Shown piece after piece: positions 1-64,000 of a DNA stretch of 64,000 nucleotides. The notes beneath the pieces were generated by a model. It made no database searches. It saw only the letters and a program-made list of their open reading frames with translations, and was not told where the DNA came from. Within the stretch, counting starts at the first letter, position 1. Each line of letters opens with the position of its first letter. The translations under genes and the position numbers were made by a program. This DNA comes from Ignavibacteriota bacterium (GTDB taxonomy: Bacteria > Bacteroidota > Ignavibacteria > Ignavibacteriales > Melioribacteraceae), in contig PAAX01000023.1 in NCBI GenBank assembly GCA_002698995.1, forward strand, positions 124,001 to 188,000. The letters are read 5' to 3'.

Positions 1-175
1 CTTCATCAATAACTTTCTTAAGTAATTCTTTTGTCCTAAGAGGAAGTTTACCAAGTGAATTTCCATCCAAATAAATTAAGTTTTCAGCTGGATTAAAGAA
101 CTCATTTTTGAATTTCTTTAACTCATCTTTTGCATCAAGACTTTTGGCAAATTCTAAATTATTTTCAAAATTCAT
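1..175 (-). CDS. kynU: Kynureninase, N-terminal fragment (cut by window start)
   Basis: Only the first 58 codons are inside the window; the gene runs off the left edge. The fragment has a short charged helix and then IYLDGNSLGKLP, which matches the N-terminal 'YLDGNSLG-LP' signature of PLP-dependent kynureninases. These enzymes cleave kynurenine or 3-hydroxykynurenine in tryptophan breakdown. The ATG at 173-175 lies two bases after the stop of the SGNH hydrolase gene, so the two are probably co-transcribed. The PLP lysine is outside the window, so the call rests on the N-terminal motif alone. Confidence 0.8.
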   Translation of the reverse strand, partial: MNFENNLEFAKSLDAKDELKKFKNEFFNPAENLIYLDGNSLGKLPLRTKELLKKVIDE

Positions 176-177
176 TT

Positions 178-843
178 TTATTCCAAAATTGATTTTGCAA
201 TTGGATATATTCTGTCAACCCATAAAGAATACATTTTGCCGGAAGGATGAAGTCCGTCTTCTGCGAGTATAGATAAATCATTCAATGCTTCTCGTGATAT
301 ATCAGTCACATCAACATATTTTATATTTCTTTTTAATGTTTCTTCAAGATTAATTTTATTGAAAATTTCTATTTCGGTTGTTACTTGCTGCTGATCTTTC
401 CCTTTTTCTTTTGCAAAAGGAGTTACACCCCAATCGGGAATGGAGATAACAATTACATTCTCTTTAGAAGATGTAAATCCGATGGCTCTTTCAAGTAGAG
501 CGGCAAATTCATCTCTGTAGTTTGCAGTATCTCTTCCTCTATATTGATTATTTACTCCGATTAAAAGAGTGACTAAATCATAATCACTATTCGGATTTTG
601 CTTATCAATAGCCGCATTTAATTCATCTGTGGTCCAGCCGGTTTTGGCAATTATATTTACTTCATTCAGATTTATACCGACTTCTTTTAATTTATCTTTA
701 AGCTGAATTGGGTATCTTTCTGATTCTTTAACACCTTCACCAATTGTGTATGAATCACCCAAAGCTAAATATTTTTTTTCGTTCATAATTTTATTTGTAC
801 TTATATTTAATGCAAGATTTAGTATTAGAAATATAATTGTCAT
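178..843 (-). CDS. SGNH/GDSL-family hydrolase (lysophospholipase/esterase type)
   Basis: Counting from the 843 start, block I is LALGDSYTIGEG with nucleophile Ser31, block III is IGVNNQYRG, and block V is DGLHPSG with Asp196 and His199. These make up the SGNH catalytic set. The length (about 200 residues in the core) fits single-domain TesA/TAP-like esterases; the substrate cannot be told. Start choice is open. The ATG at 843 has a purine-rich AAAGAAAG upstream and adds a hydrophobic leader (MTIIFLILNLALNIS) that could be a signal anchor. The internal ATG at 786 begins right before the catalytic block but has no clear ribosome site. It directly precedes kynureninase on the same strand. Confidence 0.82.
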   Translation of the reverse strand: MTIIFLILNLALNISTNKIMNEKKYLALGDSYTIGEGVKESERYPIQLKDKLKEVGINLNEVNIIAKTGWTTDELNAAIDKQNPNSDYDLVTLLIGVNNQYRGRDTANYRDEFAALLERAIGFTSSKENVIVISIPDWGVTPFAKEKGKDQQQVTTEIEIFNKINLEETLKRNIKYVDVTDISREALNDLSILAEDGLHPSGKMYSLWVDRIYPIAKSILE

Positions 844-941
844 TTAGTCACTTTCTTTTTGTACTGCTAATTTAATAAATAGATGTAATCAAGAGATAAT
901 AATTTGTTATTAGCTGAATCGAAAATAAATATGAGTGTAAG

Positions 942-1766
942 ATGTTTTCATTAAAAAGAATGGAGGATATTTATGAAACTGCCAAAGGTAAATCTGAATC
1001 TCCTCATCGACATAATTATTATGCAATTATATGGCCGACGAAATCAGCAGCCGGATTTCATCTAATTGATTTTAATAAATATCCGATAAAAGAAAACGGG
1101 ATATTCTTTATAAGACCGGGACAAGTCCATCAATTAAGCAGTAAAGAAAAACCATTTGGATTTGTACTTCTATTTACGCATGAATTTTTGCAGAAATCCA
1201 ATATAGATAATAAGTTCATCGAAGATCTCAAAATATTTAATTCATATCTATACAATGAACCGTTATTTATTGATGATATTAAAGCAAAGAAACTGCTTTC
1301 ATTTATTTATTCTATTGAAGAATCAAATAAAAGTTTGAATCAATTCAGAGATGAAATAATAGGATCATACTTAAAATTATTTTTGATTGAATGCACTTCC
1401 GTATGTGATGCGGATATTGTTAGAGATGAATCAGACAAATCAAAATTGATTACTGATGAATTTAAAAAATTAGTAGAACAGAAATTTTGTAAAGAACATA
1501 AAGTAAAGTTTTACGCTGATAAATTAGTAATTTCAGGCGGACACTTAAATCACACTATTAAAAGTGAACTTGGCTTGACGGCAAAGGAATATATACAGCA
1601 AAGAATAATACTTGAAGCAAAACGCATACTGCTGTATTCAGATTTTAATGCAAAGGAAACAGCTTTTGAATTGGGATTTATTGATCCGCATCATTTCAGT
1701 AAATTTTTTAAGAATCAAACCAATCAAAGTATTACTGAATTTATTCAGAATAACTTTCAGCAATAA
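942..1766 (+). CDS. AraC-family transcriptional regulator
   Basis: The N-terminal half contains a cupin-like sensor (HRHNYYAIIW, then FFIRPGQVHQL near residues 50-65), typical of AraC proteins that bind a small ligand. The C-terminal hundred residues form the double helix-turn-helix: KFYADKLVISGGHLNHTIK, then the second motif ending in GFIDPHHFSKFFKNQ. Length 274 is normal. It is followed on the same strand by the ring-cleaving dioxygenase operon after about 100 bases, so it may control those genes; that is inference from position. The ligand is unknown. Confidence 0.88.
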   Translation: MFSLKRMEDIYETAKGKSESPHRHNYYAIIWPTKSAAGFHLIDFNKYPIKENGIFFIRPGQVHQLSSKEKPFGFVLLFTHEFLQKSNIDNKFIEDLKIFNSYLYNEPLFIDDIKAKKLLSFIYSIEESNKSLNQFRDEIIGSYLKLFLIECTSVCDADIVRDESDKSKLITDEFKKLVEQKFCKEHKVKFYADKLVISGGHLNHTIKSELGLTAKEYIQQRIILEAKRILLYSDFNAKETAFELGFIDPHHFSKFFKNQTNQSITEFIQNNFQQ

Positions 1767-1863
1767 ATCTTCATTTTTTACATCACAATATTGAATTTTT
1801 CCATTTAGAGATTACGTTACTATTATAAATTGGATACCAAGTATTAATAAATAGGAAAGTAAA

Positions 1864-2814
1864 ATGGAAAACAAAATAAATGGTTTACACCACATAACAG
1901 TTTTGGCAAGTGATCCACAACAGAATTACGATTTTTACACAAAAGTAATGGGGATGAGATTCGTTAAGAAAACAGTAAACTTTGATGCACCTGATGTTTA
2001 TCATCTATACTACGCAGATGAAGTTGGAACTCCGGGAACTGTATTAACTTTTTTCCCTTTTCCTAATGCAAGAAGGGGAAAGAGAGGTGTTGGAGAAGCT
2101 GCAATTGTCAGTTTTTCAATTCCCAAAAACTCATTAGAATTTTGGATTGAGAGATTGAGTAAATATGATGTTCAGTTTGAAGGTCCTTCTGAAAAATTTG
2201 GGTATCAATATATTTCATTTTTGGATCCGGATGGAATGCAGATAGAATTAGTAGAAGATGAAGTAGAAAATCTTATTGGCTGGGAAACTTCAGAAGTTAA
2301 AAGGGAAGTATCAATCAAGAAATTTTTTGGTACTACACTTTATCTTGATGATTCAGATGCAACTGAAGAACTTCTTAAAACTGTATTTGGATTTCAGCTA
2401 CTTGAAGAAGAAGGAAACATAAAAAGATATTTAACCGGTGAAGGAAAGCATGAAGCTAAGATTGATATTGTTGTTAATCCAAATGGAGTAAGAGGAATGC
2501 AGTCTGCCGGTTCTGTTCATCATATTGCGTGGAGGACTGAATCGGATGAAGCCCAGCTTGAATGGATTAATAAAATTAGGAAAAGTGGATATCACACCAC
2601 AGATGTAATTGACAGAAATTATTTTCACTCGATTTATTTTCGTGAACCGGGCGGAGTATTGTTTGAAATTGCTACGGATGAACCCGGTTTTGCAATTGAT
2701 GAAGAAATACAAAATCTTGGTAATGAATTAAAACTTCCATCTCAACATGAACCTAAAAGAGAAATGATTGAGAGAGTTTTAATACCACTCAAACAAACAA
2801 TTGAAGTGAAATAG
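1864..2814 (+). CDS. Ring-cleaving dioxygenase, VOC/glyoxalase fold (MhqO/MhqA-like)
   Basis: Two tandem vicinal-oxygen-chelate modules fill 316 residues. Candidate metal ligands are His9/His10 in GLHHITVL, His219/His220 in SVHHIAWRT and Glu268 in GVLFEIATD. The stretch FFPFPNARRGKRG is characteristic of the MhqO/MhqA group, hydroquinone-linked extradiol dioxygenases known in Bacillus from quinone resistance. It leads a run of closely packed genes (cupin, hydrolase, two iron-sulfur proteins). A ribosome site AGGAAAG precedes the ATG. The aromatic substrate is not readable from sequence, and a glyoxalase-like isomerase role is a weaker alternative. Confidence 0.86.
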   Translation: MENKINGLHHITVLASDPQQNYDFYTKVMGMRFVKKTVNFDAPDVYHLYYADEVGTPGTVLTFFPFPNARRGKRGVGEAAIVSFSIPKNSLEFWIERLSKYDVQFEGPSEKFGYQYISFLDPDGMQIELVEDEVENLIGWETSEVKREVSIKKFFGTTLYLDDSDATEELLKTVFGFQLLEEEGNIKRYLTGEGKHEAKIDIVVNPNGVRGMQSAGSVHHIAWRTESDEAQLEWINKIRKSGYHTTDVIDRNYFHSIYFREPGGVLFEIATDEPGFAIDEEIQNLGNELKLPSQHEPKREMIERVLIPLKQTIEVK

Positions 2815-2817
2815 AAA

Positions 2818-3189
2818 TTGATAATTACAAGATTATATAATGATGAAAAGGGAGAATCTCACTTTACAGATATAGAGGTTGAGATATTCGATTCCGGAAA
2901 TATTGGGAAACTCTCCGAGAAATTTCCTGTTAACGAAATCATTTTTAGAGAAACTTCTGGAGACTATTATTATGATTTTCACAATGCACCGCAGAGACAA
3001 TTTATTATTCTGCTTGAAGGAGAAATCCAGATTGAGACCAGTCTAGGTGAAGTCAGAAATTTCAAAGCCGGAGAAGTTCTTCTGGTTGAAGATACTGAAG
3101 GAAAAGGACATAAAACTAAAAGTGTTGACGGTAAATTAAGAAGATCAATCTTTGTAACCTTAGGAGATAATGATGTTAAAATTGAATAA
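2818..3189 (+). CDS. Small cupin-domain protein
   Basis: A 123-residue single cupin barrel: QRQFIILLEGEIQIE and FKAGEVLLVEDTEGKGHKT correspond to the two cupin motifs, with the last His likely a metal ligand. The start is a TTG three bases after the dioxygenase stop, so translation is probably coupled. The 3' end overlaps the next gene by about 20 bases. Function is unknown; within a quinone-detoxification set it may be a small oxygenase or binding protein. No ATG lies near the 5' end in this frame, which supports the TTG. Confidence 0.75.
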   Translation: MIITRLYNDEKGESHFTDIEVEIFDSGNIGKLSEKFPVNEIIFRETSGDYYYDFHNAPQRQFIILLEGEIQIETSLGEVRNFKAGEVLLVEDTEGKGHKTKSVDGKLRRSIFVTLGDNDVKIE

Positions 3190-3820
3190 TACTATTGAAC
3201 CGCATAAAGGTGAAAGAATATTATATTCAGGAAGCGATTTAGAAAGTGCAAAAAGAGCAATGATTTTAATTCACGGAAGAGGAGCAACTGCAGAATCAAT
3301 ATTATCCTTATCAAACGAATTTAATTTAGAGGATACTATTTTCGTTGCTCCTCAAGCAAGGGATTTCGCTTGGTATCCTTATAGATTTATAGAAGCTAGA
3401 ACTAAAAATGAACCTGGGATTACATCTGGATTAACATTAATAAATTCCATTATAGCTGCTTTGAATGAAAGTGGAATTGAAAATAACTCAATATCGCTGC
3501 TCGGTTTTTCTCAAGGGGCATGCTTAACTATCGATTATGCTTTGCGATATCCAAAAAAATATGCTGGAGTTTTTGTTCTTAGCGGTGGATTGATTGGAGA
3601 TGTAATCAATCTTAATGACTATAAGGGAGATTTGGAAAATACTCCGATTTTCTTCGGATGTTCAAATATTGATTTTCATATTCCTGAAGTTAGAGTTAAA
3701 GAAAGTGCAGAGATTACTAAATCACTAAATGCAGATGTGACAGTTAAGATTTATGAAAATATGGGACACACAATAAATGAAGATGAAATTGAAATTATAA
3801 ACAGTATTTTACTAAAATAA
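3170..3820 (+). CDS. Alpha/beta-hydrolase, phospholipase/carboxylesterase family (MhqD-like)
   Basis: Nucleophile elbow LGFSQGACL with Ser114, probable acid Asp168 (SNIDFH) and base His200 (MGHTINEDE). The oxyanion-hole stretch ILIHGRGAT is at residues 32-40. The family (Abhydrolase_2) includes MhqD, which is co-regulated with MhqO-type dioxygenases in Bacillus. TAGGAG at 3161-3166 is a good ribosome site; ATG 3170 or the adjacent ATG 3173 could be used. The gene starts inside the end of the cupin gene, so the two are translationally linked. Confidence 0.87.
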   Translation: MMLKLNNTIEPHKGERILYSGSDLESAKRAMILIHGRGATAESILSLSNEFNLEDTIFVAPQARDFAWYPYRFIEARTKNEPGITSGLTLINSIIAALNESGIENNSISLLGFSQGACLTIDYALRYPKKYAGVFVLSGGLIGDVINLNDYKGDLENTPIFFGCSNIDFHIPEVRVKESAEITKSLNADVTVKIYENMGHTINEDEIEIINSILLK

Positions 3821-3832
3821 TTTGAGGTGTGC

Positions 3833-4255
3833 ATGGCTTCTGAATATCTAAAATATAAGTCTGAGGAGTTAACTGTAAAGTATAATCCAAAGATATGTAT
3901 TCATGCAGCTGAGTGTGTTAAAGGTTTGCCGAAAGTATTTAATCCAAAAAAGAAACCTTGGGTAGAAGTTGGCAATGCATCAGCAGATGAAATTATTGAA
4001 GTGATTAAAAAATGTCCGACAGGAGCATTAAAATATGAATCAATAAACAAAAATAAAAATGAAGAATTGAATTATGTACCTGATATTAAAGTGACAAAGA
4101 ATGGACCTTTATTTATAAAAGGAAATATTTCATTAATCAATTCTGATGGAGAAGAAGTTTTAAATGAAGGTCGTATAGCACTTTGTAGATGCGGTGCATC
4201 AGAAAATAAACCGTTTTGCGATAATTCACATTACAAGGTAAAATTTAATGGATAA
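3833..4255 (+). CDS. Fused divergent mono-cluster ferredoxin and CDGSH iron-sulfur protein
   Basis: 140 residues in two parts. The first half carries Cys22, Cys28 and Cys61 (CIHAAECV and KKCPTGAL), matching the divergent 4Fe-4S mono-cluster (Fer4_19) pattern. The second half is a CDGSH zinc-finger-like 2Fe-2S domain with Cys118, Cys120, Cys129 and His133; here the eponymous motif reads CDNSH. TTTGAGG is at 3822-3828 just before ATG 3833; an upstream in-frame GTG at 3827 lies inside that ribosome site and is unlikely. The fusion suggests an electron-transfer or redox-sensing role linked to the neighbouring dioxygenase. Confidence 0.85.
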   Translation: MASEYLKYKSEELTVKYNPKICIHAAECVKGLPKVFNPKKKPWVEVGNASADEIIEVIKKCPTGALKYESINKNKNEELNYVPDIKVTKNGPLFIKGNISLINSDGEEVLNEGRIALCRCGASENKPFCDNSHYKVKFNG

Positions 4256-4436
4256 TAAAATAAAAGTAACATTATTAAAAAATGGTCCGCTTATGGTTGA
4301 AGGTAAAGTTACAATTAAAAATAGTGCAGGGGAAACCATTGAAAGTACTGAGAAAAATTTTCTTTGCAGATGCGGGGGTTCTTCAAAAAAACCTTTTTGC
4401 GATGGAACTCATAAGAAAATAGAATTTAAGGATTAA
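4248..4436 (+). CDS. Small CDGSH iron-sulfur protein
   Basis: 62 residues with the full CDGSH set: Cys40, Cys42, Cys51 and His55 (LCRCGGSSKKPFCDGTH). It resembles the second half of the gene just upstream, sharing a KNGPL-x(2)-G lead-in, so the two probably arose by duplication. It starts 8 bases inside that gene and ends overlapping the convergent HxlR gene by four bases. CDGSH domains hold a redox-active 2Fe-2S cluster with a labile His ligand. Confidence 0.85.
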   Translation: MDNKIKVTLLKNGPLMVEGKVTIKNSAGETIESTEKNFLCRCGGSSKKPFCDGTHKKIEFKD

Positions 4437-4777
4437 TCCTTAATACCGTTTTGTTTCATAAGATAAAGTCCGTACTCTCTTATTTTTTTTATTATTGGGA
4501 TTGCTTTTTTCCCTTCTTTTGTAATTGTGTATTCAACACGAGGTGGAACTTCAGCAAAAACTTTTCTTGAGATTAATCCCAGCTCTTCAAGTTCCCTTAG
4601 CTGTGAAGTAAGCATTTTATCTGACACTCTAGGTAAGGTTTTCTTTATCTGAGAATATCTTTGCGATTTTTGATTCAGCCGCCACAGTATTGGCATTTTC
4701 CAAGTTCCCCCTATAAAAGTTAATGCAAATTCTACTGGATTATAATAAAGTTTATCCTTGAAAATAAATTCCGGCAT
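4433..4777 (-). CDS. HxlR-family transcriptional regulator
   Basis: 114-residue winged helix: FIGGTWKMPILWRL, a recognition region around SQIKKTLPRVSDKMLTSQL, and the wing with PPRVEYTITKEGK. The family includes YodB, CatR and HypR, which sense quinones or oxidants. Their conserved sensing Cys sits in a 'CPxxxAL' context near the N-terminus; here that position is Asn13 (NPVEFAL) and the protein has no cysteine at all. ATG 4777 is chosen because GAGGA at 4784-4788 is six bases upstream; the in-frame GTG at 4783 overlaps that site. It is divergent from the DJ-1 gene. Confidence 0.88.
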   Translation of the reverse strand: MPEFIFKDKLYYNPVEFALTFIGGTWKMPILWRLNQKSQRYSQIKKTLPRVSDKMLTSQLRELEELGLISRKVFAEVPPRVEYTITKEGKKAIPIIKKIREYGLYLMKQNGIKD

Positions 4778-4790
4778 TCTCACTCCTCTA

Positions 4791-4847
4791 TACTTACCTA
4801 AAAGTAAGTAATAGCTGTTTATGTAAGTATATTGCTAAATGTAACTT
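4791..4847. promoter_or_regulatory. Dyad and repeated half-sites in the HxlR / DJ-1 intergenic region
   Basis: A perfect inverted repeat TACTTAC-N6-GTAAGTA lies at 4791-4810. A further GTAAGTA follows at 4823-4829 (19 bases on) and a degenerate GTAACTT at 4841-4847 (18 bases on). Regular spacing of nearly two helical turns and position between the divergent regulator and the DJ-1 gene suggest an operator for the HxlR protein. Binding is inferred, not shown. Confidence 0.6.
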
Positions 4848-4896
4848 AATATACCAGATTTCCACCATCAATAAAAATAAAATTGAAAGGGGACTT

Positions 4897-5748
4897 ATGA
4901 AGTCATTAAAAATATATATGTTACTTTTGGCAGCATCTTTCCAGCTAATATTTGGGCAGAATAATAATAACAATCAAAATAAAACAGAAAATGTAAAGGA
5001 AGTTTTTAGTTATGTACATTTTCATGGAGCACCTTCTAAAGGAAAAATATTAATGGTTGCAAGTTCTCCTGCGTTAAGTGAACAGACTGGCTGGCCTATA
5101 GGATTTTGGGCAGCTGAATTGACACATCCTCTTTTAGTATTTCATGAAGCCGGTTATGAAGTTGAATTAGTTTCTACAAATGGAGGAAAATTAGAAATGG
5201 ATTCTTTTTCAAATCCATTAGATGCCAGCGGTTATTCTGCACATGATATGATCACTTTGGGATATATGCAGAAAGAAGAATTTAATACTATGCTTGAGAA
5301 CACTAAGAAGTTTACAGAAGTTAATCCGGCTGATTATGCTGCCATTTTTCTGGTTGGTGGACAAGGTCCAATGTACACTTATAAAGATAACCCGGAATTA
5401 GAAAAATTATTTGTAAGTTTTTATGAATCGCATAAACCATCGGCAGCAGTTTGTCATTCAACAACACTATTATTGACAGCCAAAAAATCAAATGGTGAAT
5501 TGTTGATTAAAGGTAAGACATGGACCGGTTTCGCAGATTCTGAAGAAGATTTTGCAGATCAAGCAGTTGGGATGAAAATTCAACCATATAGAATTGAATC
5601 TGAAGCAAGAAAAATTGAAGGAACAAATTTTAAGGTTGCTGCTCCTTTTTCTGCATATGCAATTAAAGATGGAAATTTAATTACGGGTCAGCAGCAAAAC
5701 AGCGGAACTGCAGCAGCAAAATTATTAATTGAATCATTGGAAAAATAA
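4897..5748 (+). CDS. Secreted DJ-1/PfpI (Hsp31-like) family protein
   Basis: A signal peptide (hydrophobic residues 7-19, ending FGQ) and an Asn-rich linker precede a DJ-1/PfpI domain. The nucleophile elbow is AAVCHSTT with Cys186 and His187, and Glu74 in WAAELTHPL is the conserved acid. Insertions such as the GYSAHDMITLGY region place it nearer Hsp31/glyoxalase III than classic DJ-1. These proteins act on methylglyoxal or as chaperones; most are cytoplasmic, so export is notable. AAAGGGGA gives a strong ribosome site. It is transcribed divergently from the HxlR regulator and is its likeliest target. Confidence 0.85.
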   Translation: MKSLKIYMLLLAASFQLIFGQNNNNNQNKTENVKEVFSYVHFHGAPSKGKILMVASSPALSEQTGWPIGFWAAELTHPLLVFHEAGYEVELVSTNGGKLEMDSFSNPLDASGYSAHDMITLGYMQKEEFNTMLENTKKFTEVNPADYAAIFLVGGQGPMYTYKDNPELEKLFVSFYESHKPSAAVCHSTTLLLTAKKSNGELLIKGKTWTGFADSEEDFADQAVGMKIQPYRIESEARKIEGTNFKVAAPFSAYAIKDGNLITGQQQNSGTAAAKLLIESLEK

Positions 5749-5760
5749 TTTAATTGAAAG

Positions 5761-5790
5761 CGGGCATCTGTAAATGGTGCCCGAATTTAT
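5761..5790 (+). terminator. Hairpin after the DJ-1 gene
   Basis: CGGGCATC and GGTGCCCG pair across a 7-base loop (5761-5783) and are followed by AATTTATAT. The stem ends only about ten bases before the next ATG, so it could also limit read-through into that gene. Confidence 0.6.
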
Positions 5791-5793
5791 ATA

Positions 5794-6441
5794 ATGAAAA
5801 AGTATTTGATAATTTTAACAATCTTATTCGTAGATGTTTGTTATTCACAAATTCCGGTTGAAATATTTATGGGTAATGACAAATCAACATTAGATATAAT
5901 GTTTTTTAGGTACTTTAAAAATTCTGAAAATAAAGATAGCGATTGGCTCTTCTTTAATAGAAATAGAGTAAGTATTAATTACAAAGTTACTCCGTCTTCA
6001 AATCTTCCGTCATTTGGTTTTACCGAAGCAATTTCTTTCAATCATCCTAGCTTAAAAGGTTTTGCACCAGTTTTTGTTGCTCAGATTTTTAGTACCGGAT
6101 TATTCCCGAAATCCGGATTTCAGTATGTAAATATTTCAGAACAAATGACTTTCTTCAGTTGGATTGTAAGTGAATTATTAAAAAATCCAAAGTTTGATTT
6201 TTTTGTATTGCTGAGACTAACACCTGAGATTAATCATTCCTTAAATTGGTTTATTCAATTTGAAACTCTTTCTGTCTTTCCATCTAATCAGAATGATTTA
6301 TACAATTTTACACAGCGTGCAAGATTGGGAATTAAATTAAGTGAATTACAGTTTGGATTTGCAGCAGATTTTAATCAAGTCGGTCAAAACAGCTTTAAAA
6401 CAAATTCCAATTTCGGCGGATTTGTTAGATATGATTTTTAA
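5794..6441 (+). CDS. Exported protein of unknown function, possible outer-membrane barrel
   Basis: 215 residues with a signal peptide (MKKYLIILTILFVDVCYSQ). The mature part is rich in alternating aromatic/polar strands (SINYKVTPSS, FAPVFVAQIFSTG, LGIKLSELQFGFAADF) and ends in FVRYDF, with a terminal Phe as seen in many outer-membrane barrels. No enzyme motif is visible. It follows a hairpin after the DJ-1 gene and precedes the NADPH-binding gene by about 30 bases. I do not recognise the family. Confidence 0.65.
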   Translation: MKKYLIILTILFVDVCYSQIPVEIFMGNDKSTLDIMFFRYFKNSENKDSDWLFFNRNRVSINYKVTPSSNLPSFGFTEAISFNHPSLKGFAPVFVAQIFSTGLFPKSGFQYVNISEQMTFFSWIVSELLKNPKFDFFVLLRLTPEINHSLNWFIQFETLSVFPSNQNDLYNFTQRARLGIKLSELQFGFAADFNQVGQNSFKTNSNFGGFVRYDF

Positions 6442-6475
6442 TATAAATAATTGTTAAAATAGAATGGAGATTAAA

Positions 6476-7096
6476 ATGAAGATTTCTATAATTGGAGCGG
6501 GAAATGTAGGAAGTGCTTTAGCTTTTCAATTTGCTAATAAGAATCATGATGTACTGATTGGAGCTAGAAATATTGAAGCAGATGAATTAAAATCCTTAGC
6601 GGCAAAGAGCAGTAAGATAACAATTCATTCTATCAACGAAGCAATAAAACCAAGTGAAATTGTGATTTTATCAGTCCCTCCTTATGCTGCTGTTGAAATT
6701 GCAGAAAGTAATAAAGAATTGTTAAAAAATAAAATTATTGTTGATGCATCAAATTCAGTATTCAAAAAACCTGATCCATATAAAACAGCATTAGAGGGAA
6801 TTAAGAAAGTAACCGGACTAGATTCTGTTGTAAAATGTTTTAACTCTACCGGATTTGAAAATATCGAAAATCCTAGTTACGGAGATATAAAAATAGATAT
6901 GTTTATTGCCGGTAATGATGCTGATTCTAAATCAGTAGTTTCTAATTTAGTTAAAGAGATTGGATTTGAAGAATGCTATGACTTTGGCGGTGATGATAAG
7001 GTTGAACTGCTTGAGCAGTTCGCCTTTGCATGGATTAATCTCGCCATAATACAAAAGCATGGAAGAAATATCGCCTTTAAGGTTTTAAAGAGATAA
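6476..7096 (+). CDS. NADPH-binding reductase of the F420-oxidoreductase/ketopantoate-like fold
   Basis: The N-terminus is a Rossmann fold, IGAGNVGSALA, with GARN closing the second strand; the Arg there usually marks NADPH preference. Further features are ILSVPPYAAVEIA and a VKCFNSTGFENI stretch typical of the F420_oxidored group, whose members include NADPH reductases that do not use F420. Length 206. The start is set at ATG 6476, preceded by ATGGAG seven bases upstream; ATG 6464 overlaps that ribosome site. The substrate is unknown; a detoxification role is suggested by context only. Confidence 0.78.
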   Translation: MKISIIGAGNVGSALAFQFANKNHDVLIGARNIEADELKSLAAKSSKITIHSINEAIKPSEIVILSVPPYAAVEIAESNKELLKNKIIVDASNSVFKKPDPYKTALEGIKKVTGLDSVVKCFNSTGFENIENPSYGDIKIDMFIAGNDADSKSVVSNLVKEIGFEECYDFGGDDKVELLEQFAFAWINLAIIQKHGRNIAFKVLKR

Positions 7097-7259
7097 TAAA
7101 GTTTGTTGAATTATCAATTTAAGTATATGCTTTAGACCAGATATTGAAGAAGTGATGAAAGTAGAAGAATTTTTTGATTTGAAAAACATCAAAAATAATG
7201 TTAATAAATATTTCCTTCTATTTAAAGAGAAAAAAGAAAACCATTGCTTCCTATTTAAA

Positions 7260-7288
7260 TTGACTTTCACTGGAAAATTTCTTTTAAT
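7260..7288 (+). promoter_or_regulatory. Candidate promoter for the 90-residue gene
   Basis: TTGACT at 7260-7265 and TTTAAT at 7283-7288 are separated by 17 bases. They lie 36 bases before ATG 7324. Confidence 0.5.
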
Positions 7289-7323
7289 GTGATTGTTCGC
7301 AAAGAAGAAAGGGGGTGGAAGTA

Positions 7324-7596
7324 ATGAAGATCGATCCGAGATATTCAATTCAAGAAAGCAAAATGTTTCTAGAGTCTAGTATTTCTCCGGTTGTAAAAGT
7401 TAGATTATCCGATAGAGAAACAGGATTAATTAGCACCGGATACGGAGATAATTCTGATTTAGCCAAAGAAAATGCTTTTACAAATCTAAAAATGAAAGAA
7501 GAAAAGTATTTGGGTAAATATTTTTCTCTTTACGATGCGAAGGGAAAAACAATTTCGGGCAATTACACTTCTTATAAGATCAATCAAAAAGTATAA
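7324..7596 (+). CDS. Small protein of unknown function (90 residues)
   Basis: The gene has a strong ribosome site (GGGGGTGG, about six bases before ATG 7324) and its own promoter-like sequence. The predicted protein contains KVRLSDRETGLISTGYGD followed by a helix with AKENAFTNLKMKE, a strand-strand-helix order vaguely like small nucleic-acid-binding folds, but this is not a family match. No signal peptide or Cys. It is an isolated plus-strand gene between the NADPH reductase and the convergent MarR gene. Confidence 0.6.
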   Translation: MKIDPRYSIQESKMFLESSISPVVKVRLSDRETGLISTGYGDNSDLAKENAFTNLKMKEEKYLGKYFSLYDAKGKTISGNYTSYKINQKV

Positions 7597-7730
7597 TGGA
7601 CTTTTAATTGGAGTTATACATTTTTGAATAGAATTCTAATGAAATTATCTTTATTTGATTTTTGGACTCTTGTAGAAAGTAAAAAATCTTTACTAAAAAG
7701 ATATAAAACCATAAAAAATGGTCAAAGAAA

Positions 7731-8195
7731 TTATTTTGTCTGAAACCAATCTTTTAGTGCGTGAAGTAAATCCCCCATTAAACTAACAACCAATTCTCTT
7801 TTATCAGGATCAATTCTTTCAAGAATCTCTTCATGAATTTTAATATGATTTTCATTTAGGTTTTTTATAAACGGAATGCTTTTGCCTGTTAGATGTACTT
7901 GTACATTCCTTTTGTCCTTTGGATCAATTTTTCTGGTAATAAATTTTTTATTTTCTAATGATGTAAGAATGTGAGTAATTCTTCCCGGAGTGATACTCAT
8001 GTAATAGGCAATTTCCTTAATAGACATCATACTTTTTTCATTAAAAAGTTTTAGACACTTAAATTCCGCCGGGGTTAAATTAAACATTGATGCAAAGTAG
8101 TTCTCTTTTTCGCTGCATGTTCTGGCAAGTTCGCATGTTAGTACACTCATAGACTCGGCAAGTTTTTGGGAATTAGCAGTCTTAATATTTTCCAT
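7731..8195 (-). CDS. MarR-family transcriptional regulator
   Basis: 154 residues with the MarR winged helix: LTPAEFKCLKLF, MSIKEIAYYMSITPGRITH as the reading-head helices, and KIDPKDKRNVQVHLT as the wing with the conserved D-x-R-D/N-x-R type signature. Cys21, Cys27 and Cys47 are available for redox chemistry. MarR proteins of the MhqR type control MhqO/MhqD-like genes, so regulation of the detoxification region is plausible but unproven. GAGAT precedes the ATG. Confidence 0.87.
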   Translation of the reverse strand: MENIKTANSQKLAESMSVLTCELARTCSEKENYFASMFNLTPAEFKCLKLFNEKSMMSIKEIAYYMSITPGRITHILTSLENKKFITRKIDPKDKRNVQVHLTGKSIPFIKNLNENHIKIHEEILERIDPDKRELVVSLMGDLLHALKDWFQTK

Positions 8196-8262
8196 TATAA
8201 TCTCATTTGTTTTATATGCTAAAATATACTGTTCAAAAAATTATTGCAAATGGATTATAATA

Positions 8263-9420
8263 TTATTCTTCATTCAAAAACTGTGAAAATATTTTCTCTA
8301 ACTGATCAAACTCAATTAAGAATGAATCATGACCATGTTCGGACTTTAATTCGGCATACTTTCCGTTTTTAGTTTTTTCAGCTATAAATACCTGCTCTTC
8401 AATTGGATATAAAATATCGCTGTCTATTCCTATTGATAAAACATCTGCCTTAATAGAATTTAAAATCTCTTCTACTGTTCCTCTGTTTCTTGTAATATCA
8501 TGATTATCTAGTGCTTTAGTTATATAGATATAGGTATTTGCATCAAATCTGTTTATAAATTTTTCTCCTTGGTAATCGAGATAACTCTCGATTGAATATT
8601 GTGAAGATGACCTTTGATTTTTTTTTCTGCCAAATTTAGAATTAAATGAACTAAAACTTCTATAAGAAATCATAGCTATTTTTCTTGCCAGCGAAAGACC
8701 GTATAAAGGCTGCTCTTCATAATAACCATTATTCCAAAGAGGATCGGAGGTAATAGCTGTTCTTGCTGCATCATTAAATCCAATTGCCCAAGGAGAATGA
8801 GAAACCGAGCATGCAATTGGAGCAATTTTTTTAATCAAATCAGGATACATAATTCCCCATTCCAAAACCTGCATTCCACCTAATGAACCGCCTGTTATTA
8901 ATTGAATTTCATTTATTCCTAAATAATCAATTAATTTTTTTTGAACGGAAACCATATCTCTGATTGATATTTGAGGAAAGGTTGTTCCGAATCTTTTATT
9001 AGTTCCATTAATAAAAGAAGTAGGTCCGGTTGTGCCGTAACAACTTCCTAAAATATTAGAACAAACAACAAAGTATTTATTTGTGTCGATTACTTTATTA
9101 GGTCCGATTAGGGGATCCCACCAGCCCGGTTTATCTAAATACATGTTATTGTATTTATAAAGAAATTCATATTGATTTGAATTTAGTAGTTCATTGTTTG
9201 ATATAATACCGGCAGCATGAGAATTACCTGTAAGAGCATGACAAATAATTACGGCATTAGTTCCTTCTTCATTCAATCTGCCGTATGTCTGAAAGGCAAT
9301 TTCAATATTATTTATTACCGCTCCATCTTCTGTAAAAAATGGATTTGAACTATTAAAAAGATTTAAGAATTCAGTTTTTGGTATCAACAATTTATCAGGT
9401 TCTTTCAAAATAATTTCCAT
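8263..9420 (-). CDS. metX: Homoserine O-acetyltransferase
   Basis: 385-residue alpha/beta-hydrolase-fold acyltransferase that activates homoserine for methionine synthesis. The triad is visible: Ser179 in TGGSLGGMQ, Asp335 in IGIDSDILYP and His364 in EHGHDSFL. The segments CHALTGNSHAAG and GPNKVIDTNKYFVVCSN are standard for MetX. Acetyl rather than succinyl specificity is inferred from the family and from the MetY partner immediately upstream. No metW follows. It lies 60 bases after metY, separated by a strong hairpin. Confidence 0.92.
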   Translation of the reverse strand: MEIILKEPDKLLIPKTEFLNLFNSSNPFFTEDGAVINNIEIAFQTYGRLNEEGTNAVIICHALTGNSHAAGIISNNELLNSNQYEFLYKYNNMYLDKPGWWDPLIGPNKVIDTNKYFVVCSNILGSCYGTTGPTSFINGTNKRFGTTFPQISIRDMVSVQKKLIDYLGINEIQLITGGSLGGMQVLEWGIMYPDLIKKIAPIACSVSHSPWAIGFNDAARTAITSDPLWNNGYYEEQPLYGLSLARKIAMISYRSFSSFNSKFGRKKNQRSSSQYSIESYLDYQGEKFINRFDANTYIYITKALDNHDITRNRGTVEEILNSIKADVLSIGIDSDILYPIEEQVFIAEKTKNGKYAELKSEHGHDSFLIEFDQLEKIFSQFLNEE

Positions 9421-9439
9421 AAAAATCTCTACTAAATAT

Positions 9440-9471
9440 AATATTGAGCAGAAATAAATCTGCTCAATATT
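9440..9471 (-). terminator. Hairpin between metY and metX
   Basis: AATATTGAGCAGA and TCTGCTCAATATT form a perfect 13-base-pair stem with a 6-base loop. Downstream on the minus strand the sequence is only moderately T-rich, so it may be a partial terminator or an RNA-stability element that lowers metX relative to metY. Confidence 0.55.
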
Positions 9472-9482
9472 TGTTTATAAAA

Positions 9483-10884
<1,402 letters not shown>

Positions 10885-10903
10885 TATAAATTAAATTACC
10901 TTC

Positions 10904-11006
10904 AATTTTTATCTTTCCCTAACGGGCAGGAATTAGCACCTTTCCTAAACGGATGGTTGCCAAGGTGTCACAGGGCCTGTTCCCTCGACCTTTCTAGATA
11001 AAATCT
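10904..11006 (-). promoter_or_regulatory. SAM-I (S-box) riboswitch aptamer
   Basis: Read on the minus strand, the core has the S-box hallmarks: AGGTCGAGGGAACAGGCCC, GGCAACC at 10955-10961, and GGTGCTAATTCCTGCCC. The closing helix P1 pairs TTTTATCT (10998-11005) with AGATAAAA (10907-10914). With the terminator at 10848-10884 this forms a complete transcription-off switch for metY (and probably metX). Confidence 0.93.
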
Positions 11007-11060
11007 ATTTTCAAATTAAATAAAGAACTTGTTTCAACAATTATCGAATAATTGAGGGCG

Positions 11061-11089
11061 AAGTTAAGTCAAAAAAGATTGCTTGTCAA
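11061..11089 (-). promoter_or_regulatory. Candidate promoter of the metY leader
   Basis: On the minus strand TTGACA (11084-11089), 17 bases, then TAACTT (11061-11066) followed by CG. The predicted start lies about 45-50 bases before the SAM-I aptamer. Confidence 0.65.
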
Positions 11090-11113
11090 GAAAATATTTT
11101 TTACACCTAAAAA

Positions 11114-12157
11114 TTATTCGGTATAACCTTTTGCTTTAAGAAGCTCAGCTGCCAGTATTGTTCCGCCTGCCGCACCTCTAACAGTATTATGTGAAAGTAC
11201 AACAAATTTGTAATCGAAAATTGAACATTCTCTTAATCTGCCTACACTTACCGACATTCCATTCCCCATATTTCTATGAGTTTTAGGCTGTGGATGTTTT
11301 TCATTTTCACAATAAATTATAGGATTTACAGGTGCAGAAGGTAAATTCAATTCTTGAGGTACTCCTTTAAAGTTTTTCCAAACATTTATTATTTCTTCCT
11401 TGCTCGGTTTTTTATTGAATTTAATTTGTACGGCTTCCAAGTGTCCGTCTTGTACCGGCACTCTATTACATTGTGCACTAACTTTAATGTCAGTGTTAAC
11501 TATTTTTTTATCTTTTATTTCACCAAGAATTTTTAATGGTTCCGTTTCCATTTTATTTTCTTCACCTGAAATAAACGGAATAACATTATCGAGTATATCC
11601 ATACTGGGAATACCCGGATATCCGCCTCCTGAGATTGCCTGCATTGTTACGACGTTTACCGATTCTATTCCAAAATTATCTTGAAGCGGTTTTAATGCCA
11701 TTACTAAACCGATTGTTGAACAATTTGGATTTGTTACAATAAATCCTTTCCCAAATTTCTGATCTTTTACAATTTCTAAATGATCTGCATTAACTTCTGG
11801 AATTAAAAGTGGAACATCTTCATCAAATCTGTGATTCCGTGCATTACTGATTACGTAATAACCAGCTCTTGCAAAATCAGCTTCTATTTCTCCGGCTACC
11901 GAAGCATCCAAAGCAGAGAACACAAACTTTGATTTAAGAATTGGTTCACAATTTTTAACTTCAAGCTCAGCAACTCTGTCGTTCAAAGGAGTCTGCATAA
12001 TCCAGTTAACAGCATCTTGATATTTTTTTCCTGATGACTTTTCAGATGCAGCTAATTCAGAAATTTCAAACCAAGGATGATCAGATAGCATTTCAATAAA
12101 CTTTTGACCTACACTTCCTGTAGCTCCTAATATGGCAACTTCAATTTTCTTTTCCAT
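11114..12157 (-). CDS. asd: Aspartate-semialdehyde dehydrogenase (archaeal/fungal-type)
   Basis: 347 residues. The Rossmann motif is LGATGSVGQKF, the nucleophile is Cys146 in VTNPNCSTIG, and the probable base is His240 in VPVQDGHLEAV. The SGGGYPGIPS and EENKMETE segments and the overall length point to the branch first known from archaea and fungi, not the E. coli type. It reduces aspartyl phosphate to the semialdehyde. The ATG follows the thrA stop by a few bases, so the two form one transcription unit upstream of the met genes. Confidence 0.92.
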   Translation of the reverse strand: MEKKIEVAILGATGSVGQKFIEMLSDHPWFEISELAASEKSSGKKYQDAVNWIMQTPLNDRVAELEVKNCEPILKSKFVFSALDASVAGEIEADFARAGYYVISNARNHRFDEDVPLLIPEVNADHLEIVKDQKFGKGFIVTNPNCSTIGLVMALKPLQDNFGIESVNVVTMQAISGGGYPGIPSMDILDNVIPFISGEENKMETEPLKILGEIKDKKIVNTDIKVSAQCNRVPVQDGHLEAVQIKFNKKPSKEEIINVWKNFKGVPQELNLPSAPVNPIIYCENEKHPQPKTHRNMGNGMSVSVGRLRECSIFDYKFVVLSHNTVRGAAGGTILAAELLKAKGYTE

Positions 12158-12161
12158 TTTT

Positions 12162-14612
12162 TTATCCTAAATATTTTGATACTTTTATTAAATCTGAAAA
12201 TATTCCGAAAGCAGTATATTCTGCTCCAGCCCCTTTGCCTCTAATTACAAGGGGATAAGGAGAATGATTCTTTGTTTCAATAAGAACGATATTTTCTGTT
12301 CCTTTTAAGTTGAAGAAAGGATGAGATGAATCAATTTCATTCAAACCTACTTTAGCCTTCCCGTTTTTATAGGATGCAAAATATCTTAATACTTTATTAT
12401 TATTTATTGCGGATTTATTTCTATCCATTAAATGATTTTCATTCTCTTTTAATATCTGCATAAATTCATCAACACTGCAGTCTCTAGCATTTTCTGGGAC
12501 TAAACTCTCGACCTCAATTTCAGAAAGCTCCATTTTCACACCGGATTCCCTAATTAAAATCAATAATTTCCTTGCCATATCAAGTCCATTCAAATCATCT
12601 CTTGGATCTGGTTCAGTAAATCCTTTTTCCTTGGCATCAAAAACAATATCACTGAATTTTTTGTCTGCTTCAAATGAATTCAATATATAACTTAAGGTTC
12701 CGGAAAGAACACCTTCAATTTTGATAATTTCTTCTCCACCTTGAATTAATCCTTGAATAAGATCGATAACCGGGAGTCCCGCACCAACATTGGTTGAATA
12801 CATGAACTGCACATTATTCTGTATTGCTTTATTCCTTATCGTTTCCCATTTCTCAAATGATAATGTATTTGCAATTTTATTTGGTGTAATAACAGAAATA
12901 TTGGAATCCAATATAAATTCATAATGCTCTAGTACTTTATCTGTTGCAGTACAATCAATAAAGATTGAGTTTGCCAAATTCATCTCACGCATCGTATTTA
13001 TAAACGATTCTATGTTTGAATCAATTTCACTGTTTAATAAAGAATCTTTCCAATTTAACAAATCGATTCCATTCACATCGAAATACATTTTTTTACTGTT
13101 AGCAATTCCAATAATATTTGCATTAGTATGAAGCTTCTTGAATAAAAATTCTTTCTTCTCTTTTATATATTCTATAAAAGCACTTCCAACCAGTCCTGTT
13201 CCAATAATAAAAATATTTAATTCTTTTCTTGTTGAAAGAAACATCGCATCATGGATTACATTTAGTGCTTTAGACAATTGAGATTTCTTAATTACAAAAG
13301 ATATATTCAGTTCCGATGAACCCTGAGCAATCGCTTTCAAATTAACACCGTTTTTTCCTAATGCCTGAAATACTTTTCCTGATATACCGGGGGTCTCTCT
13401 CATATCTTCACCAACCACAGCTATCAATGATAAATCGGTCTCGGGATAAATTTTATTTACAATCTTATCTAAAATTTCTAATCGTAATTCATTTTCAATT
13501 ACAGCTTTTGCTTTTTCAGTAGTTTCGGGAAGAACACCAACACAAAGACTAATTCCAGATGAACCTTGAGTAATTATCAAAACCGGTATTTGATATTGTG
13601 AAAGTGCCTTGAATACTCTTGATACTATTTCCTGACTTCCGGCTAAACCGCTTCCTTCAATTCTTATTAAGGAAATATTGTCAATTGAAGAAATTCCTTT
13701 TGCACTGAATTTTAAATGAGGTTCTTTGGATAAAATTACTGTTCCTTTAAAACTAGGATTAAAAGTATTTCTAATTCTTATTTTAATATTTTTTTCAAGT
13801 GCTGGCTGCATTGTAGGTGGATGAATTACTTTTGCTCCGAAATATGACATCTCCATTGCTTCTTGATAAGTCACAGCTTTAAGTGGAATTGCATTCTTAA
13901 CTTTGCGTGGATCAGCAGTCATAATTCCATTTACATCTGTCCAGATTTCTATCTCTTCTGCATTAAGAGCCGCACCAAAAATTGCGGCAGTATAATCCGA
14001 ACCGCCTCTGCCAAGAGTTGTAATTTCATTATCAATTGTTGAAGCAATAAATCCGGTGATTATCTGCATTTTATCATGCAATGCAAAATAATCAGATATA
14101 TTTTTGTTGGTTTGTTCAAATAAAACTTTTGCAGTTCCATAATTATCATTCGTCTTTACAAGTTTCGATGCATCAAGGTATTCAGCAGTTATACCGGCAT
14201 GATTAACCGCTTCAGCAATAATTGTATTTGATAGTCTTTCACCAAAACTAACAACTAAATCTTTTATTCTGGGCGAAATATCTTTAAGTAAATATATTCC
14301 ATGAATGAGATCATGCAGCTCTTTAAATAACAGTTCAACTCTTTCTTTAATCTCAGAATTTTTAGCTGGGATTAATTCTTCAATTGTATTGAAATGCTTT
14401 AATCGAATATTTTGATATAATCCCAAATAAGATGAATCCTGTTTCGAAGCTATTTCGCTTAGCTTAAGTAAATTATCCGTTACAGTTTGAAAAGCAGAAA
14501 AAACAACTGCAATTTTTTCATTGTTCTTATGATAACTTTTTAAGATTTCTATAACAGATTTTATTCTTTCTGCGCTTCCAACTGACGATCCACCAAATTT
14601 TAGAACTTTCAT
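12162..14612 (-). CDS. thrA: Bifunctional aspartokinase / homoserine dehydrogenase
   Basis: A fused enzyme of about 816 residues. The aspartokinase part begins with VLKFGGSSVGS and contains GFIASTIDNEITTLGRGGSDY. Two ACT domains lie roughly at 310-460 (including LIAVVGEDMRETPG). The homoserine dehydrogenase part starts with FIIGTGLVGSAF and has SGTLSYILNSF. It performs the first and third steps of the threonine/methionine branch; ACT domains suggest threonine feedback. The start is set at ATG 14612, with AAGG just upstream; the earlier in-frame ATG 14624 has no ribosome site. Confidence 0.93.
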   Translation of the reverse strand: MKVLKFGGSSVGSAERIKSVIEILKSYHKNNEKIAVVFSAFQTVTDNLLKLSEIASKQDSSYLGLYQNIRLKHFNTIEELIPAKNSEIKERVELLFKELHDLIHGIYLLKDISPRIKDLVVSFGERLSNTIIAEAVNHAGITAEYLDASKLVKTNDNYGTAKVLFEQTNKNISDYFALHDKMQIITGFIASTIDNEITTLGRGGSDYTAAIFGAALNAEEIEIWTDVNGIMTADPRKVKNAIPLKAVTYQEAMEMSYFGAKVIHPPTMQPALEKNIKIRIRNTFNPSFKGTVILSKEPHLKFSAKGISSIDNISLIRIEGSGLAGSQEIVSRVFKALSQYQIPVLIITQGSSGISLCVGVLPETTEKAKAVIENELRLEILDKIVNKIYPETDLSLIAVVGEDMRETPGISGKVFQALGKNGVNLKAIAQGSSELNISFVIKKSQLSKALNVIHDAMFLSTRKELNIFIIGTGLVGSAFIEYIKEKKEFLFKKLHTNANIIGIANSKKMYFDVNGIDLLNWKDSLLNSEIDSNIESFINTMREMNLANSIFIDCTATDKVLEHYEFILDSNISVITPNKIANTLSFEKWETIRNKAIQNNVQFMYSTNVGAGLPVIDLIQGLIQGGEEIIKIEGVLSGTLSYILNSFEADKKFSDIVFDAKEKGFTEPDPRDDLNGLDMARKLLILIRESGVKMELSEIEVESLVPENARDCSVDEFMQILKENENHLMDRNKSAINNNKVLRYFASYKNGKAKVGLNEIDSSHPFFNLKGTENIVLIETKNHSPYPLVIRGKGAGAEYTAFGIFSDLIKVSKYLG

Positions 14613-14642
14613 TTTTACCTTCATATTAAAAATTTAGCTGCA

Positions 14643-14671
14643 ATAATAGCAAGATAATTCTCTTGGTTCAA
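14643..14671 (-). promoter_or_regulatory. Candidate thrA promoter
   Basis: On the minus strand TTGAAC (14666-14671), 17 bases, TATTAT (14643-14648), about 30 bases before ATG 14612. A short inverted repeat CAAGA-N6-TCTTG lies between the two boxes and could be a regulator site. No threonine-rich leader ORF is present. Confidence 0.5.
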
Positions 14672-14843
14672 CACAATGAATAATATAAATGCAATTAAAA
14701 TTCCATCCCTAAAAAAATCTCTGAAAAATTAAAAGGAAATAAAAATCACATAAACCCTTATAAATAAAGGAGTTTACCGACTTCATGTTTAGGTTAATAA
14801 TTGAATCTTTTCACTAAAAATTATTTTTCTAAAAAATATTAGC

Positions 14844-14872
14844 TTGACAAAAAAGATTTAATGACTTAGTTT
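14844..14872 (+). promoter_or_regulatory. Candidate promoter of the ilv-leu operon
   Basis: TTGACA (14844-14849), 17 bases, TAGTTT (14867-14872) continuing as TAGTTTTG, which also fits the Bacteroidetes TAnnTTTG pattern. The predicted start near 14880 is less than ten bases before the leader ORF ATG at 14888. Confidence 0.68.
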
Positions 14873-14887
14873 TGTCCCTAATCAATT

Positions 14888-15067
14888 ATGAATAGCACAA
14901 AAAGAAATATCGAATCTACTAGAAATTTAACTTTGCAAAAAAGTAAAGTTCGTGCTATTGATGCATCAGAAGTAAGAAACCTATCTTTAGATATTCAACT
15001 CGTAGGGATTATCGGACTTATTATTAGCATTATTCTCCTTATTAACATTATTATTCTCATTGGCTAA
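14888..15067 (+). CDS. Probable ilv operon leader peptide (59 residues)
   Basis: A 59-codon ORF between the promoter and ilvD. The first 37 residues are polar; from Leu38 the sequence is almost only branched-chain residues: LVGIIGLIISIILLINIIIL, then IG and stop. Eleven of the last 19 codons are Ile and several others Leu. Stalling on scarce charged tRNA(Ile/Leu) here would uncover the RNA just after the stop, where competing hairpins form. This is the expected layout of an attenuator leader peptide. The alternative is a real tail-anchored membrane peptide of 21 hydrophobic residues; position before ilvD favours the leader reading. Confidence 0.7.
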   Translation: MNSTKRNIESTRNLTLQKSKVRAIDASEVRNLSLDIQLVGIIGLIISIILLINIIILIG

Positions 15068-15075
15068 TAATACTT

Positions 15076-15146
15076 CGGTCGATCCCAAAAAATAAAATTC
15101 AAATTGACATAACGCATAAAAGAATCTGGGATTGACCGGAATCCCA
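15076..15146 (+). promoter_or_regulatory. Mutually exclusive hairpins after the ilv leader ORF
   Basis: Strand 1 (15076-15087, CGGTCGATCCCA) pairs over 12 positions, with one G-U, with strand 2 (15127-15138, TGGGATTGACCG). Strand 2 can instead pair with strand 3 (TGGGATT with AATCCCA at 15140-15146). Strand 1 starts nine bases after the leader stop, so a ribosome on the stop codon would cover it and favour 2:3, while one stalled on the Ile codons would allow 1:2. The nearest T-run (15164-15168) is about 18 bases past strand 3, so this is not a textbook intrinsic terminator. Confidence 0.6.
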
Positions 15147-15205
15147 AGAGCTGTATCTGAAGGTTTTTGTCGTATTTATTTTAGATAAAAATCAACAGAG
15201 GAATT

Positions 15206-16888
15206 ATGCGGTCAGATTTAATAAAAAAAGGAATTGATAAAGCTCCCCACAGAAGTCTGCTTAAAGCAACAGGCGTTATTAAATCGGAAAATGATTTTAA
15301 TAAACCTTTCATTGGTATATGTAATTCCTACATTGATCTTATTCCAGGGCATGTCCATTTACAAGAATTCGGCAGAGTAGTTAAAGAAGCAGTAAGAGAA
15401 GCAGGCGGAGTTCCATTTGAATTCAATACAATTGGTGTTGATGATGGAATTGCAATGGGTCATATTGGAATGAGATTTTCTTTAGCCAGCAGAGAGTTAA
15501 TTGCCGATAGTCTTGAAACAGTTGCAGAAGCACATCGATTAGATGGATTAATTTGTATCCCAAACTGTGATAAAATAGTTCCTGGTATGTTGATGGGAGC
15601 AGCTAGAGTTAATATTCCAACAATTTTTATTTCTGGTGGACCAATGAAAGCGGGAGTTACCCCTTCAGGTCAAAAAGTTGATCTCATTTCTGTATTTGAA
15701 GGCGTTGGGCAGTATCAAAAAGGGGAAATAGACGACAGTAAATTAAAAGAGCTTGAAGACTTTGGATGTCCCACTTGCGGATCATGTTCGGGAATGTTCA
15801 CTGCAAATTCAATGAACTGTTTGATGGAAGCATTGGGAATGGCTCTTCCCGGCAATGGATCAATATTAGCAGTAGATGAAAAAAGAAAAGAATTAGCAAA
15901 AGAAGCTGCAAGAAAAGTTTTACACTTGGTAGAAAGAGATATAAAACCAAGAGATATAATTACTCGCGAATCATTAATGAATGCTTATGCTTTAGATATG
16001 GCAATGGGTGGAAGCACAAATACTATTCTGCATACTTTGTCTATTGCTCATGAAGCAGAAGTTGATTTTGATTATAAAGAACTGAATGAGTTATCTGCAA
16101 AAGTACCTTATATCTGTAAGGTTAGTCCAGCCACAAAAAATGTTCATATGGAAGATGTTGATAGAGCCGGCGGTATATCAGCAATTCTGAAAGAATTATC
16201 AAAGAAAGAAGGGCTTCTGGATTTATCAAGAATAACTGTTACCGGAAAAACTCTTGGAGAAAATATTGCAGATTCGAATAATAATGATTCTTCAGTGATA
16301 AAATCTGTTGAAGCTCCTTTTAAAAATACCGGTGGATTATCAATACTATTTGGAAATCTTGCACCAAATGGATCGGTAGTAAAAACAGCTGCTGTTGATG
16401 ATAAAATGCTGGTTCATAAAGGACCGGCTGTTGTATTTGAGTCGCAGGATGAAGCAATTAAAGGAATTATGAATAAAGAAGTTAAAGAGGGGGATGTTGT
16501 TGTTATTCGTTATGAAGGTCCAAAGGGAGGACCTGGAATGCCGGAAATGCTTACCCCAACAAGTTTAATTATGGGAATGGGTTTAGGAGATAAAGTTGCA
16601 TTAATTACTGATGGAAGATTCTCTGGTGGTACAAGAGGAGCTTGTGTTGGACACATTTCTCCTGAAGCTGCTGAAAGAGGTCCGATTGCTGCTATTAAAA
16701 ATGGTGATCAAATCGAAATTGATATTCCAAACAATTCAATTTCTGTCCATCTATCTAATGAAGAATTGAACGAAAGATTAAGTGAATTACCAAAGTTTGA
16801 AACAAGAATTAAAAAAGGGTATTTGGGACGTTATGCAAAGATGGTAACATCTGCAAGTACCGGCGCTGTTTTAAAATTACCGGAATAA
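15206..16888 (+). CDS. ilvD: Dihydroxy-acid dehydratase
   Basis: 560-residue IlvD/Edd enzyme converting dihydroxy acids to 2-keto acids in valine and isoleucine synthesis. Iron-sulfur ligand candidates are Cys39 (GICNSY), Cys121 (PNCDKIVPG) and Cys194 ([12 protein letters not shown]). [15 protein letters not shown] and [11 protein letters not shown] are standard blocks. AGAGGA precedes the ATG. It is first in the ilv-leu operon behind the leader peptide. Phosphogluconate dehydratase is an alternative within the family but is excluded by the operon context. Confidence 0.95.
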
Positions 16889-16906
16889 AAACAAAAGGAA
16901 CATATT

Positions 16907-18625
16907 ATGACCAGTGACAAAAAAAATATGAGCGGAGCGGACATTTTCTTTGAATGTCTGAAGATGGAGGGAGTTGAGTATATCTTCGGATATCCCGGAG
17001 GTGCAGTTCTAAAATTGTATGAAAAACTTCATGATGTCGATTTCCTCAATCATATTCTTGTCCGTCATGAGCAAGGTGCAACTCATATGGCTGAAGGTTA
17101 TGCCAAAGCTACCGGTAAACCAGGAGTTGTTCTTGTAACATCGGGTCCAGGTGCAACTAATACAGTTACTGGAATTGCTGATGCATATATGGATTCTGTT
17201 CCGATTGTTGTTTTTACCGGACAAGTTCCAACTCACTTAATTGGGAATGATGCTTTTCAAGAAGCTGATATAGTTGGAATTACGAGACCGATTACAAAAC
17301 ATAATTTCTTGGTAAGAGATGTTAAGGAATTAGCATCAACAATTCGAAAAGCATTTTATATAGCTTCAAGCGGAAGACCTGGTCCAGTGCTTGTTGATCT
17401 TCCCAAAGATGTAATTAATAGTGAATGTGAATTTGAATATCCTAATGAAGTTGAAATGAGAGGATACAAACCAAAACTTTATGGTCATATAAATCAAATC
17501 AAAAAAGCTGCAACAATGATTCAAAATGCAAAACGTCCTTTATTTTATGTTGGCGGCGGTGTCATTATGTCGGGTGGACATAGAGAACTTCATCTTCTTG
17601 CTAAGGAAACCGGTGTTCCAGTAACAATGACGCTTCAAGGACTTGGAGCTTTTCCGATGACGGATAAACAATCACTTGGAATGTTAGGTATGCATGGTAC
17701 TTACTGGGCAAATCAAGCTGTAAATAATTGTGATTTGCTTGTATCACTTGGAGCCAGATTCGATGACAGAGTAACAGGAAAAATAGAATCGTTTGCCAAC
17801 AAAGCATATAAAATTCATGTTGATATTGATCCAACCTGTATTGATAAGAATGTGCTTGTTGATCTTCCTATTGTTGGAGATGTAAAACATGTAATGGCAG
17901 AATTAGCATCAGAGATAAATCAAATGAACGATTTAACCGATTGGTGGAATAAAATTGAAGATTGGAAAAATGAATGTCCATTAACTTTTGAAAGTAATGA
18001 TGGAAGATTAAGATCGGAACACATAATTACAAAATTATCAGAACTAACTAATGGAAATGCCGTTGTGGTTACTGATGTCGGTCAGCATCAAATGTGGACT
18101 GCACAGTATTACAAATATACTCATCCTCGTTCTAACCTTACAAGCGGAGGTTTAGGAACAATGGGTTTCTCGGTTCCGGCTGCAATTGGGGCGTCATTTG
18201 GTGTTAAGGATAGACCTGTAGTTTCACTTAATGGTGACGGCGGTTTCCAGATGAATATTCAAGAATTGATAACTGCAGCTTACTATAAACTACCTATCAA
18301 ATTTATAATTCTTAATAATTCATTTTTAGGAATGGTTCGGCAGTGGCAGGAATTATTTCATGCGGAAAAATTCAGTTTTACAGATTTAAGCCACAGTAAT
18401 CCCGACTTCAAAAAAGTTGGTGAAGCATTTGGACTAAAATCTTTCTCAACTGATAATCCAAAAGATGTTGAATCAATATTAAAGGAGATGCTCGAATATA
18501 ATGAAGGACCAACATTAGCTGAATTCAAAGTAGTTAAGGAAGACATGGTATTCCCAATAATTCCTTCAGGAGCATCAATTAATGAAATGATTACAAAACG
18601 TTTAGACCCAAAAGAGATGATGTAA
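16907..18625 (+). CDS. ilvB: Acetolactate synthase, large (catalytic) subunit
   Basis: 572 residues, three-domain ThDP enzyme. Glu55 (VRHEQGATHMAEG) is the cofactor-activating acid; NGDGGFQMNIQEL with the downstream LNNSFLGMVRQW is the ThDP/Mg motif. It joins two pyruvates, or pyruvate and 2-oxobutyrate, at the first common step. FAD-binding residues are of the anabolic type and the regulatory subunit gene follows by one base, which distinguishes it from catabolic enzymes. Confidence 0.95.
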   Translation: MTSDKKNMSGADIFFECLKMEGVEYIFGYPGGAVLKLYEKLHDVDFLNHILVRHEQGATHMAEGYAKATGKPGVVLVTSGPGATNTVTGIADAYMDSVPIVVFTGQVPTHLIGNDAFQEADIVGITRPITKHNFLVRDVKELASTIRKAFYIASSGRPGPVLVDLPKDVINSECEFEYPNEVEMRGYKPKLYGHINQIKKAATMIQNAKRPLFYVGGGVIMSGGHRELHLLAKETGVPVTMTLQGLGAFPMTDKQSLGMLGMHGTYWANQAVNNCDLLVSLGARFDDRVTGKIESFANKAYKIHVDIDPTCIDKNVLVDLPIVGDVKHVMAELASEINQMNDLTDWWNKIEDWKNECPLTFESNDGRLRSEHIITKLSELTNGNAVVVTDVGQHQMWTAQYYKYTHPRSNLTSGGLGTMGFSVPAAIGASFGVKDRPVVSLNGDGGFQMNIQELITAAYYKLPIKFIILNNSFLGMVRQWQELFHAEKFSFTDLSHSNPDFKKVGEAFGLKSFSTDNPKDVESILKEMLEYNEGPTLAEFKVVKEDMVFPIIPSGASINEMITKRLDPKEMM

Positions 18626-18626
18626 T

Positions 18627-19127
18627 ATGAAACATATAATTTCAGTTTTAGTCGAGAATCAATTTGGAACATTTAACAGAGTAGTTACAATGTTCAGCGG
18701 CAAGGGATTTAATGTCAGCAGCCTTAGTATTGGTGAAACTGAAAATCCCGAAGTATCCAGAATGACTATCGTTACATCAGGTGATGATAAGATTATTGAA
18801 CAGGTTGTAAAACAGCTTAACAGATTAATAGATACTATCAAAGTGGTTGATTTAACTGAAGCTCATACAGTCCAAAGAGAACTTGCATTAGTAACGGTGA
18901 ATTATCAAAAGAGTACAAGAGCAGAAATTATTGATGTATGCGAAATATTTAGAGGAAAGATTGTTGACATAAATAATAAATCTATGATGATTGAAATTAC
19001 AGGTCCTCCTGAAAAAATTGATGCTGCAGTAAATGTCTTAGAACCGTTTGGGATAAAAGAAATGGCAAGATCAGGAAATGTTGCTCTTAAAAGAGGTGAA
19101 CAATTATCTAAAGAAAATTCAGAATGA
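18627..19127 (+). CDS. ilvH: Acetolactate synthase, small (regulatory) subunit
   Basis: 166 residues. The N-terminal ACT domain reads ISVLVENQFGTFNRV...GFNVSSLSIGETE, followed by the C-terminal ALS_ss domain (VQRELALVTVNY). It confers valine feedback on IlvB. The ATG is one base after the ilvB stop, so translation is coupled. Confidence 0.94.
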   Translation: MKHIISVLVENQFGTFNRVVTMFSGKGFNVSSLSIGETENPEVSRMTIVTSGDDKIIEQVVKQLNRLIDTIKVVDLTEAHTVQRELALVTVNYQKSTRAEIIDVCEIFRGKIVDINNKSMMIEITGPPEKIDAAVNVLEPFGIKEMARSGNVALKRGEQLSKENSE

Positions 19128-19150
19128 AATTCTAATAAGGAGAAAAATAA

Positions 19151-20140
19151 ATGAAAGTATATTATGATGCAGATGCATCACTCGAGAATTTGAAGGATAA
19201 AAACCTAGCAGTTATAGGATACGGCAGTCAAGGACATGCGCATGCATTGAATCTAAAAGATAGCGGACTGAATGTAGCAGTTGGTTTGAGAAAATCAAGC
19301 GCAAGATGGAAAGAAGCTGAAGAAGCCGGATTAAAGGTGATGACTGTTTCCGAAGCAGCTGAATGGGGTGATATTGTTATGATCTTATTGCCAGATCAAA
19401 ATCATAAAGAGGTTTATGAGAATGAAATAAAAGATCATTTAAAAGAAGGTAATACTCTTGCATTCGGACATGGGTTTAATATTCTTTACAATCAAGTAGT
19501 TCCTCCAAAAAATGTTAACGTAATGATGATTGCTCCCAAAAGTCCCGGTCATCTTGTTAGAAGAACATATCAGCAGGGAAGCGGTACCCCATGTTTAATT
19601 GCAGTTGAACAAGATTTTTCCGGTAATACTAAGGATCTCGCTCTGGCATGGGCAAAGGGAATTGGAGGAACTAGAGCTGGAGTTATAGAAACTAATTTCA
19701 AAGATGAAACTGAAACCGATTTATTTGGTGAACAAGCTGTTCTCTGCGGTGGATCTGAAGAATTAATTAAAGCTGGATTTGAAACATTAGTTGAAGCTGG
19801 ATATCCTCCGGAACTGGCTTATTTTGAATGCCTGCATGAATTAAAACTCATTGTTGATCTCTACTATGAAGGGGGATTGTCAAGAATGAATTATTCTGTA
19901 AGTGATACGGCTGAATACGGCGGTTTAGTTAAAGGAAGAAAGGTTATTACTTCAGATACTAAAAAGGCGATGAAGGAAATTCTGACAGATATACAAACCG
20001 GAAAGTTTGCTGAAGAATGGATTGAAGAAAATAAAAATGGTCAGCCCGTTCTTAATCAGTTAAGAAAAGAATCTGAATCACATCCAATTGAAAAGGTTGG
20101 TGCAAAGTTACGCCAAATGATGAGTTGGTTGAAAAATTAA
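19151..20140 (+). CDS. ilvC: Ketol-acid reductoisomerase (class I)
   Basis: 329 residues, the short class I form. The nucleotide site is [32 protein letters not shown] and the [17 protein letters not shown] metal site are diagnostic. Arg and Ser residues after the second strand (LRKSSARW) suggest NADPH. It rearranges and reduces acetolactate/acetohydroxybutyrate. A ribosome site AAGGAG precedes the ATG. Confidence 0.96.
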
Positions 20141-20160
20141 AATTTAGGAGAAATTAAAAA

Positions 20161-21255
20161 ATGTTCAAAGTTACACTTTTACCGGGTGATGGAATTGGTC
20201 CCGAAGTGATTAATGCCGCAGTTAATGTATTAAAATATGCAGCTGAAAAGTTTAATATAGAATTTGAATTTACTGAAAAGGAAATCGGAGGATGTTCCTA
20301 TGAAAAGTATGGAACTCCCTTAACTGATGAAGTGCTTAGCGAATGCTACAGCTCTGATGCAGTATTTTTAGGTGCAGTTGGGGGACCTAAATGGGAGAAA
20401 CTTCCTCATAATTTAAAACCGGAAGCCGCACTTCTAAAGCTCAGAAAGTCACTTGGATTGTATGCAAATCTTCGTCCGGCAAAAGTGTATAACTCGATGT
20501 TATCTGCCTCTTCTCTTAAAGAATCAGTCTTAGCTGATACTGATGTTATGATTCTTAGAGAATTAACAGGCGGAATCTACTTTGGTGAACCAAGAGGTTA
20601 TGATTCTGATAAAGGATTTAACACAATGGTTTATTCTAGAGATGAAGTTGAACGAATTGCTAGATATGCTTTTGAATTGGCGAGAGGGAGAAAAGGAAGA
20701 GTTACATCAGTTGATAAAGCTAATGTTTTGGAAGTATCGCAATTTTGGAGAGATACAGTTCATCAGGTTCATACTGAATATCCTGATGTTGAACTTAATG
20801 ATATGTACGTTGATAATGCAGCTATGCAGTTAGTGCGTGATCCGAAACAATTTGATCTAATTCTAACTTCAAATCTATTTGGTGATATTCTTAGTGATAT
20901 TGCAGCAATGATAACCGGTAGTTTAGGAATGCTTCCTTCTGCAAGCATAGGTAAAAATTATGCTTTATATGAACCGGTTCATGGAAGTGCTCCAGATATT
21001 GCCGGACAAGGAAAAGCTAATCCTATTGCAGCTATAGCATCAGCAGCTATGATGCTGAAATATTCTTTTGAGATAGATAAGGCTTCGGAATTAATTGAAT
21101 GTTCACTTGAAAATATTTTAGCTGAAGGATATAGAACAGCCGATATATTTTCTGAAGGATGCAAATTAGTTACAACAATTCAAATGACTGATTTAGTAAT
21201 TGAAGAATTTGATAAACTCTATGTTGATCAAGCTATTAATGTCTTCACTTTATAA
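20161..21255 (+). CDS. leuB: 3-isopropylmalate dehydrogenase
   Basis: 364 residues of the isocitrate/isopropylmalate dehydrogenase family. Visible are LPGDGIGPEV, LRKSLGLYANLRP (substrate loop with the Leu typical of LeuB), VDKANVLEVSQFWR, the metal-site Asp cluster in NLFGDILSDIAAM, and HGSAPDIAGQGKANP with the NAD-type region. In this operon it can also oxidise 3-methylmalate on the citramalate route to isoleucine. Confidence 0.95.
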   Translation: MFKVTLLPGDGIGPEVINAAVNVLKYAAEKFNIEFEFTEKEIGGCSYEKYGTPLTDEVLSECYSSDAVFLGAVGGPKWEKLPHNLKPEAALLKLRKSLGLYANLRPAKVYNSMLSASSLKESVLADTDVMILRELTGGIYFGEPRGYDSDKGFNTMVYSRDEVERIARYAFELARGRKGRVTSVDKANVLEVSQFWRDTVHQVHTEYPDVELNDMYVDNAAMQLVRDPKQFDLILTSNLFGDILSDIAAMITGSLGMLPSASIGKNYALYEPVHGSAPDIAGQGKANPIAAIASAAMMLKYSFEIDKASELIECSLENILAEGYRTADIFSEGCKLVTTIQMTDLVIEEFDKLYVDQAINVFTL

Positions 21256-21279
21256 TACTTGAAATCATAAGAGGGAAAA

Positions 21280-22863
21280 ATGAATAATAACAAAATATTG
21301 ATTTTTGATACAACTTTACGAGATGGAGAGCAGTCGCCGGGAGCTTCATTAAACATTAATGAAAAGTTGGAAATTGCTCATCAATTAGCCAGATTAAATG
21401 TTGATGTGATTGAAGCGGGTTTCCCAATTTCATCTCCAACTCAGTTTGAAGCTGTTAAAAGAATTGCTGAAGAAGTTGATGTAATTATTGCAGGATTGGC
21501 AAGAGCTAGTGAAAAGGATATAAAAGCGTGTGCCGATGCATTAGTTAGTGCTAAGAAACCAAGAATTCATACATTCTCAAGCACATCTGATTTTCATATT
21601 CTTGGAAAATTTAGTCATCCCAGATATGGAAACAGTCTTGAAGAAAAAAGAAAGACTATAATTAAAATGTCTTATGATGCTGTTGCTTATGCTAAAACCT
21701 TTACTAATGATATTGAATTTTCTGCAGAAGATGCAGGCAGAACAGATTTAGGTTATTTAGCGGAAGTAATTGAAGCAGCTATTGAGGCAGGAGCAACCAC
21801 TGTTAATATTCCTGATACTACAGGCTATACTCTTCCATCAGAGTTTGGTAATAAGATTGCAGAATTGAAAAAGCGGGTCAGCAACATTGATAAAGCAATC
21901 ATATCTGTTCACTGCCATGATGATCTTGGATTAGCTGTCGCAAATTCTCTTGCAGGTATTGAAAACGGTGCTAGACAAATTGAATGTACTGTAAACGGAA
22001 TTGGCGAGCGTGCCGGAAATGCATCGTTAGAAGAAATTGTAATGGCATTAAAAGTAAGAAGTGATTTGTTTGATTATTACACTGATATAAAGTCAAAAGA
22101 GATTTTTAATACAAGTAAAATGGTTTCTGCTTTTACAGGAATTGTAGTTCAAAGAAATAAAGCGATTGTAGGGGAGAATGCATTCTCTCATGAATCCGGA
22201 ATACATCAAGATGGAGTTTTGAAGAATAGAGATACTTATGAAATCATGACTCCTGAAAGTGTTGGTATTCCTAAAAATAAAATTGTTCTTGGAAGACATT
22301 CAGGAAGACATGGTCTCAAAGCAAGATTAGAAGAATTAGGTTATAAAGTATCAGAAGATGAATTGAATCATGTATATGATTCGTTTACTGAGCTGGCAGA
22401 TAAAAAGAAAGAAATATTTGATGATGATTTAAGAATCCTAATGGGAGATGAAATTCATAACATTAATGAATTTTATGAATTGGAAAATATTCAAGTCAAT
22501 TCCGGTACAAACTCAATTCCAAATGCGGTAGTCAAAATTAAAGTTAAGGATCAATTTGTTGAAGAAGCTTCAATCGGTGATGGTCCTGTTGATGCAGTAT
22601 TTAATGCTATTGAAAGAGCTTTGAAGATAAAATCAGAAGTTGAATCTTATCAAGTTAGATCAGTTACATCCGGTAGAGAAGCTTTGGGAGAAGTGTTAGT
22701 AAGAATAAGAAGCAATGAAAAATCTTTTAACGGCAGAGGTATTTCGACTGATATAATTGAGGCAAGTGCAAAAGCTTACTTGTCGGCATTAAATCAAAAA
22801 GAATTATACAAGAATGAAGTAGAAGATTTAAAAAGAAAAGAAAATTTATCACAAGCAATTTAA
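21280..22863 (+). CDS. leuA: 2-isopropylmalate synthase
   Basis: 527 residues. The catalytic TIM barrel starts [17 protein letters not shown]; the metal site is [16 protein letters not shown] and [14 protein letters not shown] follows. The C-terminal LeuA dimerisation/regulatory domain (about residues 385-510, with [16 protein letters not shown]) indicates leucine feedback. It condenses acetyl-CoA and 2-oxoisovalerate. HSGRHG after the barrel agrees with LeuA. Confidence 0.94.
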
Positions 22864-22875
22864 GGGATTAATTAA

Positions 22876-24171
22876 ATGGGAATGACCATAACTGAGAAAA
22901 TACTTGCAAAAGCTTCCGGAAGAGATAAGGTTAATCCGGGCGAAAATATATGGCTTAATGTAGATGTTTTAATGACTCACGATGTTTGTGGTCCGCCTAC
23001 AATTGGTATTTGGAAGAGAGAATTTGGCAATGATGCTAAGATTTGGGATAAAGATAAATTAGTAATTTTTCCTGATCACTACATTTTTACTGCTAATCCT
23101 CAAGCAAACAGAAATGTAAATATTTTAAGAGAGTTTGCTGCTGAGTATAATCTTCCAAATTATTACGATGTTGGAACAGATAGATATAAAGGAGTCTGCC
23201 ATATTGCATTAGCAGAAGAAGGTTATAATGTTCCCGGTACTGTTTTATTCGGTACTGATTCACACACTTGCACTTCAGGTGCATTTGGAATGTTTTCAAC
23301 CGGAGTCGGAAATACTGATGCTGCATTCATTTTGGGTACCGGCAAAATTTGGGAAAAGGTACCCGAATCATTGAAGTTTACTTTTGAAGGTGAGCTTCCC
23401 CCATATTTAACCGCCAAAGATTTAATTCTACAAGTTCTTGGGGATATTACTACAGACGGTGGAACATACAGAGCTTTGGAATTTGACGGTTCTGCTGTAT
23501 TTGCTATGCAGATGGATGAAAGAATGACTCTTACTAACATGGCTATTGAAGCAGGTGCAATGAATGGTATAATTGCTGCTGATAAGGTAACTGAGGATTA
23601 TGTGAAAGCACGTACTAATAAACCATATGAATTATTCTATAGTGATGGTGATGCAAAGTACAGACAGAAATTTGTTTATGATGCATCAAAAATGGAACCG
23701 CTAGTTGCAAAACCGCATAGTCCTGATAACAAAGATACAGTAAGAAACGTAGAGGGAACAAAATTAACTAAGTGTTATATCGGTTCTTGTACTGGAGGAA
23801 AATTAAGCGACTTTGTAAATGCGGCAAAACTTCTTTTTGGAAATCAAGTTAAGGTTCCGACTTTTGTCGTTCCCGCATCCACACTCGTAGCAAAGCAGCT
23901 TGAAGAAGAAACTATTAGTGGTGTTTCATTAAGACAAATATTTGAAAATGCCGGTTGTGAAATTGCTCAGTCATCTTGTGCAGCATGTTTAGGCGGACCA
24001 ATGGATACAGTCGGAAGAGCTACAGATGGTGAAGTTGTAATATCAACTACAAATAGAAATTTCCCGGGAAGAATGGGAAGTAAAAAATCTGAGGTTTACT
24101 TGGCTTCTCCTTATACTGTTGCTGCTTCTGCTTTAACTGGTGTTATAACAGATCCAAGAGACTTTTTATAA
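22876..24171 (+). CDS. leuC: 3-isopropylmalate dehydratase, large subunit
   Basis: 431-residue aconitase-family subunit of the two-gene, archaeal-like type. FGTDSHTCTSGAFG holds the first cluster Cys, CYIGSCTGGKLSDF the second and SSCAACLGGP the third. It isomerises isopropylmalate with LeuD, and very likely citramalate for isoleucine. The length, shorter than the approximately 466 residues of E. coli LeuC, places it with LeuC2/HacA-type proteins; homoaconitase activity is possible but unsupported by neighbours. Confidence 0.93.
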   Translation: MGMTITEKILAKASGRDKVNPGENIWLNVDVLMTHDVCGPPTIGIWKREFGNDAKIWDKDKLVIFPDHYIFTANPQANRNVNILREFAAEYNLPNYYDVGTDRYKGVCHIALAEEGYNVPGTVLFGTDSHTCTSGAFGMFSTGVGNTDAAFILGTGKIWEKVPESLKFTFEGELPPYLTAKDLILQVLGDITTDGGTYRALEFDGSAVFAMQMDERMTLTNMAIEAGAMNGIIAADKVTEDYVKARTNKPYELFYSDGDAKYRQKFVYDASKMEPLVAKPHSPDNKDTVRNVEGTKLTKCYIGSCTGGKLSDFVNAAKLLFGNQVKVPTFVVPASTLVAKQLEEETISGVSLRQIFENAGCEIAQSSCAACLGGPMDTVGRATDGEVVISTTNRNFPGRMGSKKSEVYLASPYTVAASALTGVITDPRDFL

Positions 24172-24192
24172 AATTGAAAATAGAGAAATAAA

Positions 24193-24750
24193 ATGGAAAA
24201 AATAATTAAAGGAAAAGCATTTGTACTTGGGGATAATATTGATACCGATCAAATTATTCCCGCTGAACATTTAGTATATAGTTTGACTGATCCGGAAGAA
24301 GTTAAAATGTATGGAAAATATGCTCTTTCAGGTGTTCCCTTAAATTCATCAGGATTGCCTAGTGGCGGAATTCTTTTTACAAAAGAAACTGAGTATGAAT
24401 CTGAATTTTCAATAATTGTTGGAGGTTCTAATTTCGGATGCGGTTCATCTAGAGAACATGCTCCCTTTGCACTTCAAGTTGCTGGAGCAAAAGCAATAAT
24501 TGCCGAATCTTATGCAAGAATTTTTTATAGAAATTCGGTTGACGGGGGATTCGTTATTCCTTATGAAACACAAATAAAATTGAATGACAAAATTAAAACA
24601 GGCGATGAATTGGAAATAGATTTAGTTGGCAACACAGTTAAAAATCATACCACAGAAGAATTATATACATTAAATCCGCTTGGAGATATACTTCCAATAA
24701 TAGAAGCCGGAAATATCTTTGAGTATGCAAGACAAAATAATATGATGTAA
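24193..24750 (+). CDS. leuD: 3-isopropylmalate dehydratase, small subunit
   Basis: 185-residue swivel domain: GDNIDTDQIIPAEHL at the N-terminus and GGSNFGCGSSREHAPFAL as the substrate loop with the conserved Ser-Arg. The size is that of the archaeal-like small subunit, matching the LeuC encoded just upstream. Co-transcription is indicated by the 21-base gap. Confidence 0.93.
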   Translation: MEKIIKGKAFVLGDNIDTDQIIPAEHLVYSLTDPEEVKMYGKYALSGVPLNSSGLPSGGILFTKETEYESEFSIIVGGSNFGCGSSREHAPFALQVAGAKAIIAESYARIFYRNSVDGGFVIPYETQIKLNDKIKTGDELEIDLVGNTVKNHTTEELYTLNPLGDILPIIEAGNIFEYARQNNMM

Positions 24751-24794
24751 TTCGGCTAAGTAAATTCAATAATAAAATAGTAATAGAGGAAAAA

Positions 24795-26378
24795 ATGTTT
24801 ATAGAAATATTTGATACCACACTCCGCGATGGCACTCAAGGTGAAGGAATAAATTTATCTGTTCAAGATAAATTATTAATTGCACAAAGATTAGATGAGT
24901 TTGGTATTGATATTATTGAAGGAGGCTGGCCTGGAAGTAATCCTAAGGATGAAGAATTTTTTCAAAAAGCAAAAACACTTAGTCTAAAGCATGCAAAGCT
25001 TTGCGCATTTGGATCAACAGCAAGATCGATTGAAAATGTTAAAGGTGATGCAAATTTAAATGCATTATTGCGGGCTGAAACTCCGGCAGTATCTATTTTT
25101 GGTAAAACTTGGAGACTTCATTCTTCTTTAGGTTTGGGACTAACTGATGATGAAAATGCTGAATTAATTTATCAATCGGTCAAATTAATGAAAGAGAACG
25201 GGAAACTTCTAGTTTTTGATGCAGAACATTTTTTTGACGGCTATAAGGATGATAAGGATTTTTCATACAAAATGTTAGATGCTGCCGTAAATGCCGGTGC
25301 AGATAGACTTGTGCTTTGTGATACAAACGGGGGAACTCTTCCTTCAGAGATTTATGAAATTGTAAAGGATATAAAATCAAGATATAGTTTAACTATCGGT
25401 ATTCATGCACATAATGACTCTGAACTGGCAGTTGCAAATTCCCTTGCTGCTGTAAATGCAGGTGCTGCTCATGTGCAGGGAACACTAAATGGTGTTGGTG
25501 AAAGATGCGGTAATGCTAATCTAAGTTCAATCATTCCTAATATTATTCTAAAACTTAATTATGATACAAATCAAAAAAGTAAACTTGATACTCTTACTCA
25601 TCTCTCAAATTATGTTTATGAGTTAATGAATCTTGCTCCTAATTCAAGAGCAGCTTTTACAGGTAAGTCGGCTTTTGCCCATAAGGGGGGAGTTCATGTA
25701 AGTGCAGTTATGAAAGAAAGCAAAATGTATGAACACATTACACCTGAATTAGTTGGAAATAAACAGAGAGTTTTGGTAAGTGATCTTTCCGGTCAAAGTA
25801 ATATTCGTTATAAAGCTAAAGAAATAGGAATTGATTTATCCGAAGAAAAAGAACTTAGCAGAAGAGTTGTTGATTATATAAAAAATTTAGAGTACGAAGG
25901 ATTTCAATTTGATGGTGCTGAAGCTTCATTCGAATTACTTTTAAGATCAGAGCTTAATGAATTCAGTCCTTTCTTTAGAGTTCTTGATTCAAAAGTAAAT
26001 GTGACTTATGATGATAAAGGACATTCCAATGCCGAAGCAGTTTTAAAGATTTCTGTCGATAATGAGATTGAACATACTGCATCTGATGGTGATGGTCCGG
26101 TTAACGCTTTAGATAATGCTCTGCGTAAAGCATTATTAAGATTTTATCCAGAGATATCATTAATAAAATTAGTTGATTATAAAGTCAGAGTACTTGACGA
26201 AAAAGATGGAACAGGTGCTAAAGTTAGAGTTATGATTCAATCTGGTGACGGATATGAGACTTGGAGCACTGTTGGAGTTTCCAGCAATATTATTGAAGCC
26301 AGTTTTGCTGCATTGAGTGATAGTATTAACTATAAGTTATTCCAATATCATAAAGCTGATAAGAAATTAGCAAACTAA
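24795..26378 (+). CDS. cimA: (R)-citramalate synthase
   Basis: 527 residues, paralogous to LeuA. The start [19 protein letters not shown] and EGGWPGSNPKDEEFF are characteristic of CimA rather than LeuA; IGIHAHNDSELAVANS is the metal site and NGVGERCGNANL follows. A C-terminal regulatory domain (about 390-520) is present. It makes citramalate from pyruvate and acetyl-CoA, bypassing threonine deaminase. Being last in the ilv-leu operon ties isoleucine supply to the same attenuator. AGAGGA precedes the ATG. Confidence 0.94.
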   Translation: MFIEIFDTTLRDGTQGEGINLSVQDKLLIAQRLDEFGIDIIEGGWPGSNPKDEEFFQKAKTLSLKHAKLCAFGSTARSIENVKGDANLNALLRAETPAVSIFGKTWRLHSSLGLGLTDDENAELIYQSVKLMKENGKLLVFDAEHFFDGYKDDKDFSYKMLDAAVNAGADRLVLCDTNGGTLPSEIYEIVKDIKSRYSLTIGIHAHNDSELAVANSLAAVNAGAAHVQGTLNGVGERCGNANLSSIIPNIILKLNYDTNQKSKLDTLTHLSNYVYELMNLAPNSRAAFTGKSAFAHKGGVHVSAVMKESKMYEHITPELVGNKQRVLVSDLSGQSNIRYKAKEIGIDLSEEKELSRRVVDYIKNLEYEGFQFDGAEASFELLLRSELNEFSPFFRVLDSKVNVTYDDKGHSNAEAVLKISVDNEIEHTASDGDGPVNALDNALRKALLRFYPEISLIKLVDYKVRVLDEKDGTGAKVRVMIQSGDGYETWSTVGVSSNIIEASFAALSDSINYKLFQYHKADKKLAN

Positions 26379-26424
26379 ATTTAGAATGATTTTTATTGTC
26401 TCAGCATTTTATTAATATTCTTAA

Positions 26425-26449
26425 GAAACATTTTTTGGATTTATGTTTC
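26425..26449. repeat. Inverted repeat between cimA and the TPR gene
   Basis: GAAACAT and ATGTTTC form a 7-base dyad with an 11-base A/T-rich spacer. No T-run follows, so it is a weak terminator or an operator upstream of the TPR gene. No other clear signal is seen in this gap. Confidence 0.3.
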
Positions 26450-26474
26450 ATACAGAATAGGAACTGGGACGAAA

Positions 26475-27773
26475 ATGCAAAATCTGAATAAATTATTTAC
26501 ACTTTTTATTTTAATTATATCCTTAAAAGGACAAAGTATTGATGAGCAAATTGACAATCTTTTTTTTAAGAAGGATTTTCAAAATGCCATTCCTCTATTA
26601 GTAGAAAAAATAGAAAATGATTCAACTAATTATTTGGACCTCTATAGACTTGGATTAGCGTATAAAGAAAGTTACCAGTATTCGAAATCACTTGATTTAT
26701 TAAGAAATGCAAGCCGACAAAATTCCAATGATATTGACGTTCTTTTAGCTCTAGCTGATAATTTCTATTTAATTGGGAATATTGGTCTAGCAGCGGTTAC
26801 TTATCGGGAAGTACTTGAAAAAGATGCAGATAATTTTAGAGCTTCCATTGAATTAAGCAAGATTAATATTGAATTCGAAGACTATAAAAGCGCTTTACAA
26901 ATTTTTAAGTCACTTATAAAAAGGGATTCTACAAATGCGTTTCTTTTTTCTCAACTTGCTTTTTGTGAATTCAAACTTGGAAATGGTAAAGCAGCAATTG
27001 AATTGTATAAAAAAAGTCTGCAGTTAAATAACTACGATGTTAAAAATTATCTTCAGATAGCGAAAATATTTTTCATTTACGAAAAGTATGATTCATCTTT
27101 TACATACATAAAAGCTGGATTGGAGATTAATCCTAGAGATTTACCATTAAATAAACTTGGTGCGGAAGTTTTATTTAAAATGAAAAAATACCGTGCAGCA
27201 ATAATTCAATATGATCAGCTAATTTTATACGGGGATACTTCGTCAACAAATTATCAGAAACTTGGATTCAGTCAATACTTTGTTTCCGGTTCAACAATTA
27301 ACAGCACTGAAGCTGATAGTTTATTAAGCGAATCAATTAAATCACTCTCAAAATCTTTTGAACAATATAAAGATGATCCGTTGACTACTCTCTATCTTGG
27401 TCTGGCTTATAAAGATAAAAATAATTATGAAACTGCAATCGCTTATTTTGATAGAACTTTAGAGATTATTTATCCCGATTATATTTCTGATGTTTATACT
27501 CATTTAGGTGTAAGTTATGAAATGAAAAATGATTATAAGTCTGCTGTAAAATCTTATAAGAAAGCTTTAGAATTCAATCCCGAGAAAACCAGTATTATCT
27601 TTCAGCTTGCCTCATTATACGATAGAAATTATGCTGATAAATCAGTCCCTCTTTTATATTATGAAAAGTATTTAAATGATACCGAAAATCCAGATTCAAC
27701 ACTTTACAATTATTCACTAAAAAGAATAAGTGATCTCAAAGAAAGTTTACATTTCACCAATGGAAAAAAATGA
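26475..27773 (+). CDS. Exported tetratricopeptide-repeat protein
   Basis: 432 residues with a signal peptide (MQNLNKLFTLFILIISLKGQ) and about ten degenerate TPR units spanning the rest. Examples are YLDLYRLGLAYKESYQYSKS, KNYLQIAKIFFIYEKYDSS and VYTHLGVSYEMKNDYKSA. It is a periplasmic or envelope scaffold by inference; no catalytic domain is visible. It follows the ilv-leu operon by about 100 bases and is probably a separate unit. Confidence 0.82.
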   Translation: MQNLNKLFTLFILIISLKGQSIDEQIDNLFFKKDFQNAIPLLVEKIENDSTNYLDLYRLGLAYKESYQYSKSLDLLRNASRQNSNDIDVLLALADNFYLIGNIGLAAVTYREVLEKDADNFRASIELSKINIEFEDYKSALQIFKSLIKRDSTNAFLFSQLAFCEFKLGNGKAAIELYKKSLQLNNYDVKNYLQIAKIFFIYEKYDSSFTYIKAGLEINPRDLPLNKLGAEVLFKMKKYRAAIIQYDQLILYGDTSSTNYQKLGFSQYFVSGSTINSTEADSLLSESIKSLSKSFEQYKDDPLTTLYLGLAYKDKNNYETAIAYFDRTLEIIYPDYISDVYTHLGVSYEMKNDYKSAVKSYKKALEFNPEKTSIIFQLASLYDRNYADKSVPLLYYEKYLNDTENPDSTLYNYSLKRISDLKESLHFTNGKK

Positions 27774-27908
27774 TTATTTGATCAGAATCGTTCAGTTGTG
27801 TTGTAAATTCATAATTACTTTCAATGCATCTAAAAATTAATCTGAATTGATTTTGAATTAACATCTCATTTTATTTTTTTTCGATTATCGAATAAGAATA
27901 AAATTCCT

Positions 27909-28778
27909 ATGAAAATTCCTAAAATATATTTTGGAACAGCTGGCTGGTCATATAAAGACTGGGTTCCAAACTTTTATCCGAAAAATCAGTCGAAGAATTT
28001 TAAGTGGTTGGAATTCTATTCACAGTATTTTAATCTGGTTGAAGTAAACTCAAGTTTTTATACTTATCTCAAACCGGAAATGGTTTTCGATTGGACAAGA
28101 CAAGTAAATAGAAATAATGATTTTCTTTTTACTGTGAAACTTCATCAAGATTTTACACATGCAAAAAAAATTAATAAGGAAAAGATTAAGAGTGTTAAAG
28201 AGAATTTAGATATTCTAAAATCCGAAGAAAGAATGGGGGGACTGCTTATGCAGTTTCCTTATTCGTTTCACTGCACTAACTCAAATGTTGATTTCCTAAA
28301 GAATTTAATAGATGAATTCAATGAATATGAAATATTTCTTGAAGTAAGACATAAAACCTGGCAGAATAAAAAAGCGAAATCAATTACTTTCTGCACTATT
28401 GATCAACCCCAGATAGGACAATCAATTGATTTTAATCCTATTGCCGGAAATGACAAAGCATATATTAGATTTCATGGAAGGAATGAAAAAGCTTGGTTTG
28501 AGTCAGTAAATAATTTTGGAAAAGAGCAGACATACGAAGAAAAATCTGAACGGTACAATTATCTTTATACTCCCGGTGAATTGATAGAAATAGGAATTAG
28601 AATTAAAGAGATTTATGAAAAAGTAAACAAAGTATTTATAGTTATGAATAATCATCCTTTTGGAAATGCTCCGGCTAATGCTTTTGAACTGCTTCATTAT
28701 CTTAAAGAAGTAAGTAAAGTAAAAATGCCGGAAACAATAGTAAGAGCTTTTCCAAGATTAGTAGAAATATCAAAATAG
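27909..28778 (+). CDS. DUF72-family protein
   Basis: 289 residues with the DUF72 opening YFGTAGWSYKDWVPNFYP, the FTVKLHQDFTH strand and YIRFHGRNEKAW late in the chain. The fold is a TIM barrel with an unknown activity, sometimes linked to nucleic-acid metabolism. It ends eight bases before dinB, so the two are probably co-transcribed, hinting at a role in DNA damage. Confidence 0.88.
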   Translation: MKIPKIYFGTAGWSYKDWVPNFYPKNQSKNFKWLEFYSQYFNLVEVNSSFYTYLKPEMVFDWTRQVNRNNDFLFTVKLHQDFTHAKKINKEKIKSVKENLDILKSEERMGGLLMQFPYSFHCTNSNVDFLKNLIDEFNEYEIFLEVRHKTWQNKKAKSITFCTIDQPQIGQSIDFNPIAGNDKAYIRFHGRNEKAWFESVNNFGKEQTYEEKSERYNYLYTPGELIEIGIRIKEIYEKVNKVFIVMNNHPFGNAPANAFELLHYLKEVSKVKMPETIVRAFPRLVEISK

Positions 28779-28786
28779 AAAGAGCG

Positions 28787-29938
28787 ATGCCCAGAATAAT
28801 TTTTCACTTAGATTTAGATGCGTTTTTTGTTTCGGTTGAAAGAATTCTTGATCCCTCATTAAAAGGGAAACCGGTAATTGTTGGAGGTGATCCCAAAGGG
28901 AGAGGTGTAGTTGCGGCATGTTCTTATGAAGCAAGAGAATTTGGACTTCATTCGGCAATGCCGATTAAGCAAGCGTATAGATTATGTCCGCAAGGAATTT
29001 ACATTCATGGATCACTTAAAGAATATTCCAGATTTTCAAAAGGTGTAAAAAAAATATTGGAAGATTATGCTCCAATGATTGAGCAGGCATCAATAGATGA
29101 ATTTTATATGGATTTTACTGGGACTCAAAAAATTTACGGTTCTATGATTATGCTTGGCAATAAAATTCAATCTGAGATAAAAAGGCTGTTGGGACTTCCA
29201 TCATCAATTGGAATTGCCGGAAATAAAACGTTAGCTAAAATTGCATCAGACGCAATGAAACCTGAAGGAATAACTTATATTTATCCAGGTATGGAAAAAG
29301 AGTTTTTAGCAAATATGCCGATCCAAGTTATTCCTGGAGTTGGGAGAGTTACTTTAAAAAATCTGAATGCAAAAGGATTCTTTTTTATTAAGGATATTAC
29401 CAAAGTATCTCAAGATTATTTTGCTGCTGCATACGGAAAACATGGCATTGAACTTTGGGAAAAGGCAAATGGAAAAGGAAATGAATACTTAAATCCACCT
29501 CAAGAAAGAAAAAGCATTTCTAAAGAACGAACTTTTGGTAATGATTTAATTGATAAGAATGAAATTGAAGAGACGCTTTTTAGTCTTACTGAGAAAGTCT
29601 GCCAGCTTTTAAGAGATAGAAATTGGTTAACATCAACAGTTAGCATAAAACTACGTTATTCTGATTTTCAAACTTTAACCAGAGCAAAATCAATAAAGGC
29701 AACAGATGATGATAAACTGATTTTTGATACTGCTAAAGCTCTTTTCAAAAAAGCTTATACAAGAAGAGTTGGAATAAGATTAATCGGGATTCATCTTTCA
29801 AATTTTTCAGAGTTTTCTGATCAAGAATTTCTTTTTGAAGATGCAGAAATCAAGCGAAATAAAATGTTCAAAGCAATTACTAAAATTAGAGACAAGTACG
29901 GATTTACTTCTATTAATTATGGCAAGAATAGTAAGTAA
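28787..29938 (+). CDS. dinB: DNA polymerase IV (Y-family)
   Basis: 383 residues. Catalytic acids are Asp9 (FHLDLDAFFVSVE) and Asp104-Glu105 (QASIDEFYMDFTG). The palm/fingers segment VAACSYEAREFGLHSAMP and the little-finger domain (RKSISKERTFGND onward) are typical of DinB. It copies damaged templates with low fidelity. No LexA-like box was recognised upstream, but the DUF72 gene is directly before it. Its stop is at the base of the groEL terminator hairpin. Confidence 0.94.
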   Translation: MPRIIFHLDLDAFFVSVERILDPSLKGKPVIVGGDPKGRGVVAACSYEAREFGLHSAMPIKQAYRLCPQGIYIHGSLKEYSRFSKGVKKILEDYAPMIEQASIDEFYMDFTGTQKIYGSMIMLGNKIQSEIKRLLGLPSSIGIAGNKTLAKIASDAMKPEGITYIYPGMEKEFLANMPIQVIPGVGRVTLKNLNAKGFFFIKDITKVSQDYFAAAYGKHGIELWEKANGKGNEYLNPPQERKSISKERTFGNDLIDKNEIEETLFSLTEKVCQLLRDRNWLTSTVSIKLRYSDFQTLTRAKSIKATDDDKLIFDTAKALFKKAYTRRVGIRLIGIHLSNFSEFSDQEFLFEDAEIKRNKMFKAITKIRDKYGFTSINYGKNSK

Positions 29939-29964
29939 TAAAAAAGGCGCAGACAAGCTGCGCC
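29938..29964 (-). terminator. groEL terminator
   Basis: On the minus strand GGCGCAG and CTGCGCC pair around a 5-base loop and are followed by a run of T. On the plus strand the same hairpin lies directly after the dinB stop. Confidence 0.8.
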
Positions 29965-29994
29965 ATTATAATGTTTATATAGAAGAATGGAATT

Positions 29995-31650
<1,656 letters not shown>

Positions 31651-31663
31651 TTACTTTTATTAA

Positions 31664-31960
31664 TTATTTTACAATTCCGTAAATATCACTTTCTCTCATT
31701 ATTAAATACTCATCACCTTCAACGCTGATTTCTGTACCTGAGTATTTTCCGTAAAGAACTGTATCGCCGACTTTTACATTTAAGTTGATAACCTTACCAT
31801 CTTCGGTAACTTTACCAGAACCAACTGCAACAACTTTACCTTCAATTGGTTTTTCTTTTGCTGTGTCTGGTAAAATAATTCCGCCTTTTGTTGTTTCTTC
31901 AGCTTCTTTAGGTTTTACAATAACTCTATCAGCTAAAGGTTGAATTTTGAAGTCTGCCAT
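31664..31960 (-). CDS. groS: Co-chaperonin GroES (Hsp10)
   Basis: 98 residues. [31 protein letters not shown] includes the mobile loop that docks on GroEL, followed by [10 protein letters not shown] and [11 protein letters not shown]. It is first in the groES-groEL operon. GGAGGATG at the start contains a strong ribosome site. Confidence 0.96.
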
Positions 31961-31997
31961 CTTACATCCTCCTATTATAATAATTAATTTATAGTTG

Positions 31998-32024
31998 TTA
32001 GCACTCTTTATTTGCGAGTGCTAA
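31998..32024 (-). promoter_or_regulatory. CIRCE operator (HrcA binding site)
   Basis: TTAGCACTC-N9-GAGTGCTAA, a perfect match to the CIRCE consensus, about 40 bases before the groES ATG and overlapping the -10 edge of the promoter. Confidence 0.96.
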
Positions 32025-32051
32025 ATTAATAAGAGAACTGATTATTGTCAA
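32023..32051 (-). promoter_or_regulatory. groES-groEL promoter
   Basis: On the minus strand TTGACA (32046-32051), 17 bases, TAATTT (32023-32028) running into CIRCE. HrcA bound at CIRCE would block this promoter. Confidence 0.75.
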
Positions 32052-32217
32052 GTATTCTTTGAATAAGAGCAAAAATTCAAGTTTTTCAAAATGGTTTGAT
32101 GTAATTTTTTGGGATTGGATTCAGTAAATATTTAGTATATTGAAACTAATAGCGATATATAATAATTATATAGATATTTAGTCCGTTACGATGTATGTTA
32201 AAAATTAAATATATCAA

Positions 32218-32624
32218 CTATTTAGAATTACCGCGCAATGGAAATGAAATTGGGCAAATAATTCTTCTTCCTCTGTGCTCGGCGGGAATAAATCTTAAAC
32301 CACTCAAATAATTTATCGCGATTGTATCTATGTAATTATTATTTCCTTTCAAGATTTCTAAGCACCTTACTTTTCCTAGAGTATCTATAGTTAGTCTAAC
32401 AAAAATATTCTCATATTTCTCATTCGGATTAATTTGGGACTCAAATTCACTCTGAATTTTTTCAATAGGAATTACTGGTTCTGGAATTTTATCGATAGAT
32501 ATAAATCCTCTATTGGTCGAATATAGATTTGCCAAACTATCACAGTTAATTTTGTTTTCTTGAGATAGAACAAAAGAAAAAAAACTGTAAAGAAAATTAT
32601 TAATGAGAAAAGTTTAGGATTCAT
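32218..32624 (-). pseudogene. TonB C-terminal-domain-like exported protein, one-base frameshift in a T8 tract
   Basis: From ATG 32624 one frame reads MNPKLFSLIIFFTVFF and then leaves frame at a run of eight T (plus-strand A8 at 32577-32584). One extra T would continue as SFVLSQENKINCDSLANLY, a perfect signal peptide, into the open frame that ends at 32218. The mature part (about 110 residues) has FVRLTIDTLGKVRCLEILKG and LSGLRFIPAEHRGR, like TonB C-terminal domains. The open part alone could only start at a TTG (32535) without export. This is a sequencing slip, a recent mutation or a slippage-prone switch. Confidence 0.72.
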
Positions 32625-32694
32625 AATATTTCCAGTCTATTAAGATAATTATGCTTTGCAAATTTTTTACTTCTTTCTTCTTACTTCTTAATTC

Positions 32695-33270
32695 CTAATT
32701 CTTAATAACAATTTCATATTTATCTAAAAGTCCCGAAAGATTATTTACAGAAAATTTTGCTCTCTTTATTTTATTAATTTCGGGATCAATAGAGAAATTA
32801 TATGAAGTACTCAAATCTGCTTTAGTAAGATTTGTACGATTAAACATAGCTCTTTTAAGATCACAATCGGTAAAAACAGAATTTGTAAGATCACTTTTCG
32901 CAAAATCAACTTCTTCCATTTTACAAGAAATAAAATTAGTTTTATTCATCTTTATTCCAAGAAAAGATGAATGATCTAGTATACAGTTTTCAAATTTAAC
33001 AGAAAATCCAAAATCGTTGCATGTTTCGAAATGTACACCCAAAATTTTACAATCAATAAATTGTGCGTTATTAAAAGCTGCACTGCTTATTTCAATCATA
33101 CTTAAGTCACAGCTGATAAAATCACAATCAATAAAAATGAATTCGGCTAGATTGCCTTTAAAGAAATTACAATTCTTAAAAACACATTTCTCATATTCAC
33201 CTTTGCTAATTGGTGTTTCAGCAAAATTTAACTTGGTAAAAGTTTTCTCTAGTTGATATAGGTCTTCCAT
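32695..33270 (-). CDS. Pentapeptide-repeat protein
   Basis: 191 residues with A(D/N)LXX-type repeats through most of the chain: CVFKNCNFFKGNLAEFIFIDCDF, NFISCKMEEVDFAKSDLTNS and AMFNRTNLTKADLSTS. These build a right-handed quadrilateral beta helix. Qnr-like gyrase protection is known for some relatives; nothing here proves it. No signal peptide, so cytoplasmic. It sits between two frameshifted genes. Confidence 0.88.
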   Translation of the reverse strand: MEDLYQLEKTFTKLNFAETPISKGEYEKCVFKNCNFFKGNLAEFIFIDCDFISCDLSMIEISSAAFNNAQFIDCKILGVHFETCNDFGFSVKFENCILDHSSFLGIKMNKTNFISCKMEEVDFAKSDLTNSVFTDCDLKRAMFNRTNLTKADLSTSYNFSIDPEINKIKRAKFSVNNLSGLLDKYEIVIKN

Positions 33271-33327
33271 AATTTTTTGTTCTCTTAAAATATTTAATAT
33301 AAATCTTTTTGTTTGCGGCTCAATCTT

Positions 33328-33833
33328 CTATTGAAAATAAAATATATCTTCATCATAAAAAATATTTCCGAAAATTATTCCTAATCCCGCATCGATAAAA
33401 CCACCAAACATAAAACTAGCTCCTTTATCCGGATGAGGTCCGCTGTTTGAAACTGCTCCGGTTACAAATTCTCTTGCAAAACCTATTATTGCTCCGGCAA
33501 CAAAACCTATTGCCGCACCTTTTGGTCCATTTGAAATTGAGAATCGAATTTTATAAATATTTTCTACTGGAAATGCCGTTGTAGTTACTCTATTCTCCTT
33601 TTTAAGTTCAATTGAAATAGAATCCTTTTCATACAGAAGAAATTTCGCTTCAACCTCAGTTTACTGGTTAAAGTAATTCTTGCATCTTTAGTGCTCAAAG
33701 CATTTAGTTCATTAACAAATTCATTGCTTGTGTTTTCATTTGTTAAGAAATATTCTGATCTGCATGAAGATATTAATAACATTAGAAGAAACAGAATTAT
33801 CACTTTAACGTTTTTGAAAGTTTTTTTATTCAT
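33328..33833 (-). pseudogene. Lipoprotein of unknown function, one-base frameshift
   Basis: Frame one starts MNKKTFKNVK with a lipoprotein signal (LLMLLISSCRSE, lipobox Cys24) and runs to about residue 58. Near 33655-33664 the coherent reading moves to another frame: TEVEAKFLLYEKDSISIELK, then a Gly/Ala-rich segment (GPKGAAIGFVAGAIIGFA) and an end at 33328. Adding one A in the AAA at 33660-33662 restores a single frame of 168 residues. The restored gene has no recognised domain; the Gly-zipper-like stretch suggests membrane contact. Confidence 0.65.
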
Positions 33834-34010
33834 TTCGCTGAACCTAATATGAAGAAACAGAGATTATTGAGTAAATTGTTTTAACTAAACAATAATATTG
33901 AACTTAATCAATGAGAATTAGAAAGACAATAAAAAATAATCTAATTACAAGTTGGAGTAAAAAATATTTTGAGGAGGGTATTGACTAAAGTTAAATTTTG
34001 ATTTTAAGCA

Positions 34011-34038
34011 AACCGGTCTTATAACATAAAGACCGGTT
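34011..34038 (-). terminator. Hairpin after the peroxiredoxin gene
   Basis: AACCGGTCTT and AAGACCGGTT form a perfect 10-base-pair stem with an 8-base loop. The flanking T content is modest on both sides, so termination strength is uncertain. Confidence 0.55.
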
Positions 34039-34049
34039 ACTATAAGTGT

Positions 34050-34571
34050 TTAATTCAGACCCGAAGCAATTTCAAATACTTCATCGGCATGAGTATCAAC
34101 ATCAACATCTCGTATAATTTTTGCAATATTTCCTTCCTTATCAATTATAAATGTTATTCTGTTTGCCAAACCAAAATTATTTAGAACGCCGTATGATTCT
34201 GAAACCTCTTTATTCTCATCTGAAAGGAGAGGGAAATTTAATGAGTTCTCATCAATAAATTCTTTTATCGATTCTTTTGAATCTACGCTTATTCCTAAAA
34301 CTGTAATATTATTCTCCTTGAATTTATCAAACTCATCTCTAATGCCGCATGCTTGTTTGGTGCAGCCAGGTGTACTGGCTTTTGGATAAAAATAAATTAC
34401 AACTGGAGATTTACCTTTGTAATCTGCTAAACTATAGCTGTTTCCTTCAGCATCCTGTAATGTGAAATCTGGTGCAGGTTCATTTATTTTTAATGTTTCA
34501 GCATTTCCGCCGCATGCGGTAATAAAAAACAATGAAATAACTAAGACAAATAATTGCTTTAATTTATTCAT
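34050..34571 (-). CDS. Peroxiredoxin, Bcp/PrxQ type, lipoprotein
   Basis: 173 residues from ATG 34571, preceded by AAGGA seven bases upstream (the in-frame TTG at 34586 overlaps that site). The lipobox is FFITACGG, so the protein is likely envelope-anchored. The thioredoxin-fold core has the peroxidatic Cys in STPGCTKQACG, with the resolving Cys five residues later as in PrxQ. It reduces peroxides, probably in the periplasm. It ends the plsY-htrA-purB-prx series. Confidence 0.87.
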   Translation of the reverse strand: MNKLKQLFVLVISLFFITACGGNAETLKINEPAPDFTLQDAEGNSYSLADYKGKSPVVIYFYPKASTPGCTKQACGIRDEFDKFKENNITVLGISVDSKESIKEFIDENSLNFPLLSDENKEVSESYGVLNNFGLANRITFIIDKEGNIAKIIRDVDVDTHADEVFEIASGLN

Positions 34572-34592
34572 GAATATTCCTTTCAAATAAAA

Positions 34593-35894
34593 TTAGTCCA
34601 AATCTACCGATCTGGAAAATATATAATCTACATTCTTTAACATTTTGTCGTATTCAAAAATTTCATTTATTTCATTTTCGCCTAAAAGTTTTTTCACTTC
34701 TTCCGAATTCTGCAACTCCTCTTTAAGGTTTTTATTCTTATCAGCCCAGACTTTCATAGCAGGATCTTGAACTAGTTTATAAGCTTCTTCTCTAGAGATT
34801 CCTTTTTCAACTAATTTTAATAGAACGGATTGAGAAAATACCAATCCTCTTGTAAGTTCTAAATTCTTAATCATATTTTCAGGATAGATCAAAAGATTAT
34901 CAATAAGCTTGATCATAAGATTTAACATGTAATTAAGAGTAATACAGCTATCGGGAACAATAACCCTTTCAACAGAAGAATGTGATATATCACGTTCATG
35001 CCATAGAGCAACGTTTTCCATTGCAGCCATTGCATTTGCTCTTAGCAGTCTAGCTAATCCGGTAACTCTTTCACTAACAATTGGATTTCTTTTATGTGGC
35101 ATTGCAGAGGAACCTTTTTGTCCTTTAGAAAAATATTCTTCAGCTTCAAGAACTTCGGTTCTTTGTAAGTGTCTAATCTCAACTGCAATTTTTTCTAAGG
35201 TTGCACCTACAATTGCCAGTGTTGAGAGGAATTCTGCATGTCTGTCTCTTTGAATAACCTGAGTAGAAACCGAAGCAGGTTTCAATCCCATTTTCTCGCA
35301 GACATACTCTTCAACTTTTGGTGATAAATGCTCGAAAGTTCCAACTGCACCCGATATTTGTCCAACTGCTATTGACTCAACCGCATTTTCCATTCTCTTA
35401 ATATTTCTTTTTGTTTCTTCATACCAAAGAGCAAATTTTAATCCCATTGAAGTTGGTTCTGCATGAATACCATGACTTCTTCCTACGCAGATTGTTTTCT
35501 TGTGTTCTAAAGCTCTCTTCTTTAAAACATCTTTAAGTTGATTCAAATCTTTGAGCAAAAGTTCGCCGGCTGTTTTCATTTGATATGAAAGAGCAGTATC
35601 CAAAATATCTGAGGAAGTCATACCATAATGTATATGTCTTGATTCCGGACCAACATATTCAGCAACATTAGTTAAAAAAGCAATTACATCATGTTTGGTT
35701 GTCTCTTCAATTTCTAAAACTTTCTCAACATTAAAGTCAGCTTTATTTCTTATTACTTCAACATCTTCCTTTGGTATTTCGCCAAATTCGGCTCTTGCTT
35801 CGCATGCAAGAATTTCAATTTTAAGCCATGTTGAATATTTAAACTGATCTTCAAAAATATCACCCATTTCAGGGCGTGTATAACGTTTAATCAT
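34593..35894 (-). CDS. purB: Adenylosuccinate lyase
   Basis: 433 residues of the fumarase/aspartase superfamily. The signature loop is KGSSAMPHKRNPI, and MTSSDILDTALSYQ and GRSHGIHAEPTS carry the other active-site residues. It cleaves SAICAR and adenylosuccinate in purine synthesis. Its start overlaps the end of the upstream protease gene by eight bases. Confidence 0.95.
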   Translation of the reverse strand: MIKRYTRPEMGDIFEDQFKYSTWLKIEILACEARAEFGEIPKEDVEVIRNKADFNVEKVLEIEETTKHDVIAFLTNVAEYVGPESRHIHYGMTSSDILDTALSYQMKTAGELLLKDLNQLKDVLKKRALEHKKTICVGRSHGIHAEPTSMGLKFALWYEETKRNIKRMENAVESIAVGQISGAVGTFEHLSPKVEEYVCEKMGLKPASVSTQVIQRDRHAEFLSTLAIVGATLEKIAVEIRHLQRTEVLEAEEYFSKGQKGSSAMPHKRNPIVSERVTGLARLLRANAMAAMENVALWHERDISHSSVERVIVPDSCITLNYMLNLMIKLIDNLLIYPENMIKNLELTRGLVFSQSVLLKLVEKGISREEAYKLVQDPAMKVWADKNKNLKEELQNSEEVKKLLGENEINEIFEYDKMLKNVDYIFSRSVDLD

Positions 35895-37071
35895 TTTGTT
35901 TTTCCAATTTCATTTTTTTAGTTATCTCTTTTCCGTCTCTTAGTATGTTCAATGAAACGGTTTGATTAGTTCTAAACTCTTGAAGTACACCTTTTATAAT
36001 TTGGTCATCAGTAATAATGAATTCATCAATTTTTAAAATAATATCACCCGGGACAATACCTGATTTTGAAGCAGGTGAATTTTCCCAGACGTGAGTAACA
36101 ATAACACCGTTAGTATTATTCAAGCCGTAATAATTGGCTATACCTTCATCTACATTTTGAATTCTAAGTCCGGTCCAGAAATCTCTATCAACTTTCCCAT
36201 CTTTCTTTAATTCAGCTACAATTCTTTTTATTTTATTTATTGGAATTGCAAAACCGACACCAATATTTCCACCACTTTGAGAATAGATTAAAGTGTTCAT
36301 TCCAATTAATTCACCTATACTGTTAACTAACGGACCGCCGCTGTTTCCATTATTGATTGCGGCATCCGTCTGAATCATATTTAAGTAATATCTGTTTTCA
36401 AGCGGATTCAAATTCATTCCTAAACTGCTTACAACTCCAACTGTTACGCTCGGTTTATCATTTATATCAAAAAAACCGAATGGATTACCTAAAGCAATTA
36501 CCCATTCACCAATAATTATATCTTCGGAATCACCAAGCTTTAAGAAGGGGAGATTCTCTGCATCAATTTTGAGTAGTGCAATATCAGAAACTTGATCCGA
36601 ACCAATAAGTTTTGCTTCATATCTTGTTCCATCAGTTAATGTAACATCAATTTTATCAGCACCGCCGGCTACGTGATCATTTGTTAGAATATATCCATCA
36701 GGAGAAATTATTGCACCTGAACCTAAACCTCTAATTTCTCTATTGTAAATTCTGTCTCCAAAAAAATATCTCATAAAAGGATCGTTGCTTCTATACTGCC
36801 TAATCTCTTTTGTATTAATTCCAACAACCGATTTAGTTACTTCTGCAACTGTTTCGGTTATAATATTTCTTCTTGATTGATATATCTCATCATTAAGAAA
36901 TTCTCTTTTCTCTTTTGAATTTCTGAATGTGTCGTTAACAGCAATTGAAGCATTTTGGGGAGTTCCTAAATTTGATTCGCTTTTTGTCTGCATAAAAACA
37001 AAAGCAAATAGGGCGGACATAATTAACATCGTAATTATAATAGTAAAAAATACCGTTTTGAATTTGTCCAT
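35887..37071 (-). CDS. HtrA/Deg-type serine protease, membrane-anchored
   Basis: 394 residues. An N-terminal hydrophobic segment (7-27) is a signal anchor. The trypsin-like domain has His133 (ILTNDHVAGG), Asp163 (VSDIALLKID) and Ser244 (NNGNSGGPLV). One PDZ domain follows (about 290-385, SPASKSGIVPGDIILKID). A single PDZ suits DegS or DegQ-like quality control in the envelope. It lies between plsY (5 bases upstream) and purB (8-base overlap). Confidence 0.93.
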   Translation of the reverse strand: MDKFKTVFFTIIITMLIMSALFAFVFMQTKSESNLGTPQNASIAVNDTFRNSKEKREFLNDEIYQSRRNIITETVAEVTKSVVGINTKEIRQYRSNDPFMRYFFGDRIYNREIRGLGSGAIISPDGYILTNDHVAGGADKIDVTLTDGTRYEAKLIGSDQVSDIALLKIDAENLPFLKLGDSEDIIIGEWVIALGNPFGFFDINDKPSVTVGVVSSLGMNLNPLENRYYLNMIQTDAAINNGNSGGPLVNSIGELIGMNTLIYSQSGGNIGVGFAIPINKIKRIVAELKKDGKVDRDFWTGLRIQNVDEGIANYYGLNNTNGVIVTHVWENSPASKSGIVPGDIILKIDEFIITDDQIIKGVLQEFRTNQTVSLNILRDGKEITKKMKLEKQND

Positions 37072-37076
37072 TTTAT

Positions 37077-37703
37077 TTAACTCCTAATTTTATTTTTCTG
37101 CTGATCGATATATTCTTTTAATGGTTTAATATGTTTAATAAAGATTACTATCATTAACAACATAACAGAAACACCAAAAAGAAAATTCTCATCAGCAGGA
37201 GGAATTGAATATTTATTTAAAACATCTGAAGAAGAAAGTGATAACAATCCGGTTAAAATTGTAGCGGTAATATTTCCGAAATGGATATTTTTTCTGAAAA
37301 GATAAGCTATCAGCCAAAACAAGAGCCACAAAATTAAAATTGCCGGTGCAAGAATTAAAGAACCGCCGGCTGCAGTTGCTAATCCTCTACCCCCCTTAAA
37401 TTTTATCCAAGGTGAAAAACAATGACCGGTTACACCAAACAATAACGAAATTGAACCGGTTAAAAAATCATTTCCAAACAAAATTTTAGATAAATAGACA
37501 ATTCCGAATCCTTTTAGAGCATCAATTAATAATACCGTTACTCCAATTAATTTAGAATTACTTACCTCGTAAGAATTTAATGCTCCAACATTTCCGGAGC
37601 CGTTTTGAGTTATGTCAATCTGTTTAACTTTTTTAAGTAAAACGAATGCTGTTGGAAATGATCCGATTAAATAAGAAAAAAGGGCAATTATTAAATATTC
37701 CAT
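37077..37703 (-). CDS. plsY: Glycerol-3-phosphate acyltransferase PlsY
   Basis: 208 residues with about five membrane segments. The acyltransferase motifs are SYLIGSFPTAFVL, NGSGNVGALNSYEVS (usual form GSGN-GATN) and KFKGGRGLATAAGG. It transfers acyl from acyl phosphate to glycerol 3-phosphate at the membrane, starting phospholipid synthesis. Confidence 0.93.
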   Translation of the reverse strand: MEYLIIALFSYLIGSFPTAFVLLKKVKQIDITQNGSGNVGALNSYEVSNSKLIGVTVLLIDALKGFGIVYLSKILFGNDFLTGSISLLFGVTGHCFSPWIKFKGGRGLATAAGGSLILAPAILILWLLFWLIAYLFRKNIHFGNITATILTGLLSLSSSDVLNKYSIPPADENFLFGVSVMLLMIVIFIKHIKPLKEYIDQQKNKIRS

Positions 37704-37809
37704 TTCGCTGTTTTTTTATTTCCTAATTTAATATTATACAACAACAATAATTACGAAATTTCTTTTACAAATCCGGTATTCTTTTGTTCTCAATTTTTTT
37801 TGAAATTTT

Positions 37810-37829
37810 TCTATCATTAAAGTGATAGA
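37810..37829. repeat. Inverted repeat between plsY and the glucan phosphorylase gene
   Basis: TCTATCA-N6-TGATAGA, a perfect 7-base dyad, lies in the 294-base gap between the divergent genes. It could be an operator for either one. Confidence 0.4.
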
Positions 37830-37931
37830 TTAACGCCGAAAAAAATGTTTAATTGCAGTTTTAAATAGAACAAAATATCTTTTAGTAATATTTTATAGAA
37901 CTAAATGAAAGTAATTTTTTAAAAATCAAGA

Positions 37932-37960
37932 TTGCATTACACTTTTTTTTCCTCTAAATA
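37932..37960 (+). promoter_or_regulatory. Candidate promoter of the glucan phosphorylase gene
   Basis: TTGCAT (37932-37937), 17 bases, TAAATA (37955-37960), about 38 bases before the ATG at 37998. Confidence 0.5.
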
Positions 37961-37997
37961 GATAAGCTTATTTGAGAAAATAAATGGAGTTAGATTT

Positions 37998-40559
37998 ATG
38001 TTTAATTTTAAGGGGAGCTTTAATGTTGTTCCTTCTTTGCCCAAAGAACTAGAACCTTTGCGCGAAATTGCATTCAATATTTTTTGGTCTTGGAATCAGG
38101 ATGCGTTAAAATTATTTAGAAGAATTGACAGTAAAATTTGGGCTGATTCAAACCATAATCCAGTTGTACTTTTAGGTAAAGTTAGTCAAGAAAGACTTCA
38201 AGAACTTGCCGATGACCATGGATTTGTTGCCCACATGAATAGAGTTTATGAAGGATTGAATGAATATTTAAATGATCTTACATGGTATCAGAAAAATTAT
38301 TCAAAAAGTGATAAACCGTTTGTTGCATATTTTTCAGCTGAATTTGGTTTAACAGAATGTCTTCAGATCTACTCCGGCGGCTTGGGAGTTTTATCCGGAG
38401 ATCATTTAAAATCTGCAAGCGATTTAGGAATTCCGCTTGTTGCTATTGGTCTTTGTTATAAAGAAGGATATTTCCAGCAGTATTTAACAAACGACGGCTG
38501 GCAGCAGGAAAGATATGAAATTACCGATTTTTATAATCAGCCTATGACGCTTGTAACCGATAAAGATAAGAATCCAATTAAAATTGATTTAGATTTTCCG
38601 GGAAGAAAAGTTTATTTCCAAATATGGAAAATTGATGTAGGAAGAATTCCACTTTATTTATTGGATACAAATTTAGAAGAGAATGCACCTGAAGATAGAA
38701 GAATAACCAGAACATTGTACGGCGGTAACAGCGAAACTAGAATTCAGCAGGAAATTGTTCTTGGTGTTGGTGGAATTAGAGCTTTGCATGCAATTGGTTC
38801 TAAACCGCTTGTCTGCCATATGAATGAAGGACATTCTGCTTTTCTATCATTAGAGAGAATAAGATATTTAATTAAAAATCATAATCTGACTTTTAACGAA
38901 GCAAAAGATATTAACTTCTATACAAATGTTTTTACTACTCACACTCCGGTTCCGGCTGGAATTGACGTCTTTGCTAATGAACTTGTAGAAAAATATTTTG
39001 GAAATTATTATAGAACTGAGCTTGGTATTTCTGATAAGCAATTTTACAGATTAGGAACAATTATAAAAGATAAAGAACCGGCTAACTTTAATATGGCTCA
39101 TCTTGCTATGAACACTGCCGGATTTGTAAACGGAGTTTCTAAGCTTCACGGTGAAGTTTCAAAAAGTCTGTGGGTTGATGGATTTAGGGATATTCCGTTC
39201 GATGAAATTCCAATTGACTATGTTACAAACGGTATTCATATCAGAACTCATCTTTCAAATGAAATGGATGAACTTTTAGTTAGATATTTAGGCAACAGAG
39301 CTTTTGAAGATCCGACAAATCAAAATTCATGGGATAGAGTGGAAGAAATTCCAGATGAAGAACTTTGGAGAACTCATGAAAGAAGAAGAGAAAGATTAGT
39401 AGCATTTGCAAGAAATCGTTTAAGAAAACAAGTAATATCTAGAGGCGGCTCTCAGTTAGAACTTGAAAAAGCAAAAGAAGTACTCGATTCAACTGCTCTT
39501 ACAATCGGTTTTGCAAGAAGATTTGCTACTTACAAAAGAGGTAATTTAATATTTAGAGACCTTGAAAGACTACTTGCAATTTTAGCCGATCCGAAAAGAC
39601 CTGTGCAGATGATTATTGCCGGTAAAGCTCATCCAAGAGATGAAGAAGGTAAAAAACTTATTCAAGAAATTATTCAATTCGCAAAGGATGACCACTTAAG
39701 AAAGAAAGTAGTTTTTATAGAAAACTATGATATGAATGTTGCCCGCTATCTAGTTGAAGGGTGCGATATTTGGATGAACAATCCTCGCAGACCATTAGAA
39801 GCCAGCGGAACATCGGGAATGAAAGTAATTGCAAACGGTGGATTAAATTTAAGTGTACTTGACGGCTGGTGGGATGAAGGTTATGATCCATCATTAGGTT
39901 GGAAAATAGGTAACGGCGAAGAGTACGATGATATTGATTATCAAGATGAAATTGAATCCAGATTAATTTATGAAACTCTTGAAAAAGAAATCGTTCCTTT
40001 ATTTTATGATCGTGGTGATGATAAACTTCCTAGAAAATGGATTAGAATGATGAAAAATTCTATGAAGACTTTAGGACCGGTTTTCAATACTCACAGAATG
40101 GTGCAGGAATATCATATTAAATTTTATGATAAAGCTTACAAGAACAGAAAATTCCTTCTTAAAAATGAATTGGAAAAAGGAAAAGAATTCTCTGCATGGA
40201 AAGCAAATCTTTTACAAAATTGGGATAAAGTAAAAATTCTTAAAACAGAAGAAAAAATTAAAAATGGTGAATTGACAGTCGGCACTAAATATAAAATTAC
40301 TGCCGAAGTAGTTTTAGGCAACCTCACTCCCGATGATGTAGAAGTTCAGATCTATTTCGGAAAACTTGACGAACAAGCAATTCCTCACACAAACCAGTTT
40401 GTTGTGATGAAAACCGGAAATGAAGAGAATGGAAAATACATTTATAACGGAGAGATAAATTGTGAAAGAACAGGACAATTTGGATATACTCTTCGTATTC
40501 TTCCTAAAAATCCTTTGTTAATAAATAAATTTGAATTAGGCTTAATAAAGTGGGCTTAA
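37998..40559 (+). CDS. glgP: Glycogen/alpha-glucan phosphorylase (GT35)
   Basis: 853 residues of the bacterial/archaeal GlgP branch. The N-terminal region has FNIFWSWNQDALKLFRRID; the catalytic centre has AYFSAEFGLTECLQIYSGG and, near residue 608, EASGTSGMKVIANGGLN with the PLP lysine. It releases glucose 1-phosphate from storage glucans. The about 100 C-terminal residues after 740 form an extra beta-rich module (YIYNGEINCERTGQFGYTLR). It is transcribed alone, with a strong hairpin after the stop. Confidence 0.93.
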   Translation: MFNFKGSFNVVPSLPKELEPLREIAFNIFWSWNQDALKLFRRIDSKIWADSNHNPVVLLGKVSQERLQELADDHGFVAHMNRVYEGLNEYLNDLTWYQKNYSKSDKPFVAYFSAEFGLTECLQIYSGGLGVLSGDHLKSASDLGIPLVAIGLCYKEGYFQQYLTNDGWQQERYEITDFYNQPMTLVTDKDKNPIKIDLDFPGRKVYFQIWKIDVGRIPLYLLDTNLEENAPEDRRITRTLYGGNSETRIQQEIVLGVGGIRALHAIGSKPLVCHMNEGHSAFLSLERIRYLIKNHNLTFNEAKDINFYTNVFTTHTPVPAGIDVFANELVEKYFGNYYRTELGISDKQFYRLGTIIKDKEPANFNMAHLAMNTAGFVNGVSKLHGEVSKSLWVDGFRDIPFDEIPIDYVTNGIHIRTHLSNEMDELLVRYLGNRAFEDPTNQNSWDRVEEIPDEELWRTHERRRERLVAFARNRLRKQVISRGGSQLELEKAKEVLDSTALTIGFARRFATYKRGNLIFRDLERLLAILADPKRPVQMIIAGKAHPRDEEGKKLIQEIIQFAKDDHLRKKVVFIENYDMNVARYLVEGCDIWMNNPRRPLEASGTSGMKVIANGGLNLSVLDGWWDEGYDPSLGWKIGNGEEYDDIDYQDEIESRLIYETLEKEIVPLFYDRGDDKLPRKWIRMMKNSMKTLGPVFNTHRMVQEYHIKFYDKAYKNRKFLLKNELEKGKEFSAWKANLLQNWDKVKILKTEEKIKNGELTVGTKYKITAEVVLGNLTPDDVEVQIYFGKLDEQAIPHTNQFVVMKTGNEENGKYIYNGEINCERTGQFGYTLRILPKNPLLINKFELGLIKWA

Positions 40560-40581
40560 ATAAATTATAGTTACTTCAAAA

Positions 40582-40616
40582 TCAAAGATCGTCTTTATGA
40601 CGGTCTTTGATTATTT
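40582..40616 (+). terminator. Terminator after glgP
   Basis: TCAAAGATCGTC and GACGGTCTTTGA pair over 12 positions (one G-U) around TTTAT, followed by TTATTTTAT. Confidence 0.8.
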
Positions 40617-40810
40617 TATCAGACCAATAAATTCATCTGCTTTTTCATTTAATAATCTGTCGCAAAAACCCGAATATTTATTTTAATAATATGTCTCTTT
40701 AATGCGACATAAATCTAGAAATCTCGATTTTTCATCCTAATAATTACAATTTTACATGGCATATAGTTTGGTTAACTAATTATAATTTTCAATTCATTTA
40801 AGAGGGAATT

Positions 40811-43336
40811 ATGTACAAAGTTAAAAATGTTACTCTTCTTTTCTTTATAGTTCTTATTTCAATGTCATTAATAGCTCAAGACAATCCTAAATGGGAGCTG
40901 GATCTTGATGAACCTATAGAATTCTATGAATTTATTAATAATGATAAATTCCTTTTTATTACAAGTGGTGAATATGTTTGGTGTTATAATTCTGATACTG
41001 GTCAGGAGGTATGGAAAATGGAAGTTGACGATTTTGAAAAAGAAGGAATCAGCATTCTGATTGGGGAATTATATCTTACAAATTCTGATAATAAACTTCA
41101 AGCATATGACGCAGTAAGCGGCAAAATGTTATGGGAAAATGAATATGATGGAATTAGTCAATCTGACTTTGAAGATCTTTTCTTTGCTATGAATTATGCG
41201 ATGTTTGATTTTGGCGATGACATTGTGGGAATTGATTTGAATACTGGAAAAGAGCTTTACAGAAATGAAATTACATTCTGGGGAGAACTTGTTAATCTGG
41301 GAACTTACAATTATGATGTTTTAGATAAACAGAAAAAAATACTTATTCTTGAAGATTCTGAAATTGCTTCTTTATATGATTTAACAAACGGTACCAAGTT
41401 ATACTCTGATGAAGATTATGATATTAATGAAGATTTAATTAAGAATGGATTAAAATGGTCTTATGAAGATACTGATGAAAATTCATATTTATTTGTGCTT
41501 GAGGATGGAGCAATACTTTTGGATTTGAATAATAATAAAATTGCTGCATCTGTAAAATTTAGTATTGATGGCGAAAAGAATGTTATCATTCCTACTGCTT
41601 TAGGAGCTGCAGTGATGGGTGAAGAAAAAATGGTACATTTTAATTTTATAACTCATGAAGTTGCAGAAATTGCTTTCCCGTTTGATGATGTTCGTACTCT
41701 TACTTCAGCTGAAGTAGGGGGAAAAGATGTTTTAATTGTTAGCCTTGGTGATCAAATGGCAGCAATTGATATTTCTGAAGGTAAAATTTTATGGAAAACT
41801 AATGATGAAGATCCAATGTTTGAAGGTTATGTTCATAAATACATTGAAAGAGTAGGAGACAATATTCTTGTTGCCTATAATAGACCATTAATAATGTCAT
41901 CAGACAATGGAACATATATTTATTTAATGAGCATTAATGTATTAACAGGTGAAGTAAAATATAAAACTCCTGTATTACTTTCTGAAGTCGCAATGTCAGA
42001 TTTTACTCGCGGTTTAACTAAAGCAATAACCGGTGCTTTTAGTGCGGCTATGACAGTGGCATCTGCTGGAGTGACAGCTGGATCAGCATTAAATGCTTAT
42101 GATGCTGTTAATGATCTTATGGGTTACAGCAATATAGGATTTACATACAATTATTTTGATTATGATGGGGATATAATTTTTGAAAGTAGAGTGAAAGAAC
42201 CAATGATGAATCCCCAAACAAGAGATGAGCCCGGTGAAGGATATGTAAGAGTTAATAAAGAAACCGGTGAAATTATTTATTCAACTTATTTTGCTTTATG
42301 TGAAGGGTTAATGGAAATAGACCAATTAGCTCCTATTGCTTACTTTGATAATTATTCATTTTTAGCTGGGGAAGATAAATTAGTTGCTTTTGACTTCAAT
42401 ACAGGTAAAGTCCTATGGACACTCGGTGAAGAAGTAGGTTTTGTAACTGATCTTAATTATGTAAATGGAGTTCTTTATACAAAATTTGGAAGAGAAAACT
42501 ATAATATTGCTTTAGTTGAAGATGATGTAGAAGTAAAAGAAACTTTTTCCGAAGATCCGTTTGGTTTTATGGCAATTGATGTATCTAGTGGGAAAATATT
42601 ATGGAAGGTTAATACAGAAGTAGATCCAAGTTTACAAACACCTGATTTTTCTTTGTCAAACTATTTTGATCCTAATTCAAATAGATTGTACTTTGCTGAT
42701 GACTATGGAGTATATGCTCTCAAGCTGGGTGCTGATGGTGGTAATTATGATTGGCAGTATAAATTTGAAGAAAATTCACTTGGTGAAATGGAATATGAAG
42801 AAACTTATGCAATTCAAGAAAGATGGATTGGTTCAGTTCCTAGAACTAGATCAACTACAACTTATATGGGAGGCGGTTGGTCTTTGACTACAACCACAAC
42901 TAGTGGGGGAATTGATGCTGAGGAAGCCAGTAAATTTATTGAATCAACTTCGGAGGCAGATTTAACATCAACCTATACTAGTTGGGGAAATATTTATGGA
43001 GTATCAGCAAAAAAATGTTTGCAAGTTTTATATGGTGTTGATCAGCTTTTAGCTATTGCACCGGAAGGATTTGCTTTGCTTAATGCAGCCGATGGTTCCG
43101 AAATTTGGAAAACTGCTTGGGATTATTCAAATGATGAAGTTAGTTATGTTCCTAAGATTTTAGGAAATTCAATAGTTTATTGTTTAGATGAAGAACTTGT
43201 TTCTATGGATTTATCAAACGGAAGCAAACAATGGAGTGCTGAAGAATCTGAAAAAGCAAAATACTTTTTAGCTCCAAATGAAAAATATATTTATACTATT
43301 AATGACGAAATGATTAGAGGATACTCTATTAAGTAA
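40811..43336 (+). CDS. Exported PQQ-like beta-propeller protein
   Basis: 841 residues with a signal peptide (LLFFIVLISMSLIAQ) and many PQQ-repeat blades of the 'D-x-x-(T/S)-G-K-x-x-W' kind: SDTGQEVWKME, DAVSGKMLWEN, DISEGKILWKT, DFNTGKVLWTL and DVSSGKILWKV. The cofactor-binding residues of true quinoprotein dehydrogenases are not evident, so it may be structural or ligand-binding. Unusual features are a Gly/Ala-rich hydrophobic insert near residues 397-425 (AITGAFSAAMTVASAGVTAG) and a Thr-rich loop (TTTYMGGGWSLTTTTT) near 680. Confidence 0.82.
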   Translation: MYKVKNVTLLFFIVLISMSLIAQDNPKWELDLDEPIEFYEFINNDKFLFITSGEYVWCYNSDTGQEVWKMEVDDFEKEGISILIGELYLTNSDNKLQAYDAVSGKMLWENEYDGISQSDFEDLFFAMNYAMFDFGDDIVGIDLNTGKELYRNEITFWGELVNLGTYNYDVLDKQKKILILEDSEIASLYDLTNGTKLYSDEDYDINEDLIKNGLKWSYEDTDENSYLFVLEDGAILLDLNNNKIAASVKFSIDGEKNVIIPTALGAAVMGEEKMVHFNFITHEVAEIAFPFDDVRTLTSAEVGGKDVLIVSLGDQMAAIDISEGKILWKTNDEDPMFEGYVHKYIERVGDNILVAYNRPLIMSSDNGTYIYLMSINVLTGEVKYKTPVLLSEVAMSDFTRGLTKAITGAFSAAMTVASAGVTAGSALNAYDAVNDLMGYSNIGFTYNYFDYDGDIIFESRVKEPMMNPQTRDEPGEGYVRVNKETGEIIYSTYFALCEGLMEIDQLAPIAYFDNYSFLAGEDKLVAFDFNTGKVLWTLGEEVGFVTDLNYVNGVLYTKFGRENYNIALVEDDVEVKETFSEDPFGFMAIDVSSGKILWKVNTEVDPSLQTPDFSLSNYFDPNSNRLYFADDYGVYALKLGADGGNYDWQYKFEENSLGEMEYEETYAIQERWIGSVPRTRSTTTYMGGGWSLTTTTTSGGIDAEEASKFIESTSEADLTSTYTSWGNIYGVSAKKCLQVLYGVDQLLAIAPEGFALLNAADGSEIWKTAWDYSNDEVSYVPKILGNSIVYCLDEELVSMDLSNGSKQWSAEESEKAKYFLAPNEKYIYTINDEMIRGYSIK

Positions 43337-43341
43337 TTTTA

Positions 43342-43369
43342 AATCACGGAGGAATATTCCTCCGTGATT
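43342..43369. terminator. Bidirectional terminator between convergent genes
   Basis: AATCACGGAGGAAT and its exact complement form a 28-base perfect palindrome between the propeller gene (plus) and the metallopeptidase gene (minus). Confidence 0.75.
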
Positions 43370-43376
43370 CTAATTT

Positions 43377-45041
43377 CTAATTATACTCTTTTTCAATCTC
43401 AAAAATAGGTTTTATATCAACCGGAAGAGTTGTTAGCTTATCAATTAAGATTTTCATTGAAGATGAATTTACAGCGTAATCATTAATTAATTTCTTTGCT
43501 CCTTCATAATCTCCAAGTGCTTGAATCATTAATAATTCATTAGCTAGATTTTTCAAAACTTCTTTAGCTTTTTCATAATTAACGCTTACTGTTTTCGTAC
43601 TTTCATTAAAATTATAAGCACCGTTATTCAACATATAATTATAAATGATTGCATTTCCGCCGCCATGAGCTTCACCGATTCCAAATCTAACCGAACGAAA
43701 AACTCCTGCTAAAAATGTCGTCCAGATTTGCTTTTCGGTATCAGGTGAATAAACACCCTTTTCAATCATATATAAATTATTCCACATTCCAAGTATATCG
43801 GCTTTTGCTTCTTCAATAGTGGAATAAGTTTCTTTCAATTCTTTTTTAACTTCTGTTTCTTTTCCATCTTTTGTTATAAATCCGGGCCCTAATCCATGAG
43901 ACATTTCATGCATTAAAGTGTGATTGAAAAATGCATCGAAGGTAACATATTCTAACTGTTCATTATCTAAGACAAATTCGGCAATTGGATAAAGAAGTTT
44001 CTCAAATTTTGCTTCATGAATATTTTTAAGCATTACTTTTTTTGAGCCTTTTGCTTTGCGGACTCTCTCATCATTTGGCAGATTAAATGCTAAAGTCTGA
44101 ACCCCGGCTTTTGTATCACCTGCACCAAAAACTTCCTGCACTACCATAATTGGTGATTCACTTCCCCGTTCAAAATTTTTGTGTTCATTAGGTATTGGAA
44201 GATTGTTTTCCATATCATTTAAATAATTCTTAAAAACTTCCAGCTTTTCGGTTTCAGCTGGATCAACAATTGTTAAGAAACATTCGAATGCAGCTTTATA
44301 GTTGAACAGTTTATCTTCATAAACTTCATAAGGACCGATAACAATTTCAATTGTATGATCTTTCAAATCCATCCACGCCATATCACTTTCATAATAATCA
44401 TTTGAAAGGAATGCATCTGCACGCTTGAGTAAATAATTTTTTAGAGATTGATTTTCGGCATACTCGGCTGCTTCTTTTAATAATTGAGATGCTTTTGTTA
44501 ATTTATCCTTATATGCTTCTGAATAGGGAACAGCAATTAACTTTTCACCTTCTCTTTTGATAACAGTAAATTCAGAAGTAAAAGATTCTTTATCGTTTGG
44601 ATTTGCCTTAAGCCAATTATCAAATTCTTCTTTAGTAATATCTTCGGGATAAAAATTTGCACCGAGTGGTTTTTCTTCATTTCCGTAAAATGGTTTATCA
44701 TGATCCAGCCTGTCAAATGGTCCGAACATAATATTAAAATATTCTAATGTAAGTTTATCTTTAGGATCAGCAGATTTTTGCAGCTTTTCTCTTATTTCAA
44801 AATTTTTAGAATAGACTTGTTCTAAGAAAAGTTCATCCATAATTTTTGCTGCTTCAAATAATTTTTGTACAACAATTTTCTGATTCTCATCCAAAAGTGA
44901 ATGGTCATATTTTATTTCAGTCTTGACAAACTGATCAATTTTACCTTGAAGCATTTCTAAATCTCCATTGGATTCTTTTTTGTTCTCTCCGCACCCAAAT
45001 ATTATAAGTGAAAAAAGAACAACAAATAAAAATCTCTTCAA
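43377..45041 (-). CDS. M49-like (dipeptidyl-peptidase III family) zinc hydrolase, lipoprotein
   Basis: 554 residues. The lipobox IIFGCGEN gives Cys17. The zinc site reads LMHEMSHGLGPG, a five-residue HEXXH near residue 376, with the second motif EEAKADILGMW near 409 supplying the third ligand. Classic M49 enzymes have six-residue HEXXGH; a bacterial enzyme from Caldithrix with HEXXH is known. Relatives are often labelled simply 'Zn-dependent hydrolase'. It probably cuts peptides at the envelope. Its 3' end faces the propeller gene. Confidence 0.84.
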   Translation of the reverse strand: MKRFLFVVLFSLIIFGCGENKKESNGDLEMLQGKIDQFVKTEIKYDHSLLDENQKIVVQKLFEAAKIMDELFLEQVYSKNFEIREKLQKSADPKDKLTLEYFNIMFGPFDRLDHDKPFYGNEEKPLGANFYPEDITKEEFDNWLKANPNDKESFTSEFTVIKREGEKLIAVPYSEAYKDKLTKASQLLKEAAEYAENQSLKNYLLKRADAFLSNDYYESDMAWMDLKDHTIEIVIGPYEVYEDKLFNYKAAFECFLTIVDPAETEKLEVFKNYLNDMENNLPIPNEHKNFERGSESPIMVVQEVFGAGDTKAGVQTLAFNLPNDERVRKAKGSKKVMLKNIHEAKFEKLLYPIAEFVLDNEQLEYVTFDAFFNHTLMHEMSHGLGPGFITKDGKETEVKKELKETYSTIEEAKADILGMWNNLYMIEKGVYSPDTEKQIWTTFLAGVFRSVRFGIGEAHGGGNAIIYNYMLNNGAYNFNESTKTVSVNYEKAKEVLKNLANELLMIQALGDYEGAKKLINDYAVNSSSMKILIDKLTTLPVDIKPIFEIEKEYN

Positions 45042-45176
45042 TTTAATTCCTCCTAATTTTTTATAAGCTTTTTATTAAAATAAGGATGTTATTCTAATTA
45101 GGAAATCATATTAAGAGTATTAAAGAATTTTTATTTGAGTGGATTGTAAAAAAAATTTGATTTGAATTTTGGATAT

Positions 45177-45207
45177 AAAAAAAACCCGGATAAATTACCC
45201 GGGTTTT
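45177..45207 (-). terminator. rpmB terminator
   Basis: AAAACCCGG and CCGGGTTTT form a 9-base-pair stem; on the minus strand eight T follow directly. Confidence 0.85.
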
Positions 45208-45235
45208 AATTTTCCAGTAAAAACTTGATTACAGT

Positions 45236-45466
45236 TTAGATTTTATTTTCTCTTACTAGTTTTGCAATTTCAGAAGTACCGTTTTTAGCAACAGTTTTTA
45301 ATGCTCTTGCAGTTAATTTAACGGTAACAAATTTGTTTAATTCTTTTACCCAAATTCTTTTCTTTTGCAAATTAGGTAGAAATCTTCTCTTAGTTTTATT
45401 ATGAGCATGAGATATACTGTGACCGCTTTTAGGACCAACACCAGTAACTTGACATCTTCTAGACAT
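45236..45466 (-). CDS. rpmB: 50S ribosomal protein L28
   Basis: 76 residues: MSRRCQVTGVGPKSGHSISHAHNKTKRRFLPNL is split over the standard L28 start and basic region, ending LTARALKTVAKNG. ATG 45466 is chosen because GGAG lies just upstream; an in-frame TTG at 45478 overlaps that site. It is transcribed alone, closed by a strong terminator. Confidence 0.93.
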   Translation of the reverse strand: MSRRCQVTGVGPKSGHSISHAHNKTKRRFLPNLQKKRIWVKELNKFVTVKLTARALKTVAKNGTSEIAKLVRENKI

Positions 45467-45540
45467 TATTCGCTCCAATGATTCTTATTTTTTTCAAGAT
45501 TCCAAATATAAGAAAAAATGAGAAATATGAAAACAATTTC

Positions 45541-46035
45541 TTATTTCTGACCTCTTTTACCTAATTCTTTATCTAATAAGTATAAACTGTTTTTGCTGTC
45601 TGAAACCATCTTAAATTTCTCAACAATTACTGTAACCGAAGCAACTTCTTCAACTTGTTCATCTACAAACCAATTCAAGAAATTTCTTGTAGCATGATCT
45701 TTTTCATCAACAGCTAAATCAGATAAATCATAAATGTTTTTTGTGATTTTCTTTTCATGAGCTAATGCTGCTTCAAAAGCTTCCTGTGGATTTTTCCATT
45801 CAAATTGAGGTGTTTCCAAAGCTTCTAATTTCACTCTTTTTCCAACACTTCCAATATATTCGTAGAATTTCAATCCGTGTTCATATTCTTCCTGCGATTG
45901 AAGTCTCATCCAAGAAGCCATTCCATTTAGATTCAAATCTTCTAAATATGCTGCCATTGCCAAATAAAGATATGATGAAAATAATTCAGCATTTAGCTGT
46001 TTATTTAAAGCTTCTTCCATTTTTTTAGAAATCAT
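45541..46035 (-). CDS. ftnA: Ferritin (non-haem, FtnA-like)
   Basis: 164 residues. Ferroxidase ligands fall at the same numbers as in bacterial FtnA: Glu17 (NAELFSS), Glu50 and His53 (QEEYEHGLKF), Glu94 (HEKKIT), and Gln127/Glu130 (VDEQVEEV). It stores iron as a 24-mer shell in the cytoplasm. No haem-ligand Met of bacterioferritin is evident. Single gene upstream of rpmB. Confidence 0.94.
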   Translation of the reverse strand: MISKKMEEALNKQLNAELFSSYLYLAMAAYLEDLNLNGMASWMRLQSQEEYEHGLKFYEYIGSVGKRVKLEALETPQFEWKNPQEAFEAALAHEKKITKNIYDLSDLAVDEKDHATRNFLNWFVDEQVEEVASVTVIVEKFKMVSDSKNSLYLLDKELGKRGQK

Positions 46036-46160
46036 ATCAACCTCTTTGTATTGTTTATATAAATGTATTATTTTTATTTAATTATGTAAATTATTTAATT
46101 ACTGGTATTAAGTCAATTCCATACGATCAAATCTTAAGTTACAGAAAGAAAGGGAATTTT

Positions 46161-48626
46161 ATGAAAAAATTATTTCTAATCTTGATATTATTCTCAATTA
46201 CAGTTATTTCTCAAGAAAGAAAGAGTGTTCATCAGCTTCATGAAGAAGAATACGGAAAAAAATATAAAAATGTTGAAAGCAAATTTGATTTAAGTGGTAA
46301 TGGTATCATTCCCTTACAAATAAATAGAGAAAAATCCTTAAGTAAAGCTGTTTTTGGGTATTTACCTTATTGGGAATATCTCAATGGTAATTATCAATAT
46401 TTACGTTATGATTTATTAACTCACATTGGAGTTTTTGATTTCTCAGTAAGTTCAACCGGAATAATAGGTAATCCTTCAGGTTGGCCTTGGACAAACGTGA
46501 TTAATTCTGCACATTCTGCCGGTACTAAAGTAATTATGGTTGTAGCAAATTTTGATGCAGATGAAATAAGAAGTTTAATCACCAATGAAGTAAACAAGCA
46601 GACATTCTTTGTAAATGCAAAATCAAAACTGCAAACATTCAATTTAGATGGAATTAATATTGATTTTGAAGGAATGTATTCTGCAGATCAAGGTGAAAGA
46701 ATTAATTCGTTTATGGAAGAACTAACAAATTACTTAAAAACAAATCTTTCTGAAGATATTGAAGTTTCTTTTGCTGCTCCAGCAGTCAATTGGGGAAGTA
46801 ATTGGGATCTTTTAGGATTAGCTCAATCTTGTGACTATTTGTTTATAATGGGTTATGATTTCTTTGGATCATGGAGTACAACTTCAGGTCCTACAGCACC
46901 TTTAATCGGCGGATCAATAAATTTAACTAATACTGTCAATGTTCAGTATTCATCCGTTGTTTCGGCATATCCTGAAAAATTAATTTTAGGAATTGCATAC
47001 TTTGGCGGACAATTTGAAACCACAACAAATGCCGAGAATTCGAATGTAATCGATTATGTGTCAAACAGATTTTATCGTGATACTTATCCTCAATCACAAA
47101 CTTATGGAAGATTGTGGTCTACTAAATATCAAGTTCCGTGGTATAGATGGGAATCCGATAATTGGCAGCAGGTATGGTTTGATGATGCCGAAAGTATTGG
47201 ATTAAAATACGACTTAGCTCTATCCAACAATTTAAAGGGAGTTGGAATGTGGGCACTTGGGTATGACGGACAAAGACAAGAGTTGTGGAATTTAATAGAT
47301 CAAAAATTTGGAAGCGGAAATATTCCCGCTCCGGCAAAGCCGCAGTCATTTAGTTTAAGCGGATTTGGAGATGGTACAATTAGTCTTAGTTATGAAATTC
47401 CTCAAAGTGCAACCGGTTATAAAATATTTATAAGCAGAGATGGAATTAATTTTAATGATTCTGTTGATGTAAATATCAGTAATCCTTTTGTTGCCGAATT
47501 ATCTAACGATTCTGTTTATTATTTCAAAGTAAAGGCTTATAACTCTTCCGGGTTCTCACAGTTTACTGAAGTATTAGGTGCAGTACCAAGTTCTCAAACT
47601 CATAAAGTATTAATTGTAAACGGCTTTGATAGAACTTCGGGTACAACTAACAATTTTGATTATATAAAACAGTACGGTGAACCGTTGTTATCAGCCGGAA
47701 AAAGTTTTGTATCAACCAGTAATGAAGCGGTATTTAAGGATTACGTTAATTTAACCGATTATGAAATTGTGATTTGGATGCTGGGAGATGAAAGTACATC
47801 TGATGAAACATTTAATCAGTTTGAACAGGTAAGAGTAAAAGAATTTTTAGATAACGGGGGAAAACTATTTGTTACCGGATCTGAAATTGGCTGGGATCTT
47901 GATTACAGCGGAGGAGCAGAAGATAGATCATTTTATAATACTTATTTAAAAGCAGATTATTATGCTGATGCACCAAATAATTCAAGCGGCAGTTATTATT
48001 TTGCAGAACCGATTTCAGGAGAAATGTTTGACGGTATTTCTAATATAGCTTTTGATGACGGATCGCATGGAACATTTGATGTTGACTGGCCGGATGCAAT
48101 AAAACCAATAAATGGTTCAGCCGGTGTATTAAAATACTTAAATGTAAATGTCAGCTCAGGTTATGCCGGAGTTGCTTATAAAGGGAATTTCCCCGGTGGA
48201 ACTGCAGAAGGAGCAATTGTTCATCTTGCAATTCCTTTTGAAGCTGTTTATGATTTGCAGGATAGAATTGAAATTATGACAAAAGTAATTGATTTTTTTG
48301 AAGGAACCGTTGATGTTAGAAACCTTGAAAATGAATTAAATCCTACTAATTTTGCCGTATATCAAAATTATCCTAATCCGTTTAATCCGGCAACTACAAT
48401 TAAATATCATATTCCAGGGTCAGGAAATATAACATTGCAGATTTTCAATTCGCTTGGAGAATTAATTCAAGAAGAGAATATCTATCAAAGCAATCCAGGA
48501 TTATATGAATTCAACTGGAATAGTGAAAACAGATATTCATCCGGCACCTACCTATACAGAATAAATTATATAAATGAAAATGGAAAGTCATTTTCTTCAA
48601 CAAATAAGATGATTTTGTTGAAGTGA
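46161..48626 (+). CDS. Secreted GH18-family glycoside hydrolase with T9SS sorting domain
   Basis: 821 residues. A signal peptide (LFLILILFSITVISQ) precedes a GH18 barrel (about 60-395): GYLPYWEYLNGNYQY opens it, and LDGINIDFEG near 161-170 holds the catalytic Glu of the DxxDxDxE motif. A fibronectin-III-like module (about 390-480) and a Rossmann-like or flavodoxin-type region (IVNGFDRTSG onward) follow. The C-terminal about 90 residues are a type A T9SS signal (YQNYPNPFNPATTIKYHIP...NKMILLK). Chitinase or spore-peptidoglycan (YaaH-like) activity are both possible. Confidence 0.88.
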   Translation: MKKLFLILILFSITVISQERKSVHQLHEEEYGKKYKNVESKFDLSGNGIIPLQINREKSLSKAVFGYLPYWEYLNGNYQYLRYDLLTHIGVFDFSVSSTGIIGNPSGWPWTNVINSAHSAGTKVIMVVANFDADEIRSLITNEVNKQTFFVNAKSKLQTFNLDGINIDFEGMYSADQGERINSFMEELTNYLKTNLSEDIEVSFAAPAVNWGSNWDLLGLAQSCDYLFIMGYDFFGSWSTTSGPTAPLIGGSINLTNTVNVQYSSVVSAYPEKLILGIAYFGGQFETTTNAENSNVIDYVSNRFYRDTYPQSQTYGRLWSTKYQVPWYRWESDNWQQVWFDDAESIGLKYDLALSNNLKGVGMWALGYDGQRQELWNLIDQKFGSGNIPAPAKPQSFSLSGFGDGTISLSYEIPQSATGYKIFISRDGINFNDSVDVNISNPFVAELSNDSVYYFKVKAYNSSGFSQFTEVLGAVPSSQTHKVLIVNGFDRTSGTTNNFDYIKQYGEPLLSAGKSFVSTSNEAVFKDYVNLTDYEIVIWMLGDESTSDETFNQFEQVRVKEFLDNGGKLFVTGSEIGWDLDYSGGAEDRSFYNTYLKADYYADAPNNSSGSYYFAEPISGEMFDGISNIAFDDGSHGTFDVDWPDAIKPINGSAGVLKYLNVNVSSGYAGVAYKGNFPGGTAEGAIVHLAIPFEAVYDLQDRIEIMTKVIDFFEGTVDVRNLENELNPTNFAVYQNYPNPFNPATTIKYHIPGSGNITLQIFNSLGELIQEENIYQSNPGLYEFNWNSENRYSSGTYLYRINYINENGKSFSSTNKMILLK

Positions 48627-48633
48627 TTATTCA

Positions 48634-48669
48634 GCCGGATAGACTATTTCAGTTTATCCGGCATATTTT
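48634..48669 (+). terminator. Terminator after the GH18 gene
   Basis: GCCGGATA and TATCCGGC pair around a 13-base loop (48634-48662), followed by ATATTTTA. Confidence 0.7.
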
Positions 48670-48822
48670 ACGAAAATTAAATTTTGTCAATTCCTAAAAT
48701 TACCTTCCTTATAAGGCTGGTACTTCTTATCTTAAGAGTTCTTAAATTTTATTAAATAAGGATATCGCTAACATTTTTATATAGTCCTTTTCTTTAATTA
48801 GTAAACTTTCTTGAGACATAAA

Positions 48823-49797
48823 ATGAAAAAAATACTTTCCATAATATTTTTAATTACCTTTTTTGCCGCATGCAGTGATGATGTTCAAATTAAGAATTTC
48901 GATATAAACTCAGCTAAAGTAATTAGAACAACTAAGATTATTAATGAAACCGAAGGAGCATTTTTTTATCCGAAGTTTGATGATAAAAATAAAAGGATTT
49001 TTTTCTCTACTGCCAATTACACCGGAATTTTTTATTATGATTTGGAGAAAAAATCAATTAATAATCTTATTGATGCTAAAGGAACCGGTCTCTATTATAT
49101 AGTTGAAGGGAATGAAATTTATTTTGTTCTTCCGGCAATAAATGAAAGGAACAATAGACGAATTTTTTCGGTGGCAAAACAGAACATTGAAAGCAAAAAA
49201 ATTGATATCATTTTTAAATCAAACAGTGGAATTAAGTCTTTAGCTCTTGAAGAAAATATATTAAGCTTTTTTGTAAACGATACAGTTAAATTTTTTGATA
49301 TAAGTAATAATGTGTTTGTTGAGAATAGAGATATTTATGATGTTACAGTATTTTCTTCACTTAATGATAGACTTCTGATTTATTCAGAAGGCGAACTTAG
49401 AACTTTTACTCCTTTTCAAAATTATATGATAACTAATGTTACAGAAGCGGATGATAGAAATCTAATATTGGAAATTGCCGGTAAAGGTGTTTATAAATAC
49501 TCTTTGGAAACAAATCAAATTGATTTTTTAACTGATGAAATAATTTTACTTAACATGCTGAAGAATTCCAATTTGGCTGTTGGTGTAAAACAGAAAAACG
49601 ATGGTTTGATTGAAACAAAATCTGAAATATTCTTATTTGATATTTTATCTAAAAATTTAATTAATCTTACAGCAGAATTAAACATTACTGCGCTTAATCC
49701 TTCTTTTAATAATGATGGCAGTCAAATTGCTTTTAATACAATGGAAGGAAATATTTATTTAATGTCTTTAAAAATTTCTGAAGGACAAGCTTTATGA
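48823..49797 (+). CDS. Lipoprotein with TolB-like propeller repeats
   Basis: 324 residues from ATG 48823 (an in-frame TTG at 48811 is less likely). Lipobox FFAACSDD. The rest is strand-rich with TolB/PD40-like units, e.g. FYPKFDDKNKRIFFSTANY and LNPSFNNDGSQIAFNTMEG. No catalytic residues are recognised. It resembles the next gene in order and motif, so the two are tandem paralogues. Its stop overlaps the next ATG (ATGA). Confidence 0.75.
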   Translation: MKKILSIIFLITFFAACSDDVQIKNFDINSAKVIRTTKIINETEGAFFYPKFDDKNKRIFFSTANYTGIFYYDLEKKSINNLIDAKGTGLYYIVEGNEIYFVLPAINERNNRRIFSVAKQNIESKKIDIIFKSNSGIKSLALEENILSFFVNDTVKFFDISNNVFVENRDIYDVTVFSSLNDRLLIYSEGELRTFTPFQNYMITNVTEADDRNLILEIAGKGVYKYSLETNQIDFLTDEIILLNMLKNSNLAVGVKQKNDGLIETKSEIFLFDILSKNLINLTAELNITALNPSFNNDGSQIAFNTMEGNIYLMSLKISEGQAL

Positions 49798-50693
49798 AAA
49801 AACTAATTATTCTATTATTCTTGATAACAACAATTGCAGCACAAAACCTAAAAGTCACTTCAATAGAAAAAATAAATGTTGACGGAGATTTTTATTATCC
49901 GCAATTCGGACTTCAAGAAAATGAAATTTATTTTACTAAAACCAACTATCAGGGTATTTACAAACTTGATCTTAATTCTAATCAAGTAAAAATATTAAAT
50001 GATGATTTAAGTTCTGGATACGAATTTGTAATTGTTAACGAAAGAATTTATTACAGAGCAGAAGAGATAATCAACAACAGAAGATTTTTTAAATATGTTG
50101 AACAAAACTTAAATTCATTACAGAAAAATGATTTATCAGATTTTGAAAGAAATATTTCAACACCTAAAATTTTCGGTAATCAGCTGGTAAAGGTAAATGC
50201 TGATAATCAATTTGAAAATTTAAAAACTACATCAGCATTCCAAAAAGCAAACAGCAAAAATGTATTAATTGCTAATAATAAGTTACTGGTTAATGATGAA
50301 TCCGGCATAAGAGAATTAAACATTTTTGATAACGGATATTACTTATGGGCTTCTTTATCACCGGATCAAGAGAAAATACTATTTCATTATTCAGGAAAAG
50401 GAACTTTCGTTTCCGATCTTCAAGGAAACATAATTAAAGAATTGGGAAATGCAAATTATCCAAGCTGGAGCAGCGACGGAAATTATATTATCTATATGAA
50501 TGATGAAGATGATGGACATCAAGTTTTAAGTTCGGATGTAATTTTATATAATTACCAATCGGATGAAGTTCAGAACTTAACGAGTCAATTTGATGATTTG
50601 GCAATGTTTCCTCGTATGTCAAATCAAATGAATAAGATAGTCTTCAGCGATATGAACGGTGGTTTATACATTATCAATCTAATTTCAGAATAA
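49794..50693 (+). CDS. Exported TolB-like propeller protein, paralogue of the upstream gene
   Basis: 299 residues with a signal peptide (LIILLFLITTIAAQ) but no lipobox. It shares with the previous protein the opening FYYPQFGLQENEIYFTKTNY, the NNRRFFKYVEQN segment, and the ending MSNQMNKIVFSDMNGGLYII. PD40-type units such as YPSWSSDGNYIIYMNDEDDG suggest a six-bladed propeller. One partner lipidated and one soluble hints at a pair working with the amidase encoded ten bases downstream. Confidence 0.75.
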   Translation: MKKLIILLFLITTIAAQNLKVTSIEKINVDGDFYYPQFGLQENEIYFTKTNYQGIYKLDLNSNQVKILNDDLSSGYEFVIVNERIYYRAEEIINNRRFFKYVEQNLNSLQKNDLSDFERNISTPKIFGNQLVKVNADNQFENLKTTSAFQKANSKNVLIANNKLLVNDESGIRELNIFDNGYYLWASLSPDQEKILFHYSGKGTFVSDLQGNIIKELGNANYPSWSSDGNYIIYMNDEDDGHQVLSSDVILYNYQSDEVQNLTSQFDDLAMFPRMSNQMNKIVFSDMNGGLYIINLISE

Positions 50694-50703
50694 AGGTATT
50701 AAG

Positions 50704-53073
50704 ATGAAAGTTATCCAAAAAATTATAATACTATTAGCAATTACAATTTCATTAAATGCACAAAGTTTAGCAGACATAAAAATCTGTATCGATCCCGGAC
50801 ACGGCGGACATTCATCCGACGACAGATTTATACCGGCAACTGGATTTTGGGAATCGGATGCAAACTGGGAAAAAGCAAATTTACTTAAACCGATGCTTAC
50901 CGATCTTGGTGCCACTGTTATAATAACCAGATCCGGTAATGAAGATTCAGATGATTTGGGATTATCTGTAAGAGCGCAAATTGCAAACCAAAATAATGTA
51001 GATATTTTTCATTCAATACACAGCAACGGATTTCAAGGGACTTCAAACTATACTTTGATGCTGTATAAAGGTACAGACAGCAGCCCGGTTTTCCCTCAAG
51101 CTAAAACTATGGGTTCTATTATGATGAACGACATTTGGGAACATCATAGAACTACCAATAAATATAACAGGGGAGATCAATCGTTTCTTGGATTTTATTT
51201 AGGTGTTTTAAATCCTTTAACAATGCCCGGAGTTTTATCCGAAGGTTCATTTCATGATTATATCCCCGAAAGCTGGAGATTAATGAGCTCATTATACAGA
51301 GCACATGAAGCCAAAGCTATCACTAAATCATTTCTTGAATATTTCAGCGGTGGAAATTTTACTACCGGTCAAATAGCCGGAATTGTGCGCGATCCACTGG
51401 AAACAGTCAACTATTATTATATTGCCACTACCAATGACGGTAAAAAGCCGGTTAATAATTTAAAAGTGACTCTACAGCCGGGAGATATTGTGGTTAATGG
51501 TGATGACAACAATAACGGTTTTTTCTTTTTTGATAAAGTTGAACCTGGTACTTATAAATTAATTTTTGAAGCAGAAAATTTTGAAAAGGATTCAAGTAAT
51601 GTAACTGTTACTGCTGATAAAATTACTTTTGCTGATAAGAATCTTGATATAGTTCCGGATTTAACTCCTCCTTCAGTTGTATCAGCTTACCCTGAAAACG
51701 GACAGGAAAATGTAAGTACCAAAGATCAAATAATTATTGAATTTGATATTAGAATGGATAAAAGTTCAACACAAGGTGCTTTTACTTTATCTCCAATTGT
51801 AAGCGGTTCATTCAGTTGGGAAAATGCAGATAAAAGACTTGTATTTACTCCAACAACCGGGTTTTCCGCAAATAAAACGTATACATTCGGAATTAATGCA
51901 AATGCTAAAAGCTATTTCGGTGTTAATATTTCGGAAAGTGCTTCTTTTAGTTTTACAACAAGACAAAAACTTAATCTTGTAAGCAATTATCCTTCTGATA
52001 ATGAAGAGGATGTAAGTAGAACGGTTAAAATTATAATTGAATTTGATGGAGCAATAAATCAAAATTCCGTTTTTAATAATATCAACTTTACCGATGCGCA
52101 GAATAACTTCGTTCCTGTTAGTGTTGATAATGATGCGTACAGCGAAGGAAAAATAATTTTTGAACCGTTGAATCCCTTACCGGGAAATTCATCTTTCAAA
52201 ATTGATTTGAAATCCGGACTTGAAGATATTGAAGGATTAACTCTTGGTGAAAATTATGAAATTAATTTTACTACCGGTCCGGAGCAAAGTAATTACGGTA
52301 CTATTCTAGATAATTTAGAAGCAAACAACGGTTGGAAAGATCCTGAATACAGCGGAAGCACAACCGGAACTGATCCTGATAATACGACATTTTCTATTTC
52401 AACAACTAGAAAAGTAAATGGTAATTCATCCGGATTAATTAAATATGTATTTACCGAATCGAATGGTGTATGCAGAGTTTACAGATTACCTGAATTGGTT
52501 CTAGGCACAAGTACAAATGATGAATTTGGTATTTGGGCTTATGGTGATAACAGTAATAACCAGCTTCAATTTTGGTTTAGAGATGGTGCCTCTCAAAATC
52601 AAGTTTATAATTTTGGCGTAATTAACTGGACAGGCTGGAAACTTCTTACTGTACCAATGTCGGAAATTGGAGGAACAGGTGAAAAGAAATTTCACAGTGT
52701 AGTTATAAAGAAAAATGCTGAAGGGAAGGAAGTTGGAGAATTATATTTTGATGATTTACAGATTGGTGTTCTTGTAAGTGTTGATGATAATAATTTTACA
52801 TCACTGCCTATTAAATTTGAATTGAACCAGAATTATCCTAATCCTTTTAATCCAACTACAAGTATTGAGTATTCAGTGCCTAGCAACGAGTATGTTAGTT
52901 TGAAAGTTTACGATATTTTAGGAAATGAAATTGCTCAGTTAGTAAACGAACAAAAATCAGCAGGCAGTTATTCTGTTAACTTTAATGCTGCAAATCTTGC
53001 AAGCGGAGTTTATTTCTATAAAATAACGGCGGGAAGTTTTACTCAGATAAGAAAAATGATGCTTCTCAAGTAA
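50704..53073 (+). CDS. Secreted N-acetylmuramoyl-L-alanine amidase with Ig-like repeats and T9SS domain
   Basis: 789 residues. Signal peptide to about residue 20, then an Amidase_3 domain (about 24-220): ICIDPGHGGHSSDD with zinc ligand His33, NWEKANLL with Glu56, FHSIHSNGFQG with the second His, and VLSEGSFHD with the catalytic Glu. A carboxypeptidase-like/PEGA fold (about 225-310), two Big_5-type modules (DLTPPSVVSAYPENGQENVS; LVSNYPSDNEEDVS), a carbohydrate-binding-like region and a T9SS signal (NYPNPFNPTTSIEYSVP) follow. It cuts the glycan-peptide amide bond of peptidoglycan outside the cell or at its surface. Confidence 0.9.
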   Translation: MKVIQKIIILLAITISLNAQSLADIKICIDPGHGGHSSDDRFIPATGFWESDANWEKANLLKPMLTDLGATVIITRSGNEDSDDLGLSVRAQIANQNNVDIFHSIHSNGFQGTSNYTLMLYKGTDSSPVFPQAKTMGSIMMNDIWEHHRTTNKYNRGDQSFLGFYLGVLNPLTMPGVLSEGSFHDYIPESWRLMSSLYRAHEAKAITKSFLEYFSGGNFTTGQIAGIVRDPLETVNYYYIATTNDGKKPVNNLKVTLQPGDIVVNGDDNNNGFFFFDKVEPGTYKLIFEAENFEKDSSNVTVTADKITFADKNLDIVPDLTPPSVVSAYPENGQENVSTKDQIIIEFDIRMDKSSTQGAFTLSPIVSGSFSWENADKRLVFTPTTGFSANKTYTFGINANAKSYFGVNISESASFSFTTRQKLNLVSNYPSDNEEDVSRTVKIIIEFDGAINQNSVFNNINFTDAQNNFVPVSVDNDAYSEGKIIFEPLNPLPGNSSFKIDLKSGLEDIEGLTLGENYEINFTTGPEQSNYGTILDNLEANNGWKDPEYSGSTTGTDPDNTTFSISTTRKVNGNSSGLIKYVFTESNGVCRVYRLPELVLGTSTNDEFGIWAYGDNSNNQLQFWFRDGASQNQVYNFGVINWTGWKLLTVPMSEIGGTGEKKFHSVVIKKNAEGKEVGELYFDDLQIGVLVSVDDNNFTSLPIKFELNQNYPNPFNPTTSIEYSVPSNEYVSLKVYDILGNEIAQLVNEQKSAGSYSVNFNAANLASGVYFYKITAGSFTQIRKMMLLK

Positions 53074-53096
53074 TATTTTCTGATAATCTTATTTAC

Positions 53097-53134
53097 ATCA
53101 CTTCGTCTCAAGTTTTTGGGACGAAGTGATTTTC
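53097..53134 (+). terminator. Terminator after the amidase gene
   Basis: ATCACTTCGTC and GACGAAGTGAT form a perfect 11-base-pair stem with a 12-base loop, followed by TTTTC. Confidence 0.8.
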
Positions 53135-53211
53135 AAATTTACTCTTTCGGATATAATTTTTTGTAAGTCGTTACTGACTAAAGAAGTGATAAAAAATCGC
53201 AATAAATTAAT

Positions 53212-54822
53212 TTAAGCTACACTGTCCATCTCAATTGTTTGATCGTTATGTTCAACCGAAGAAACAAATTTCACTTTTGGATTTTTTTCTTGAATCAGTT
53301 TAAACATATATTCTGTTTCGGCAATATAAACCAGTGCTCCCCCTTTATCATTGTAAAGATTTTGAGATCTGAATCTTACCAAATCATTTATATCTTCTTT
53401 ATCATTATATTGAAGCCAGAATGCTTTATACGCCGGCATTGGTAAAAACTCAACACTTGCACCATACTCGTTTAACAATCTGTATTTAAGAACCTCAAAT
53501 TGCAGTTCTCCAACAACCCCTATTACTTTTCTGTTGCCCAGATTTTGAGTAAATAATTGTGCTAAACCTTCATCGGTTAAATATTCTATTCCTTTTTCAA
53601 ACTGTTTCGTTTTAAATGGATCGGTGCTTCTAACAATTCTAAATACTTCCGGAGAGAAACGCGGAATTCCTTTGAACATGAAATTCTCTCCTTCGGTTAG
53701 CGTGTCTCCAATCTTAAATAAACCTGAATCATACAAACCAATTACGTCTCCGGGATATGCAGTTTCTAATAGAGATTTACTCTGAGCCATGAATGACGCA
53801 GGATTGGCAAATTTAAGTTCCCTTTTTAACCTAACATGATTATAAAATTTGTTTCTTTCAAATTTACCTGAGCAGACTCTCAAAAATGCTATTCGGTCTC
53901 TATGCTTTGGATCTAAGTTTGCATGAATTTTAAAAACAAATCCGCTGAATTTTTCATCATTCGGACTTATAAATCCGGTTGTAGTTTCTCTTTTTAATGG
54001 AGGCGGAGCAATTTCAACAAATGTATCCAGCAGTTCTCTAATTCCAAAATTGTTAATTGCACTTCCGAAAAATACCGGAGCTAAGTTTCCTTTTTGATAT
54101 TCTTCAATGCTGAACTCTTCATAAATTCCGTCAATCAATTTAATGTCATTTCTTAATTTATCTGCATCATCTCTAAATTCTTCATCTAAACCGGGATCAT
54201 CAATTCCGTTAAATTCTTTTTCTACTTCTTCTACTCGGGTTTTGTTTGCTTTATAAAATGCAAATAAATTTTTATGTAGATTGTAAACACCTCTAAACTG
54301 AAAACCCATTCCAAGAGGAAAAGTTAATGGTCTTACTCTTATTGATAATTTAGCTTCAAGCTCATCTAAAAGTTCAATAGGATCGCGTCCTTCTCTATCC
54401 AATTTATTGATGAAAATTATAACCGGAGTGTTTCTCATTCTGCAGACTTGCATCAGCTTTTCTGTCTGCTCTTCAACCCCTTTAACACAGTCAACAACAA
54501 GAATTACACTATCTACTGCAGTTAAGGTTCTGTATGTATCTTCTGCAAAGTCTTTGTGTCCAGGTGTATCAAGCAGATTTATAATCTGTTCTTTATAATT
54601 AAAAGTAAGAACAGAAGTAGAAACTGAAATCCCTCTCTGCTTTTCAATTTCAAGAAAATCGGAAGCAGCAGTTTTTTTTATTTTATTAGATTTTACCGCA
54701 CCGGCAATTTGAATTGCACCGCTGAATAAAAGTAATTTTTCAGTTAATGTTGTTTTTCCCGCATCCGGGTGACTAATAATAGCGAATGTTTTGCGTTTGT
54801 TTATTTCTGAATTAATACTCAT
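53212..54822 (-). CDS. prfC: Peptide chain release factor 3
   Basis: 536-residue translational GTPase. G1 is [17 protein letters not shown]2 lies in [12 protein letters not shown]3 is [16 protein letters not shown] and G4 is [11 protein letters not shown]. The length and the RF3 C-terminal block ([18 protein letters not shown]) separate it from EF-G. It recycles RF1/RF2 after peptide release. Single gene. Confidence 0.95.
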
Positions 54823-55069
54823 TCCTCACCAAATAAGGCTTTTAATTAATTTTATTTTTTTGATAACTAATCTTCAGAAGGGAATAAATCCTTAACAAAT
54901 CGATTGGTTACTTTTTTTACAACCTCAAAAATAAGAAAAAAAGAAATGTATTGTATCCTAATTATGGTAACCATTTCTTACCGACTAATTTTTAATAAAT
55001 ATAGAAAACCGAATACATTAAAATTACTTGAACTAAAAGAAGTAGGATTTTATTCCCAAAAATTTAAGA
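54823..55069. other. Intergenic gap without supported gene
   Basis: A/T-rich gap of about 250 bases between prfC and the SRPBCC gene. A 62-codon plus-strand ORF here (54904-55092) has no convincing ribosome site and overlaps the SRPBCC gene; I see nothing else. Confidence 0.5.
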
Positions 55070-55516
55070 TCAATTTTCACATAATTCTTTAATTTTATTT
55101 AATGCTTTGGGCCAATTATTTTTAAATTCATCAACAAACTGTTCGGTTGCCTCAGTTGTAATGATCAATTCTGTAATTCCATTTTCTTCAATAAAAGTAT
55201 AATTCTCAGTTCCACCTTTCCATGCAAGTGCTTCCGGGCTTGAATAATCTTCTTCTCCATTTATATACATCCCAAGAAATTCAATTGAAATGTGTTCTTC
55301 TTTTCGATTTGCTTTTATCCTTGTAATCATTCCCATTTCACCATTTTCAGTTGGACCTAAAAAATCAATTCTACTCCCTTCATCCCAACTTCCTTTATAA
55401 TATGAACAGGGATGAAATATTTCGCTCCATATTCTGTAGGTTTCATCATTTAACATCACTTGCCAAACTTTTGCTTTGGGTGAATTTATTTTTATAGAAA
55501 ATTTTAGTTGTTCCAT
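55070..55516 (-). CDS. SRPBCC/AHSA1-like domain protein
   Basis: 148 residues: KFSIKINSPKAKVWQVMLND opens the START-like fold, GSRIDFLGPTENGEMGMITRI and the Trp-rich middle follow, and the end is the long C-terminal helix NNWPKALNKIKELCEN. The family binds hydrophobic ligands in the cytoplasm; no catalytic role can be read. It is alone and divergent from the dehydrogenase gene. Confidence 0.84.
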   Translation of the reverse strand: MEQLKFSIKINSPKAKVWQVMLNDETYRIWSEIFHPCSYYKGSWDEGSRIDFLGPTENGEMGMITRIKANRKEEHISIEFLGMYINGEEDYSSPEALAWKGGTENYTFIEENGITELIITTEATEQFVDEFKNNWPKALNKIKELCEN

Positions 55517-55687
55517 TTTTACCTCATAAAAATTATATGAAGTAATAATTTAATGATTATAGTAATTTTTCAAAATCTTATATCAATGTTGATGAATTTA
55601 ACAATAGAATATTGATTGATAATTTTTATCTTTAAGTGAACTGTAATAATGTCAATAACGTTTATAAAAAGAAAAATTGGAAATAGA

Positions 55688-57151
55688 ATGGGAAAAATAA
55701 ATAAAGGAAAGTCACTGTTTTTTCTTAAGACAATTTTAATTCTGCTTGTAAGTTTTACAACAATTTCATGTAAAGATGGTTTTTACAATACAAGCCAAAC
55801 TCTGGACGATGATGAAATAAAATCAATATTTGCCAGATCAGAAGCTGTGTATAAGGAATATTGCCAAAGCTGTCATGAAAACAGCATAACAGAATTTGCA
55901 CAAAAAGATTTTGTTTACGGAAAGACTCCCGAAGATATTTATACTTCTATTTCTGAAGGAAGAAATGAAGGTGAAATGCCCTCATTCAAAGCTACTTTTA
56001 GCGATACAAAAATTAAAGAAATGGTCGTTTCAATTTTATATGCATCCGATAATTTAGATGATTTTAATATTAGTATTGAACCTCAGCTCTCGGAGATTTA
56101 TGAAAGTAAATTTCTGAAATACAGATTGGAGAAAGTTGTTGACGGATTGAATAGTCCATGGGGAATGGATTTTCTTCCAAACGGAGATCTGCTTGTTAGT
56201 GATAAATCGGGAGAACTATACAGAGTTAATAAGTTTGGACAAAAAACAAAAATTAACGGAGTTCCCAAGGTTCGTTATAAAGGTCAGGGTGGATTAATGG
56301 ATGTTCAGCTTCATCCAAATTTTGAATCTAATAATTATGTTTATTTATCCTACTCAATTTTTGATGAAAATGATTATGATCTCGGCTCAACTGCAGTATC
56401 CAGATTTCAACTTGTAGGAAATGAACTAACAAACGAAAAAATGATTTTTGATGCAAAACCTTATCTTAATTCCAATCATCATTTTGGTTCGAGGTTGGAA
56501 TTTGACGATAACGGATATTTGTTTATTACAATTGGTGATAGGGGCAGAAGAGATGATTTCCCTCAAGATTTAACAGTTTATCCAGGTAAGGTTCATCGTC
56601 TGCATGATGATGGTACAATCCCAAATGATAATCCTTTTGTTAATGATCCATCTGCAGTTAAAAGTATTTATTCGTATGGACATAGAAATCAGCAGGGAAT
56701 GATTAAAAATCCTTTTACCGGAGATATTTGGACTCACGAACATGGTCCTAGAGGAGGAGATGAAGTTAATATTGTTAAACCGGGATTAAATTACGGCTGG
56801 CCGGTAATTTCATACGGAATAAATTATAATGGAACAAGTTTTACTGATCTCACCGAAAAGGAAGGAATGGAACAGCCGCTTCATTATTGGACTCCTTCAA
56901 TTGCTCCATCCGGAATGGATTTTATTAAAGGAAATATTTATCCGAATCTGGAAGGAAGTCTTTTAGTTGGTTCTCTCAGTTTTGAATTTTTGGGACTTTA
57001 TAAAGTTGAAAATAATATACTTACTGCAGAAGACAGACTTTTAATTGATGTTGGAAGAGTCAGAAATGTTAAAGTAGGAAATGATGGTTATATCTATGTT
57101 GCAATTGAAAGTCCGGGTGTTATCTATAAAATCATTCCGGTTGCGGATTAA
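55688..57151 (+). CDS. Cytochrome c / PQQ-type aldose sugar dehydrogenase fusion, lipoprotein
   Basis: 487 residues from ATG 55688 (GGAAA upstream; an alternative ATG at 55649 adds 13 residues in front of a complete signal). Lipobox TISCKDG with Cys28, then a c-type haem site YCQSCHEN (Cys59, Cys62, His63) in a short cytochrome domain with GEMPSF as possible Met ligand. The remainder is the GSDH/YliI-type six-bladed propeller: LNSPWGMDFLPNGDLLVSDK, SYGHRNQQGMIKNP and HEHGPRGGDEVNIVKPG. It would oxidise sugars with electrons passed to the attached haem. It lies 8 bases before a TonB receptor gene. Confidence 0.88.
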   Translation: MGKINKGKSLFFLKTILILLVSFTTISCKDGFYNTSQTLDDDEIKSIFARSEAVYKEYCQSCHENSITEFAQKDFVYGKTPEDIYTSISEGRNEGEMPSFKATFSDTKIKEMVVSILYASDNLDDFNISIEPQLSEIYESKFLKYRLEKVVDGLNSPWGMDFLPNGDLLVSDKSGELYRVNKFGQKTKINGVPKVRYKGQGGLMDVQLHPNFESNNYVYLSYSIFDENDYDLGSTAVSRFQLVGNELTNEKMIFDAKPYLNSNHHFGSRLEFDDNGYLFITIGDRGRRDDFPQDLTVYPGKVHRLHDDGTIPNDNPFVNDPSAVKSIYSYGHRNQQGMIKNPFTGDIWTHEHGPRGGDEVNIVKPGLNYGWPVISYGINYNGTSFTDLTEKEGMEQPLHYWTPSIAPSGMDFIKGNIYPNLEGSLLVGSLSFEFLGLYKVENNILTAEDRLLIDVGRVRNVKVGNDGYIYVAIESPGVIYKIIPVAD

Positions 57152-57159
57152 ATTATATA

Positions 57160-59292
57160 ATGAGTTACATCTTAAAAAGTATTTTAATTTCTCTGCTTTT
57201 ATTTACTAGTAATCTTTATTCTCAAATTGCTGTTTATACAGCTGATTTAGATTCAATCACAGTATCAATTACCAGAAAAAGTGATCAGTTGAGAATCATC
57301 CCTTTTTCGGTAAATCGACTTGATTCAAACATATTTTCTAATCTGAATAATGAAAATTCAGTTCAGGAAATATTTAATACAGTACCGGGAGTAATTGCAA
57401 AAAATAGATTCAATCCCGCACAAGATGATAAAATTACAATTAGAGGAATAGGAAGCAGAGCGCAATTCGGTTCGCGCGGAATCAAAATAATTCTAGACAA
57501 TATTCCGTTAACATTTCCCGATGGTCAAAGTCAATTAAACAACTTAAATCCTTCTGCCATCAGTGAAATAGAAGTTATACGAGGACCCGCTTCAACTTTG
57601 TATGGCAATGCTTCCGGTGGAGTTATCTCAATAAAAAGTAAACAAACTTATAATGAAGATTTTCTAGTTAATCCTTCTTTAAAATTCGGCAGCTTTGATT
57701 ATCAAAAGTACGGCATTTCTATATCAGGTAAAATACTTAATGGTTATACCGATTTTAATATTTTTACCAGCAGCAGTACAGGATTTAGAAATCATTCAGA
57801 TTCTAAAATGACCGGATTTAATTTCTTAACTAACCATTCGATCACACAAAATCTTTTTATTACTGGGATAGTTAATTATTTCAATGCGCCTTACTTGTTA
57901 AATCCCGGATCACTTAATAAAATTGATGCAGCTACTAATCCCGAAAAAGTTAGAAATATAATATTGACAAGCGGTTCCGGCAAAAAGGTTGAACAGTTTC
58001 AAACCGGAATAACACTCAGTTACTTACCTTATAATAATTTTGAAATAAACTCAACTTTATACGGAATTAAAAGATATCTGCTGAACCCAATTACCAGCAG
58101 AATTATTGATCTTAATAGATGGAGTTATGGAGTTAGAACTAATGCATTAGTAAAACAAAACATTTTAAATGCAGATGTAAAATTTTTGATCGGTTTTGAT
58201 TATGAAGTACAAGATGATTCAAGGATTGAATTTGAAAATAAAGGTCTGCCGGATAATCAAACTTACAATCCAAACGAAATCTTTGATAAAATAATCTATG
58301 GAAATAGATTACTTAACCAGAATGAAATTGTAAGAAGCAGCGGAGTTTTTTTTCAGACAGATATTTCTCCTTTAAACAGATTGAATTTATCACTTGGAAT
58401 TAGATATGATCATTTTTCATTTAAAGCAAAGGATAACTTTTTAATTGATAGTGATGATTCTGGTGAAAGTAAAATGGATGAAATTAGTCCGATGATTGGA
58501 GCCGGTTTTAATTTATTTGAAAATCTTTTTATTTATTCAAATTACTCGACAGCTTTTCAAACACCGACAACAAACGAACTAAGCAATAATGAAGATGGAA
58601 GCGGAGGATTTAATTTAGCTTTAAAACCTGAGAATATTGAAAGTTTTGAACTAGGTTTAAGAGGAGAGATAGATTTTTTATCAATTAATTATGATTTGAC
58701 TTACTATAAAATGTTCATCACTAATATGATTCTGCAGTATCAAAATCAATTGGAAGAATCTTATTACAAAAACAGTGGTAAAGTAAATAATGAAGGATTT
58801 GAGATTCTAATAAATTGGAATCCAACACAATTTGCCGGTTCAATTTTTTCATATACTTTTCAGAATATGAAATTTGAAGATTACTTAGTGCAGAATGGAA
58901 ACGGCTTAATTCAATTAAAAGGAAATTATCTTCCCGGAATCCCGGCTCATTATTTTAATTACAGACTTATATCCAATTTATCGAAAGCAATAACTCTACA
59001 GCTAAATATAACTTCTCAAAGTAAAATATTCACAAATGATTATAATGGACCTTCTCCCGAAAGTAATCAAGATAAATCATTTTTTATAAACGATGGATTC
59101 ACAATTGTTAGTCTTTATACCGATTATAGATTTAATTTTCCATTTGGTTCAACCAGGATTTCACTTGGTGTTGATAATCTATTTGATAAAAGATATAATA
59201 ATTCAATTGTACCAAATGCTTTCGGAAATAATTTTTACGAACCTTCGCCGGGAAGAACATTTTTTGCCGGAATTAATATTATCATAAATTGA
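57160..59292 (+). CDS. TonB-dependent outer-membrane receptor
   Basis: 710 residues. Signal peptide (LISLLLFTSNLYSQ), plug domain (NTVPGVIAKNRF, KITIRGIGSRAQFG, VIRGPASTLYGNASGGVISI) and a 22-strand-type barrel ending GRTFFAGINIIIN. No CarboxypepD_reg extension and no SusD partner are present. The plug resembles siderophore/vitamin or copper receptors (PepSY-free OprC/FecA style). Eight-base spacing to the sugar dehydrogenase gene suggests one unit, perhaps uptake of the product or of PQQ. Confidence 0.9.
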   Translation: MSYILKSILISLLLFTSNLYSQIAVYTADLDSITVSITRKSDQLRIIPFSVNRLDSNIFSNLNNENSVQEIFNTVPGVIAKNRFNPAQDDKITIRGIGSRAQFGSRGIKIILDNIPLTFPDGQSQLNNLNPSAISEIEVIRGPASTLYGNASGGVISIKSKQTYNEDFLVNPSLKFGSFDYQKYGISISGKILNGYTDFNIFTSSSTGFRNHSDSKMTGFNFLTNHSITQNLFITGIVNYFNAPYLLNPGSLNKIDAATNPEKVRNIILTSGSGKKVEQFQTGITLSYLPYNNFEINSTLYGIKRYLLNPITSRIIDLNRWSYGVRTNALVKQNILNADVKFLIGFDYEVQDDSRIEFENKGLPDNQTYNPNEIFDKIIYGNRLLNQNEIVRSSGVFFQTDISPLNRLNLSLGIRYDHFSFKAKDNFLIDSDDSGESKMDEISPMIGAGFNLFENLFIYSNYSTAFQTPTTNELSNNEDGSGGFNLALKPENIESFELGLRGEIDFLSINYDLTYYKMFITNMILQYQNQLEESYYKNSGKVNNEGFEILINWNPTQFAGSIFSYTFQNMKFEDYLVQNGNGLIQLKGNYLPGIPAHYFNYRLISNLSKAITLQLNITSQSKIFTNDYNGPSPESNQDKSFFINDGFTIVSLYTDYRFNFPFGSTRISLGVDNLFDKRYNNSIVPNAFGNNFYEPSPGRTFFAGINIIIN

Positions 59293-59407
59293 TTTCAGTT
59301 TTAATTTTGAAAATCACCTTTAAATAAAAAATATCATTAAATTCATTTTACAGTTCATTTCCTTATTTTTGCTTTTTAATTTAGCATACTATTAAAGAAA
59401 GACAAAT

Positions 59408-60379
59408 ATGGATTCAAGTTTAGTTCTATATAATTTTTTAAATCCTCCTATTCTTTTTTTCTTCTTAGGCTCATTAGCAGTTTTTGTTAAATCCGATTTA
59501 GAGATACCGCAGCCTCTTCCTAAATTTTTTTCGTTATATCTTTTATTGGCAATAGGATTTAAAGGGGGAGTTGAACTTAATCACAGTGGCTTATCAACAG
59601 AAGTAATAATTGTTTTACTTACTGCAATTATTGGTTCGGTTGTTGTTCCTATTTATACATTTTTTATTCTTAAAAGAAAAGTTTCCGTTGATGATGCTGC
59701 AGCAATATCCGCAACATACGGTTCAATTAGTGCCGTAACTTTTATTACTGCAACTGCTTTTTTAAGTAAGTTAAATTTAGGATTCAGCGGTTATTTAGTT
59801 GCCGCAATGGCTTTAATGGAATCTCCCGCTATTGTAATTGGAGTTCTACTTTCAAGATATTATAATAAATCAGAAGCCGATAATGATTTCTCTTGGAAAG
59901 AATTGTTAAGAGAAGCATTCTTAAACGGCTCGGTTTTTTTGATTTTAGGGAGTTTAATTATCGGAGTATTAACCGGCGATAGAGGAGCTGAATCATTATC
60001 TCCATTTACCGATGAAATTTTCAAAGGGATGCTCTCTTTCTTTCTGCTTGATATGGGAATTTTAGCTACTAAAAGAATTAAGGATTTGAGAAAAGCGGGA
60101 ATATTTCTAACAGGTTTTGCGATAGTTATTCCTTTAATTAATGCACTGTTTGGAATTGCAGCAGCTTACTTAATTGGATTAGGTAAAGGAGATGCACTTA
60201 TGATTACTGTTCTCTTTGCAAGTGCTTCTTATATCGCTGTTCCGGCTGCAATGAGGTTATCAATCCCTCAATCAAATCCTAGTCTGTATGTCCCAATGTC
60301 ATTGGGCATTACCTTTCCGTTTAATATTATAATCGGATTACCTGTTTATATGTATATCATAAATTTTTTATGGAATTAA
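59408..60379 (+). CDS. sbtA: SbtA-type sodium-dependent bicarbonate transporter
   Basis: 323 residues, about ten membrane helices in two inverted halves: FLNPPILFFFLGSLAVFVKSDLEIPQPLPKFFSLYLLLAIGFKGG and VAAMALMESPAIVIGVLLSR are the SbtA (DUF897) hallmarks, given here as separate landmarks. It imports bicarbonate with sodium. The downstream gene encodes its PII-like partner. In a heterotroph this may feed carboxylation reactions. Confidence 0.88.
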   Translation: MDSSLVLYNFLNPPILFFFLGSLAVFVKSDLEIPQPLPKFFSLYLLLAIGFKGGVELNHSGLSTEVIIVLLTAIIGSVVVPIYTFFILKRKVSVDDAAAISATYGSISAVTFITATAFLSKLNLGFSGYLVAAMALMESPAIVIGVLLSRYYNKSEADNDFSWKELLREAFLNGSVFLILGSLIIGVLTGDRGAESLSPFTDEIFKGMLSFFLLDMGILATKRIKDLRKAGIFLTGFAIVIPLINALFGIAAAYLIGLGKGDALMITVLFASASYIAVPAAMRLSIPQSNPSLYVPMSLGITFPFNIIIGLPVYMYIINFLWN

Positions 60380-60380
60380 A

Positions 60381-60674
60381 ATGACACCAATTAAAAAAGT
60401 AGAAATAATTGTTGATTCAGTTGAACTAGAAAAACTCAAATTAATTCTTGATAAAAGAGGGATTAAAAGCTATACCATAATTAAAAATATTCAGGGTAAA
60501 GGGGATAGAGGAGTTAAAAGCGGCGACGGACTAACTGATGTTTTTAATAATGTGTATGTAATGATTGCATGCACAGATGAAGAAATCAATCTCTTTGTTG
60601 AAGATGTAAGAAAAATTCTTAGAAAATTAGGTGGCATCTGTTTAATTACCGATGCAGTGTGGATTAAACATTAA
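60381..60674 (+). CDS. PII-like signalling protein (SbtB-like)
   Basis: 97 residues with the ferredoxin-like PII fold: KKVEIIVDSVELEKLKLILD, T-loop region GKGDRGVKSGDGLTDVFNN, and VEDVRKILRKLGG. The start is one base after the sbtA stop. Cyanobacterial SbtB binds adenyl nucleotides and gates SbtA; the C-terminal CGPEGC redox loop of many SbtB is absent, the chain ending DAVWIKH. Confidence 0.85.
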   Translation: MTPIKKVEIIVDSVELEKLKLILDKRGIKSYTIIKNIQGKGDRGVKSGDGLTDVFNNVYVMIACTDEEINLFVEDVRKILRKLGGICLITDAVWIKH

Positions 60675-60972
60675 ATACGTAATTATATTATTGTCTGAAG
60701 TAATTAATAAATCAACTAAGAGGGAATTAATAATCATATAAGCAAAGATCAGATATGTTTTACATCCAATCATTTCGAAATTTATTCTCTACTTTAAGCT
60801 TCAAAAAAATATAAAGAATTAACGGAAAATAATTTCCTTTCGAATCTACTTTTTCTTATTATCAAAATTGTGAAACATTTAATTAGCGTTGTTGTTTCAG
60901 CAAGTGGGCATTGTTTTATAATACTAAAAAAATATTTATTGATAATAAATTTAATCCATTGAGGAGAATAAC
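60675..60972. other. Intergenic gap upstream of gnd
   Basis: 298 A/T-rich bases. A TATAAT at 60917-60922, about 50 bases before the gnd ATG, is a possible -10 box, but no -35 at 17-base spacing is convincing. No gene or RNA recognised. Confidence 0.4.
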
Positions 60973-61878
60973 ATGAAACTAGGATTTATTGGTCTTGGCA
61001 AGATGGGAAGCAATATGGTTAAACGTCTTTTGTTGGATAACCATAAAGTAGCAGTATGGGATAAAAATGAGAATAATATAAAAGAAGCAGAAAAAGCGGG
61101 GGCTTTTGGATCTTCTTCAATTAAAAACTTAGTAGAAAATCTTAAAGATGAAAAAAGGAAAATAATTTGGTTAATGGTCCCTTCAGGTAAACCGGTTGAT
61201 GAAAATTTGGATGAGTTAATAAATCTATTAGATAAAGATGATATAATAATTGACGGCGGAAATTCATATTACAAAGAAACTATTGAAAGAGGAATAAAAG
61301 CTGCTGAAAAAGGAATTTACTATTTAGACTGCGGTACAAGCGGTGGTGTGTGGGGACTAGAAAACGGTTATTCTTTAATGTCCGGAGGTAATAAAGAAGC
61401 AAGTGATTACGTAAAACCAATCTATGAAACTCTTGCTCCCAAAGGAGGATATGTTTATTGCGGTAAATCAGGTTCAGGTCATTTTGTTAAAATGGTTCAC
61501 AATGGAATTGAATACGGTATGATGCAGGCTTACGCAGAGGGATTTGAACTTTTAGAGAAATCAAAATTCGATTTGAATTTAACAGAGATTGCCGGTGCTT
61601 GGAGATACGGCAGTGTTGTCAGATCTTGGCTGCTTGATCTTGCCGTTAATGCATTTCAAAATGATCCTAAACTTGAAAATCTGGAAGACTTTGTACAGGA
61701 CAGCGGCGAAGGAAGATGGACAATTAATACAGCTATTGAATTAGAAGTTCCGGCTCATGTTATTACTGCATCTTTGTACAATAGATTTCAATCAAGGCAG
61801 GATGAGTCATTTGCAATGAAAGTTTTAGCAGCATTAAGAAATCAGTTTGGCGGTCACGAAGTAAAAACAAAAGAATAG
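60973..61878 (+). CDS. gnd: 6-phosphogluconate dehydrogenase, decarboxylating (short GndA/YqeC type)
   Basis: 301 residues, the short bacterial form (E. coli Gnd has about 468). The Rossmann motif is FIGLGKMGSNMVKRLL with VWDKNE after the second strand; an Asp there favours NAD over NADP. The active site includes DCGTSGGVWGLENG and KMVHNGIEYGMMQAYAEG. GEGRWTINTAIE ends the catalytic part. First of gnd-zwf-pgl. GAGGAG precedes the ATG. Confidence 0.93.
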   Translation: MKLGFIGLGKMGSNMVKRLLLDNHKVAVWDKNENNIKEAEKAGAFGSSSIKNLVENLKDEKRKIIWLMVPSGKPVDENLDELINLLDKDDIIIDGGNSYYKETIERGIKAAEKGIYYLDCGTSGGVWGLENGYSLMSGGNKEASDYVKPIYETLAPKGGYVYCGKSGSGHFVKMVHNGIEYGMMQAYAEGFELLEKSKFDLNLTEIAGAWRYGSVVRSWLLDLAVNAFQNDPKLENLEDFVQDSGEGRWTINTAIELEVPAHVITASLYNRFQSRQDESFAMKVLAALRNQFGGHEVKTKE

Positions 61879-61910
61879 AAAATAAACTTAGTGGAACGAA
61901 AGGAAATTTT

Positions 61911-63431
61911 ATGAATCATCCCGAAAACAGCATCTTAATTATTTTTGGAGCGTCCGGTGATTTAACGAAAAGGAAACTTATTCCGGCATTATATTCTTTA
62001 GAGGTTCAAAATCTTCTCCCCAATAATTTTTTTGTATTCGGTGCCAGTCGAACTGAATTATCAGACACAGAATTCAGAGATAATATGGCTGATGCACTTA
62101 ATGAATTTTCTAAAGATGAAGACCTTTCCAAAAAAGATCAATTCTTAAAAAGATTATATTATCAATCTGTTCAAGCAAATGATTCTTCATCTTATAAGCC
62201 GCTTATTAACAGATTGGAAAAACTCGAGAATGAAAAAGAAATGAAAAGTAATCTAATTTTTTATCTCTCAACGCCTCCTAGTCTTTATGATGTTATTCCC
62301 GATGATTTAGCCAAAGTAAAATTGAACGATGAAAGCAATGGCTGGAAAAGATTAATAATTGAAAAGCCGTTCGGTTATGATTACGAAAGTGCAAAAAAAT
62401 TAAATGAAAAACTAAGTAAGAATTGGAATGAAAATCAAATTTACCGTATTGATCATTATTTGGGAAAAGAGACTGTTCAGAATCTTTTGGTAACAAGATT
62501 TTCAAACGGAATTTTTGAACCTCTTTGGAATAGAAATTTTGTTCACCATGTTGAAATCACCTCTGCAGAAGATATTGGTGTTGAAAAAAGAGGTGGATAT
62601 TATGATAATTCGGGTGCACTCAGAGATATGGTGCAGAATCATCTGCTTCAAATGGTTGGCTTAATTGCAATGGAGCCGCCGTCATCAATGGATTCCAATT
62701 CAATAAGAAATGAGATTGTTAAAGTTTTTCAATCATTAAGTAAATTCAAAGATGATGATATTGCAAAAAATGTAATACGTGGACAGTATTTGGAATCCAA
62801 AATTAAAGGGAAAAAGGTTAAAGGATATAGAGAAGAAGAAGGAGTTGATCCTAATTCTAAAACAGAAACATTTGCTGCATTAAAATTTTATATTGAAAAC
62901 TGGAGATGGGGTGGAGTTCCATTTTATATAAGAACTGGAAAACGTCTTCCAACAAGAGTTACCGAAGCAGTCATTCACTTTAAACCGACTCCTCATTCTC
63001 TATTTTCTCAAGAGAATGAATGCGATTCATGCAATCAATTAATAATCAGAATTCAACCTGATGAAGGAATTCTCCTAAAGTTTGGAATGAAACTTCCCGG
63101 CGCAGGATTTAATGTAAAAAATGTTAACATGGATTTTCATTATGCCGATCTATCCGTTCAGCGCATACCTACTGCTTATGAAAGACTTCTACTCGATGCG
63201 ATGAATGGAGATTCAACTCTTTTTGCTAGAGTTGATGCGGTTATGAATGCATGGAGTTTTTTAAATCCTGTTTTAGAAGCTTGGAAAAATGATCACACTA
63301 TTCCTGTTTATGGTTATCCTGCTGGTACTTGGGGACCGGAATCTGCTGATGATTTAATTGAAGAAAAAAATATGACATGGCGTTACCCATGTAAAAATTT
63401 AGCCGAAGATGGAATTTATTGCGAGTTATAA
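61911..63431 (+). CDS. zwf: Glucose-6-phosphate 1-dehydrogenase
   Basis: 506 residues. The nucleotide site is IIFGASGDLTKRKLIPALYSL, the catalytic motif RIDHYLGKETVQNL and IRTGKRLPTRVTE are both present. It oxidises glucose 6-phosphate at the entry of the oxidative pentose phosphate route. It lies between gnd and pgl with small gaps. Confidence 0.96.
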   Translation: MNHPENSILIIFGASGDLTKRKLIPALYSLEVQNLLPNNFFVFGASRTELSDTEFRDNMADALNEFSKDEDLSKKDQFLKRLYYQSVQANDSSSYKPLINRLEKLENEKEMKSNLIFYLSTPPSLYDVIPDDLAKVKLNDESNGWKRLIIEKPFGYDYESAKKLNEKLSKNWNENQIYRIDHYLGKETVQNLLVTRFSNGIFEPLWNRNFVHHVEITSAEDIGVEKRGGYYDNSGALRDMVQNHLLQMVGLIAMEPPSSMDSNSIRNEIVKVFQSLSKFKDDDIAKNVIRGQYLESKIKGKKVKGYREEEGVDPNSKTETFAALKFYIENWRWGGVPFYIRTGKRLPTRVTEAVIHFKPTPHSLFSQENECDSCNQLIIRIQPDEGILLKFGMKLPGAGFNVKNVNMDFHYADLSVQRIPTAYERLLLDAMNGDSTLFARVDAVMNAWSFLNPVLEAWKNDHTIPVYGYPAGTWGPESADDLIEEKNMTWRYPCKNLAEDGIYCEL

Positions 63432-63432
63432 A

Positions 63433-64000
63433 TTGAGAAAAATATTAGTATCTAAAAATAAAATCGAATTAGCAGAGAACTTTCTCGAAATAATCGAAGA
63501 ATCTTTATTAAATGTTAAAGATAGAAATATAACTATTGCTCTCTCGGGAGGTTCAACTCCTAAGGATTTATTTCAAATTATTGCGAAAGACTATTCTGCT
63601 AAGTTGGATTGGAACAGAGTAAACTTCTTTTGGGGAGATGAAAGATGTGTTTCCCCCAATAATGATGAGAGTAATTATAAAATGGTAAATGAGAGTCTGC
63701 TTAAGCCTCTTAATATTGCTGAAGAAAATATATTCAGAATTAAAGGTGAAGTTAATCCCGATGAAGAAAAAAATAACTATCAAAAACTAATAGCTGAAAA
63801 AGTTTATTTGGAAAATAACATTCCATGTTTTGATATTATGCTGCTGGGAATGGGAGAAGACGGGCATACCGCATCAATTTTTCCGAATCAAATTGAGCTG
63901 TTTAATTCTAATAATTACTGTGAAGTAGCTGTTCATCCTGATTCCGATCAAAAGAGAATAACATTAACCGGCAGAGTATTAAATAATTCTAAAGTGATAA
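63433..64000 (+). CDS. pgl: 6-phosphogluconolactonase, C-terminus beyond window
   Basis: About 189 codons are present, starting at TTG 63433, one base after the zwf stop; no ATG lies near in this frame. The fold matches the NagB/DevB family: ITIALSGGSTPKDLF, NFFWGDERCVSPNNDESNY and LLGMGEDGHTASIFP are the three signature blocks. It hydrolyses the lactone made by Zwf. The 3' end is cut by the window, and the last residues seen are RVLNNSKVI. Confidence 0.92.
   Translation, partial: MRKILVSKNKIELAENFLEIIEESLLNVKDRNITIALSGGSTPKDLFQIIAKDYSAKLDWNRVNFFWGDERCVSPNNDESNYKMVNESLLKPLNIAEENIFRIKGEVNPDEEKNNYQKLIAEKVYLENNIPCFDIMLLGMGEDGHTASIFPNQIELFNSNNYCEVAVHPDSDQKRITLTGRVLNNSKVI

Follow-up and report, generated by a model that had tools for sequence, protein, structure and literature searches.

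The window, a 64,000-nucleotide stretch of DNA from an Ignavibacteriota bacterium, carries a nine-gene operon for branched-chain amino acid (BCAA) synthesis, ilvD-ilvB-ilvN-ilvC-leuB-leuA-leuC-leuD-cimA. The genes were assigned by NCBIfam; the models whose cut-off leuC passes are at subfamily level, and leuD falls short of the cut-off of its best-scoring model. An earlier reading of the letters alone (the sequence-only reading) had proposed this operon, together with a promoter, a 59-codon leader ORF with its stop at 15065-15067, and three strands able to pair in alternative ways. Genes, promoter and leader ORF were all found as claimed. The features of the region, in window positions, are as follows.

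14844-14874, forward strand: promoter, TTGACA (14844-14849) and TAGTTTTG (14867-14874), from the sequence
14888-15067, forward strand: leader ORF, 59 codons, ATG at 14888 to TAA at 15065-15067, from the ORF translation
14891-14898, forward strand: 5' arm of hairpin P1, AATAGCAC, directly 3' of the leader start codon, pairs with 14952-14959
14905-14909, forward strand: A[AC]ATA motif (here AAATA), on the 5' side inside P1, near-invariant in relatives
14929-14950, forward strand: inner hairpin P2, AACTTTGC/GTAAAGTT, from folding and the pairing map
14952-14959, forward strand: 3' arm of P1, GTGCTATT, pairs with 14891-14898
14983-14994, forward strand: strand Z, ATCTTTAGATAT, in the leader coding sequence just before A, pairs with E, present in the minimum free energy (MFE) fold
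15005-15010, forward strand: strand A, GGGATT, Gly-Ile codons, pairs with B or D
15020-15028, forward strand: outer 5' arm of hairpin H, ATTATTAGC, inside the Ile run, pairs with 15063-15071
15063-15071, forward strand: outer 3' arm of H, GCTAATAAT, includes the leader stop codon, pairs with 15020-15028
15074-15087, forward strand: strand B (formerly strand 1), TTCGGTCGATCCCA, pairs with C, from covariation
15127-15140, forward strand: strand C (formerly strand 2), TGGGATTGACCGGA; B:C is the antiterminator-like helix
15140-15145, forward strand: strand D (formerly strand 3), AATCCC, pairs with C (GGGATT) or A
15153-15164, forward strand: strand E, GTATCTGAAGGT, pairs with Z or F
15164-15168, forward strand: U-rich tract, a T-run directly 3' of E, from T enrichment in relatives
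15184-15201, forward strand: strand F and the ilvD Shine-Dalgarno sequence GAGG, from E:F pairing
15206-26378, forward strand: the operon ilvD to cimA, from NCBIfam

The second promoter box fits TAnnTTTG, which we take to be the Bacteroidetes -7 element. The promoter was absent from the listing of a sigma-70 scan, and a search aimed at the TTGAC box found it at the matching place in 54 of 54 relatives. With transcription assumed to start 35 nt after the beginning of TTGACA, the leader ATG follows about 9 nt later, in agreement with the earlier claim that the ORF begins near the transcript end. Its last 22 residues, LVGIIGLIISIILLINIIILIG, had been described as 11 Ile plus several Leu, and were counted as 11 Ile, 5 Leu and 1 Val. 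The leader ORF matched no Pfam family significantly (best E 0.087).

The region folds better than shuffled sequence, with z = -3.5 for 14880-15210 (0 of 100 shuffles as good) and z = -3.6 for 15060-15210 (1 of 200). In the window, B:C is a helix of 14 bp including two G-U pairs, with a 12-bp core. The 12-bp stem that had been described nine bases past the stop codon is therefore present as this core, while the full helix begins after a gap of 6 nt and the core after one of 8 nt. The AATCCC of D complements the GGGATT of C, which bears out the proposed alternative pairing of strands 2 and 3. The scheme has to be amended from three strands to four, with A, upstream of the Ile run, joining B, C and D. 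Since A resembles C and D resembles B, either A:B with C:D or B:C with A:D can form; the latter is part of the MFE fold of the window. Hairpin H sits within the A:B hairpin.

A T-box or known riboswitch was rejected, as no curated RNA family matches the element: Rfam gave no match there up to E 5 in the window and none at gathering threshold in 15 loci of relatives. A snoTBR5 match at 13865-13958 scored under the gathering score and was taken as chance. SAM riboswitches lie close to the ilv region in two relatives (L017, 3661-3764, forward strand; L025, 774-885, reverse strand), outside the leader.

Conservation of the leader and its helices in Ignavibacteriales

The IlvD protein of the window was used as query against 58 genomes of relatives and against 164 genomes of the order, of which 57 hold an orthologue at E ≤ 1e-200. 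At 54 of the 56 Ignavibacteriales loci inspected, ilvD is preceded by a leader built in the same way. The 54 leaders share one plan, consisting of a TTGAC box, an ORF of 46-59 codons ending in an Ile/Leu/Val run, the stop codon, strand B, a loop, and strands C and D. The B-C loop is A-rich and G-poor (mean 35.5 nt, 6% G). Ile, Leu and Val account for 72% of the last 20 codons (minimum 60%) versus 25% of residues 2-31. Alignment with related leaders had been suggested as a check, and over the 54 leaders it showed conserved C-terminal Ile/Leu codons and a less constrained N-terminus. Pooled pN/pS was 0.75 in the N-terminal part versus 0.47 in the last 21 codons (22 overlapping close pairs, uncorrected).

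The two ilvD loci without a leader, outside the 54, are L039 and L040. The genome of L039 (G075) carries the element elsewhere, ahead of ilvB (L175). That of L040 (G076), which is 85% complete, has ilvD with no leader there and no covariance model match. At a 57th locus (G109) a contig end cuts the ilvD match, and the leader and the ilvD start lie on another contig (L188).

A covariance model, R1, of the sequence downstream of the stop codon, built with B:C only, matched 72 of the 164 genomes at E ≤ 0.1, and 71 once G140 was dropped, whose match showed no leader on reading (L192) and was considered spurious. In the window genome only the ilvD site was significant, the next two matches having E values of 3.6 and 9.3. 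Two of the 57 orthologue genomes gave no match, namely G076 and G054, in which a leader is visible by eye (L026). The element was also found ahead of ilvB in 11 genomes of genus g52, G104 and G112 (by eye; L173 by NCBIfam), and ahead of leuB in G002 (NCBIfam). It thus stays with BCAA genes when the first gene changes, and follows these genes rather than one particular gene.

Several individual copies deviate from the plan. In G036 (contig C37, L184) a copy lies ahead of a class-II glutamine amidotransferase gene (Pfam GATase_2), and by eye its leader has Thr, Lys, Pro and Ala codons instead of the Ile/Leu run. Second leader copies occur in G014 (contig C120, L182), followed by only the first few ilvD codons, and in G122 (contig C40, L183), near a contig end with no ilvD seen; we read both as duplicated or decaying operon starts. 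The leader L060 (G156) is interrupted by an in-frame TGA, six codons short of the usual stop. As this MAG is 75% complete, the early TGA may be an error or mark a decaying leader; L060 was left out of the second folding model described below (53 leaders), and elsewhere its stop was set to the homologous position of its relatives.

In genus g52 (L170-L175, L185, L187, L189-L191) a second ORF of 56-67 codons lies between leader and ilvB. By eye its start is IlvD-like in most members (VRSDSKYTGY... versus VRSDLIKTGY...), and 30-70% of its last 20 codons are Ile, Leu or Val. The GTGAGAT at its start can pair with a downstream ATCTCAC in 10 of 11 cases; both are invariant, so there is no covariation. 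A strand further downstream pairs with the stop region of this ORF (score 22.2 vs 18.2 ± 1.0 permuted, 0 of 300 as high). The ORF resembles a further attenuator in tandem with the first, apparently derived from the 5' end of an ilvD that has been lost.

B:C, C:D, A:B, A:D and E:F, and the pairing map below, were assayed on non-redundant sets of 44 sequences, obtained by removing ten near-copies from the 54 (a different ten for the E:F test). For B:C, 85.4% of cells were paired, and the covariation score was 0.257 vs 0.167 ± 0.010 for shuffled alignments, none of 500 being as high; slid structures did not exceed 0.089. Both sides had changed in 7 of 12 pairs, a count reached by 6 of 500 shuffles. 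One of the five measures, further pair types, was not above shuffles (191 of 500). Covariation in strands 1-3 had also been put forward as a check: strands 1 and 2 do covary, and strand 3 has retained the ability to fold with its partner. Indeed, C:D compared with shuffled tails gave a mean z of -1.87, with z < -1 in 33 of 44 leaders.

For A:B and for A:D, none of 300 permutations scored as high. By synonymous shuffling, A:B was significant only when pooled (15.7 vs 14.4, sd 0.29) and in none of the 54 leaders singly; this is a weak test of A:B because most leaders have few Gly codons. The Gly codon at strand A is GGG in 39 of 52 cases, versus 13 of 132 Gly codons elsewhere in the leaders. Where GGA stands at A, B contains TTCC in 4 of 11 leaders (L013, L015, L019, L047) versus 1 of 39 with GGG (L041).

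Same-species pairing was then set against cross-species pairing in an alignment-free map of 1655 pairs of sequence windows from 44 leaders. Since species permutation keeps the shared base composition, the yardstick for each z-value is the background of the map itself (mean z 0.32, sd 1.12). The values were 6.9 for P1, 5.9 for P2 (ATG+34 with ATG+49), 4.6 for B:C and 4.0 for Z:E. Hairpin H reached 5.2 in its inner part (STOP-35 with STOP-20) and 2.8-3.1 in outer arms placed as in the window. The values for C:D (3.7), E:F (3.6) and A:D (3.5) are within the tail expected for 1655 pairs, and these three helices rest on the targeted tests.

P1 scored 17.7; with arms exchanged between species the score was 13.4 ± 0.36, and the highest of 300 permutations reached 14.6. 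The A[AC]ATA motif occurs within ATG+14 to +34 in 52 of 54 leaders and within the control interval ATG+34 to +54 in 5 of 54; it stands exactly at ATG+17 in 31 of 44, and is found in all three reading frames. For the P1 score and the control count, the start of L005 and L059 was set at an upstream codon. Mean column identity in an alignment of 44 leaders was 42% with no invariant column, and no conserved core was seen in it beyond the start codon and the pentanucleotide. The long polar N-terminal part of the leader, noted as unusual in the sequence-only reading, is explained by P1/P2 (14891-14959) occupying those codons.

Z:E gave a mean of 18.5 vs 16.5 ± 0.41 permuted (0 of 300 as high, maximum 17.8; p 0.045 for the window alone). 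Species differed, from 18 consecutive pairs in L034 to some no better than chance. We thus amend the element to include Z:E and P1/P2. As judged from the comparison of sequences, mutually exclusive helices appear to be kept by compensatory change, namely B:C, the A:B, A:D and C:D helices, which are weaker in the map, and Z:E. Altogether, the codon run, strands A, B, C, D, Z and E, hairpins H, P1 and P2, and their conservation are supported by these comparisons.

Ribosome position, output step and alternative readings

Two folding models were used to follow the predicted effect of a ribosome on the leader. In the first, a 30-nt ribosome block was moved along 54 leaders, with the A-site position given relative to the end of the stop codon. 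On average, predicted B:C pairing was 0.82-0.90 for the A site at -60 to -12 and 0.83 at -6, and fell to 0.13 at 0, one codon past the stop, while C:D rose from 0.02 to 0.29. In the window alone B:C was still 0.48 at position 0, with C:D at 0.00. In the second model, with full 3' context and 53 leaders, B:C was 0.67-0.78 in the Ile run (0.67 at -60) and 0.22 with the stop codon in the A site. For Z:E the number of expected pairs rose from 0.6 at -60 to 5.5 at -42; it was 5.8 once the stop codon occupied the A site, and 8.1 without a ribosome. These averages suggest that a ribosome at the stop codon undoes B:C and that an early-stalled ribosome undoes Z:E. The modelled switch holds averaged over the 53-54 leaders and partly in the window. 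Stalling on Ile/Leu codons had been expected to favour pairing of strands 1 and 2; B:C is indeed predicted to be kept across the Ile run, but it is already the default fold. We therefore amend the scheme, with B:C as the modelled equilibrium default that a ribosome at the stop codon would undo.

The earlier reading placed a T-run about 18 bases past strand 3 and regarded it as a misfit to the textbook arrangement, correctly on both counts. The run at 15164-15168 begins 18 nt after D, and a T5 within 10 nt behind the folded C:D hairpin was found in only 2 of 54 leaders (L013 and L036, not the window); none of the 54 has a T5 in the first 12 nt behind C. C:D is thus not a textbook 3:4 terminator, and in this respect the element departs from a classic attenuator. 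An intrinsic terminator at C:D was rejected on these counts and on a scan whose only terminator-like match lies on the minus strand. With a U-run so rarely close behind C:D, the output step could be termination after Z:E, Rho action or translation.

A recognisable E motif is missing in 19 of 54 leaders. Sequence behind E is enriched in T, with a fraction of 0.61 against 0.31 elsewhere in the region (Wilcoxon p 5e-5; tested on those 25 of 44 leaders whose E motif is recognisable). Of 35 leaders with the motif, 12 carry a T5 run after E by a strict rule and 14 by a laxer one. A complementary distribution of T-run and E:F was considered and dropped (table 13, 8, 6, 8; p 0.32); for this table the motif scan picked up an upstream CTAAAG in L034, L037 and L042. 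A gene for Rho was found. The most likely off step would be that transcription ends prematurely, intrinsically or with help from Rho, at the U-rich tract or beyond it, and we rate this above translational control.

From these features we infer a scheme covering leader translation, the direction of regulation, the off-mechanism and the role of P1. Transcription would start just ahead of the leader ORF, with the ribosome trailing RNA polymerase through the leader. When Ile, Leu and Val are plentiful, the ribosome at the stop codon would lie against B and block B:C, allowing C:D to form; Z would be uncovered, Z:E would form directly before the U-rich tract, and the operon would be off. In shortage, a ribosome stalled at the first Ile/Leu codons would cover Z and A, B:C would form, E would stay free, and transcription would continue into ilvD. 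If no ribosome loads, A:B (with H) could form first, followed by C:D and Z:E, leaving the operon off by default. As the equilibrium fold without a ribosome is B:C, such a default-off state would need kinetic folding. A role for P1/P2, placed around the leader start codon, may be to restrict or time the loading of ribosomes. The direction follows biosynthetic logic: an operon that is off when the cell is fed would have C:D plus Z:E as its off state.

The element is thus probably, as the sequence-only reading proposed, a ribosome-mediated attenuator, reading the supply of charged tRNA for Ile, Leu and Val. We suggest tentatively, as a possibility with the balance somewhat against it, that its terminator is split: the 5' half, Z, would belong to the leader coding sequence, with some 160 nt separating it from E and the U-rich tract downstream, a stalled ribosome would sit on the terminator itself, and B:C/C:D together with P1 would make this a single-ribosome decision.

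The same ribosome-sensing leader might act on translation instead, with E:F by the Shine-Dalgarno sequence of the first gene opening or closing with the position of the leader ribosome. E:F recurs across leaders (11.4 vs 10.5 ± 0.33 permuted, 1 of 300 as high; 44 leaders) and overlaps AGAGG, and both the near-absence of a terminator behind C:D and the persistence of Shine-Dalgarno sequence and start codon in genus g52, although the ilvD body is gone, would suit such an output. However, E:F is unclear in many species (16 of 35 reach the score limit), and Z:E as the rival partner of E would give a translational switch the wrong sign for a biosynthetic operon. Moreover, predicted Shine-Dalgarno access with a stalled ribosome was higher in 11 and lower in 13 of 53 leaders, the others being within 0.05, and Shine-Dalgarno masking was rejected as a consistent output. 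We regard translational output as unlikely.

It is improbable that P1/P2 form a separate sensing domain, binding a ligand or a protein, with the leader peptide being only part of the input. P1 and P2 do give the strongest signals of the pairing map, and A[AC]ATA is near-invariant inside P1 in all three frames, but a domain of this kind is at odds with the lack of any Rfam family at the element (window and 15 relative loci) and of a conserved core besides start codon and pentanucleotide. Even less credible is an ORF encoding a small stable membrane protein, with incidental hairpins. The leader C-terminus is hydrophobic enough for a membrane helix and pN/pS is below 1 in both parts, which taken by itself would still allow such a protein, yet protein-level constraint on the N-terminal part is weak, no Pfam family matches significantly, the RNA pairing partners in P1 and B:C change together, the L060 leader stops six codons early, and the preference for GGG at strand A speaks against a small protein. 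Chance, meaning AT-rich DNA with an open frame and hairpins, might be considered from single-locus fold z-scores of only about -3.5 and from a crude Ile/Leu/Val (ILV) criterion that also flags 5 of 32 distant loci (L125-L156), but it is refuted by conservation at 54 of 56 loci and specific covariance model matches in the order.

Occurrence outside the order and comparison with known systems

A search of the phylum with IlvD (392 genomes) gave 108 matches, and 30 loci were fetched and inspected. Genomes of named species were also searched, and the best 80 of 553 loci were considered. Among these 80, the best matches are Ignavibacteria, including two MAGs labelled Melioribacter roseus, followed lower down by Calditrichota, KSB1 and Neomarinimicrobiota, then mostly Chloroflexi and Nitrospirae.

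In family f27, presumably Chlorobiaceae, 9 of the 12 loci fetched have an ORF with an ILV-rich end ahead of ilvD, and MAGs labelled Calditrichota, KSB1 and Neomarinimicrobiota have such ORFs in this position too. An ungapped test applied to 27 loci from other lineages found a B:C helix at p < 0.05 in 11. The sequence of some of these (L120, L130, L117) differs considerably, and in one (L090) the helix is at an unexpected place close to ilvD; L100 is labelled KSB1 and L130 is from an unplaced bacterium. The same test found no B:C in 7 of 8 Neomarinimicrobiota loci and 8 of 8 f27 loci. Left out of the 27 were L114, L118, L119 and L122 (no B:C by eye), L066, L067, L070 and L072, and the incomplete L088. 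Similar leaders with stems thus occur in MAGs labelled Calditrichota and KSB1. Since the crude ILV criterion also flags distant loci, these occurrences outside the order are only a lead.

If the attenuator reading is right, a poorly studied group would gain a regulator of BCAA synthesis and an RNA model to search with, and attenuation that lacks the usual terminator could be studied on this element. The BCAA genes would very probably be on only when those amino acids run short. A possible reason for long leaders also emerges, namely that the N-terminal codons carry RNA structure.

Leader-peptide attenuation is best known from Proteobacteria and Actinobacteria. In the trp and ilvGMEDA attenuators of E. 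coli, the leader ORF holds codons for the end product, and 1:2/3:4 pairing excludes 2:3. The element described here resembles enterobacterial attenuators in having a leader ORF with end-product codons, a stop codon a few nucleotides before strand 2 (in enterobacterial numbering) and a BCAA operon downstream, as well as mutually exclusive 1:2/3:4 versus 2:3 helices. It differs in that a U-run behind 3:4 is rare (2 of 54), that one half of a long-range helix, Z, is leader coding sequence, and that P1/P2 stand at the start of a leader of 46-59 codons with a long structured N-terminal part. At the sequence level this comparison was made via Rfam only.

A closer parallel to the ordinary type was seen in genome G002, of the same bacterial family, where two tandem Ile-rich leaders, MKTIKNILVLIISIIIIQ and MKNFSLINIILLIIVIIIPGYWE, lie within about 400 nt upstream of an ilvD of the other type (L029). 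They resemble the element in placing Ile-rich peptides ahead of an ilvD, and differ in being 18 and 23 codons long, each followed by a hairpin and a U-run (by eye). Thus, ordinary-looking attenuators exist beside the odd ones in one family.

In 2010, the authors of a Firmicute case stated that, to their knowledge, no leader-peptide attenuation had been shown outside Proteobacteria and Actinobacteria before it, ermC apart (PMC2965389, consulted in part). In the literature searched, with most subscription journals outside its scope, we found no leader-peptide attenuation in Ignavibacteria. The S. aureus ilv-leu operon has a leucine-rich attenuator peptide in control of BCAA synthesis (PMC5794164, consulted in part). 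It is like the present element in using an attenuator peptide for this control, and is set apart, by that description, as a leucine-rich peptide of a Firmicute with CodY.

The Corynebacterium ilvB-II, ilvB-OMG and Leptospira ilvB motifs each place a uORF with many BCAA codons ahead of an ilv operon and are thought to act by transcription attenuation, ilvB-OMG being reported from various phyla (PMC10272879, consulted in part). The element shares with them the BCAA-rich uORF ahead of an ilv operon. It differs in the first gene and, from ilvB-II and ilvB, also in lineage, and the available part of that source mentions no helix like Z:E and no start-codon hairpin; the element matched no Rfam family. 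Thus, the sensing principle is of the known enterobacterial and ilvB-uORF type, and what is new, as far as the literature searched goes, comprises the family of leaders itself, a Z:E helix whose 5' half is leader coding sequence, and a covarying hairpin at the start codon.
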